Below, one piece after another: positions 1 to 64,000 of a stretch of DNA of 64,000 nucleotides; position 1 is the stretch's first letter; the number at the start of each line of letters is the position of its first letter. The translations under genes and the position numbers were made by a program. Source of the stretch: Bolinopsis microptera (Eukaryota; Ctenophora; Tentaculata; Lobata; Bolinopsidae); contig NC_087080.1 of NCBI RefSeq assembly GCF_026151205.1, positions 7,730,797 to 7,794,796 of the forward strand, given 5' to 3'. The notes beneath the pieces were generated by a model. That model saw nothing but the letters and a program-made list of their open reading frames with translations, made no database searches and was not told where the DNA came from.

Positions 1-3000
1 TAACCATATTTTCACGCTGGTTGCCAAGCTTAATACTATCAACACCACGGTGCCTCACTGCAACTATAACCTTTACAGGGAGATCAACAAGCAGCTCATG
101 ACTTGTCTAACTGTAGCGCTAGAAGAGATCAAAGAACTCAGGAGACAACTTTCAGATAGAGGGGGAACAAACCAAACAGATGTTAAAACCCCACTACACG
201 CAAGAACAGGGAATGAAGTGTTCAGTCCGTCTCAAGATAGGAACTCAACAGATTGGGATTCTAACGATAACATCTCCACCCCGGGCTCGGTAAGTATTGT
301 AGTCAGATAGTACAGGACGTGTTCAGAATGGTTATTAAATGTTGGGTTAGTAGTTTTAGGTCTTAACGATAATCATAAACAGCTGGATATCATGGCTTTT
401 GGAATAAATATACGAGTTAAATTTGATTTTATGCAAATACAAAGTCAAACGATCATGAGTGTAGTGAATTGAAATTAGATATAATAAGTATGTGGTCATA
501 TTTTTCCCAATGAAGACAAATTTAAAGACATTTAAAAGACACAATTTAAAAATCTATTAGTAACAAACGTGATTAAAACTGTTCGACCAATTTCAAACAT
601 GGCACAGACTTTTATAGCTCTGCGCTTTCAAGGAACTTGAGCCTATTCTGAACCTCCACTTCAAGACCCAACTTGTAGCCTGGTCCAGGGAAAGAAGTCG
701 CATCCTCAGAAACGTAGATGGCATAGTTTCCATATACCGGACCATCTTTCTGGGGGCCATATCCATGATCTGTTCCTTGCCAATGATTCGCAGGAGCATA
801 CGCTATAGTGGATACCTCAGTTCTAGATGTAGGGCCTTTTGATACTCCAGTTAGCGGATAACAATAATAGTGGTTTCCGAGACCACGAGTTTTGTCATCA
901 TTAACATCAGCCGGGGAGAGATACCCTCCAGTCATCACCACTCTGTGTCCATTGTTGGTGTACACCCAATTAAAAGCCAGGTCTCCTCCCACAGAAAATA
1001 TTGGGTCGTCCTCCATGTTTTGAGCGTTTTTACTAACGCTCTCCTGAATGGGACCCCCCTCTGTGACAACGTCTCTACCTGGATCCATAGCCTGGAATCT
1101 TGAGAGAAGGGACCTGTCTCCCTGCTTAAACCGGAACACCTTGACAGCATCAACCTCACTATCTTGGTGTCTCACTATAGCAATGTAACTAACAGGGTGT
1201 CTCCAGATGAACCTGTTGAGGTAGTCCTTGCTTAGAGCTTCAGAGTGGGTCCCGATGAAGGAGTCGTCAATCCATCCTGTGGTGTAGTCCATGATGTGAC
1301 CATCAGAGGGGTTGAGGTTCATGGCAAGGTTCCAGTATTTAAACTGAACTCTTTCGATCTTCTCGATAGTCTTACTTTCAACAACCACTGCTACTAGCAG
1401 TGCCAACAAAACAATGTTTTTAACAGACATGATGTGGATTTGTGTGCAATTCGTGGACAAAATACGATACGAGGCACAAAAATTAGGTTTAAGTACCCAA
1501 TGATCGAACGAGTTATGCCAAGATCTGTCATCAAACTCACCATACCCAGTTCATAAGGTAGAAAGTATGAACTTTTGTATTTATCTGGGTCAGTTGTAGG
1601 AGTTTCACAGGAATTATGGGCTAGATATTATTGTATTATACTGATAGTGCAGAGTTATGGCTTATTATATCAGGTTAGTCGGATGGCTCATGAGAAATTA
1701 CTTCGTGACCACGTGATGCCATGTACTTCTAGGCCTCTCATAACATAAAAGTGTACACATAATGAAGCGTTGAACCTTATTTCAATAATTTCAGGCGTCC
1801 CCAAGTCCATTCACCACGGAATCTCAACAAACTTCAAACCAAATGATCGACATCAAGAGTCTTCTGAAGCTAGGAGAGAGCAAGGAATGGGCGATACCGG
1901 TGATAAAGCCTTTAGATCACATGCCCTTGGGAGCCAAGAGAACACGTGCTGGGGATGCTAAGCTGAAGAGCAACGTTCCAGCTGCTTGTAGGGTGAGACC
2001 TGATTACAATTTTGTATTGCATAAGATTATGAATTAAGAAATTGCTGCATCAGATATTATCACTTTTACGGTTATTACAGTTATTGATTAATAACAGTTT
2101 AAATGTCGATGGCGAAAGGAATTGTCGACTCCCAAATTCAACAAACTTTGTCCGCAGTCGATAGTGAAGAACGTGTACAGAGAACTTGTCAGAAGGGAAG
2201 CGATCAACGCTTTCGACCTGCACCAAGGGCAAGAGAGTGCTCACAATGTAAAAATATATTGGCAAGTGATCGAGTACATGAAGAAAACTACCAGTAACTG
2301 CTCCTGGGAGGAGGCTGACATGTTGTGTGAGTTGTAATTCTTTTACTGGGGTTGATTTATTGTTGTATTTGATTATTTTTACCGATATGAAATACAATTT
2401 TTTGATATATCATCCATCTTCATTATCAAATTCAAATAATACGCTCGCTGAGTATAAGCATTATTCATAAAACCAGTCTACCTACCATCAGTTTAACCCC
2501 TGATAACACACTCAGACGCGATCAGAACATATTGGCGAAGTCTACGCGACGACAGACAGCGGGAATTGAGTGGTAAGAAGTACAACCACCGTAGGATGAT
2601 CATCAGAAGAGAGATCATGAAACGGAAATTGAAGTCCAGGCAGAAAGCGATCAATTTAGTGAGTTGGGGTACCGAGATGAAGCAGTTGTTTGCAGAGACA
2701 CTCACTCTGGATTACATGAGCAGTGAGGAAGAGGTGGGTTGCTTTGCTTTGCAAATTGTTATTTATATATTCCTAGAGTGGTATTGGCCTTCGATTAAAA
2801 CATCTTGAGATTTTTAGGAAGCTGAATGATATCGTGCACACTGCACAGTACCGAAACCATTATGTAAAAACCCTCAGGACAACACAGTAGAATCACGAGA
2901 AGGTCCCCGACCGCGGGTGGTAAGGAGACTCCCCTGGTCCAGTCCCACCCTCAAACAGTGCAAAGCAGATCTAGACTCTGAGTTCAAGAAGATCTGCAGT

Positions 3001-4069
3001 GCAAGACAGCTGAAGGCAACAGCTCATGTGTATCGTAGAGACCAGGTGATTAGTGTCAGGCCTCAACCTGTTACCTGTCCTCAGTGGGCCGCTGACCCTA
3101 ACTGGGTTCCTGAAAACCTGGTTAGTAACATTTCTTCAACAGTCGAATAGTTTGTTGAGAAGATCACATACTATTTGATAATAAAGCATTAAATCAATTT
3201 AAATTTACGAAACCTGTCTGCGAAATAAAGGGCCTGAAAACTTAAATGATAGTCTCTAATAACTTGGTCTCTGTTTCAGAACGACTCAACAGAGGAAAAG
3301 AAAGAGAAAGTAAGCAGACCCTCGATGTTAACATACGATCCCTCATCCCCAACAGCCACTACCTCTCATTTACTTGGACTCAGTGATGAGATCTTGAAAA
3401 CATTTAGGGATCCTAATCTTCTCAACAATACGGTACATAAACACAATTTGGTGATTGTTGAGTCAACTTCTTTGCAAAACAACGACTCCAGCAGTTAGTA
3501 ATAGTCAAGAATTGTAAATCTATTGATAAGCATGTGTTTTTGTTAGCTGCACGTCAGTGGCCTCACTATAACTTTTCCGACAGGATTCAACTCAAGGGAA
3601 CGAACCTAAGAAAGATGAGGTAATCGTGGACTCAACCCAGAAAAACAGTTCCTTGTACAACATCTACCCTTTAACAGGGGGCCTCTCTCAGACTACCGTC
3701 TCCACAGCAGACCCCTCAATACCCGTCTCAGCAACTCCCTCAACAGAAGTTATCAACTCTACAACAGTCACTCTCTCTGTACTACCCGTCAGTGGGAAGG
3801 ACGAGTCAAGTGATACCATGGTGACGAGCGAGCAGCAGATCACATCTCAGTTACCTGATCCCGCCCCACAGACCAGGGCAAGTTACGATAAGGACCTTCT
3901 GTCTTCGCTGTCTGAAGGGGACAAGGCACTGTTTGAGAGTGTTGTTGAAACACTGGCGGAATCTGATCCCAGGGTCAGGGATCTCAACCCAATAGATGTG
4001 ATTATGTCTCTCAACATGACATCTGATTCCCTGGGAGGGTTACTAGGTGGGTCTCAACATAACATCTGA
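1..4069 (+). CDS. Uncharacterised multi-exon protein, 3' part of gene (about 604 residues visible)
   Basis: Exons, joined in a consistent phase: 1-289 (reading from base 2; 5' end outside the window), 1795-1992, 2098-2326, 2516-2733, 2878-3120, 3280-3432 and 3584-4069 (stop). All introns are GT-AG. Exon 1 encodes an amphipathic coiled-coil-like stretch rich in Leu, Glu and Arg, followed by a polar linker. Exons 3-4 are basic, with YRELVRREAI, AIRTYWRSL and a long Arg/Lys run near KYNHRR. Exon 5 has the block VRRLPWSS followed by a downstream RPQP...PQWA block. I recall this pair from unnamed invertebrate proteins often found next to nucleic-acid-related genes, but cannot name the family. The last exon is Ser/Thr-rich and ends in a short helix-prone segment (LFESVVETLAE). 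The final residues are encoded by the first units of a minisatellite. A nuclear role is possible from the basic region, but this is inference only. The exon structure is much firmer than any function. Confidence 0.8.
612..1430 (-). CDS. Intronless gene for a secreted protein of 272 residues, nested in an intron
   Basis: A single open frame runs from ATG at 1430 to TAA at 612. This ATG has A at -3; the frame extends 10 codons further upstream but without an ATG. Residues 1-19 (MSVKNIVLLALLVAVVVES) form a clear signal peptide. The mature protein has no membrane span, almost no cysteine, and is rich in Gly, Asp, Tyr and Trp in short motifs such as WIDDSF, FNWVYTNNG and YYCYPLTG. It looks like a compact secreted globular domain. 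I do not recognise the family. The gene lies wholly inside the 290-1794 intron of the plus-strand gene and in the opposite direction, so it needs its own promoter to the right of 1430. No obvious TATA box was seen there. The absence of introns would fit a retroposed copy or a naturally intronless gene. Confidence 0.8.
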   Translation of the reverse strand: MSVKNIVLLALLVAVVVESKTIEKIERVQFKYWNLAMNLNPSDGHIMDYTTGWIDDSFIGTHSEALSKDYLNRFIWRHPVSYIAIVRHQDSEVDAVKVFRFKQGDRSLLSRFQAMDPGRDVVTEGGPIQESVSKNAQNMEDDPIFSVGGDLAFNWVYTNNGHRVVMTGGYLSPADVNDDKTRGLGNHYYCYPLTGVSKGPTSRTEVSTIAYAPANHWQGTDHGYGPQKDGPVYGNYAIYVSEDATSFPGPGYKLGLEVEVQNRLKFLESAEL

Positions 4070-4345
4070 TACCCTGGGAGCCGGGAGGGTTACTAGGTTG
4101 GTCTCAACGTGACATCTGATACCCTGGGACGGTTGCTAGGTGGGTCTCAATATGACATTTGATACCCTAGGAGGGTTGCTAGGTGGGTCTCAACATAACA
4201 TCTGATACCCTGGGGGGGGGGTTACTAGGTGAGTATCAACCTTCAAAGTGACATCTGATACCCTTGGACGGTTGCTAGGTGGGTCTCGATATGACATCTG
4301 ATACCCTGGGAGGGTTGCTAGGTGGGTCTCAACATGACATTTGAT
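4010..4345 (+). repeat. 43-bp minisatellite overlapping the end of a coding region
   Basis: About seven full units and one partial unit, with consensus pieces TCTCAACATGACATCTGATA and CCTGGGAGGGTTGCTAGGTG. Several units carry small insertions. The first unit and part of the second are translated as the C-terminus of the plus-strand gene (MTSDSLGGLLGG..., stop at 4067-4069). The remaining units form the 3' UTR. Confidence 0.9.
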
Positions 4346-5166
4346 TGTGATGTAGCATGATACTGATAGAGGAAAGGTACAGATTGCATAAGATGATACA
4401 TTTTGGGATTTATTGTTCTGTATATTGAGCTTGTAAATTAATTTTACTTTTAAAGTTTCAACAGCATTAGCCATAATATTTGTGATTTGGCTATGATGCT
4501 GTAACTATTATTTGTTTGTTTTTAATTACACGAGATGTTGTGTTGACTTAAATTTAATATTTATTAACCAATTGAATTTTGTTAATCTTTTACGGTCACG
4601 AATTTTCAAGATTTGAGATAGCTGATATTTGATAAGTGACGATAGATTTGTGGATACAAAATTTTTCATTTGACTTATAGATCAAAGTGGTCGTTTCCTT
4701 TTATTTGCGAAAGTAGAATGAAAATAAGTTAAGTAAGTTGAATGGTAGGAACCGACAAAAATAAAATATTTTTAAAATCAAAAATTCATGCTCTGTTAAT
4801 CAAGCTCAAAAGAATTATTTGTTCTACGATAAAACAACAAACACTCAAAACACAACAACGAATTAATAATGGATTAAAAAGCGAATTATTGGGCTTTATT
4901 CATATTCTGATTCATTTATTAATCAAATTAATAATCTAGATTCTAAACAGTTATAGATAATTAAAAACATAAAATCCATGAAACCCTTTCGATTTCTCAT
5001 CATTGTTAAGTTAATATATCAAGTTTTAATATCAACCTTCTTGACTGAACATTTACTTGACACGAAATTAAATCCTTTTGTCTCTCGCTTCAGAACACCC
5101 TTTTGCTATCAGGACGCATTCTTCACCTCTATTTCACCAATCTGTGAGTTAACCCCTTTCATCTAG
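4346..5166. other. AT-rich stretch between two convergent genes
   Basis: No coding signal beyond chance ORFs. It should hold the 3' UTRs and polyadenylation sites of both neighbours. Two TTTATT sites near 4893 and 4915 read as AATAAA on the minus strand and could serve the GPCR gene ending at 5167. Confidence 0.6.
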
Positions 5167-8100
5167 TCATACCGAGGGATTGTGAGTCGGTTCATTTTCA
5201 GGATCAGGGTGTTGGTCAGTTACCGGGTTAATAACTGTGCCAGCCATCTCCCCCTCAGTAGTGGCTAAATTCTCCATCATTTCAACTTCCAGGCCCAAGA
5301 CCTCAAGTTGAACGTTCTGATCTATAGTGGCCGAATTTCTCACGAAATTCCCATCATGATCTTCAACAACAACGAAATCGTTCCCTTCTGGCTTCCTAAA
5401 AACTTCCGTGCCTACTGTGACTTTTCTACCGTCCTCGGCATCAATCTCAAACCCCAAAGTTTCTGCTGCATCAAGGGTTGAACTCTCGTCAAACTTTCCA
5501 TCATCTTCAAACACTTCGTATTTAATCTTATCTGACATCACGAATTCCTCAGTGTTGTTTGCTGTTTCCTGATCCTGCCTCGGACACACACAAGACACCG
5601 GTGAACTAACTTCCCGGCATAACTTACCATCAGGTCCTGTTGTAACCTCTCCCTCCTCCTCTAAAAATTGAAACTCCTTCTCTGCACATTCCATCATTGC
5701 ATGATCTGAGAGATCAGCGTAAACGTGCTTATCTGATCCCGAACTGGGGTGAGATTTATGATAGAATACAACTTACCTTGTAACTTGTGTCATACAAATA
5801 TAAAACCATGAACAACTGATGTAGACAGATGATGAGCTTGGAGGTTAAGCTTGTCAAATGCTTTATGCCCATTTAATTGTTGAAACTGAGCTCCCAATTA
5901 AATCAAATTAATACAATTTATTTTAATCTAAACCTGGAGGGATTGATGGTTTGCATCTCAACACAGATCGTGGCACTAGCTAGAGGGTTGGAGATGGTCA
6001 TACTGTGGTCGTGGCAGCCGGACATGGACAATTTAGTGGCATTTGTCCTTCCACTAGCACTCTTCCCTGTAGGCAGACGAAATGGTAAGATAGATTGAAT
6101 TTGAAGAAAATTTTGATACGATTCTATCCCTATGTTATATACAGGTTATATATAGGTTGTTAAAAAAGAAATAGATATTAGTTACCTTCAATTGAAAATT
6201 TCGTGTTATCTATCAATTTATATTTTGAGAATAAAATAGACTTCAAATCATAGCTGAAATGTCTAAAAAGTTACTTTACCTAGCGGACCTTTGTGAGCGG
6301 GAAGTGAGCCATGCGAGTTGGGAGGAGAGTTCTTCTTTTTCTTTATGCAGAAGAAAGCAGCCTCTCGGAGATCTTTGTTGAAGACAAAGTGAATTATCGG
6401 GTTCACCATCTGTGGGGTTGTTTGTCATGTTTTTAAACGAGAAATAAACCGAATACGATCGTTTTATCATTTTAATCTTCGGGAATATTGGAGGATGTAA
6501 AACTTACCGAGTTGAGAATGACAAGGATGACCAAACAGAAAGGATGTTAAACTAACCGAGTTGAGAATGACAAGGATGACCAAACAGAGAGGATGTAATA
6601 CTTACCGAGTTGAGAATGACAAGGATGACCAAACAGAGAGGATGTAAAACTTACCGAGTTGAGAATGACAAGGATGACCAAACAGAGAGGATGTAATACT
6701 TACCGAGTTGAGAATGACAAGGATGACCAAACAGAGAGGATGTAAAACTTACCGAATTTAGAATGACAAGGATGACCAAACAGAGAGGATGTAAAACTTA
6801 CCGAGTTGAGAATGACAAGGATGACCAAACAGAGAGGATGTAAAACTTACCGAGTTGAGAATGACAAGGATGACCAAACAGAGAGGATGTAATACTTACC
6901 GAGTTGAGAATGACAAGGATGGCCAAACAGAGAGGATGTAAAACTTACCGAGTTGAGAATGACTAGGATGACCAAACAGAGAGGATGTAAAACTTACCGA
7001 GTTGAGAATGACAAGGATGACCAAACAGAGAGGACCGTATGCTGTGAAGAGAAAGTACTCCTCGGAGTCCTTCTCGTTCTCTTGGTTTCTGAACATGTAG
7101 TAGGAGACGTGTGGCGTTATGCCGAACCAGGCTGCTGGTAACTCCACTGAAATCAAGGCAATGTACGTTTAGTTTTCCTTATGACTTTGTTAATCCGTAT
7201 AAGACTAGGATATACAATGAATTCACCGAGTTGTTTAATCTTTAATTATTCATACCGAGCGAATCCCACGTTGAGTAGAATATAAAAATTAGAATAAAAA
7301 CTATTGCCAGTCGGCGCCAAACTGTCAGCAATAGCAAACCGTAAGGTCCTCGCCCCTCGGTTATAAATCAGATTATCACCCACAAGAAATTCTCGCACAT
7401 TAAAAAAAAGTTAAAATTCTGAAAAATCTTTCAAAGGTTTGCCGCGTACTCTGACAATTGTTTTTGGCACAGTCGAACAAACCGTAATTATTAACAACAA
7501 ACATTCACCCTTGTTTGTAGCGTGAACTTGCATGTAGAACCCGACCAGCCAGAAAGAGTAGGTGATAGTGAAGCTGGAGAGGAGGCCCAGTACTGTTCTC
7601 TCTGCTCTTACTGTTGCTTTGTCAATCTGATCCGCGTTAGACTGGCCCGCACTACCTGAGTTAGGGTATATGTTTTTATAACTTGCCCACTTTAACTTTA
7701 AGTCGCGGAATTGAATTTTTCAGGAACAGATATTTTTGACGTTTTAAACTTAGTTTTATGATTGGAGTCAGACTCAGTTCTTGGTTATGTTTTATGGTGA
7801 GAGATATGGTTTGGGATAACATCACGGTTGTGTCAACGTCTAGAGAAGTCATATGACAATATACAGATGGATAAGAAGTCATGCCACCATATGAACTTCT
7901 AGTAGTAGTAAGTTATATCTAGGACTTGTACCAAGAAGTATTATAAAACGCAAAGAAATGTGAAGAAATCATAGTTGGGCAGTTAAGCAACATTTTGTAA
8001 AAAGTTCCTCGAATTTGTTACATTTTTTCAGTTTACAATTCGAGAAAATTCGGCATCTAAAATTTTCCAATTCACTAAGACGTAGTAGTTCACTAAATGT

Positions 8101-11100
8101 AGTAGTCGAATAAAGTTTCAGATAAATAGTGAAAAACATGTGACCAAATCGTTAATTATGAATATTTTAATGATTTATGAACAATGAACATTATAAAAAC
8201 CATTTGAGCTCATTAAGATAGTAAGTACAATAGGTTATTTTTACTTTATCGGCGAAACGTTCGGTAGGTTATTACTTTTAAAAGTTCGTTGAGTTCGGCA
8301 CCTTTTATAAAAGTTCGTTAAGTGCGATTTCCCCAACTATGGAACCAATACTAAGTAATACCACGCTATAAAAACTACATAAATAAAAACTTTTCACTAT
8401 GTTATATAAAAGAACGGGAATAGTAAAGCAGCCTAATAACAGTAACGTCACTAAAACTTATATATTAGTCTAGCTTCAAACTTAGATACATTAGTCTATA
8501 TCTGATATCCGTAGTGCATATATTCGTAGTTCAAATAAGCAACGCGTATATGAGCTCAGTTTACAGCATTTTCATATCGTTTAAATTCAAATATGCCCAA
8601 AACGTGCACAAAACATGTGCATATGTAGAGTACGTTGCTTCTACCTTACTGTTAAGATTTTTTCATTACGAAATTCTGCCATTTCACACGATTAAAATTC
8701 CTGCTAATAATAGGACTGTCTGGTTTATGATAACAATCGTTAATTTTAAACGAGGATCAATACGCTTTTGACGCGTATAATTCTATAATTCGCTATTAGA
8801 GCAGTATTTAAGTGTTCTCCCGCCATAATCATAATTATCATCATTTACATAATTGCGTTCCTCATTCAATGGCACGGGTTCTGGCTGTTGCATTAGTTTA
8901 ACCGCTGGTAGTGATCATTGTGGTCTTCATTTTATCAACTTATACCATGTGCAGATGGACATTTCGTCTGCTTTAAATTAACGAATATTCTTTAAATTTA
9001 TTCAGATTATTATTTAAGTTTGATAATAATCTAATGGCACTTACTAACTGGTTACTATAACTGGTCACTGACTCTCTGGTTTTAACGAAACCAAAAACGC
9101 ATTACATTTCGACAGGGTTGGTCCGTATTCCGTACATGCAGAATATGGGGGAATATGGGTGATAAGTTTTCTCAGGACATGATAATGACAATGAGGAGAT
9201 AACATTGGTCATTATAAATGTGTCACAGGATTAGTCATGTCTCACGTTACTAGCACTGCTCGATATTTATATGGGGCTCAGGGGTTGGTGACAAAAACAT
9301 GAAGTAACTACACCTATTGATTTTAGCTTATTATTTTAAAACTTTCCACTACTTTAACTAGTTCTACTGCCAGATTAAATTTAAAGATAGTTGTCATTAA
9401 TTTGTGCATTAAATCTTATAAAATAGGATAAAAGTGCTTTAACCAGGTGCAGCCAGTCCTGGCTCCATAATATGAAGAACCTGCATTGTTAATTTAATTC
9501 TAAATGGAAAGCTCGAATAAAACATAGTTCATTATTTTTATTCGAATCGAGAATTTTACTACTAACTCACACTTCGGTGCGCTATTTTTCTGTTGGACCT
9601 TGTTCTTTGCTGCGGAGATACTATCCTCCCTGTTGAGATCCGATCTACCAAACATGTTACTCTCGGTAATCCCCTTGTAACACAGGGTCAGCAGTCCTGA
9701 AGACTCGTTCACAACCCTGCAGTTTGTTTGCTGTGTGAAACTGATCAGAATCCTGTTCCATCACAATCCTGCTAACTTATTTAATATTATACTTTAACTG
9801 TGTAGTGATAGTATAGTAGTAACACTCACGACCACCACAGTGAACTCACAAGTTTTTTTATCTGTACGAGTGCAGATCTATTTTGTGCGCGCTGTTAACG
9901 AATTACCATCATACGCGTGGAATGTGGATACATAATTGGTAAATTGGTTTACCATTATCTCTAGGTCTATGTAAGTTTTAGTTATACTTCGGAATATGTC
10001 ACATCAAATCCTGGCTTATCTAGTTAAACTCCCTCATAATTGAACTTCATTGATTGCCTAGAAATATTTGGGTTCAAATTACGGTTTATAATTATAATTT
10101 ATAGCCAACATTTTTGGATCAGAGAAGGTGCTGATCGTTCTTGGCCTTCTTTCTTTTGTCATCAACAAATAAAGCTGCTGTTTTGTTTATATTTTTGTTA
10201 TCAATGCAATTTATCGTGACTGTCTGCTTTTTAGATATTTTCGCCCTGAAATATTTTACTCAATCCTACAAAATCAACTTTGATTAGTAATTATGTTATT
10301 GGAGATTAAACATATGAATATTTTAAATTTCTTGATCATAAAAAGTTGAAGATGTTGGAATACCAAATTTTTAAATCTTTTTTATTACGACTTGATTGCA
10401 AAAACACTCACACTTTCTTGCGTCGTTTGTCAAGGAAGTAGAGCAGGATGAAGGTTCCAATAACCACCATCACGCAGTGCAGAGTAATAGGCATTGTCAC
10501 CAGGAATATCTGTAGGTGCTTTAACATCTAAATAAATCGTCATCAGCTATAGAATATAAGATAGTTCTTCGTGCTGTTTACTAAATCTAATCAGCAGGAA
10601 CCAGGAATATGATATTTGGTCGGAGCCTTGCATGGTGCATACCTTTGTCTTGGATTGTATTGATGCCAAATTAATCCATAAAATTTAGATGTTCTTTCAT
10701 TAAATCATAATTTTGTGAATTCTGAATTAAAATCACTTTTTATCCCTGACTGGCTGTTCAGCAAGTTATTAGCATTAATTTTATAAATTGAACAATACTT
10801 ATAGACGCAGCACTCAGCAGATAAAGTTAAACGTTTAGATATCGAGTCTCGCTCATTTCTAGTTATTTTCCTACCACTTCCCCTCAACGTTGTGTCGATT
10901 CCTCTGCATTGTATAGATTTGGATTCTGGTGGGAAGGCGTGGCATATTTTGTTGACACGTGACAATGATTCTGAGATTTAATTGGTCAATAGTGATAGGT
11001 GATTGGTTAATTTCTGTCACGTGTCAAACTCAAAGGAATATGCCTCGCCTTCCCACCACAATCCGCACCTATGACCCCTTGCTTGTCCGAACATTTGAAA

Positions 11101-11903
11101 CTTTATCCTTTAATTTTGTTGTGCACAGTTAAGTTTATATCCTCGGCAAACTATAAAGCGATTACAAACTTTAAAGCCTTGTAAGCTTGTACCTAACTAA
11201 ACGTCCCATCGAACATGTCGGATTAACAAATCCAAAGCTATTCTCTACCTTTATATTATGTTTATGACTATGGCTCTATTACCCATCTTTCAGTGATAGC
11301 CTCTGGCTCTACTCCGTTTCACTAACTACCTAGTACCTATACTACTAGTATAAAGTACTGGCATAATCGATAAAACTAGTTTTGTCTTTGTCTAATTTAA
11401 ATTTAGGTAACCTTAACAACCTGAAGTAAACCTACATTGTCCAGGCCAGGGAGGGGGATGATAGCACAGATACCAGAGTGTGCGTCTAGGAAGTAAACGT
11501 GAACGTCGTTAATAAGGGGTATAACACCGATAAAGAGGGCGTGAGTAGCGAGTAGGAACACCACAACTAATACAACTGAGGTTCTGAAATAGTATTCTAT
11601 TAGAATATTACTGTTAGATTATTTTAATATTAGTATTAAAAGGATGGGGATTTTTGGGGAAAACTGGAAAATTTATTAAATGATTCAGATATGAAATCCT
11701 GAAATTTTTTTTCAATTTATGAGACAAGAGAATTGAGAAACGCCGTTTTAAGACGCGAGGTGGATTAGGACTCTTCGGACTACATCAAATCAATTCCCTC
11801 TGGAACGTCCTCAATAAATGCAATAGATGAGTAGTGTTGTAATTAATTTATATTCATATAAATATGAATAATATATTTGTTTTTAAACTATTTACAAGTA
11901 CAA

Positions 11904-11942
<39 letters not shown>

Positions 11943-14900
11943 GCAGGTACTTTTTTGATGGAACATAACCCTAAAAGTACCCGAGGGGTGGGTAGGTGTT
12001 TTTTTGAAATTTTCGAAAAGTATCATGGTACTGTTTTTGTCCCAAAAAAAAGAAGGGGTACCCCAAAACATGATTATAAAAGTATATTGTACTTTTTCAT
12101 TACCAAAATGTTAGAATTGGGGTTTTCTGAAATTATACCTAGCTTGTTGTAGATCTAATTGGGTTTTTCTGAAATTATACCTATCTTGTTGTAGGTCTAA
12201 TTGGGTTTTTCTGAAATTATACCTAACTTGTTGTAGATCTAATTGGGGTTTTCTGAAATTGTACCTAGCTCGGTGTAGATCTAATTGGGTTTTTCTGAAA
12301 TTATACCTAGCTTGTTGTAGATCTAATTGGGTTTTTCTGCAATTTCTGTAGCGGAAAACCTTAAAAAACCTTAAATTTGCACTTTATTGCATTACGTTTG
12401 TCCAAACTTTCGCACTGTGGACCTTAAAAAACCTTGAATTTAACTGTTTTGGACCTTAAAAATGGGTCAAAAGGGGCCTTAAAAGACGTGAAAAAACCTT
12501 TAAAATGACTTTCAAAAATGCCGGCAACCCTGCTCACAAGTCACATCGAGGTGTCAGAACATCTTCAGTTTAGGAAAACTGATGAACAGGAATTTTTTGA
12601 AAAAAAAAGGAGGGGGTGGGGGTCATTCGGGAAAATTTCGAAAAGTACCGTGGTACTTTTTTGTTATTCCATTCGTGAAGGAGGTGGGTGGGTGGTTATT
12701 TTCAGAAATTTCGAAAAGTCAGCATAGGTTCCATCAAAAAAGCCCCCCCCCCCCCCCCCCCCCCCCCCCCACTACAAATCTGTATCTTTCATCAATAATA
12801 ATACAGAATTAATTTAACGTAGTTCGAGGAGATCTGAATCCTCCTCATGTCCAAGAGTGGCCGTTTTCGTGTATCAAATATGATGTGACATAAATCATAG
12901 CATGATAATTTGCTTCAAGCAACACGAATACTACAAGAATACATTATAAAATCATAAACTAGATATTATAATATAAATATAAGAAGCCAAGAAAAATAAT
13001 GGCGTATCAAATTACATCGATGTATGTGACAATGACGAATGATATAATATGTATAGTAATTACTAATTAGCACCTACCTTACCTTAATTTTCTTACCGGA
13101 CTTTATCTAAACGGATATTAACAATGAATTGTACGCTGGATCGAGGCCCTAGCGTTCATTTTAATGTCCGTTCAAATAAAGTCTGTCCGTTTACATCAAC
13201 ATTTTGCACTCTTCATACATGGATATGAAATAAATTGGAATTTCGCATGCGAAATTCCAATTTATTTTGTAATTTTGAATATTTATATGCAGTTGACCGA
13301 CAAAATGGTTAAACGTTGATATCTTGCCAAATGCCAATGCTACGATCTCTTTATCACACAAATTTAGGTCGAACAGAATTTCGATTGTTGTGTTCAACGT
13401 GTGCGCAGCATTTTCTGATCTCACATTCAGAAAATTGAGCGAACAAATTATAAGTACAATGCAATACAAATATTTGTCTGCTCCACGATGAATACTCTGT
13501 ACCTTTGAGATGATTAAAGATACTATTTTTTCCATTAATAACATGCGTCGGTGGTTGAGTGGTACAATTCTCGCCTGCCACGCGGGAGGCCCGGGTTCGA
13601 TTCCCGGCCGACGCATATCTTTTATCTGCTTCAACTTTTCTACTGTCTTTTACGATCACTTTAAAATGCGGAGCCCTAAGTTTTGATCGCGTTGATCCTA
13701 AATTTTCATATGATTGAGTTGGTTCTTATATTCAAAGAAAGGATATCTACAATATCATGCCCAGTAACAATTACACTAATTCTCTACCAGGAATTCTTTA
13801 CCTAGTAAAATATCCGGTATAATTAGTGTATCAACAAAAACACTGATCATACATTGGTGAGGTCACGAAAGAAACATTCCGGCCTTATCCTATGTAAATA
13901 TTCATCTAATCTAATACCACTCTGCTGCTTCCTTGTTTCTATTTGTTTGCAGCTATAAGCCAGGCTCCCTGTATCACCGAGGCCCTTGATACATGGTGTA
14001 CAATGTACATTATGGCATTGTACATTGTTCATACCGCGAAGTGTATTTTTTGTTTCGAAGAATTTTCGTGGAATATCCTACAATGTGAAGTACAGAACTT
14101 ATCCAGTTCGCAAATTAGTCCCATAAATAAATAATGAAATGGCGGAACGTTAATGTATATGTGTTATGGACTCTGATCACTGATTGCACTGATCGTCTGA
14201 TCAGTGATGTGATCAATGATCAGTGATGTACTCGTAGATACACTAGTTACTTAGTTAGGTACAATGTCCCGTTAGTTGTTATTCGTTAAATTGTTTTCCT
14301 TTATTCCCGGACCATGGACCTTATAATTTGAAGCTGAAAGGTAACACTTTTGTTGTTTGGATCACGTACACTATTAGTGTGTGTAATTGCAGCACAATAG
14401 TTGAAAGTGGTGCTAACCAAATGGTGAAATATCACCGCGGCTGGGTTATTGGGAAAGTTTCCACAAAATAACTTGCCGGTTATTGTTCTCACGCCGTTAC
14501 ACTGAGCACATCATCATAATTAAATTCTGTATCTTATATGGATGGCTTACTTGAGTCCATAAAGGATGCTGCAAAATCGTCAATTGGTGTCATCAGACAC
14601 AGGAAACGTAATCGCAGCGACGATGATGAGGTGAAAAACTTATCTAGCCAGCGTTACTTGTTGAGACAGCAGCTTAATGATAACCAGTCTTTAGACAGAA
14701 CCTCACTTAGATCATCTATTAACTGCCTCACCAATCAGATCAAGCAGAGACTTTCTAACATACGATCAGCTGCTGCTGATGCTATCTGTAATACCATCAG
14801 TTCAACAACAGATAGTAAGAAAATGTTTGAAGCTGTTCGAACCCTGAACTTACCTAAAAGTAAAGCCCCTTCTAGTATTGGTGTTCATGATGAGCAAGGG

Positions 14901-17900
14901 TGCAATATTGCAACAGACACTGGTAAAGCTGCCGTAGTTGCTAAGTACCTTGAGCAACAACTTACTCGTGATGAAGCACCTTTAGAACCTTTTGTAGGAC
15001 CTCCTCGCCCACTAGTTAAGCCATTCACTAGTGAAGAAATCGGATCAGCTGCTAGAAGTCTCAAAAATGGTCGAGCTAACGGCCCAGATGGGATTCCTAA
15101 TGAGCTTCTCAAGTATTCTACTGGATCAGTACACAGACGTTTTGCAGACATTATCAATAGAAGCTTCGAGACCAATTCCTACCTTGACCCCATTGGACAG
15201 GCAAACATTACCCCCTTACAGAAGCCAAATAAGCCCATTGGTCCAGTGAAGAATCTACGACCCCTCACTCTCTCAAATGCTGTTAGAAAGATTCTTTCAA
15301 TGGCAACCTTGAAGAGAATTGAGAATAAAGTCAATGCCTTCACTGGTCCATGGCAATGTGCTTACAAGCAGGGTAGATCATGTGCTGACATTGTATGGTG
15401 CCAGCGTGTGATGTTATCAGTTGTCCAGAGGAAGAGGTGGGAATACCATCGTATGGGGATCGACATGTCTAGTGCCTTTGACACTATACGACGATCTACC
15501 ATCCTCGATCTTCTTGTTGAGTGTGGCTGTGATGATGACGAAGTCCGTTTGGTAAGACTTTTGCTTTCCAACACCAAGCTCAAAGTCAACATCAACGGTA
15601 CACTGTCTGCTGAATTCCAGAGTTTTCTCGGTGCATTCCAAGGTGACTGTCTGTCTGGATGCTTGTTCACACTTGTCTTAGCGGGTTCCTTGCGTGACCT
15701 CCGTAACAGGCTTGAAACTGCAACGAATAGGCCTAACCCACCTATCACCGATATTGGTCTTCCACTTGACAGTGAGTATGCTGATGATATCGACTTCAAT
15801 GATGAAGATGAAGACAATTTGAGGGAGCTGTTGCCTATTGCAACAGAAGTCCTTAAAGATTGGAATCTCTTCGTTAACGAAGACAAAACTGATTTCACTC
15901 ATGTGTACTTAGCTGAAAAGGGAGCTAAAGACGATCAGGGTAAGCCAATTGCAGGGAACGAGCTCTGGAGAAAGAGTATCACGCTTGGCTCCATGCTTTG
16001 TAGCAAGGAGGACATCTCTAGAAGGATATGTCTGGGATATGCCGCGTTTAACAAATACAAGAAAGCTTGGAACCATAAGATCCCTCTGAGCAAGAGGCTT
16101 CTGTTGTATGAGGCTCTGGTAGTATCCGTCTTAATGTACAATTCATCTTGCTGGGCTGCCCCTAAATCAGTATTGGAAAAACTAGATATTGCTCACAGAC
16201 GTCATCTGCGATCAATTTTGAATTACAAATACCCTCACATCATCTCCAACAAGAACTTGTATAAACGCTGCAATAGCGAACCATTGTCAGCTAAAGTGGC
16301 TCGTAGTCGGTGGAGGATGCTCGGACATGTACTGCGTGGGCCTACAGATGGCCCAGCCTATTCGTCGCTTGTTTTTGCTGTCAACACCTTACAGCTTCAA
16401 GGGCGGCGTGGAAGATCGCAGTCAAACCTTTTCTCACTGATTCTACACGACCTTAGTGTCCGAAAATTATCGTTAAATAATTTATGTGATTTGAACTGAT
16501 TAACGTTAATTGCTCAGAATAGAGTTAAATGGAGAAGTATGCAGATTGCATGACTTTTGTTTGAGAAAGATTAGGGGACAGAAATGTTTACTTTGTTTAC
16601 TATCTGTTTCTTAGAGCTTTTGTTTATATATATATATATATATATATATCTTATACTTGCTACTTCGGTCTTCGTCTCAAATCTACTAACCTCAGCTTTA
16701 CGTTTTAATACTTTCAACACTACTATATAACAAATAATTTGAGGAGGTTCTCTCAAGATGATTTTTATATCGAAGATTTCAAGAGCCTAAACTGTGTATG
16801 ATTCGCCTCTCCAAACAAATCTAAAGTTATTTTAAGATAATGTGATCGCAAATCTCGATGTTATGTATGTCATGAGATTCTAGATATTAGATCTATGAGA
16901 TGACGAATTAAATTTTTGTACAAATTGTGTCCTTTTTACGCACCGGTTCTATTATTATTATTAAGGGACGTGATTCTTGTTAAGTAAATTATAACGGTAA
17001 AGTAGTGCATGTTGTGTAATGTATTATTATTTAGGGTATTTTGGAGAGAGTTTAGGCTTTAATGGAACATGGTTTATTTATTATATGCATTATTATTATT
17101 ATTTGTAGTTTCGGGTATATATATAGAACCAATTATATAGAACCAATGCTTTTATTGCAGTTAATGTTCAACTTTACGGAAACTTGCATTTACTGTTAAT
17201 TGTCAAAACTTTAAGGCTCATTATTTGAAAATTACTTATTGTAGTCTGTTGGATGTCAGCTCTTTGCGCACCTGACCAGCCAGCCCCTCTGATTGGTCCC
17301 CGCGAGTGATCGCGAGTACAGGGTGGCTGCTATCGGGAAGCCCATTGGCCGGGTCGCGTGACGCGTGACGCGTGTCGCGTGGTGCGACACTGATGCGTTG
17401 CACCGTCGCGTATTGTAGCGTGGCAGTTCTGAGTGTAAATCTGAAGAGCGCCTTTGACTAATCTCAATTGTTAAGTTTTCGAGCTAACAGTAACAGCTTA
17501 ATTTGTCTTAGTTATAATCTAATTAATCCGAGCGATAATCTATAGACTTCTTCGAGTGAGTCTATAATCGAGTCAATTGTTAAAAGTTTTGCTCAGAAAT
17601 TCTTTTCTATGTTGTAACTTTTTGTATTTCTTATTTCCATTTGATAATTCTTCTCTGTCAATGTCACTAAACTAAACTTGTTTCACTTATAAATATAACA
17701 TTAGGTACGCCCTGCCGTCCGTGTTACATAACCACAGCTCAAATAGTGATATGTAATACTTAGCCCTTGAAACTCTGTTTTCTTTATCTGTTTAATTACT
17801 CGCCACCTTGCCTCTGTTCAGATTGTGGTGAACGTGCCTTTGCATATGAAACATTTTTAGTTGTTATATATAACAACCAAAAATCCATCTCTCATATTTA

Positions 17901-20900
17901 AAACTATTGAGATAATGTTGACATATATTACGAGTTTTTAGATATTCGGCGTTTTTGAATCAATAATTTGACAAACAAATATTCCTTTTGCTCTCCCTCT
18001 ATGTAAGACCAGGATGTGATCCTATATATAGGATGTGTGTGTTACGGTAATGGTACATGTGTTAAGGTAATGAAACATGTGTTATGGTAATCTGTCTAAT
18101 GGACAGTTCAACATAACAACAGTAACCTGGAGTAACCACCATCGTACCAGACCCATAATAACGATTACCGCGATTGTATGTATGTTTGATGTTCACGCCT
18201 ATTACTATTAGTACTGCTGCTTGTTCCTCTGCCTCTCTGCTTGTACCTGTTAATGCTATGCTTTGCTTATAGAATCTCTCCCATTGCTATAGCATCTCTC
18301 ATATTTAAAACTATTGAGATAATGTCGACATATATCACGAGTTTTTAGATATTCGGCGTTTTTGAATCAATAATTTGACAAACAAATATTCCTTTTGCTC
18401 TCCCTTTATATAAGTTATAACACCCGGATGTGATCCTATATATAGGATGTGTGTGTTACGGTAATGGTACATGTGTTAAGGTAATGAAACATGTGTTATG
18501 GTAATCTGTCTAATGGACAGTTCAACATAACAACAGTAACCTGGAGTAACCACCATCGTACCAGACCCATAATAACGATTACTGCGATTGTATGTATGTT
18601 TGATGTTCACGCCTATTACTATTAGTACTGCTGCTTGTTCCTCTGCCTCTCTGCTTGTACCTGTTAATGCTATGCTTTGCTTATAGAATCTCTCCCATTG
18701 CTATAGCATCTCTCCCTTTATGCTCAATGTGTCGAATGTGTTCACTGTGTATAGTATAGCTACCTAAAGATCCGTGATAAAGAATCGAGATTATAAACAT
18801 AAAGAGGGATTACGAACCTAAAAGTATGAACTAGGGACAGGGGTCATGAATAGGGAAATAGTTTGCTCACTTCTAAGACTAAACACAATTTCTGTCTACA
18901 TTACATGACACAATGAGACTCTATACTCTCTGTAATACTAGACATAGCTGTAAACGTGCAGCTCATGTTTGGCAATGGCAGCTGTTTTATCTTTCACCAG
19001 CTCCCCACATCTTGCAACGTGGATTGTTTAGCAAATTGCCACATAAAGAGACGAGAGAAGGGAGCGTTTTCTTTTGTTGCTTTCTTTTCCCGGCCCACCT
19101 CTTCGTTATATCGACCGTTTACTTCGTTTATGATGGTGTTATTTCTTTGTTGGGTATTCCGTTTTCGCATAATTTTTCGATTTAATATAGAGAGGCAGAA
19201 ATAATCGACAAGTATTATTCTTCTATAGGCTTAGCCACTAGGCGATAAGGAGAAACCTAAATTTTGGCCTTATCAGACTAATTTTGTAACGATCAGACTG
19301 GATAAGGGTGATGCGAATTTTAAACGTTAAATTAGTAATGTTGCTATTACATATCGGCCGCGGCCTAAGATTTGTTATACTACAAAAGTTAAGTTATTAA
19401 AGTTATTGAGACAAATCATTCGAGGCAAACAGGAGGTTGCTGTTTTGGGCATTAATTTCCTCATTTATGACCTTGTACTTATATCGCCGAACCTTTTGAA
19501 ATTTGAACATAACTTAAATCTATGATGTCATAAAAAATATATTGTTCAAAGCCAGTATTATATAGTCATATCTGTTTGATTTGATCACTCTTAACAGCCT
19601 GACAGACTACAATAAAATAAAATTTAGACCGAATAAAATAAATTGCGCTCTTCTTATTTTGTAGTAAACTTGACTACCAACTCATTTCACGTTTATTATC
19701 GCGTGAGTGCAATACCACATGCGATATGTAGATCATGATACGTATCCGCGGATGACTAATGCCGGTATTGATGTTTTGCATTCAAACTGCTCTAACTCTG
19801 CACTTTGTTAATGTTATTCATTAGTACAGACAGATCCGTCTGAAAAAATCGATCTGCCGACACACAAAGCTTACAAAAAATTTTGGACGTATTGAGTCCC
19901 ATTAGGTTACCTTGGCTGACCAACTTTTCCAAACTTTTCCACGTGTCTTAAGGCCACTTTTTGCCACGTTACCACTTTTTATCACCTTTCTTGTTTGTCA
20001 AATATCTTTAGTTGTGAACATCGTAAAAGGTTGCAGATTAATCGAGGGTGTTTCATATTATCAGGAAGAAAAACTTTATGCAGACAATTTTTACGTCAGT
20101 TAATCAATTAGTTGGATAATTATCAATAGCTTATAAGCAAAAATTTAAAAAATGTTTATTTGCTCAAAATGATTGGAATACCTAGCTTAAATCACGGAGA
20201 AAAGTAGTTTTTAGAAAAACTTCGACATTTTTCACTTCCATTTTGTTTTCAAGACTTGAAATTTGATAGCCAAAAGCTATCAAATTGCATGAAACGTGTA
20301 GTGGAGAAAAAGGTGTGTAGTGGAGAAAAAAAAACGTGTAGTGGAGAAAAATACTTTTTTTAAACTTCGTTAATTTTTTCAAGAATACTAAAATCACCAA
20401 TATTTGTAGTTGGAGTTCAGTAAATCTCGGCAGTTTTAGTAAGATGGAGATTTTGTACTCCTTACAAGTTGTAAATGAGCACGTGCGCATTTACAACTTT
20501 CCGCATGAATAAAAGTGAACGTGCCGACCATTTGCCTCGCAAGTGCAGTACGTCGTGTTAATTTGACAGTAAATCTTGACTTGAAACAAACATATTTAAG
20601 ACCGACAATCGTAGGTAATGAATATATATCTCAATTTGTACAGACTACAACTAATTGTCAACACATGACTTGATGACTAGTCCTGATCTCTTACAAATAT
20701 GTCACTCTTACAGATATGTCATTTGTCAACTTCCGGCCGACTACCAGTTTGGAAGTGTCGGAATTGTTCCGACGAGATGATCGTTTATAGTTTATAGCCG
20801 TTTCTAATAATGGTCGACATAGCCATTAGCCGTGTTGTAACTAGCACTTGCAGTTCATATGTCTGGTATCGTACTACTAGTACTATACAGATACTATACC

Positions 20901-23900
20901 GATACGACTCATAGTACGATACACCTCATTCTTGTGGTTGTTGTTGCTCCTTCCGATACAGGTTTGTATACGTGTATCCTGATTACCGGTTTGAATCAAG
21001 GTAACTGCATGTTTGGTCACAAAACTTTGTTTGATTAAAGCAATCTTATTTTACTCCCCGTGCTTCACTCATTGTTTCTTTTATTAACATCGCCTACGAA
21101 TATATCTGTTAAATCTGATCACACTTCACTTCTAAGTTTTATGCATTCATCAAATACAGGCTAAATCCCAACCATGATTATTATGATACCACTATATTCT
21201 GACAATGGTATCACTCGATCTAGCTCCTTAGCATCGTCATCGCCACATACCCGATGGCACTCAAACTTGGAGATTTTGTTTTAAATTATGGATCAAGACA
21301 ATTCTTACAACACTGTGATTTATGTTAATTATGTGGCAGGACAGTATAATGAAATTGGACAAGCCGTAGCTATAAGTATAAGCTTAAGATTAGCTCTATT
21401 GATTATGGATCTGAGGGCAAGATGCTATTATGAAGGCTTTTGATAGGCTGATAAAACGCTAAGTACTTGTAAATCTCATAAATATTGCTTAATTAGTTAT
21501 AGTTATACAAATTACAAATAAACCAGGACCAGTAACTTGTGGTTGGATATACAATTCATTATGGTGTTCGTACTGACGTAAGAAAATAGTGATGAGGTTA
21601 TGATTGTTCATTTGTTACCACATGATAATGTCTGTATTACATTGTATCATTACATTGTATTATTCTTCATACATAATTGTTCATTTGCGGTTCCGGAATT
21701 TGTGAGTTTCTTCTATGGGGCTGTGATCTAAGAGTGTATGTTTATGTGTAAATTACATAACAAAGCAGTAGTGTTTCATTTGTTTCCCTTTGTTTGAATA
21801 GTTATCATTCACAAAGCACCAGGTGGATATTTGCTAAATCTGGGATTTGCCGACCAATATTCACGAACATGATCACACGAGGACGATATGCCGTTACAGA
21901 AAGTGAAAACTTGTCAAAAACTTTCAAAAAATAAAAACCGTTCCCACCTGAGATAAAGCTTGTAGTAGAAGGGGGCAACAACAGCGAAAGTTCTGCAACA
22001 AGTGATAACGTTGATGAGGGATATTGTCATCATCATTGAAAATGCGAAGAGTGGGCCTAACCAAACACAGATCCGGAAACCCTCCTTCAGCTTAAAAACG
22101 TTGAAAAACGATTCGTCACCTGGCGATTTTTTTAACAACTTGTGGATTTTCTTTGAATAATTCTTGATTATAACAATTTGTATCAACCTTCATTTTGTTA
22201 CAAAAATTACTAAGTTAGATAGCTAATAGTCAGTATAAAAAACGTTTAAAAAATAGAAATTGGACTTTTAGATATTGCTCCACTTGTAATAAATAAGACT
22301 CTTAATTCAGATTTACCGGTAAGCAGTTCTAGGTTACCATCATCTAGTAGAAGGATTGAGTAGACAATGGAAGAGATGCCAGTCAATGTATCTGATACTG
22401 ACAATACACAGTACAAAACATTAGCAACTTTTCCTTTTACTCCTGAAAAAGAGACGTTATCCGTTGTAAGATTTCTAAGGAAGAATAAAAAACTTGCATA
22501 TTTTACAAGTGCTTTGTTTATAACTTTTCAAAATCCACACAACCGCCGATGAAGCCTTAGTATTCAGCAAGCTACTTAAACTCTCAACGCCTGTTATATT
22601 CGACAAAGGAGGAGTCCGAGTGCATCTACATTCTAGCAGCAGCGCAGCACGTACGCTTTTGACAAGAGAATATAATGCAGAGGCCTTTTATTATCGATTT
22701 TGGTTATTCTTGTGCTTATTTTTGATATATTTCATAGTTTATCCATCAAGGATGTACAAATTTGTCATAGTCCGCGGCATCGTAAACGTTAACTGCATTT
22801 TTCGAGATGTTCTTTCTCTAAAACTAATCATCATTCGGCAACATGTTCATGGCAAAAAAAGCAATTAGCCAATTAGCGAGAGTTTTTTAAATTCAGAAAT
22901 TGGACTAAAGATCTGAAGAAGGGCTGATTGACAGTCAGTAAATTTACTTAGCAGATAGCCGTACGCCAGTCAAGGAGCAGGATCTGCAAAACGAACATGT
23001 GTTTTAAATAATAACTACATTAACATGCCAACGTGGATAATTTAACGAGCCTGCCGAGTTCCTTACCAAGTCTGATGAAGCCAATAAAAACAAGAACGTT
23101 GAGAGTCGTTGACGTCAGACCAAATAGAAACTGTAACACCCCTGAAAACAAACCACTTGTTATGTAGACAATGGGGCAGTTAATTTAACCGCTTAGCCGG
23201 ATGTTAGTCGGATGTTAACCGGCTATTAATCGGCTATTAACCGGCCCTTATGCAGTGGCTATAAGAAGGTGAGGTTGCTGCCCCTTATTCACACAGTTTT
23301 AACTTCAGGCACGTGCCACTTATAACCATTGTTATTCGGTACAAAATCCAAAACCTCTTAACTTTATGAATATAATTATGAGCTTCAGCGATATAGAACA
23401 CTTCAGTAAGTCTCATAGTTTTAAAAACTATCCTTTGTGCTTGTTGCCCTGTTGCCGGCACGCGCCCGTGTTTAAAGTAAACAACAAACCAGCGTGCTTA
23501 AACACTAGATTCATATGTTGTTTTTTAATATTCAGCTGTTTCGTATGCTTTATTATTCATTTTCGGTCAATTTAAATAATTAAAGTTAATGCACTGCAGA
23601 GTGCAGATGACAAGATGATGTACAAGATGATGTACTTACCGTCATGAGGGGTTAAATCCCAGTTTAGAAGTAGATATTTTAAGAATTGAACCCAATACTG
23701 TCAGAAGAAAGATTTTTAAAGCGATGTTTATTATTAATCTGAACACTACAATTAACAAGAGAGAAGAACTGGATACTATTAAACGTTTTATCATAGCTAG
23801 TACTGAAGAATTTTAGATATTTTATTTCATTCCCTTTTTATTGCATACAGTTTAAGTTTTCTAGCAGTAGTAAGTTTTAATGTTTTTTCACATCTCGCTC

Positions 23901-25830
23901 ACAATCAGTAACCACTCACTATATTTTCACTCACATTGTGTACCAGTACAGGGTGTTGCAAGACTCGTGTCCAAATTTTGAATGGCTCTCAAAATCTAAA
24001 AAATGAGACAAACGGTCTAATTTTTGTTTTAAATTGTAGACAAATTATTACATTTCAAAATACATAACAAAAATAAATCTAATATTTTAACAATTTTTCG
24101 AACCAAGCCCCCTTTCTGCATAGAAGGTTTTGAACCCTCGGAAGCATATTGTCTATTGCACGTTTTACCATGTCAATTTTTAACTTTTTAGCCTCCCTTC
24201 TGATATTGTTTTTTAGCTCATCTACTGTTTGTGGGACTGGGTCTGAATAGACACGTTCTTTCAGACAGCCCCACAAAAAGAAATCGGCCGGATTCAGGTC
24301 AGGGCTGTAGGGAGGCCAGCTGAACTCAGCTTTCCTCGATATCAGTCTTTCCCCAAAATGCTCCTTCAGCCAAGCCAAACTTTCGTGCGAACAGTGTGGA
24401 GGGGCCCCGTCTTGTTGGAATATACAGGAATCAAGTATTTTTTTCCTTTTAAGTACTGGGATAACTTTTCCACGCAACATAGCAATGTAATTTGCTGTCC
24501 TTATCGTCTCTGCCTTCTCTTCTTCATTCTCGAAAAAGTGGGGTCCGAAGACACCATGGTAACTGAGGCCCATCCAAACAGTCACCTTTTCTCTGGTTTT
24601 TGGACCTTCCACGGTGGCATAGGGTTGCTTATCTGACCAGATTCGGGCATTCTGAGTATTAACCCACCCTGATAGTTGGAAGTGAGCTTCATCGGAGACA
24701 ATAAGGTTCTTCAAAAAGTTTTGATCAGACTCAATTTTGCTAGCAAATTGCTTGGCAAAGTCCACTCTTTGCTGCTTGTTGGCTGCCGTCTGTTCTTGCA
24801 ACATCTTAATTTTGTATGGGTATTTGCCCAACTCCTTTCTCAAGATCCTCCAAACGGTTGTGGTAGATAGTTTAGTTCTCTTAGCGATGTTCCTTACAGA
24901 ACGTCGAGGGCTTTTGTCAAGGATTTGGTTGACTTTTTTGATGTTTTTCTCATTAACTGCCGTTTTTGCACCCCCACCTGTTGGTTTCCTTCTGAGAGTC
25001 AATTCTCTCTCAAATTTCGTCACTTGTCGCTGAATAGTCCTAAGATGAATTTTCCTGCCTGCATTACCGTATTTCTTTGAAAGTGCCCTCCTAGCAGCAG
25101 TCCAACTACTTCCGTTGACATAAAAAAGCTTGACCATGTCTACTCTCATTTCGTCTGATATGCCAGATTTTGACATTTTTTCGAAGAAAATTTCGAAAGG
25201 ATACAAATTTGCGAAAAGATGAGTTTTGAAACGAATTTGTGAGAGATAACTAAAATGTAAGGTATAACCAGCATTTTAAAACTGATTGCATCTAATTTTG
25301 CTCCTTCATAAAATTAAAAATTAAAATTTTAAATTTGGACACGAGTCTCGAAACACCCTGTATACACCATCTCACATGTATTGTATCTTTTACCTTATCA
25401 TCTGTTATCACTTACATCTTAAATCATCTGTTATCACTGTACATGTCATTCCATCACACGATCACAATCACGTACTTGCTGTTTAGTGGATGTTTTAAGT
25501 TTATTGAATAGCAGATCGAGTAGTGTTGTATATATATAGATTTTGATTCTAATTTTAGTCGAGTATTTGAAAAATTTGTTGTCGTTTAGCCATTTTTGAT
25601 TAATAAATTTTTGAGACAGTTTTCTCACATATTTACCAATTTTGTCAGCATGAATAAGAAGTTGTTACTTTGAAACGTCGTTTATCCTAACAGTGCAATA
25701 TCATTTGTCGCAAATCAGAATAATCAGAAACTATTTGGAAAAACCCAAAAACTGTCTACTTACCGATAGTCATATCAGCCTCAATTATTCTGTAGTCTTT
25801 CTGATTTGTATCGTTTGCCGCAGGGATCAT
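5167..25830 (-). CDS. Rhodopsin-class (class A) GPCR, complete, 12 coding exons, 655 residues
   Basis: Coding exons in transcript order: 25764-25830 (ATG at 25830), 23067-23141, 22317-22442, 21948-22119, 11436-11583, 10412-10509, 9571-9716, 7509-7655, 6998-7146, 6280-6409, 5934-6066, 5167-5743 (TGA). Lengths sum to 1968 nt with all phases matching. TM1 about 24-47 (Asn in LNVLVF), TM2 about 62-84 (LSVSD, conserved Asp), TM3 about 103-134 with the extracellular Cys in FRICVW, TM4 about 148-170, extracellular loop 2 Cys in GICAII, TM5 about 197-222, a 70-residue third inner loop partly encoded by exon 7, TM6 with SFWLVGF, and TM7 ending NSMVNPIIHF, the NPxxY equivalent. The DRY motif is replaced by CRT (CCRTFAV). 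The tail of about 270 residues is acidic and Ser/Thr-rich. The N-terminus is short (about 23 residues) with one NDT glycosylation site and no signal peptide. The ligand cannot be told from the sequence. The gene spans 20.7 kb; intron 4 alone is 10.4 kb. Confidence 0.92.
6504..7034 (-). repeat. 49-bp tandem array that duplicates an exon end plus its 5' splice site
   Basis: Eleven units start at 6504, 6553, 6602 and so on to 6994, exactly 49 bp apart. On the gene (minus) strand each unit is 37 bp identical or nearly identical to the 3' end of the GPCR TM7 exon, ending in CTCAACTCG, followed by 12 bp of intron beginning GTAAGT. The unit at 6994 is the real exon end (exon 6998-7146). The other ten lie in the following intron, 6410-6997, and fill most of it. 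Nine of the ten keep a good GTAAGT or GTAAGT-like donor; the unit at 6553 has GTTAGT. Two sub-variants (GTAAAAC and GTAATAC on the plus strand) partly alternate along the array. Confidence 0.95.
7968..8342. mobile_element. Possible MITE-like element with short inverted ends
   Basis: CATAGTTGGG at the left recurs as CCCAACTATG at the right, and the regions just inside share a second inverted match (gaactttttacaaa-like against gaacttttataaaa). No clear target-site duplication was found. It lies in GPCR intron 7. Confidence 0.35.
10921..11065. mobile_element. 145-bp hairpin MITE-like element
   Basis: Imperfect inverted arms of about 45 bp: GGATTCTGGTGGGAAGGCGT at the left is mirrored by the complement of a closely similar block ending at 11065. 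Both arms carry TGACACGTGACA, so the element brings two CACGTG E-boxes, and its centre has ATTGG sequences. It lies in GPCR intron 5. No convincing target duplication was seen. Confidence 0.65.
11905..12770. mobile_element. Element bounded by inverted homopolymer tracts (G37 at left, C28 at right)
   Basis: The left end is 37 consecutive G followed by a stretch containing CTTTTTTGATGGAAC (from about 11948). The right end reads, on the opposite strand, 28 G followed by CTTTTTTGATGGAAC. Further inside, both ends share CGAAAAGT-type sequence in inverted order. It therefore behaves like a MITE whose terminal repeats begin with a poly(G) run. The interior holds a 42-bp tandem repeat. It lies in GPCR intron 4. 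Open frames here, including one ending in poly-Pro, are by-products of the homopolymers. Confidence 0.6.
12125..12340. repeat. 42-bp tandem repeat, about five copies
   Basis: The unit begins TTCTGAAATTATACCTAGCT and continues TGTTGTAGATCTAATTGGGT. It sits inside the G/C-tract-bounded element. Confidence 0.85.
13228..13267. repeat. 40-bp perfect palindrome
   Basis: Two 20-bp arms meet at GCATGC (centre 13247/13248) with no spacer; the left arm starts AAATAAATTGG. It lies about 280 bp upstream of the tRNA-Gly gene, in GPCR intron 4. Confidence 0.9.
13545..13615 (+). tRNA. tRNA-Gly(GCC)
   Basis: A 71-nt cloverleaf. The acceptor stem GCGTCGG pairs perfectly with CCGACGC and is followed by discriminator A. 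The D-arm region is GTGGTTGAGTGGTACAA, the anticodon loop in CTGCCAC gives GCC, and the T arm GCCCGGGTTCGATTCCCGG carries a consensus box B (GGTTCGATTCC). A box A match (TGGTTGAGTGG) is also present, so the gene has its internal pol III promoter. A T-rich run follows at about 13619. It lies in GPCR intron 4 in the opposite direction to that gene. No intron and no encoded CCA. Confidence 0.97.
14538..16499 (+). CDS. Non-LTR (LINE-type) reverse transcriptase ORF, 653 residues, no endonuclease
   Basis: One open frame from ATG at 14538 (an in-frame TAA lies at 14517) to TGA at 16497-16499. The RT domain covers roughly residues 165-450: ANGPDGIP (fingers), a polymerase Asp in GIDMSSAFD, FQGDCLSG, and the catalytic YADD at residues 414-417 (15777-15788), all in the normal order and intact. 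The C-terminal part has the RRHLRSILN and WRMLGHVLRG blocks common downstream of LINE RT domains. About 120 residues precede the RT domain, with no apurinic endonuclease or restriction-like endonuclease and no zinc-knuckle ORF upstream. It is therefore 5'-truncated or belongs to an unusual lineage. No stops or frameshifts across 653 codons suggest recent insertion. It lies antisense in GPCR intron 4. No poly(A) tail or target duplication could be fixed; a (TA)n tract follows at 16624. Confidence 0.9.
   Translation: MDGLLESIKDAAKSSIGVIRHRKRNRSDDDEVKNLSSQRYLLRQQLNDNQSLDRTSLRSSINCLTNQIKQRLSNIRSAAADAICNTISSTTDSKKMFEAVRTLNLPKSKAPSSIGVHDEQGCNIATDTGKAAVVAKYLEQQLTRDEAPLEPFVGPPRPLVKPFTSEEIGSAARSLKNGRANGPDGIPNELLKYSTGSVHRRFADIINRSFETNSYLDPIGQANITPLQKPNKPIGPVKNLRPLTLSNAVRKILSMATLKRIENKVNAFTGPWQCAYKQGRSCADIVWCQRVMLSVVQRKRWEYHRMGIDMSSAFDTIRRSTILDLLVECGCDDDEVRLVRLLLSNTKLKVNINGTLSAEFQSFLGAFQGDCLSGCLFTLVLAGSLRDLRNRLETATNRPNPPITDIGLPLDSEYADDIDFNDEDEDNLRELLPIATEVLKDWNLFVNEDKTDFTHVYLAEKGAKDDQGKPIAGNELWRKSITLGSMLCSKEDISRRICLGYAAFNKYKKAWNHKIPLSKRLLLYEALVVSVLMYNSSCWAAPKSVLEKLDIAHRRHLRSILNYKYPHIISNKNLYKRCNSEPLSAKVARSRWRMLGHVLRGPTDGPAYSSLVFAVNTLQLQGRRGRSQSNLFSLILHDLSVRKLSLNNLCDLN
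16624..16650. repeat. (TA)n microsatellite
   Basis: Alternating TA run about 125 bp after the reverse transcriptase stop. It could be the 3' tail region of the element, but this is not proven. Confidence 0.8.
17260..17425. promoter_or_regulatory. CpG-rich island with two CCAAT-type boxes, in an intron
   Basis: A GC- and CpG-rich patch in a strongly AT-rich intron. It contains GATTGGTCC near 17291 and CATTGGCC near 17343 (inverted CCAAT), then a run of CGCGTGACGCGTGACGCGTG-type repeats. It looks like a promoter or a transposon 5' region, but no ORF clearly starts beside it. It lies 0.8 kb beyond the reverse transcriptase ORF and 0.5 kb before a tandem duplication. Confidence 0.5.
17890..18715. 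repeat. Tandem duplication, two copies of about 405-420 bp
   Basis: Copy 1 starts at 17890 and copy 2 at 18295, both with TCTCATATTTAAAACTATTG. The copies differ by a few substitutions and one short insertion. Each has an internal run of GTTACGGTAATGG and related ACATGTGTTA(A/T)GGTAAT steps. Confidence 0.9.
19826..20450 (+). repeat. Diverged solo copy of a block found in both arms of the foldback element
   Basis: Starts with TAGTACAG...ATCCGTCTGAAAAAATCGAT and continues through CAACTTTTCCAAACTTTTCC to AATCACCAATATTTGTAGTT. It matches 53570-54160 and, inverted, 55900-56490. An internal 20-22 bp step (GTGTAGTGGAGAAAAA) is amplified here but not in the arms. It lies in GPCR intron 4. Confidence 0.85.
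23949..25360 (-). mobile_element. Complete Tc1/mariner-superfamily transposon, 1412 bp
   Basis: Terminal inverted repeats of 30 bp at 23949-23978 and 25331-25360 start CAGGGTGTT and share AGACTCGTGTCCAAATTT, with 28 of 30 bases matching. The element is flanked on both sides by TA (23947-23948 and 25361-25362), the superfamily's target duplication. One full transposase ORF fills the interior. It sits in GPCR intron 1 (23142-25763), in the same direction as that gene. Confidence 0.95.
24079..25176 (-). CDS. Tc1/mariner-superfamily transposase, intact, 365 residues
   Basis: ATG at 25176, stop at 24079; the frame is open a little further upstream but without ATG. The N-terminal 110 residues hold two helix-turn-helix-like DNA-binding parts: RVDMVKLFYVNGSSWTAARR at about 11-30, and RSVRNIAKRTKLSTTTVWRI at about 92-111, linked by a basic stretch. 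The catalytic triad is Asp162 in VSDEAHF, Asp256 in QQDGAPPH and Asp298 in SPDLNPADFFLWG, with 41 residues between the second and third, a DD41D arrangement. DD41D is known from minor mariner-related clades and differs from DD34D mariner and DD34E Tc1. The frame is unbroken and the ends are paired, so the copy may still be able to move; activity is inference. Confidence 0.95.
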   Translation of the reverse strand: MSKSGISDEMRVDMVKLFYVNGSSWTAARRALSKKYGNAGRKIHLRTIQRQVTKFERELTLRRKPTGGGAKTAVNEKNIKKVNQILDKSPRRSVRNIAKRTKLSTTTVWRILRKELGKYPYKIKMLQEQTAANKQQRVDFAKQFASKIESDQNFLKNLIVSDEAHFQLSGWVNTQNARIWSDKQPYATVEGPKTREKVTVWMGLSYHGVFGPHFFENEEEKAETIRTANYIAMLRGKVIPVLKRKKILDSCIFQQDGAPPHCSHESLAWLKEHFGERLISRKAEFSWPPYSPDLNPADFFLWGCLKERVYSDPVPQTVDELKNNIRREAKKLKIDMVKRAIDNMLPRVQNLLCRKGAWFEKLLKY

Positions 25831-26738
25831 GCTTGAGTTTGCTCTCTTAAATGATTTGGCGTCAGAATTTGACAAAATGTATAGTCGAAGCTATATATTT
25901 AGGCATCAATACAGTATAATTCAAGAATTAGCGTAAATTACATTGCTTTGCTGTAACTTTAAGTTAATTTAAGCTAATCAGTATAAAAACGCAATGTTAT
26001 TTTTAAGTTACAACACGAACACTCAATTCTGTATTTGAAACCGTATTTTGGTTCAATTCCGGTATGTAGCGAATTTTAACTGTTTAATCAATTTACGTTG
26101 ATCGATTTATGTCAAAAATTATAACTATTGAATATAAATTATAAGGTCAACTATTTCCGGCAACAACGTATATATGCTCAAATCCGTTTCAATAGTCACC
26201 GGTTTTCTACTTCTGAACGATTTTATAGTACTTCACACTGTTTTTAATGATTTATAGTAAATGGAAACAGGTTACCGAACCTGTAAGTTATTTGCTTGAA
26301 TTGTGAGCTGCAGGCGCTGCAGCTTTAAACGTTTCTGTCATTCTTAATGCCGGAATCATTTAGGCATCAACTATGCTTTGTCGTTACTTAACATAGTGAA
26401 TCCGAGAGAAATTAGAGTCAGAAATAACCTGAATTCGCAAAGTTTCAGCTCACAGAAATAAGAGTAGAGTAAGAATAAAGACTGATATCGAGAACCACCG
26501 AATCAAAATTATCGCTGGCAAAATTTCTGGATCAAAAAAACACCCTGAAACCACCGGCTGTGATTGCTCAAAGTGGGCTCTCAATTTCACAAACTAAAAA
26601 CAACGAAAATAGGTCATAACAATGTCTTGAGCTGTACAGTACAGCTCTCCTAAAATCCAAGGTACCAAGTTAAGAACATCTTGGTAGCCAGGTGGAGACG
26701 ATTAACGGTTATTACGGTCTTGCTTCGCCAGCCGCCCT

Positions 26739-26993
26739 GATCACGTGATAAAACCACCCGGCGCTATTGGCTGGGTTGAAAGTTGTGGTCCTATAAAAAC
26801 GAAATCCCCTCGGTAAATGCACGATGCAATTATAATACCAAATAAAATGAGCTATAATACAACGTTTTGGGTCTACTACAGAGTGTCGAACAACCCACAT
26901 CGGTCCACAAACCACCTGCACCAGTCTCTAATCTCTATTATTTCCACACTGGTTCTATCACGTGACGTGATAAGTCACGTGACCAGACTGTGA
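26739..26993 (+). promoter_or_regulatory. Promoter-like cluster: CACGTG boxes, CCAAT box, TATA box, short ORF
   Basis: CACGTG at 26742, inverted CCAAT (ATTGG) at 26766, TATAAAAA at 26792-26799, then ATG at 26847 opening a 48-codon frame to 26993. The frame ends within a second pair of CACGTG boxes at 26959 and 26976. The spacing is that of a plus-strand core promoter. It is also about 0.9-1.1 kb upstream of the GPCR start codon, so the boxes could serve that gene. The short ORF (starts MSYNTTFWVYYRV) has no recognised relative and may be chance. Confidence 0.35.
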
Positions 26994-29900
26994 AATAATG
27001 GTTTATAAAATCAGGTGTTGTCTGGGATGTGGGGAGGCTGAACTTGTCAGATCACATCTGGGTAGAGAAGTACAGGGCCCTCGTCTACACATCAACAGAA
27101 CTGTACCAACACAATTAACACATCATATAAACTTTACAAATCACACCTCCTTTATGAGGGTTGCTAAGAGCATTGTCAGTCTGTAATGTCCATGTCTTTT
27201 GTTTTGTTCTAATAGCTTTTGTTATATTGTGGGCCAAGGGATTGTGGGCCCAGAAGACCGATGATCATGTTAAGAGAGCCATCACAGCTGCACAGCAACT
27301 GCCATCAGCCGTTCAATATCATATGATAACGTAAACCCTGGCACCTGAACACCCTCGTCTTTGTTAACTAATACTACCAGTGCATTGTTTCGACTTTCAA
27401 GTCAAAAGCTGATACACTTCATCACCTAGAAACGAGCAAGGGATATTGTGCAATAGTCGCTCTGAATAGAAACCATGTAAACAGTAAATGTTACTCATTA
27501 TAAAGTAATTGGTATCCCAGCGTTCGACACGTACTTTAGCAGATACAGCGCTCGACACGTCCGATCAACAAAAACTCCAATGTTGGGGGTAGGGAGTAGG
27601 GGCCCTAAGCCCAATATATCTCGTACATGCCAGTCCTTCCTTGGAGATACAGCTCTTTTATTAAATGAGACGTGCTTGTTTCTGGATGAAGTATCTGTAG
27701 AAGGCAACAACTTTTGTTCGTATTGTCTATTCGTTTAGTGATCGCAATTTTATGCATATTGAAACCCTTTATCTTATCAACTTCGTGCTGGAGTTTATAA
27801 ATTAGCTAATTGACTAATTTAGCTGAAAATACAACTTTAGCTGAAAAGACCCTGGTAGCTATAGAGTCCGCTTAGCTGGCTCAAGTGGTCCAGAAACTTG
27901 GAACTCAGGCTGCAGGATTGTCATTTATATTCCAATTTCAAACCTTTATATATATATATATACATTTATAGTTCCTCCTCAACATTTTAAATGATCCATT
28001 CTCCTAGGCTCAAAATTGTTTTAAACCTTTTTTGAGTGGCAGATCATGTCGCTTTATAATTGAAAGACCTTTTCTTTTTAAACGATCAGATATGATCGTT
28101 TTATTCATATTTCTAAAATATAAGCACAGCTTTATGGGTGGGCAACGTTTATGACAATTTTCATCGCATAATGATTAAATAATTGCTGCCGTCTCCATTC
28201 TCCAAGTCTTTACTCTTCATGAAAGGAAAAATTAATCTGATCAACATCTGGAGTCTGGACATCTTTAACATTAGTACAACTGGGGTAAGAATGTAAAAGG
28301 AAAATAACGCATTGTGCACCAGTCGATTTAAAATAGGAATTTTGTAACATACCATGGTTGTCTTAGACAGCTGTATGACTATGAATTATGATAGATACTT
28401 ATGACTCTTCGACAGTTTAGAAGCTCTGTCATCATCGGCTTACAATTTTGAATCCTTATTTTTTTTATTGAAATCTTTCAAATCAGTCAATTACATACAA
28501 GTTTACACAATGAATTAGTTAAATATAATATTGTCCTCTAAGCATGGATTGTCAAAGTTGAAATTGTCTCGGACAAAATGTATGTAACCAAAGGACCTGA
28601 GGGTCACCAAAACACAGATATTGAGTGCAAATGCAGCTCCTGCACAAGCATGGGCCCTTAAATTATCTCTCTACTGTCATCGGAACGAGGAGAGTTCGAG
28701 AACTAGAAGTCTTAACCAAATTTGACCAAGCGTCAACAATAATTAAGTATAGACAAATTGATAAGACCAGCCTTTAGCCCGACACTTGTTTGTTAATATC
28801 GATAACATAAGTGATGACTGACTATTGAGGAGTTTCAATATGTGTCAGCATGGGTGGTTAAAACTCAATTTCCATGAATTGTTCAACTTAAGCTGCTATA
28901 AAAACATTCCAGCCGTTTAAAGACCAGTTATGGTAGATTTCTTTGAAAGATACCGGGATGGGGATGTTCATTTTCGACTCTACTGTATCTCCAAATAAGT
29001 CGATTTAAGATTGTCTTTCCGTTATGTCATCTCGCATATGTTATGAGTCACAACTATCATTGCCGCTTACACGCAGAATACCAACCATCATTAAAGATTC
29101 ATTTAACAATTCGTACTTACATTAGAGAGTTAGAGCAAACTGCCATGAGTACAGGTTGGGAAAGGAATAAGCAGCTGATCATTTAAATTGATTGTTTAAC
29201 ATGTCAGAGGTTTATGCTCGTCTTATCACAGTAGCATTTTTCACCAGATCTTCTTATCCTTACAGACAAAAATGCATGTTTATAGTTTATACCGCCGATC
29301 AGATATTCCTATCTCGCCAACTATTTACTTGAATTTCCCGAATACCCGAAATCGTTTCATGATTTTGAATAGTATGAGTGTCAATTGACAAATATTCAAA
29401 TATTTTCTGAACAAAAGTTGTCTAAAGCTTACCTGGTGCTAACGATCAATGACCAAAATATTTATGTTTTATTAACCAAGACATGATGATCCGTCATGTT
29501 CAGACGAAAAAAATATGGTTAATTTTAGCCAGCTCACTTATTTTTCAACCAAGATCTTTCGTCATGCTTCTTTTCATCGCATTTTGTTGAACAGTGGTTT
29601 GAGAAACATTTAAGTAACCTCGTGATAAACGTATGAGGGATAATCTTTCACTTTCAAGTCAATTATCAATCAGGTGTAGCTTCGCTGTGAGATATCAAGT
29701 CGCAATCTCAATTATGTTGCTCGACATTTTCATTTCTTTTGCAACCGAATCTGCGGGACAATGGAACCGATGCACTTGTTATTGTATCGATTATAATCTA
29801 ATCGTTATCAATTTGTCGATTATAATATGAATGTAACCAATTTGTTGATTGTTATATATAACTAATACTATTAATATTAACTATTTATATTATGTATAAT

Positions 29901-31724
29901 ATTATAACCAATACCACATGATGAATGATTATGTATGTAGTATTGATTTAATAATAATGATGATATCTCATTGTTATGTTGAATCGGACAGATTTATCAT
30001 TCGTTCATCTATATAATCTTATAATGTAATAGATATTTTGTAATTGTATCTAACATTTTAAAGATATTGACAATTTTTTGGATATGCGACATTCCAAGGT
30101 AACATTAGATCTAATTTGTCTTTGTATTTCCTTGGTATTTAGTTACTGAAAATACAATTTGGTTATAACCGATACATTTAGAATAATTTGGTGTTTAGTT
30201 AAGATGAGTTAGCAATTTTCACAGTTATTGATTTCTTGATTATCTTAACAGTTAAAGTTTCTTGCTGCAAACTGCAAAGCTTCATTCTATTTTCGAGTTC
30301 CATTTGATTTCGTAACTAATAGACTAAAAAAGAATCAGCCACTTTTTCGATTATTTAGAGGTCAGAATGGTAAGTAGCGTTAATTTCCAATAACTTAATG
30401 GCCTTTCAATGGGATCAGTACACAAAGTTGAAACACCACTTTCGTCGTTTTACAGTGCATATTTACTGCTTAGTTATGGCGTACACACGATCAAGATGGT
30501 CGTCAAATAGTTTTCCCATCTGGTGGTACTGGAGCGATAGTTTTAGATATCAAATATCTCTAATCAACTGCACTAAGGAATGGAAAAGTATGGTTATCTA
30601 TTAAATATTCTTGTCTCTTTTTCTGAAACAAAGGAGCGGGTTGTGTTACAAAAGGCCCGGCATGAACTTCACGTGCTATCAGAGGTAGCGACAAATTCGC
30701 GAATGATCGTTCCAGCTTTTCTACTAAAATCCAAATTGCTAATTAACTAACTAAACCCGCAATTTCTAGCCCTTCCTAATCCTAGCGTATTATACTTATA
30801 CAGGGAACAGTTTCTAGGGTACGTTTTTTAGAGCCGAGGGTACGAAACATTCCGTTGTCCCATTGAAATCTGATCGCAAGGGTTCTATATAATTTTCAGT
30901 TTAAGAAGAATAACAGACTTTATACGATGCAAAACCGGCGGAATGGCAAATTACTAATAAAAACGCCCGGTAAACTGTGAAATATGACTTACATTACGAG
31001 TCTTCATACTAAATCAGTAATATATGATTAAGTTATTTGAGGAAACATATTAGACTGGGTACATAGGAAAATTCAGAAATCTCACTTAATTCCTATTTCC
31101 TATCTCCATGTTGCCCTTCATACTCATATACCGTTTGCTCGAGGTCGAAGTTCTTGACTAATCCTTTATATTTACAGATTTATTTTGTTTTAATTATCAA
31201 ATATGTAAAAATTTTAAAATTTGTTGTATTTTAAAATTTAATGTATATCCTTGGTTTAAATTTTTTAAATTTGTTGTATTTTATATCCTTTGTTAAAAAG
31301 GCTGAGATTAAAATATGCTAGCAGGATATCTTTCTGAGAGAAATAGCGTTCCAGTGTACATGATCGTGTAGACCGTAGTTACTGGCTACTATACTCAAAA
31401 GATTCTATACTATGTATAAGATTCTATACTTCCATACATAAAATGTACATCCACTTCCACTTTCAGGAATATAATAAAGGCATAATATTGGACTCTGTAA
31501 ATGTGAGTCTCCGACGATATTGCAATTATGGCAATTAGGTGAAAGTATTGTGTTGTTATCTGGAGATATTGGCCTCCAAATATCCTACTAGTTTTTACTA
31601 TTTACAGCGTTGCTTATAACTGTATATTTTTGTGATATTATCTAAATGATGGTATCTGTATTTATCATTTGCTCCTAAATGGGGTGTTTGAGTGAATTTT
31701 ACATTCACTTAAAGCAAAAAGTAT

Positions 31725-32700
31725 TAACTTTTTGTTTATTGAGAGAGATTAGCCATCAGCGTTGTTTATTCAATTACTGTCTGTTGTTTGGATCTTTAGA
31801 GAGTTGATGGATTGAATTAATTAGCTAATAGCTCAATCTACACACAATGATTAATAAACTATTAAAGCTATTGGCCACAGAAGAGCATACATTTATAAAT
31901 CTGTGATGCTTACATTATGGTCTGGGTCATCTCGCTATCCCTTAATATTATCATAATTATGCCTCCAAATTAATCATATTTATGACTCCCTCATATGCTC
32001 TAAGTTAACACTAGTCTTAATTAACATTATTACCTTACCTCCAGACAAAATAATCATACGCACAGTTCTAATTGCTTGTTGAATGTTGCTACATGTCACC
32101 CCTCAGTGTACTAATCAAAGAATCAAGGCTCAGGCGGTACCAGCATGAGTATTGAGTACCTTTGTGGATTGTGATTATTTTAGATTCTAAATATATTGTT
32201 TGTTCGGCCTCAGCATGAAGCAATGTTGTTGACAATTACATTCTTTGAGTCTTTCAGATATTTTATTGCCTGACTAATTTAGTGAAGATTATACAATTCA
32301 TAATCTTAATTTAAACATCTTAATCTAGGGTTGTTCTATAAAAATAAATATTATTTATCTTTTTTTTTATTGAGGGAGATTAGCCAACAGCGTTGTTTAT
32401 TTAATTACTGTCTGTTGTTTGGATCTTTAGAGAGTTAATTAATTGAATTAATTAGTTAATAGAAGAGCATGCTCATGAATTTTTATTCTTGTGCAAGGGC
32501 TATTATACGTTTATTCTTTAGTGTTATCGCAATTATGCCTTCCAATTGTTCATAATTATTCATAATATGCTTTAGTTTAATGTATTTACTAACATCAATA
32601 GCCTCTCTCCAAACGAAGCTACCTTATTAAATGTTCCTCTAATTAATTTAATGTCACCTCCACAATAGCTATATCAGGAGAAAGGGCTCAGGCAGCAGTA
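31725..32700. repeat. Diverged direct duplication, copies starting about 31735 and 32370
   Basis: The best-kept block contains ACTGTCTGTTGTTTGGATCT and GAGATTAGCCA(T/A)CAGCGTTG in both copies. Similarity fades outward but returns at GCTCAGGC(G/A)G...AC/CAG near 32130 and 32690, so each unit is about 400 bp. Confidence 0.75.
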
Positions 32701-35700
32701 TATTTAGAGCTCACAGGGCTTTGCAATAAGCCTCAATATAAGAACTCTCTATTTCCCAATCGGTTTGGACTTTTTGCCTCGACATCATTTCAACTAATTG
32801 TAATTGTAATTGAATCTAATATGGCTCAATAATAGACTATAACAAGCTTTAATATGTGTCAATAATCTCAATATTCGACTATAAGCATCACTTGTAGTCA
32901 CGTGCAGATCTGCTTACACTCCTATACAACCCGCGCTCTCTTTTTCATCATTATACATGAAACGAGAACCGGGTTCCAACCTAGCAGCTATTGTTATGGT
33001 AACAAGAAGGTTGTTATGGTAACAAGAAGGTGTGCCCAGGGCGACAGAAGACCATTGTTCTGGTTTTAGAATACTCTCATTTTGCTCTCATTCTACTATT
33101 TTACATTTTACAAGTGTTATAAATTTACCGTTCCTTACTCACCATTCTGCCAGCGCCACATAAATTAAGTCCTGACTCACACAAGCTAGTGTGGTTACAG
33201 GGCTGATGACTCGCCACTAAAACATCTTCTTATGCAAATTTAAATACTACAGTTGAATTGTCGTACTCTTTGATCTGAGATCTTGTTAAATCTAGCCTGT
33301 TAGATAATTCATGAACCATTGAATGTAATCCCGTTCAAGCATGATCGAGCAATTCCTTTGCGCTGCAGTTTACGGTACCAAATTTGCCGCCATCATCCGA
33401 CATTCTGACTGTTCATACAGAAGTTGATGTTATCATATCTTAGCCCCACCATTGTCAGTATGTATCTAGTCCTACACCGGCAGAGGTACAAACATGACCG
33501 CCCCGCCTTGGTGGATTGCAGGATTGCAGCTTGGTTTCTAATGAACCTTTGATCTTTCTTAATCGACCATGAGATGGCTGACATAGACCCCGCGTTTTTT
33601 CTTATTTGATACAAGGTTTTATGAATTTTATCAATATATTAGAGAGGAACTGATCGTTCCTGAAACCTAGAAATGCATGCAACTTTCTCGAATCTCGATA
33701 GGTCAGGATATCTTCAGCGTAAATGTGAAAGGCTGGGAGGTCTTGAATCATCAGCATTAAATCCAAGTTAACGTTAATACCGTAGGTTGTGGCTTATAGC
33801 AGTATGGTTAACAGACTAAGGCTTTCCATTAGAAATGCTCATAAATCTTAAACAGGTGTGAATAATTATAACATCCTTATGTAATATGCACACTGATCCG
33901 AATATTTCGATTCGTTCTCAATTATAAGAGAGACTGGGAATACCTCTCATCCTTCTAAAATTCATAATAATTACTCGACGAGACAGTGCCAGCTGGAAAA
34001 TTCATCAGTGGTCAGCGGCATGATAGTAGGCCATTTGCTTACGTAATAATTGTATTGACTTGTATTGAGTACATGTTATAGGCTTTCTTGTCAAAGTGAA
34101 TAGACTCAACTAACTCGACGATTTCTTAATCAGTGCCTGTTAGTGGATATTATTAAGGTGAGAGGACAGAGGTGGATGTGTTTTGATTCAAAGGCATTAT
34201 CTGTAATGGTCCTCTCCCACTGAAGCCCTTCTAGAGGGTGTCGGGTGGACAACAAGTCATTGTACAGATTTTTGTGCTAATAGCACAGACATGTGGACTA
34301 ATAACAGTGCACCATTTCTTAAAGTGAGAATCTACCACTAGGCAAGTGCACTACTTTAGTTATGACAATCGGACGGATACAGAAGTTTAGATAACCAATC
34401 GAGCGATAAGCCAAGTTGATGGGATGTCTCGGATTCGTTAGTAATATGGTGAACACCCAAAGTTCAAAGGACCACTTTGAGCACGGACTTATTAGTGATT
34501 TTGATTCATTTGTACCGCAAATGGACGAGATTTCGTCTAAAATGAGCGACCAGTGGACGTTTCTTGAGTGGTGTTGCTTGGTCATTGTAGAACTTTAAAT
34601 CCTGATGCGGCCATAATAAGTTCTGTGAATGTGCTTCGGGAACTAGCGATGTAAGGCAACTTAAACAGATAATATTATTCCGGTGTATCTGATTCAGCAT
34701 TGTGCGGATATTTTAGCATATAATTTTACAGCATCTGTTACTAAATGTATTGTTGTTCCGCTATTCGATGTGATGAACGGTTTATTTTTGAGATTTTACA
34801 ACTTGCTGTTTTGTAAGTGCGTTATAACATCCTTCATTAATTGTATTCTCAACGAGGATTTATAAACCAGGGTACCTCAACCCTTGGGACTCTAAACCAA
34901 ACGGCAAGCTTGTTATAGTTAATGTGGCTTACTTCGACCCTTTTTTCCCCTTATTTGACCCTTATTTGACCCTTATTTGCACAATTTGACTGCGCAGACT
35001 GTTTCCTTAACAACGTTGGTAGTATTTTGCCATCGGATTTGCAATAACGGACTGATTAAATGTTGATATTGTGAGACATTTGATACAATCTTGTCAAAAT
35101 GTGTTTTTAAAACTATCTTTAACCCAAGTTTAACTCTTCTTCTCCTGATAATGCCGACGTTTCCTGATATATAATAAGAATTGATTTAAATATATACATC
35201 ACTCCCAAGTGGAATGTGTGCTGAATGGAAGTAGCCGAAAACCTAAAAGTTTAATTTCACGGACCTACAAAAGTCAAAAATAAAGCTGGCTTGATTTAAA
35301 CACTTCTTTCTACTTTTTACCCCTACTTTGTTCCCAATTTTTTCTCGTCCATATTTCGTTTGTGTTGCCAGTAACGTTTCAACTTCAAAAATAATCACAG
35401 TAGATTACTTTACAATTACCCTTTAGATTAATTCTACAGGGTAAATGAACCAGCAGGTGTTAAATCTTTATTCTCTACTGTTTACAGTAGTAAGACTAAG
35501 GCAGAAGGCTAAGGTGGGCGTCCTGTAATTATTGTTTACTGAGGTTTTTTATGTAAAGCATTGACGTATAAACAATAAAATGTAACTGGGTTTGTATCTG
35601 GAATTTTGTGACATCGATCTTATTTCACACGACCGAATATACAGCAAGTTCTTAGAAAGTTAGAAGGGCCAGCGGTGTATCTCACAGTATAGTAAACCCA

Positions 35701-36112
35701 ATTCCTTAATTTGGTTTATTTATTGAATTGCATTCTCCTACATATTCCTATTTGTCAAGCTACCATACTAACAATTTCTATAAGTACCAGCTGTAAAGCC
35801 TTGTATGGCTGAACTCCTTTACCAATTGTCTTTTCATCGAAACATTGCCATTAAAGTGTCAACGAGACCGCCATCAAATGCTGGACAGCTGTTCGGGTCC
35901 CTCTCTTTCTAATTGTCTAGAATATTACTTCGTATATCAACACCACCGCTCTCGCAACACCCGAGTAATATATTCCCAGACAAAACCAGGTTATACTAGC
36001 CAGCTACCACCACCTGTAGCCTTACATTGCTCTTCTTGCTTTATCCTGAATCATGATTAATTGCATGTGTACTGGTACAGAGCGGTGTAACATTAGTAAT
36101 AGTACGTGTATA

Positions 36113-36291
36113 GTCTTAATTATGTGTCTTAATTATGTGTCTTGATTCTGTGTCTTAATTCTGTGTCTTGATTCTGTCTTTTAATTCTGTGTCTTGATTC
36201 TGTGTCTTAATTATGTGCCTTAATTCTGTGTCTTGATTCTGTCTTTTAATTCTGTGTCTTAATTCTGTGTCTTAATTCTGTGTCTTAATTT
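36113..36291. repeat. 13-bp minisatellite, about 14 copies
   Basis: Unit GTGTCTT(A/G)ATTCT with A/T and short variants. Confidence 0.9.
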
Positions 36292-38057
36292 AATGGTTCT
36301 TATGTCGCGGAGATTTTTGTTCGCGATGTTATGAGTACGTGAAATAGCGTGAACGTAGCCTTGATTCTTTGTCTAACGTGTCTTATCTACTAGTTTTAAG
36401 TACTATTAATTGGATGTGAAGCACGTGACGGTAATATACATAGACGCTACTTGTAACTTTCCATGAACTTAATTGTGTGGCTACTTTATAGTCATTAGTC
36501 TAATTGCCCATACTCTTTGACGGTATTCTTGTGTAAATTTCTATTGATCCCATTTGACGGTGTTACATGAAAATCAAACAACGGTATCGTTGCATGAAAT
36601 TCCATGCCAGAAACTGTTTCAAACTTTAAATTCCTGATGTATTATAATGTACGGGAAATTCCACCTCAAATTGGAGTACAATGCAATTAAATTGGGCTTA
36701 GTAATTTCTACTTTGTGAGACATTCCCTTTGTTACTTTTAGCGCCAATTATTTTATTACCATGCTACCCACACGGCCCATTTTTAGGCTTATTGACAGTA
36801 GCTGTTCAAGAGGTTTACTCCAGACTTCCATTTTCTTTGAAGCTGCCTATCTTACCTTTTGTGCGCGGTTCACCTTTTGTGCCGTTCACCGTGGAAAGTA
36901 TTTCATACTCCAGCCTTCTCAACAATAATTTAGCAAAGTAACATATTTGTTGCGGTATAACTTTGCTGGTACAAGATGCGGTAAATGGTTTCTCTTAGTC
37001 TTATTAAAGACAGTAAATTTATCTACTTTTATTTTATAATCGCTAGAAACTACACGTGCTTACTGTTAAAACGTACTCCATTTGTCTGTTAAGTATTTTA
37101 ATCTAATCGATTAGTGTTTGTAAATTCTGTGATGAGCTTGCCAATTTTCTGACTGATCATTTTTATCGTAGCGAAATTATTGTTTGATCCTTTTTATTTT
37201 CTTCTGAGTTTTTACTGCTACGTATTTCGGTTTTAATGAAATGATTTTGAAGGTCTAATAATCAATAAATATTTATACTTATTTAAACACTAAGTACTGT
37301 TCGGAACCAGCAGTATATCGATATCCATAGGCGGAAACCTTAAATGTTAACTTTTGAAATTTTGTGGGAATTAAGGCAACGCTTTCAAGAACCTCATAGA
37401 AGTTGATTCTTTAAGAACAGCCGCCTAGCAACGATGTTTGCCTGGAGACTTAAATAACGTTACAGTTTATAAATTCTAGTAAATGTATTGTTATCGGTCA
37501 TCTTATGATTTCGCAATTTTATTTTAGCTATTTACAGAACAACTTTCGGTCTAAGACGAAACCTTAAATCTGTTAGACTGTTACAAAGTTTTTAACCTGC
37601 TCATTTGAACTCTGTACTAAACATTCAAACTATTTTCTTTGAGTACAACGGTCTGTAAAGTTATTGTTTCCCGACTTTTCATGTAACTTACAGTTATATG
37701 AAAAGTGAGATTTACAATTTTACAGTCTGTAAGTTTATTCTGCTTTAAGTTTTACATACACAGTATTTATAGGCAGTGTGCTAACTTTTTCTTTTGTCTA
37801 CAAACAGTGTCTACATTCTACATTCCCGTCAATCCAAAATAGTGACAACATTGCATCAACAACAAAAAAACAAAAATAACAAAAGATGAAGACCCCCTAG
37901 CGAGTAGCGACCTAACAAATGATACACCATACGACACACTTTGAAGAGGATATTATAGTATACTCTCACATTCTAAAATTCTCATAATATCCTTTAACCG
38001 GTTACTTTGTTCATCTTTGATCTCATGAGTTCTGTACCAATGGACACACTTGTTCAT

Positions 38058-38326
38058 CAGTGGTGTAACGAAGGGCCCCGCTGACCCCGCTGTGCGGGGG
38101 GGGGGGGATGGCGCCGCAAAATCGTCGTTTGAATGTGTGACAATTTTGAAAAACTTAACTGAGGTACTAGCAAAACTGCGCGTTTTGTTCTAGAAACACA
38201 CTTTTTTAGAGATTTTACCATATTAGGGAGGGGCGCCAAAAGGGGAGAAGACGCCAATAGGGGGGAGGGGTGCATTTTCGGCGAGGGGGGGGGGGGGGGG
38301 GGCTTACAGGCAACGTTACGCCACTG
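38058..38326. mobile_element. 269-bp MITE with G-rich interior, probably hAT-like
   Basis: Ends CAGTGGTGTAACG at the left and the complement of CAGTGGCGTAACG at the right. It is flanked by TTGTTCAT (38050-38057) and TTCTTCAT (38327-38334), a 7 of 8 match, as expected of an 8-bp target duplication. The interior has runs of 12 and 18-20 G. It is too short to code for anything. Confidence 0.8.
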
Positions 38327-38696
38327 TTCTTCATGATACTTTCAAAGTATTTTCAAGATCAGCACTAAACTTATTTCTCATTTCATATCTTTACAAGTTT
38401 GCTATGTTTCTCATTGTTCGATTCTTGAAATTATTTTGTGCTGTTAAGGGAAGCTTTAGATGGGATAGTTAAAACTACATATTACATAATATATTACTAC
38501 TATACTACTAGTACTAGGCACTAGCCAACAACGAACATAATCCTTCACATTATTTTAGCCAAGGTCAAGTAAAAGACCCGCATCTGAACCAGACACCAGA
38601 TACTCAAGCTTGATACTGTTGTTTTTGTGACCCTAATGTGACTGAAGAGGATTATATAGTGATGGGTGGTAGTCCAAGTTAAGGCCCTGGTAAACC

Positions 38697-41600
38697 ATGG
38701 CCCTTCTACACATTTTTATATTTGGATTATGTTTTGTCCTCAGTTTGACAGAAAATCCCACTTGTCTGCTAGATGATCCGACGGGAACTTGCTCAGGTAC
38801 AGCTCATTTTATCGTTCATTGTCCAGGAAAAACATACATCTTAGGAGTAGATAAATATTCAATAATAACGGATGTGAATCATAATATTAAATACTCTGTC
38901 ATTAGTTTATTACTTATAAAATACCAGATGTGATAGCATATTAAATTACACAGTTAACACTTCATTCCGATAATTGAAATAATGATATATGTCGACAACT
39001 ACCATTGGTCTAATATTCTCTATCGTTGGCAACAAATAATGACAGTACAGAGTACAAAAGTGACTACCCACACTTTATCAGAATTCAGACCGACTTATTC
39101 GCGCTAAATTTCGCATAGAATCTTTAGTTTACCCTATACTAGGGTCTATTCAATAAATCTATATCCTTAAAAAACTATCCACTTTGCAGATTTCACGACG
39201 ACGAACGACCCGATCGTAACGACGGCCGACTCCTGCGCGGCTCCCCTTAACAGTAACAGGAAAATCACGATAAAGCCGTGCGGTCGGGAAGGTATATCAT
39301 ACGACGACTGTTACCAAGCTGGGTGCTGCTATCAGAACTCAAAGTGCCATCTACCGCTCACTGAGGAGAGAGTGGACTATTTGTTTTTTAAAGAGAAGAT
39401 GCGGCACAGAGAAGCTTATAGGGCTTGTCGTAAATCAGGTTGGAACCTTTCGTTCTAATATTTATTCAGATTATGGCTAAGATTTGATCCGATTGATCAC
39501 ATATTTTCAAAATACTTATTTGGAAGATCTGCGCCGTTGGTCCACCTCTGGTTTGAGATCTAACTATGAATGGGTAGCTAACAGAACTAACCATCCCAGG
39601 ATGGTATAAGCTGCCGTGTATAGTGGACGATTTTCACTTCAACAGAGCGAGATCCAGGTCATGTGGCAACATATGGCTTGGAGGATCATACGCTGACAGC
39701 GAGTTTGGTAATTTCCTTTTTTGCTCTCGTGAATGGCCTGAAAAATATGAATCTGTATTCTTGTATTCTGTCATGTATTGTACATTGAAGTGACTGAAGC
39801 ATACAATTACAAATTCTAGGGAAATTTCAAGCGATGTGAATTCATAAAAATGATTTTACAGTTGATGATTACTCCATTTTACATCAACTATTATCAATCG
39901 ACAACACCTAAAATCTGCATCCCAACAGCTACTCAAGTACCGTTATACAAAGAGAAATCTGAAGATTGTTCTTCAAAGATCGGCGTTAGCTGCAAGCTAT
40001 ATCCCCAGGGCTACGCTCTTGCCCTGGAGTTTTCTACCAACAATTCCTTTTTCCTGTCTATAGCTGATAACTCAGAGACCAGACCTGTTCTTTGCATCAA
40101 AGGTGGGACATGTCAACAACACTCAACAGATATAGCGATATATTTCGTTGTGTTATGATTATAGTTCGCTTTGATAATTGTCTCAATAAATACGTCTTAT
40201 TGGAAGAGACAGCTGTGACAAGTGTAGAGAGATTGGCTGGATATAAATTTAATCAAGTTACTGTAACATTGGACATTCTTGTTCAAATACCAAACATTTT
40301 CTGCTTTATTTTCTCATATTAAAACTATTCGTGAAACACAATCAGTATTCATCGCTGATCAGTATTTACTTACTTACTTTATCGCTGATATATTGCACTG
40401 CTCGTTAATCATTTAACAAAATTATATTTCAATTAAATAAATTATCCACTGCAGAAGAGTGGCGACCCCACATTAGGACGTACCCTGACAATGTCTCATC
40501 AGAAAAAAATAGCAACGTCATGCTTTGTGGTTTGATCTTCAGTGGCGATGTTACCGCACAAAAAGTAAGTCCCAATACAACAACAGCAAAATTTAATCTA
40601 TAATTGAATTAGATTATAACGGAGTAAGTCACTGAATAATTTAATGAATTTGGGTCGTTTGAACGTATATTATATGTTATTGAAAATGTGCCAAAGAAAA
40701 ATAATATCTCTCCCGGGTTGTTGGCTAACAGAACTAACTTCAGCTATATGTTAAGTGGAACTTGTTCCACCCCAACGGAACAAAAACCAGATTAAAAGTC
40801 AAAAAGTACGTGACACAACTATCAGCTCAGTACTACGGTGACTCAATTAGAGCTGAGGCTCCTGGAAAATACGTATGTTCCTTCACCTTCCTCGATAACG
40901 GTAAGCCAAACAGATGATCAGCTGATGAATTAAGGGCACCTAGTACGTACAGAACCAGGCGGTGAAAACATCAATTTGAGTGGTAAATTTTAGAATTAAT
41001 TCGAAATATAAAAATGTTCCCCAGAGAGAGAGTCTGCAGAGAGAACAGCATGGGCCTACCACTACACTGATCTAAGCTGTGACTTATCAGTGGACGGGGA
41101 GATCTATTCCGATGAGAATGTTCTAGAAATTCAGAACGAATACAACAATGACATTGTTATCAGCCTCATCTGTTCAGGTTGATCTAAATCAAAGTTTTAG
41201 AACTTGAGATAAAATTGAACCAAAATACTGGGATAATTATAAGTGTAATCTCACTCTGCATATACCCTGCATTTGATGATCGGAATTTAACAACTTTATG
41301 TACTATTTAGGATACCCACTCCCTGATATTACATGGACTATTGATGTTGTAAGTGGACAGGATTCAGAACCAGAGCCCACTGACGAGAGACGTGGAGAGA
41401 GCCTCACGATTACCAAGTTTGCAGCAAAGGTCAATTTCTAATTTTTAGTGTGTTCTTCAAATGTAAGGCGTGTTTTATGATATTTTTCGAGATACATAAA
41501 TACCCACAATATCGGGAATTGAACTCACAAAACATTCATGTGAATTATGTAAAATGGTTATAAATAACTCATGTATAATTGATAATTCCTAATAACTCCA

Positions 41601-44600
41601 ACAACTCTTTTTCAAGGAACCTCAATTTGAAGACGTGACCTACACGATAGGCATCAAATCCAAATCAGACATCACCACCCTTCCAGACAGAACCATCAGA
41701 ATAACCAAACTTCCCATACCCACGGAGTGCTCCGTCTCCTTGGTCAAGGGAGTCGAGGAGGAAATCTTCCATATTCCCCAACGATCTGTTCAGAGACCCG
41801 TTGATGTCGGGGGATCTTGTTATGTGGCATTCCAGTGCTTTGGTGGGTAAAAATGGCACAGTGCTCTTTTTTAAGCTATTTATAAATCTTAGATTATTGA
41901 GTTGACAGAAAGAGTTTTTACTTTTTAGTAGCTAACGATGTTTTATATTTACGTGATTCCTTCAGGTTATCCAAAACCTAATGTGACAGTTATAAAAACA
42001 ACGAAAACTGGAAACCACACAGAGGAACAGAACCTGACTCAAGACATAAGAGACCTTATTTTCGAATCCTTCATTGATAACTTTGCAGCAGAGGTTAACA
42101 TTTTATAATGGAGCTTTTAGAGATAAATACTTAAATAGTCAACAAAGAATTGGTATACCACCCGAAATTTAAACGAACATTAATTTCGGTATAAAAATCA
42201 TAACCTAACTCTGATTCACTTCTACCAGGTGCCACGATCAGAAGACTACAGTACAAGCCTGACCATGTCGGTAACACCACCAGAACAAGAATCTTACTCT
42301 TTCACCCTGGAAATCTCCAAGACAAAGGTCCCTACTTCATGCTCTTTTCAGCTTATTGAAAATGGAACTGTTCTTGAAGATCATTCAGCTCTAAAAATAC
42401 GAGATTTTCACCAAGTTAATATATCCTCCTTCGCTGATCAAAACTTTGAGCTGGACGTGAATTGCACTGGTAAGATAGTTAATGGTTGATATGAATTATA
42501 GTTGGTAGCATTTATTAGTGATTGGAGCGATATTAGTTATATTATATGTGAGTTTTAGCATATGTGAGAATCATGGCGCTTCTGGATACATTTTTATTGC
42601 AAAGCTCAGGGAAAATGTAAAATCCGGATTGGAGTATTATTTATGAGTCGCATTGTTGTAATGTATTCTGTGTAAAATTATCTTTATCCCGGTTGTTGCG
42701 ACAAGTAAAAATGCTCTTATTAGGGAAAAGTCCACACTTTGCTTGCTTGAACCGCAGAAGCAAAAATAAAGAATGATAACACCAGTAATCGATGCCAGTG
42801 ATAATTGTTTATCCTACATACATCATCATAACATGATAAAATGTATTCCAGGTTTCCCTGCCCCTGAGTTAACTGCCGCCATACTCACGAAAAAAGAAGA
42901 CAGTGATCCGTCAGAGCAAACACTTGCACCGTCAATGGAACATCTTAGCTGGAGACTAAACAGTTTTGCCAGCGAGGTAAGGAATCGATACAGAATTAAA
43001 GTAAAAAGATCAAACTTGGTATTATGAATTGCTCAGGTATAAAAAAATGCGTTCCTCGGTCGTTACCATAAATTTAAATAAAATCAATGATCTGATAATG
43101 AGCTGATGCGTAGTCTTTATAACCCATTAATGACCAACTCCATCCTCAGGCATCAGTAGCTCAGGACTACACCCTTACCCTGAACTTGACCACTCAATCA
43201 GGCGACCACCCTCCAGTTAACATGCTCCTGACACTAGTGAAGACTATCATCATGTTCGATATGGATATTCCTCCTGCTGTGATGAAGATAGAGGCTGCAG
43301 AGGCTTCTGTTTCAGATGAAGGAGATTTACAGGCTGCGGTTGGAAAGGTTTGAATTTCATAACGATTGGATTGTTTATAGAGTAACCACGTGCTCGTGCA
43401 GTTGTTTCTCAATTGGTGATTTGTACACTTTATGAAAAGTAGGTCCGGTTGTAATTTAAACCGGTTTAACTTCGGCGAGTAAGACACCGGCAAATATGCC
43501 ACATTATTCTTCACGGCGCTTTCCCTTGACTGTTTTATCCATGACATGAAGTCTCCATACTTATGAGTTGAACTTCAGGTCACTCTTCCCTGCAAAGGAG
43601 CGAGTGGGCCCAGTTTCCCAAACCCTGTTGCTTTCTGGGAGCTCAACGACGAGCGTTTAAACCTTGATACAGAGATGGGTCAGCATATTCGATATAAACA
43701 CCCGGACAAGTCGGATATTGATTCCACGATTGTCATCACGACAAAGGTAAATATAGGATTTCAAATGTAGCGTTCTGATGTGACAAGTGTGACACAAGTT
43801 AATGGAAGCACACTTATTACCCGTATGGTTTCTACTTTCTTATGCGATATTGCGCCCGGCTTAGCTGAAAGCGATCCCTGATGGCGAGGGGAATCCTTCT
43901 AAAAACATTTCGGATGATGGAATTAAATATTTTACTGAACCCTCCTTGCAGTCGTCTATAATAGCTGGAGCCTACAGATGTGTGATCCTGATTGACAACA
44001 AGTTTACTGATAACTACACAACAGAGCTGCTGGTTGACTTACCCCCAATCCCGCCTAGCCCGACTCTCATTATTGATATCGAGGGTACGGATAGAGTGCA
44101 GGCTGCTAGCTCCCTGCAGCCTTCTTACCCTTACCTTGGAGATGTCAGGTACCTATGCTCTATATGAACTAAAATCTATACAGGGTGGCCCAGAAGTAAC
44201 TTGTAACTGCTCACACGCAACCCTTTAATAACTCACGTAATTCGTGTTAGAATTGCACACGCATTTCAGAGATTATAGATATGGGTCGTAGATATATAAC
44301 AAGTCTATGCTATTTTGTTTTTTATTCGAATAAATTCTAATGGTTTTTATCAAGGAACCTGCAGTAGAATATTCACTACATCATTGATTGAACTTAAGAC
44401 TGTTAAATTAAAAGTACTTATTTTTCAGCTTTATTGGTGTACTCTATTCTGGTGACACTATTCTAGACGAGAGTAACGAGACCACCATATACGAAGATCA
44501 AATTCATGCGACGTTTACAGTGCCTTCAGGTTAAATCCGATACCTTTTTAAATAATTTTATCTTGTAAATTTGGGAACAATCTCATTGTCTCATGTCTTA

Positions 44601-47600
44601 TACACAGCCATTTTACGGATCAGAAGCTTTATAACTTTATAACAATAAATACGAAGTTGTTTTTTCATGCTGGAAATTAAAGGCGATTCTCAGTTAATTA
44701 TTTTTTAAATCACACAGGAAGTGGGAAGATACAAATAGGTTTCAGAGCAAGCAATGAATACGGTGACTCAGCAATATCACAAAAGTCGCATGAACTGGAG
44801 ATTTTACCTGATACCCCACGCTCATCAGTAACCAAGTAAATATTTATCTAAATAGAAACAGAGGTCGTCGTCGAACAAACGTTTCATTGCTTGAACCAAT
44901 GCTTCGCCGAACATGATAAAATATTCTGGAAACAAATGGATCCTACTTTATGAGGAATCCTCCTGAAAATCTTATTGTTTTTCTTAGACACTAGACAGTA
45001 ATCATTAAACAGTAATGAACGATGCTTTGAATTAAGTTCCCGAAGTTTTTATTTAGAATTTCGCCTAGACCAGCAACAAATCTGAGGACAAATCAAAACA
45101 GAGTAAAAACGTCATTTGTAAATTAAATCTGTTTCACAGGATTGAGAGAGACGAGCAAAAGGCAGGGAACGCCTCCTCCACCCTTAGTCTTAAGTTTAAT
45201 GAAATACCTGGAGTTGATGAGTATGAAGTGAGGTTGTTCAGTGCAGATGGAACCCTCCAGAAAGTTATCAAGGATATTACTGAAAACGGAATTACAGTGA
45301 ACGAGTTGAAGCCGGGGACCGGCTATTTTATCGAAGTTAGAGGTATAAACTAAGAAACTGTACATACTCATAGTCAAACTAATAATAATCGATAAAACCA
45401 GAAAAAAAAACCCTAAAGAGAACGTTTCTTTCAACAAATATCGCAATATCGTAAGTACACGCCAAAAACCGGCCCAACTATCACCTCCCCACACCAGGTG
45501 TTAACATTGTGGACGGGAACAGAGTTTACGGCCCCAACAGTCTAGCTAGCAGCTTCACTACAGCACCTCATGAGCTGCCAGCACCTTCTAATCTTCAGGG
45601 AACACCGGTGATTATTATCTAACCTGATACCACTGAAAACTGTATTACTCTGCCGTGGTTTCGTAATACGGCTGGACTTCGTGATACATATATTAACTGA
45701 TATATCGATTAATTGGAGATAAAATGATTTTAGAGCTATAGAGGTGTCATTAAAACACCTGTTATTTCAAACTTGATAGTGACGGTAACAAAAAATTGGT
45801 TATTTCAAAATCAGTGATGCTTCAAATGGAAATCGTGTAATGTTCAATCCTATTGTCTGCGCAAAGCTATATTTTGGCGCCCGGTGCTAATGTTAACTTC
45901 ATCACAGTTGGAAAGTGACGGTAACAAGTCAGCAGTGCTTCTTACCTGGGACACGGCCAAAGTAAGCTCGGAGTTTGTGGACTATTACCTGATGAATATC
46001 AAACGAGCGGGGGAGGACCAATCAAAGGTTCGGTGCTTATCAATAACACTTTTAATAACACTTTTGATAACACTTTTAATCACACTTTTAATCACACTTT
46101 TAATAACACTTTTGATAACACTTTTAATAACACTTTCAATAACACTTTTGATAATACTTTTAATGACACTTTTGATAACACTTTTAATAACACCTTTAAT
46201 AACACTTTTAATAACACTTTTAATAACACTTTTAATAACACTTTTAATAACACTTTCAATAACTCTTTCAATTTAGAGTGATGTGTATTAATTTAGTTTT
46301 GTGTTGCCGTGTATAATCATGGTTATCAGTTATGACTCATAATACTACCCTATACTATTATATAGCAACCCTTATAAATTGAAAATTACAGTTACGCTAC
46401 GTCTACTTTTAGCGATAAATGTCCCACAGTGACCATTTCGAACAGTCGTTATTTTTAAACCCTTGTTATTTATTAACCCTTCTTCGTCCTAAAGGATACA
46501 GATAATCTGACAAGAAAGAAGAGGCAAGCTCTGCAGACCTACCAAGCTGTGAGAATCCCATTCGGAGCCCGAGCTAAAGTTATCAAGAACCTGGATGGTG
46601 GCACACGATACGAGTTTATCCTGCAAAGTTACTCGTCTGATTTCGGGGAAAGTAAGTTAGAAGTGGGACATTTTATTTTCGATGAATGCAGAACCCCACA
46701 AAACAAAGATATGCAATTTCTGACCATCCATCCTTTACCAATCATAGCCAAGACCTGAGTTCCAACAAATCCAATTCAGAACGTCTTTCTCTAAAACTGT
46801 CCTCCCCCAATTAGGCGAGCCAGCGAAGGTGACAGTACAAACTCTAACGGCAGGACCGTGTCCTTACACCAAACCAGAGTTGTACCCTCCTCGGAACTGC
46901 CCTCCTAGAGTTTCTCTAGACAGAAATTATCTTTACCTCAAGTTCTATTTCGGTCAGTCGAGTTATTTGAGTTATTTAAACGCTTGATCGTAGATTTTTT
47001 GGGCAGATAAAGGTTATGAATAAAGAAACAGGATGCAAACCTGTTTACCTCCTTACCTATTATGTCTATACGTAACTTGAAACTGACATCTTACCTCTAA
47101 CTTCTAAACCTACCACATTTTCCACTTGGCATGAGTTTAACTCTCCGAATGACATGTTAACACCTCTACTGCCAATTTATGAATAAACTAAATTGTTCAG
47201 ATTGCTACAGCGGTAGAGGACTGGATTTTATTGGTAAGCATAGCTCAACACAAAAAGGAGAATGTGCTGCTTGGACAGAAGAAAATCTTAAACAGTTCGA
47301 CTCAAAAAACCTGGTAATTTTAATAAAACACACAAAAATGTATATCATCAATCATTACCTTACGTCAACCTGAATTCAGAATCAAGAAAAAGATTCAGCA
47401 ACATTTTTAAAGCGATTTTTCATATTATTATTCTTTACTGTTTTGAAAATCTCTGACAATTAACTGACAATTGTTTCCTCCAGAACCTTCCAGAAATAGG
47501 GACGAACTACTGTCGTAACATAAAGAACAGTATGAAAGACAGCAGAACACATCACGATAAACCCTGGTGTTATCTACCAGACGGTTCCAACGAAACTTGT

Positions 47601-50408
47601 TCTGTTCGACCTTGCCGTGAGTTAATCATCATATTTATTAAAATGTTTTCTGTGTTCATCCCTTTAAGTTTATTTTACTGGGCGGCGCTCAGCCTGTCAT
47701 TCCGCCGAATCTCTATTTATTATGAACATAATATTAATAGCCTGGGGTTCCCAGGTAACGCTTTATGTTGTTCGAATTTCCAACCACTTAAATTGGTCCG
47801 AGGCAGTTTGAGTATCTGTTAATGACACCAGCTATATCCCAGAGAACAAGGTGAGCGAGACATGTTACCAAGACGAGGGTCACTCTTTCAGAGGGTTGGG
47901 GTACAGCGAGAAGTGCGCTCCTTGGAGGGAGGAGATTCTCGAGCAGCACCTCATCTCTCAGTTCCCTGAACAGGTGCTTACATATTCATGGTGGCATATT
48001 CAATATTCATACATATTCGTATTATTCATATCTATATATTCACTATATATTTATCGCATATTCATGCTTACTGTGTTTAAATGTGACTTTCATAAAAACG
48101 ATCGATCTGGTATTTAGATATTGGTGGGATTAACGGTGGATTGATCAAACAAAACTTTATGAAATATGAAATTTCGTACAATTATCGGTGCAGTTGTCTC
48201 GCACTGTTCTTGATGGTCACATTAACAAAACCCACACATTGTCTGACTGTTTTCCCCTCTAGATCCTGGGAAGCAGTGCGTGTAGGAACTGGGAGGGGAG
48301 CAACATGACCAGACCCTGGTGCCTGACAACTGATGGAGCTAAATCGGAATGTCCCGTCCCTCCTTGTGGTACGTTATAATAACTAGATCTGAGTTTACAT
48401 TTGACCGTTTACAGACAAATTTTACCTACGCATAGGAATAGGAATTGTCTTGTAGAAATCGTTTTTGTGGTAGGAAGTTTGTAAGGCTAGTAGAAAGTAA
48501 AAACTATCAAACTTATCGAGTTTATTTGGTTTTCTAAAAATGCAGCTTTTGTTTTGAGTGAAAATGAAGGATTGACAATTTATCAACCGTTTGAACTGTT
48601 CAGATGAACAAAACGTGTTCTCCAAAGGTAACTGTCGGTTGCTGCTTCCTAATTCATGTTTTTATGCTGGGATATTATGCAATTATGCAATTATGCAATC
48701 ATGCAACTGCTAACTTGATTTGGCATTTGCTATGAATTGAAATATAATGTAGATGCTATGAATTGGGATGTTAATGTAGTATGATTTGAGATACTTTTTC
48801 TACGCAGTATGTACTTTAAAATTCAAATAGAAAATGTTTGATAATATCATGTATGTGTTACAATAGTGGGAGAATGATGTGTGATGGTAAACATGGAAAA
48901 AATTCCTTAATTCGGAAATAGTGAATGGAGATGAAATAATTTGAAAGTGACATAAAATACAACTCAATTGCTTGATTGTTTATCAGTATATTTGTTTATT
49001 TGATAATAAACCCCCATGTTTCCACCCAGGATCTGGGCTGGTTAGGTTTGAGTCAGGAGAGTCCACCACCTACTACAGCGTCTCGGAGAGAAAGGACTAT
49101 GCCTGCATACCATTACAAAATGACAGAGTCAGTGTCGGAGTCAAACATACCTTCGGGGCAGAGGACTGTCAGTCAGACGAGATTTACCCGGAGGTAAGCT
49201 ACTGAGTAAAACTCACTGAGACGTGAGTAGGCTGTACGTATATACCAGTCAGATACAGAGAAATGTTATCATTACTAGGGAGGGGTGGTAGTAGTAGTTT
49301 TATCTGACACATGGCATATAGCCGCTCTGAAGCCAGTATTTTAAACAGTCTGCTAATGGAAGACATGTCACCTTACTAGCTACCAGATATAAGTTACCAA
49401 ATTTGGGATATTGGTCGGCAGCTTAAAAGACTCAATAGGATACTGAAACTGACTGTGTACGTAGTGAGAATTCAGTAACTCAAATTGTAACATCTCATTT
49501 GTTCAGATCATCATACCAGCAGAGATCACAACATCAGACAGATTGTGGGTCAGATACTTACTAGTAGAGGTTGGTCACTTAGATTTTACTGTTAAATCGC
49601 TTAATCATCCCACTATTAACCAAAATATTGCTCCCACCTGTAAAATATGATGGGCACCCAAACACATGGTAAATCTTTCTAACAAACTTTCAGATCGTCA
49701 TAGTCCTGATAGTAATGCTTGTTATTGGAGCACTGAAACTTCGGCTGAGATTTTTGCCTGAACCAGAGCAGAAAGCCCGTGTGTATCTTCGTGGTTTTGA
49801 ACGTGTTGAATTAGCAGTAACAAGTAAAGAGTCAAATTCGTTTTACCGTGTTCCATAATTTGTTGAGAATTTCTTTTCTTTTACTTGAAAAGGACCCGGT
49901 AGAACAGAGTTTGACTTAAGTGTATGTGAAGTAAAATTTGTGGTGAAGGAGAATGAAAGTTTGATAGGCATGGTTTGAAATTTTGCGGGAGAGTTGAGTC
50001 ACACTTTGGTTTTAAATTCCTGGTATAAACTGGCTGGTAATACTTCACGGTTTATAAATGACAAATAATCAAATAGTTTATTCAGAGATTATGATCGATG
50101 GATTGGCTGAAGTGCTATTTTGATTTTGAATGTTTCAATGTCCCTTTCCAAAATGCTTTTTTATATCGCTGCTAAAAATCTGTTTTAACTGAAATAGTCG
50201 ATTGCATGGTTATCTGTTAGAATCTCACCTCTCTTCCCCTCAGTTAATACTGATGCTACTCGTTGTAAGTCTGTGGTTATTTCTACTGTATCGCAAGCGT
50301 ATTATAGTAAGACGGACTTCAGTGATGAGTGGTAAAAGTGGAACGAGGAAGGAAACCAGCTCCACCGGAGTTAGCTCCCTCAGAACAGCAAGTATAAGAG
50401 ACAGATAA
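38697..50408 (+). CDS. Type I membrane receptor-like protein: signal peptide, trefoil, 5 Ig, 3 FN3, 2 kringles, TM; 29 exons, about 1434 residues
   Basis: Exons: 38697-38796, 39190-39438, 39600-39707, 39929-40102, 40455-40564, 40744-40900, 41025-41177, 41311-41429, 41617-41842, 41966-42093, 42229-42469, 42852-42976, 43150-43347, 43579-43746, 43952-44148, 44429-44529, 44718-44835, 45140-45342, 45498-45607, 45908-46027, 46495-46651, 46815-46952, 47201-47313, 47484-47616, 47813-47973, 48263-48368, 49030-49193, 49507-49569, then a last exon at 49694-49858 or 50244-50408. All phases match and either ending gives 1434 residues. Order: signal peptide 1-18 (ATG context AAACCATGG), trefoil about 49-90, a Cys-bearing linker to about 150, Ig-like domains about 152-818, FN3 about 780-1110, kringles about 1134-1215 and 1226-1304, a juxtamembrane domain with two Cys, one membrane span, and a 30-35-residue tail. 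No kinase or other enzyme domain. Adhesion or recognition at the cell surface is inferred. I know of no named protein with this order. Confidence 0.92.
39190..39438 (+). CDS. Exon 2 of the receptor gene: trefoil (P-type) domain
   Basis: Encodes CAAPLNSNRKITIKPCG, then GISYDDCYQAGCCY and a final Cys in SKCHL. This is the trefoil pattern, with the double Cys after Gly and the Arg before the second Cys. Trefoil domains in animals occur in secreted mucosal peptides and a few enzymes and receptors. Here it is the first folded unit after the signal peptide. Confidence 0.8.
41311..43347 (+). CDS. Exons 8-13 of the receptor gene: three tandem two-exon Ig-like modules
   Basis: Exon pairs 41311-41429/41617-41842, 41966-42093/42229-42469 and 42852-42976/43150-43347 have the same plan. 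Each pair starts after a phase-1 intron with a G(Y/F)PxP turn directly following the domain Cys (ICSGYPLP, QCFGYPKP, NCTGFPAP), and is split by a phase-0 intron after a short ...FAA(K/E) or FASE segment. This indicates duplication of a two-exon module. The sequences have diverged strongly, so the duplications are old. Confidence 0.8.
46040..46273. repeat. 12-bp minisatellite in receptor intron 20, about 19 copies
   Basis: Unit TTTTAATAACAC with G, C and T variants. It starts just after the 5' splice site of exon 20 (46027). All three frames lack stops, so open frames across it are by-products. Confidence 0.95.
47201..48368 (+). CDS. Exons 23-26 of the receptor gene: two kringle domains
   Basis: Kringle 1 (exons 47201-47313 and 47484-47616) has six Cys in CYSGRG, GECAAW, YCRN, PWCYL and CSVRPC. 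Kringle 2 (47813-47973 and 48263-48368) has CYQDEG, EKCAPW, SACRNW, PWCLT and ECPVPPC. Each is encoded by two exons split by a phase-0 intron and bounded by phase-1 introns, the classic set-up for exon shuffling. The kringle 2 acceptor at 47811-47812 (TTTGAG) has a weak pyrimidine tract but is the only one that fits the phase. Confidence 0.93.
49694..49858 (+). CDS. Alternative last exon A of the receptor gene: membrane span plus tail
   Basis: Starts in phase 0 after CTTTCAG. It encodes IVIVLIVMLVIGAL followed by a basic stop-transfer segment (KLRLRF) and a cytoplasmic tail ending YRVP, with its own TAA at 49856. It is 165 nt, the same length as exon B. If used it ends the protein without exon B. 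Confidence 0.75.
   Translation: MVIVLIVMLVIGALKLRLRFLPEPEQKARVYLRGFERVELAVTSKESNSFYRVP
50244..50408 (+). CDS. Alternative last exon B of the receptor gene: membrane span plus tail
   Basis: Starts in phase 0 after a long pyrimidine tract (CTCTCTTCCCCTCAG-like). It encodes LILMLLVVSLWLFLLY, then RKRIIVRR and a Ser/Thr-rich tail ending SIRDR, with TAA at 50408. It has the stronger acceptor of the two. Splicing exon 28 (49507-49569) to either exon keeps the frame. Confidence 0.8.
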   Translation, partial: LILMLLVVSLWLFLLYRKRIIVRRTSVMSGKSGTRKETSSTGVSSLRTASIRDR

Positions 50409-51168
50409 CTTTCTTATCTCCCTCCGACATGCTCTATACTTCTTATCTGATATGAAACTCTAGCTGCGGGCACAGTCATGATGCCCATTGCTCTTGCTTG
50501 GTCAATTTGTCATGAATGATCTCGCATGAAAATTTTTGCTCAATGTACTTGAACTTAGACGATTTTCAATTTTCTTAGTAACTTGCTGATCATTATAGTT
50601 AATTTAACCTAATTTCTTGCTGTTCTGTTGCTAACTGTAATATTTTAAGTATGTTATTGAAGCTGACTTGAATTCTCATGATACAGTTTCATAGTAAGGG
50701 TACGGAATGTCGACAAAGATAGAGTCAACGAGTCTTGCTGTATGCTTACAAATTTATGATTATTTTCTACCATTTCTTACCGAATGAATCTTTTTATTAT
50801 GAATATCCTGCTGCGTTTAAAAAATACGTTTTATTGAACAAAGACAATATTGTGTAAATTGTAAACGATAAGTTAGAAGTTTTACAGTGTACAGTAACGC
50901 ATCAATGTTATTGCATATTGATATTAGTACATATTTTGATTCCGTTACAACGAATTGTAACAAATACTTTCCGCACAACAGAAAAGTTGGTGGGAAGGGC
51001 AAGATTTACTCCGAAAGCTCAAAGGAATGCTGTCAATATGCTGGGAACGTCTTAGCCCAGCTGTTTTTAGAGTTCATAAGTAATGGAACTGCTCCTTTTT
51101 TTGATAATCTTTTGTTATTTTTTGTGTTTCCTTTAGCTGTTTTATCTAATTTATTTTAAATTATAGTT
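50409..51168. other. 3' flank of the receptor gene
   Basis: AT-rich, presumably 3' UTR and polyadenylation region, with no further coding exon seen. A 90-codon frame at 50887-51159 has no splice or domain support. Confidence 0.5.
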
Positions 51169-51643
51169 GGGAGGGCATCAACCTCATAAATATGCATAAA
51201 TACCTATGCCTATTTTGAAATCGGAGGGAATAATAGGTATTTATAGATATTTTACCAAAGATCGTCTAGGGCAGCTAAAAGTTACTTTTTCGGACGTTTC
51301 AGAAGATTGTGAGCAACAATGATTTGATCAAATTAAAAACCCTATATAACCCATGTTTAAGGTACACAAAGGCAAAAAATCAAATTTTTACCAACCCCAA
51401 AAAATTGGTTTTAAAACTTGATATCAACCCCCTCATGCAGTCAAAACACTTTAAAACAGCTAACACTATGAATAGAATTGAATATATTATTATAGAATTG
51501 AATATATTATATGTTAAAAGTGGGAAAAATACTGAAAAAACAACAAAACCTTTAAATAACCATAAATATTATATATACATAAATACCTATACCTATTTTG
51601 AAATCGGAGGGAATAATAGGTATTTATGAGGTTGATGCCCCCC
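51169..51643. mobile_element. 475-bp MITE-like element
   Basis: Inverted ends GGGAGGGCATCAACCTC and GGGGGGCATCAACCTC (right end read on the opposite strand), flanked by ATAGTT at 51163-51168 and 51644-51649. Near each end the block TTTTGAAATCGGAGGGAATA occurs in the same orientation, so direct repeats are nested inside inverted ends. No coding capacity of note. Confidence 0.8.
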
Positions 51644-51987
51644 ATAGTTTAAAAAATATCTTGTATGAACTATATTGTGGTGATACTGATATTTGATGTG
51701 TGTTATGTATGTTTCTCGACGAAATACAGCTGAATTTATTAAAAATCTGAAAATGAAATTCTGTACATTTCATTTGTTTACTATACACAGATTCAATAAA
51801 TTTGTCCATACAACTATACAAAGGTGAAAGATTGTATTTATGCAACCTCAAAGAACTTAAACAGAAATAAATTTTAACTCTAAAATGTAAAAATGCAACT
51901 GACCATTTATCAACAATCCTAATGAGAAAGTATATTGCCAACTAACTGATCAGCTTCAGTCCTCTCATATCTTTAACACTGATAATG

Positions 51988-54720
51988 GGCAAGTTTCCAT
52001 AACTAATTTTTTGTGATCAGCGGTAATAACCGCTTTTTTTACGCTAAAAAAGCGCTTATTGATAAAACCCACCGTTATTTGGCGATTATAAAGCGATTAT
52101 AAACGGTCCCGTTAATTAACGATTAAAAACGATTATAATCGCTTTTTCCATAAATTTTTTTTGCAAAAGCGATTATTAGCGCTTTAAAAGCGATAATAAA
52201 TCGCGAATTAAAATTATTAGTGATAAAAAAACGCTTTTATTTTAGGGTTGTCGATTATTATCGCTCCGTAAGCGCTTTTCAAAAAAACGCTTATAAACCG
52301 TTTTTTGGACCGTTTTTAAAACGCTTTTAATCGACTATAAGCGATTATATTCACTAGGGAAAGTTCCAAATTAAAAAGCGCCTACTAATCGTTAAAAAAA
52401 CGCTTTTTTATTTTAAGTTAATAAGCGGTTTAAATCGATTATAAAACGATTATAAGCGACAATAAGCGATTTTTTGAAATCTGCTAAAAAGCGATATTTT
52501 CACTATGATCAGCGCTTATAACCGCTTTTCTTGAAATTTTCCTACTGAAAAGCGTTTATAAGCGCTTATTTATTTGCTGTCCATAAGCGATTATAAACGA
52601 TTATAAGCGCTTTTTTACGTATTTGAAACGAGGAAAAAATTGTCAGGTACGAGATATTATAAGCGATTATAAGTGATTATAAAGTATCGTAAATGTTATT
52701 GTCTTCAATTGTCGCTTAGAAGCGATTATAAACGATGAAAAGCGCTTTTTGACGCATTTTAAAACTATGATCAAAATATGTTTTGATTTGATTTATTTGG
52801 GGTATATAAGCGATTATGTAAGCGGGGTATATAAGCGATTATAAATGATTATAAGCGCTTAATTCTTTACGTATTTGGAACGAGGACACAATTAACAACA
52901 AAATTACGCGATATTATAATAATAGTCCAGTTATTAATGGACATTTATGGAAATGAACCTGCAAATTTTCAGATACTCACGAAACTTTGCACAGACCTTC
53001 CAAAAGGTATGAATAAACGATTTTCGGTTGGAGACATTTTTTTACCATGGGGAAAACCCAGGAGGGCCACGCCCATATTGATCCAATAATGTAACTGACC
53101 CTTTTCTTCTGAAAGTCGTAGAGACTTCAAAATAGGCTTAAACGAAGCCGCATATGCATGTTTATATAGAAGTTATTGATCAAAACATGGCCTAAAATCC
53201 TTAATTTTCGAGAAATTCGCCAAAAACCATTTTGGGCGTGGCGCTGAGCCCATTTTACTAACTTTTGATATGATCGTGATAGAGTCTTCGGATGGAGTGC
53301 AAAAGAACCGCAATTGGCATATTTATATATGACTTATGAAGAAACATATGCCTTAAAGTGCTTACTTTTTCAGTTATTGGCGGAAACTGATTTTCGGTTC
53401 CAGAAATCATGCAAAAATATGGGTATCTGGTAAATTGGGCTATGAAGGCCCTAGAGATTTTTGAATGGGTGCAAATTGTGCAAAATGGCCATGTTTATAT
53501 ACAACTTATGAAGCAATATGTACCCTAAAATGCTCACTTTTCGAGTTATTAACATAGAACGGGATAGTACAGGGAAATCCGTCTGAAAAAATCGATCTGC
53601 TGACACACGAAGCTTACAAAGGATTTTTGACGTTTTTGAGTCCTAATAGATGTCCTTTATGGCTGACCAACTTTTCCAAACTTTTCCACGTGGCTTAAGG
53701 CCACTTTTTGCCACTTTACCACTTTTTACCACCTTTCTTGTTTGTCGAATATCTTTAGTTGTGAACATCGTAAAAGGTTGCGAATCAATCGAGTGTGTTC
53801 ATATTATCAGGAAGAAAAACTTTTGTTCTAACAATTTTTACGTCAGATAATAAGTTAATTGGATAATTATCAATTAACCAATTAGCAAAATTCTAAAAAT
53901 TTTTTATTGGCTAAAAATGGTCGGAATAGCCTAAAACACGGAGAAAAGTAGTTTTTAGAAAAAATTTGAAAATTTTTCACTTACATTTTTTTTTCGAGAC
54001 TTAGAAAAATTTCGAAAATTCAAAATATTTTTTTCCGCCAAAAGTGATCAAATTGCATGAAACGCGGAGAAAAATGATTTTCAAAAAAAACTTAGTCAAT
54101 TTTTCGTTTCAAGAATACTTAAATCACCAATATTTGTAGTTTAGTAAATCTCGGCAGATTTTAGTAATAATCAGGAATTACTAACTCTAAGTGGAAAGGT
54201 CTGAAACTGAAAAACGTTAAGTTTAACCATACGATCGCGATATAAGAGTTTCACAACTAATTACAATACAGCCTTATCGATTTTCACAGAAACTGCACCA
54301 ATGGCACAGTCAAGATCGAAACGATAGCCTGCTGTACTGTCATTTTATTGATTTCAATGATGAATCAGTGGGGTTAAGATTTGTAATAAATAAAACCTCT
54401 CTGTACCGTCAATTGTGCTAATCTAAACCGGCCTACCTGTATTACCAGACCTCTTCTTTTCCTCAACAATCAAACCGAGTTGTTCATATCGCATTTGGTG
54501 GGTGATGTAAACTAAGTAGTAATACATATCGAGCTATATTCAATCACAATACGACACAGTACGTGTATATTATATGGCTCTTAATGAGGTTTATGAAACG
54601 CTTTATACCGTGAGAAACCCGGTATAGAGAGGTTTTACAGTTTATCACGAAAACGTCTACTTGGTCTCATGGCCCATTTACAGTTCGAAGAAGGGCAAGA
54701 ACAGATCAGGGAAACTGAGG
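51988..54720 (+). repeat. Left arm of the foldback element
   Basis: Three zones. 51988-52880 is packed with GCGATTATAA, AGCGCTTATA and AAAAGCGCTT motifs in both orientations. 52930-53570 holds degenerate repeats of about 170 bp, with a recurring segment like GTTTATATA..ACTTATGAAG followed by a CACTTTTCGAGTTATT-type segment. 53570-54160 is the block also found alone at 19826-20450. The remainder to about 54720 ends in TTGGTCTCATGGC. Confidence 0.9.
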
Positions 54721-55194
54721 AACAGCCAGGTCCAGGAAGCAAGTGTAAATACACCTTCCAACATCTACTGTAACTGTTTTGTATTGTACTGCATACCGCT
54801 TCATTTGCGGGATACCTCAAATCACCCCCATATGTCAGGATCGGCTAAAAGTAAAATCAACAAGGGTAACATACGGGAAAGGGTAAGATTTAGATACGAG
54901 TACAGTGTCGGGCAAGGGGTAATAAAGAACCGGTAATAATTAATTCAGTGAAATGTTCCACGAGAGTCAGGATATTTTGGAAATTGCTAATAGAGACAGA
55001 TCCTGATCAGGAAGGATTGTTAATGTTATTGAGGATGTTGATTTGAAATCCGGACGTCGTGAAGTAAAAATACAGGTTCTTCCCGCAGGATATTCGGGGC
55101 CCATGATGATCAGCTCGGGATTAATGTGGGACAGATCGAAGACTGACAACTGAACCCAATTGAACCTAGTTCCCACTAACCAATCAGCTTAATT

Positions 55195-55243
55195 GGTTAG
55201 GGTTAGGGTTAAGGTTAGGGTTAGGGTTAGAGTTAGGGTTAAT
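55195..55243 (+). repeat. Interstitial telomere-type repeat (TTAGGG)n, about eight units
   Basis: GGTTAGGGTTAGGGTTAAGG followed by further TTAGGG units with two single-base variants. It lies in the foldback loop and is bracketed by the perfect inverted pair GACAACTGAACCCAATT (55145-55161) and AATTGGGTTCAGTTGTC (55255-55271). Confidence 0.95.
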
Positions 55244-55284
55244 CTAAATGTCTAAATTGGGTTCAGTTGTCCGGTAGCCCGCTC

Positions 55285-59189
<3,905 letters not shown>

Positions 59190-59256
59190 TGATAATGTTC
59201 CTGTCCATAATCATAATATTTAATTGTTCAACATGAACTTGACAATACCAGTCAGT

Positions 59257-62200
59257 TCACTCTTTGGGGGGAGAAGGTTTGACTCTGATCACGTAGAACT
59301 TGTCCAGAAGTTCAGGCTCAGGCTCACTGTTGGTCAGGAGCCAGAACTTGAAGTCTCCCATTCGGGCCCAAAACATTTTCTCTTCATACTCTGGACCGTC
59401 CTCCTGGATATATTTGACGTTGAATTGATTGAGTTCGATAGAACAATGTGAACATTGTTTGGGATTTTATTTCGATCGAGGATCGCCCAAAATAAAGTAG
59501 GTAAGTTTTAGCTTATATTACGTCACTGGTAATTCATTAAGTGAAACTAGGACAAGTGGGAAGCCTACTGCCTAGAGACCAGAGTCATATCCTTGACACG
59601 AGATCCTACCTTTTTAGTGATCTGGTTGAACTTCTCCTCTGTAATAAGTGTCTTATCCAGGACCCAGTCTAGCAGACCTTCTTTTATTTCATTAAATCTA
59701 TCCTGAAAAGGAGGGTAGCCATCATTCTTCAACCATTGGAAACCAACTAAACTTTTGTATAATATTATATCAGTCCATTATATTATACTAGAAACCCGCC
59801 GCTAGTCGAAAGCTTTGTTCGAGGAAATTTTAAGCATCAGTTATGTTTTAATTTCTCTTCATCATATAGCCCCAAAACGATACTTTTTACCGCATCAAAA
59901 AATTTCAATCACAACCAAAGTTATAAATATATATAGGTATATAGGCATAGCGTCATGAGGGTAAATGTGAGCTAGTTGTGAAATTCTGATATTTCAATCG
60001 AGAATGACAGTCAATTGAATTATTGCCAGGCAATTAAAATGTTTAACTGCGCAAAGTTATTTGCGTAATTAGAAAACAACAATATTTTTGTTGATTGTGT
60101 GTGCGCGGCGTAATGTCAGCATTGTGTGTAGCTCTAGCGAATTTAGTATCGAAAAAAAAAGTATCGATACTATACTTTTTACTGCATCAAAATATTGCAA
60201 TCACAAACAAAGTTATAAGAAGTCATAGCGTGAGCGTAAATGTGAGCTAGTTTTGAAATTATGACGTAGCATACAGCATAACAACGCGCGTTGTTAATCT
60301 GTGGTTGCTCGCGCACGTGCATTTTTATCGTTGCTACGCAACAGCGCAGTAAACCTTTGCTAAAATTTAACGCCATTATTCTAACGATTATTTAACCTCA
60401 CTTCCGACGTTAATTATAAAAAATCTAAAGCCTAAATCAAAATTCTAAGAATGCTATAGCCTATTCCTATCCTTTTTCTACAACCCTGCTAAAAATGGCG
60501 AGGTTTCAACTCCATTTGCGAGCTGGGTTTGGCTTCACCAGAGGGTCATTTTGAGGTCGATTTTCGGTGTTTTTTCTTCTATGTCCCCGTTGCCGGGGAA
60601 ATTTCGTCAAGTTTAAAATATATATTATATTAGTCCATAAATCATTATGTATTGCTGGTATAACCATTTTATTAGTGAAAAATAAAAATAAATATGAATA
60701 AGTGAAAAATAATGTAACGTACCTGAACAACGTGAAACATGTCGCATCCCATCAGGTCAATAACAAGGGGTTTACCGTACCGTACTGCACCCAGCAGTGC
60801 TATTCTGAAGTGTATTGTGATCTCAACTTCGAAAGAACAAAATCTTACTTATTAGTTAGGGCGAGAATAGAAATTCATGGGACCATCTGTGAATAAATTC
60901 GTAACAAAGTTTCTCTACAGTAATGTGTTGTCCATAGTCCCAGAAACCACAAACCAGGGTTTATTACTCTTTCCCTAACTGTTATTGTATCATTGAACAA
61001 GATGAATCAACTTCGAGTAGAAAGTGTAGTAGTAATATTCACCTCATACGCTCAGGATCCATATTCGAAGGATTGACTGCGTTCAAATAGTTCGAATCAC
61101 TATACCGGATAAATATCGATGCCTGGCCGGTCTCGTCTATAATCAAAGGCCACCTGAAAGTCATGGTTTTAAACCCCCAAAGCAAGTTCTTATCTGCAGA
61201 TATTTTCAAAGCTTTCACAAATTTTTGTTAGAATGCTGAATTACGCTTGTCATGAGCTGAACGATTCACACGGCTACAAAGAAACTAGCTCCCTGTCGTA
61301 ATTAATCTCACTGTCACAAACCTGCCATCATCAGTGATCTTGTTGCCCACATCCCTGATCAGTACGTCCTCTAGCTCCCTAACCACTATTTGCACTCCAA
61401 CTTGTTCAGTTTCTGCTTTCTGAAAAAAACACATCTTCCATTCAATATCTGTCATTTTCGGACAAAATTAGCTGCTTGGACAGTTGGACACGGAATAAAA
61501 TTTACAAAGACAACTCTTGTTGTTTTAAAACACCACGCCTAGGAAAGAGGACAAAAAACACTCTTTTCAAGTAAGAATTAGTACCACAGGTTCTGCACTT
61601 TTTTCCACTGCCGGTGTAGCACTGGAAGCAGCCCCCTTTTTTGGCGTCGGTTTCTTTTTGATGGAATCTGATTTTTTAGTTACACTTGCTTTCGGAAGGG
61701 TGGTAGATTTCTTCACAACCTTGCCAGTGCCTTTAGCTTTTACAGGCTTTTTACCAGCACCACTTGACATAATTGCTTCAGTAGCGAAATTATTAAAAAT
61801 GGAGAAGTGACAGACGCAAATTGATAGAAGAAAACAGATATAAATCGGCAAGAATGGGGAATTGTTCAGAGGTATGTCGTATCAAAATAACAAGGATCGC
61901 ATTACAGCGGTTACCATAGCAACAAATTCTTTCACTTAAAGGTGACCTGGGTAGACGCCAGAAGCACAAGTTTATTGAGCTGGAAAGTCTCCAAGAATCT
62001 CAGAAGTGGCTACGAGACAGATTACATCAACTGCTCGGTCAGGAAACTATGAGAGACGAAATCTGCATTGGCAAGCAATATCGCCGATTACATCCAAAGA
62101 GAAGAGCCGTAGATGCAAGCTGCACGCTCAATCTGACCAGGTTACTTGCCAATCATTCAGGAGATATATCAGTGGTAACATTGAAGTTGCGAATGATAAT

Positions 62201-62828
62201 ATTCTTAGACTTCGAGAATGCAATGATAAGATTGTTATCTTACCTCTTTCTTTTCTTCTCTAAGCTGTAGTCTTAGCATTTGGAGAGCTCTTCTAGAATC
62301 GTCGACTTTAACTTTGAGAACAGTGACCAAGTCTTCGGCGTCATGAACTGTTTGTAGGGTGACCTATACAATTGAAAGGGATCATAAGTTTGTTACCAGT
62401 TACCACTGACCATAGAAATTTTTACTGCACTGTCGCCTGCACTGGCTGGTGCTCAAAAATATTGACAGCGAAATGGCAAACGCTGCGCGCAACGAAATAC
62501 AGTTTCGTTCACTAGCTTCTGAAAAAGCAATAGCACGCATGTCGCACTATGCGCGTTACGCAAACAAGTCTTACAGAGTGTGTCTGAAACTGATCCAGTT
62601 TTCGCTGAGTTGTAACGTTGCCCCCATCCTGAATCTGACTTCATATATAGGTTGCGCATGCGCGTTCCCTATAACATTTCGATTATATCTTAGAATAGTT
62701 CACGCACTAGTCAAATATCTTACCACAGCTTCACGCCCTAATTTAATTAATTCACAGATGATTATATCTTTACTGTTTACATGATACCTGAATGTGTTCG
62801 GAGCATTGAAGTATAATGCATCCGCCAT
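59257..62828 (-). CDS. Conserved 251-residue protein resembling the C-terminal region of IQANK1-type proteins, complete, 7 exons
   Basis: Exons in transcript order: 62724-62828 (ATG at 62828), 62244-62363, 61322-61419, 61043-61153, 60723-60804, 59610-59702, 59257-59403 (TGA). Lengths sum to 756 nt and all phases agree. Residues 1-35 start MADALYFNAP. Residues about 36-85 are a helical, coiled-coil-like segment with many Lys, Arg and Glu. Next come WPLIIDETGQASIFIRY, NYLNAVNP, IALLGAVRYGKPLVIDLM, a DWVLD helix, and FKFWLLT with FYVIRVKP near the C-terminus. From memory this order of motifs occurs in the C-terminal, non-ankyrin part of IQ-motif and ankyrin-repeat proteins, which resembles a P-loop-ATPase fold without an intact Walker A. 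No ankyrin repeat or IQ motif is present here. The gene model is firm; the family name is tentative and no function is assigned. Confidence 0.85.
59879..60275. repeat. Diverged direct repeat in an intron, copies at 59879 and 60170
   Basis: Both copies contain TACTTTTTAC(C/T)GCATCAAA, AAAGTTATAA and GTAAATGTGAGCTAGTT. They lie in the 59703-60722 intron of the 7-exon minus-strand gene. Confidence 0.8.
61567..61770 (-). CDS. Lys-rich short ORF, possible alternative first exon of the 7-exon gene
   Basis: ATG at 61770 opens a 67-residue frame starting MSSGAGKKPVKAKG and rich in Lys, Ser, Pro and Ala, like a histone H1-type tail. It lies in intron 2 (61420-62243) on the same strand as the gene. 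A GT at the end of ...EKSAEPV would splice to exon 3 (61322-61419) in phase 0 and give a shorter isoform lacking exons 1-2. The donor (GTACTA) is weak. It could instead be an independent small gene, or chance. Confidence 0.45.
   Translation of the reverse strand: MSSGAGKKPVKAKGTGKVVKKSTTLPKASVTKKSDSIKKKPTPKKGAASSATPAVEKSAEPVVLILT
61945..62270 (+). CDS. Uncertain plus-strand open frame, antisense in the same intron
   Basis: Open without stops for over 100 codons, with a helical start (RRQKHKFIELESLQESQKWL). It has no ATG at its head. A short upstream exon (ATG at 61856, MGNCSE then GTATGT) could join it through the acceptor at CGCCAG, just before AAGCACAAG. No relative is recognised, and it overlaps exon 2 of the minus-strand gene at its 3' end. 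It is probably chance, but is noted because of its length. Confidence 0.2.
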
Positions 62829-64000
62829 CCAATTCTCCAAATTTTGACAAAGGAAATCGCGGTAATTTTATGTACATAATTCAATATAAGGTGGTTTAGT
62901 TAGTGTATTTGTTCTGAAGTACTGTTAGTTGTTAATGGAGTAGTTCTGAAGATTATTTTATGGTTTATTTCACCGTAACGTATTTATTATTTCTGCCCTC
63001 GTGGAATAAGATATCACTATTATAACACTGAATAAGACGGTTTTAATATTATAGATATATCAACATGATATCTCATTGGCAATTGATCGGTGTAGTTGGT
63101 GTTGTACACACTGCACTGATAACGATATCACGTTGTACGTGTAATGTAAATATAGTGTGGATAAAATGCGAATATATATTCTAAATAACTGATAAAATGA
63201 TATTCCACACAAAGCATGAAATTGTGCTGTATATGAGTGGTGATTTCGCTCTGAGAATCAGGGTCAGTAGCTCAATTGGTAGAGCAAGAGACGCGAAATC
63301 TCGAGGTTCTGGGATCATTCCCCAGTTGTCCCTAGTTTTTCAGAGTTAATCATCACATATAGACAGCATGAGAGTAGGCCTGGCCATCTCGAAGTGATGA
63401 TATCTCATACGCCATACGGTACCAAAACAGAAATATACAATATTTGGAGCAAAATCTATGTGTTGGATTGAGTCGAAATTGAGGCAGTATCCAGATAGCA
63501 CGACCCCTGTTCGCGAACAGTTGTTCGCCGAACAGGTGTTCGTGAATAGTTGATTTTGATCGTGAAATTGATCGCATCTGATATTATTATCAATATATAA
63601 TATATTGACCCCGTGGCTGAAGTGGGTGTGGTGTGTGGGCGTGCATTTTAGTTACTACATATATTTTCCAAAACGTGGAATCATGTTTAAAATACCCTGC
63701 ACAAATCTGAAATCCTCTTAAAAACCCAAGAAAAGATCTTGCTTCAATCTACAGAATATCACTTCTTCGGTAGTTTTAATCTATTTAAAAGTACTAATCT
63801 ACTATAGTCTATCTCTTATATTCAATCTACTACATATCAACACACTACACAGTTATTAACTGGTACAAGATAAATTTGTAATGTGTACACTCCTCAAACT
63901 TCAAAGACTGTCACCACTCCTTAGAACATGCTATCAAACAGGAGGACAATAAAGAAGAGATATTAATACAACAATTAAATTAACACAGATGAAAATTGGG
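62829..64000. other. 5' flank of the 7-exon minus-strand gene and right end of window
   Basis: AT-rich. The first 300 bp should contain the promoter of the gene starting at 62828; no clear TATA box was found. Apart from the tRNA-like sequence at 63261 and a GT-rich stretch near 63620, nothing recognisable is present. Confidence 0.5.
63261..63333 (+). pseudogene. Degenerate tRNA-like sequence (tRNA pseudogene or SINE head)
   Basis: A cloverleaf can be drawn. The acceptor GGGTCAG against TTGTCCC has one mismatch and one G-T pair. The D arm is GCTCAATTGGTAGAGC and the T stem is CTGGG against CCCAG. Box A (TAGCTCAATTGGTAGAG) is good. The T loop (ATCATTC) and box B are altered, the anticodon loop lacks the usual T33, and the anticodon stem has a mismatch. 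No stretch of T follows directly beyond TTTTT at about 63336. A working tRNA is unlikely. Confidence 0.6.

Follow-up and report, generated by a model that had tools for sequence, protein, structure and literature searches.

When an exon end and the 5′ splice site behind it are copied in tandem, so that an intron opens with a whole row of donors, which donor serves the gene, and does the number of copies matter to its product? The question is raised by a receptor-like gene of the ctenophore Bolinopsis microptera, located in a window of 64,000 nucleotides on contig NC_087080.1 (7,730,797 to 7,794,796; positions given without a contig label are those of the window). The reading favored here, at a probability of roughly 0.7, is that of a mirage-type minisatellite spanning the exon–intron boundary, mostly tolerated rather than selected and with its first donor probably dominant. 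The array adds another case to a known class of repeats, and it is probably a tolerated accident.

The 49-bp array and its host gene

The array lies on the minus strand and is reported by Tandem Repeats Finder at 6491–7034 with a period of 49, 11.1 copies, 95% matches, and a score of 1018. None of 200 first-order Markov shuffles of the 5 kb around it scores above 59, which excludes a chance origin. Unit-by-unit reading resolves 7034–6496 into eleven 49-bp units in exact register, each composed of the last 37 exon bases and the first 12 intron bases—confirming the statement of an earlier note on this DNA that an exon end and its 5′ splice site are repeated ten more times at a 49-bp period. Unit 0 (6986–7034) is the true exon end of 37 nt followed by the first 12 intron nt, with the G of the true, first donor at 6997. 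The ten extra units (6496–6985) carry donors at 6948, 6899, 6850, 6801, 6752, 6703, 6654, 6605, 6556, and 6507. The donor reads TCG/GTAAGT in 10 of the 11 units; the copy at 6556 (unit 6593–6545) is weakened to GTTAGT, and the eleven near-identical donors of the earlier note have to be qualified to this extent. Beyond the last unit, the intron continues in single copy for 86 nt (6410–6495) up to its sole acceptor, ...accccacag. The intron measures 588 nt, or 98 nt after subtraction of the ten extra units. The array had been placed correctly, but the next exon starts at 6409 rather than at 6410. The array locus is the sole match of a DNA search across the genome (264.65 Mb, very common words being skipped), and a dispersed repeat was rejected on this basis.

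Exons at 7641–7509, 7146–6998, 6409–6280, and 6066–5934, all on the minus strand, join in phase, and their translation runs from a TM6-like segment through ...LCLVILVILNS into MVNPIIHFVFNKDLREAAFF. The upstream, TM6-like exon (133 nt) is defined by its open frame, acceptor, donor, and phase; it ends in AAGG/GTGAAT and joins in phase to the exon with the copied 3′ end. The latter (149 nt) contains the putative start of TM7 and is flanked by the acceptor ttgatttcag and the donor TCG/GTAAGT. The next exon (130 nt) carries MVNPIIHFVFNKDLREAAFF and NPIIH, which we take to be the look of a TM7 with an NPxxY-type motif, and is followed by an exon of 133 nt. A Pfam search with the receptor pieces gave no match. 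The search of PDB chains gave 78 matches at E ≤ 10, and the 60 displayed are all GPCRs, with a best E of 0.026 and none significant alone. In addition, the receptor weakly matches (E 0.02–0.17) four open frames of the same genome; three of these four match 7tm_1 (best 1e-10), two of them above the curated cut-off. The host gene is, as judged by these matches, probably a class A GPCR and the copied exon its TM7 exon.

The window features further repeats and open frames. A 43-bp array of 7.4 copies (4009–4345, plus strand) starts at the end of the open frame 3572–4066; its units hold CTAG/GTGGGT-like words, and it may be a boundary array or a repeated C-terminus. A 12-bp array of 19 copies (46042–46272, plus strand) lies about 6 nt past the likely donor region of an open frame that we regard as FN3-like (Pfam gave it no match), near the 5′ end of the intron. 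A GGAGAG repeat of about 520 bp (57721–58241) comprises 87 copies at 99%, and the telomere-like motif GGTTAG occurs in 7.8 copies at 55195–55241. The 659-aa open frame at 14520–16496 (plus strand) contains a reverse transcriptase domain (Pfam RVT_1, E 1.6e-20), and the 398-aa open frame at 24082–25275 (minus strand) presumably resembles a mariner/Tc1-type transposase.

Reading frames, substitutions, and origin

When the exons are spliced in silico, the frame remains open into the following exons with the first donor alone. Extra donor 1 causes a frameshift, and a stop is met in the downstream exons at codon 112 of the joined sequence; with extra donor 2 the stop comes at codon 83, just within the next exon, and with extra donors 3–10 at codon 82, inside the array. 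This bears out, in silico, the expectation that any later donor would lose the frame of the NPxxY-like exon, with no extra donor being open through the next exons. Reading from the true exon into the array had been expected to hit a stop within two units: the stop is early, but the first in-frame one begins 99 nt beyond the first donor, slightly over two units. Those 99 open nucleotides are what could be said for the array units as alternative coding sequence yielding receptor isoforms. A period of 49, which is not a multiple of 3, and the lack of any extra donor open through the next two exons leave this idea barely credible. Repeated coding isoforms were rejected on the absence of an open frame from the extra donors and on stops after the first donor in all 12 exon-end arrays tabulated below.

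Across their 490 bases, the ten extra units carry 10 substitutions relative to the exon copy. A single one falls into a donor hexamer, where 1.2 are expected (p 0.65), and there is, hence, no sign of selection on the extra donors: they mutate as the other bases of the unit do, without detectable constraint. The RNA of the array is less folded than all 20 of 20 shuffles, and a function as an RNA hairpin was rejected on this prediction.

Copies of the 5-nt direct repeat TCCTC enclose the ancestral unit, the left one at 7030–7034 and the right one at 6491–6495, just beyond the last unit (both on the minus strand; chance about 0.005). These flanks point to slippage or microhomology-mediated duplication. 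Judged from the sequence, such an event between TCCTC copies 49 bp apart—one exonic, one intronic—would have copied the exon end together with its donor, and later slippage or unequal exchange may have expanded the copies to eleven units. The array has left intact the exon, the first donor, and the 3′ portion of the intron, which holds the only acceptor, so that by anatomy and frames all of the added DNA would be intronic provided that splicing starts from the first donor. Creation of the intron itself by tandem duplication was rejected: the acceptor is single, lies 86 nt past the array, and has no copy in the unit.

Boundary arrays elsewhere in the genome

In the 265-Mb genome, GTAAGT occurs three times at 20–50 spacing in 8582 + 9063 instances, as opposed to 1701 + 1456 for the reversed word. 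A stricter donor word gives 538 triplets and its reversed word 0. The first 100 of these 538 triplets comprise 20 arrays. The flanks of all 20 were read, and assignments to coding exons were made by eye, guided by the open frame, the acceptor, and the phase. Ten were judged to lie on the end of a coding exon with its donor (L042, L059, L061, L064, L066, L069, L072, L074, L075, and L076), one lies on an acceptor (L079), and nine lie elsewhere or are unclear (L044, L052, L054, L055, L058, L073, L077, L078, and L080). L054 and L055 are near-identical neighbors, and L077 resembles L074. Four of the ten exon-end arrays are backed by domain or PDB matches: a WD40 exon (E 1.7e-5), a sulfatase exon (E 0.0017), a dynein heavy chain exon (E 3.6e-7), and an MFAP1 exon (E 5e-7); the other six are assigned by open frame, acceptor, and phase. 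Domain searches covered the exon-end arrays other than L059, L066, and L074. No relevant Pfam match came from the dynein, MFAP1, CDK, L064, L076, and FN3-like queries, and L061 reached E 0.1 at best.

An array of about 44 units of 54 bp on C1 is a further case: it sits on a sushi exon (Pfam E 0.0026, which misses the curated cut-off), and a short intron end and another sushi-like exon come after it. Among the 12 exon-end arrays tabulated, which include the GPCR-like and the sushi array, reading on past the first donor meets an in-frame stop within 1–99 nt in every case (12/12), and the period is a multiple of 3 in two. These arrays look like introns and not like repeated coding exons.

Two arrays lie beside splice sites in other arrangements. 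L079 (G000:C8:7268400-7269500) consists of ten 37-bp units that copy the acceptor TTTCAG/GT before a likely coding exon, and so mirrors the donor arrays on the acceptor side. L002 (G000:C1:217513 on) belongs to a CDK exon (PDB E 1e-12), the minisatellite starting a few bases inside its intron.

The excess over reversed words has to be read against a permuted donor word, which gives 264 + 76 = 340 triplets and at least 5 arrays on C1, where the donor word gives 5. Since the permuted word matches the array count of the donor word on C1, there is no clear excess of donor arrays; such an excess, suggested by the reversed words, was not borne out. The acceptor word gives 367 triplets and its reversed word 93. 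Its first 100 triplets comprise four arrays and stem mostly from two related ones on C3, and their dominance allows no conclusion on donor as compared with acceptor arrays. Related long 47-bp arrays with TTTTCAGG in each unit are seen about 200 kb apart at G000:C3:10522198-10525883 and C3:10725660-10727316.

In two long arrays elsewhere, both found through their donors, the donor hexamer is intact in 43/43 and 30/30 units scored. Counted by site, this yields p values of 0.074 and 0.021. The polymorphic column is the better counting unit because copies share changes, and it gives 0/6 versus 7/48 and 0/6 versus 5/38 (p 0.46 for the latter). On the simplest view, arrays arise at many sites, and the ones that survive are those that copy a donor while the exon end before it stays intact.

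Published relatives and a possible role of the extra donors

Comparable repeats have been described in other animals. In lancelets, minisatellite-like repeats termed mirages extend over exon–intron boundaries of Adh3 and of the globins BflGb6 and BflGb9, with troponin C and PGBD5 also named (PMC3087553). They are unstable in length, leave regular splicing undisturbed, and have been put forward as generally characteristic of one animal group (PMC3087553, PMC3902484). Searches of the present genome for the GFP and STING families gave no match, nor did they in the control genomes, and a COX1 search gave none. The GPCR-like array shares with them the boundary-spanning repeat—37 exon and 12 intron bases in 11 units—and a donor in many units. 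Length and somatic instability as well as normal splicing were demonstrated for lancelet mirages, whereas the GPCR-like array is known from the sequence of one assembly. The human CBS gene carries a 31-bp VNTR, c.1444_1467+7(16_21), that by its name comprises 24 exon and 7 intron bases in 16–21 copies (PMC2630376). The unit plan is, hence, the same as in the GPCR-like array: exon end plus intron start with the donor. This exon 13/intron 13 VNTR is polymorphic, and CBS activity is lower with more repeats (PMC5188458).

The VNTR in intron 18 of human ABCA7 has a 25-bp unit that begins with the GT of the exon 18 donor, so that the donor recurs along the VNTR. When one unit is retained, the frame is shifted; such retention amounts to 2 ± 1% independent of VNTR length, skipping of exon 19 rises with VNTR length, and the altered transcripts together outnumber the normal one in some brain samples (PMC5954066). 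As described there, this VNTR is without exon bases, whereas the GPCR-like array starts 37 nt inside the exon and is thus not of the ABCA7 type. The minisatellite of human IFI6 (6-16) features multiple splice donors, and two of its downstream units serve as donors (PMC4526556). Both IFI6 and the GPCR-like gene carry minisatellites with many donors, and the actual use of later units in IFI6, as described there, counts against a general rule of the first donor winning. Intron gain by tandem duplication of AGGT copies splice signals (PMC2812944) and shares this tandem copying, but in the GPCR-like gene the intron predates the array and the acceptor is uncopied.

The earlier note had proposed that the extra donors could act as decoys or tune the level of full-length receptor. 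U1 snRNP would then be drawn to the extra donors in competition with the true one, and copy number would set the amount of full-length receptor. The identity of ten of the eleven donors, the poor folding of the array RNA, by which the donors are not hidden in structure, and the intact donors in all scored units of the two other long arrays are consistent with this, as are the fall of CBS activity with repeat number (PMC5188458), the rise of ABCA7 exon 19 skipping with VNTR length (PMC5954066), and the downstream donors of IFI6 (PMC4526556). However, the donor hexamers of the GPCR-like array mutate as often as expected and the same structure occurs on unrelated genes, so that the proposal is not supported so far; undisturbed regular splicing in lancelets (PMC3087553, PMC3902484) and the length independence of one-unit retention in ABCA7 (PMC5954066) argue in the same direction and leave it rather unlikely. 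Extended to the genome, copy-number-variable boundary minisatellites would be splice rheostats, each unit adding a U1 site and shifting the share of productive mRNA, and individuals would differ at many genes, the receptor included. This is a long shot; if true, the intact donors in 43/43 and 30/30 units would reflect selection. A copy-number polymorphism with an effect on output, also suggested before, finds its support in published analogy, namely in the CBS and ABCA7 VNTRs.

A donor-linked mutational process, by which 5′ splice sites preferentially seed arrays (through AAGT/AGT microhomology or transcription-coupled breakage, for example), would account for the roughly five- to six-fold surplus of GTAAGT triplets over the reversed word and for the 538 strict triplets versus 0. 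It would also suit the sulfatase, L076, and WD40 units, which hold 2–3 intron bases and have a unit edge inside the donor (AGT/AAGT match by eye), and the CDK exon array with its start a few bases inside the intron. This process appears quite improbable: the permuted word has 340 triplets and at least equals the donor word in arrays on C1, arrays occur on the acceptor side too (L079; 367 acceptor-word triplets versus 93 reversed), and the arrays were chosen by the donor word. An assembly error in the array or its length has a precedent in one lancelet mirage that was aberrantly assembled in the draft genome (PMC3087553). For the present locus it is highly unlikely, as the units hold distinct private substitutions, longer arrays of up to 2.4 kb occur elsewhere in the genome, and the contigs are chromosome-sized.

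The tolerated mirage-type minisatellite is favored by its anatomy and frames, the lack of detectable donor constraint, the TCCTC ends, and recurrence on unrelated genes. By analogy, the undisturbed splicing in lancelets and the 2 ± 1% one-unit retention in ABCA7 whatever the length would speak for it as well. Against it stand the intact donors of the two other arrays and the surplus of donor-word over reversed-word triplets, and by analogy IFI6, with its used downstream donors, and CBS, with its activity falling with repeat number. Going by the published relatives, the first donor would probably serve nearly all productive mRNA, and a small leak to later donors would give frameshifted or stopped transcripts. 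These would be stopped early and probably decay. The length of the array may drift, and copy number probably varies between individuals.

Taken alone, the GPCR-like array is one more boundary-spanning minisatellite. The 12 arrays together form a natural series in which the genes range from about 4 to 44 donors, with both the donors and their local context nearly identical. With such a series, ordinary RNA-seq could show how a choice is made among equal 5′ splice sites and could ask whether output drops as copies are added, the effect reported for CBS. Mirages were first described in lancelets, and the arrays suggest that they may be common in the genome of another animal as well.
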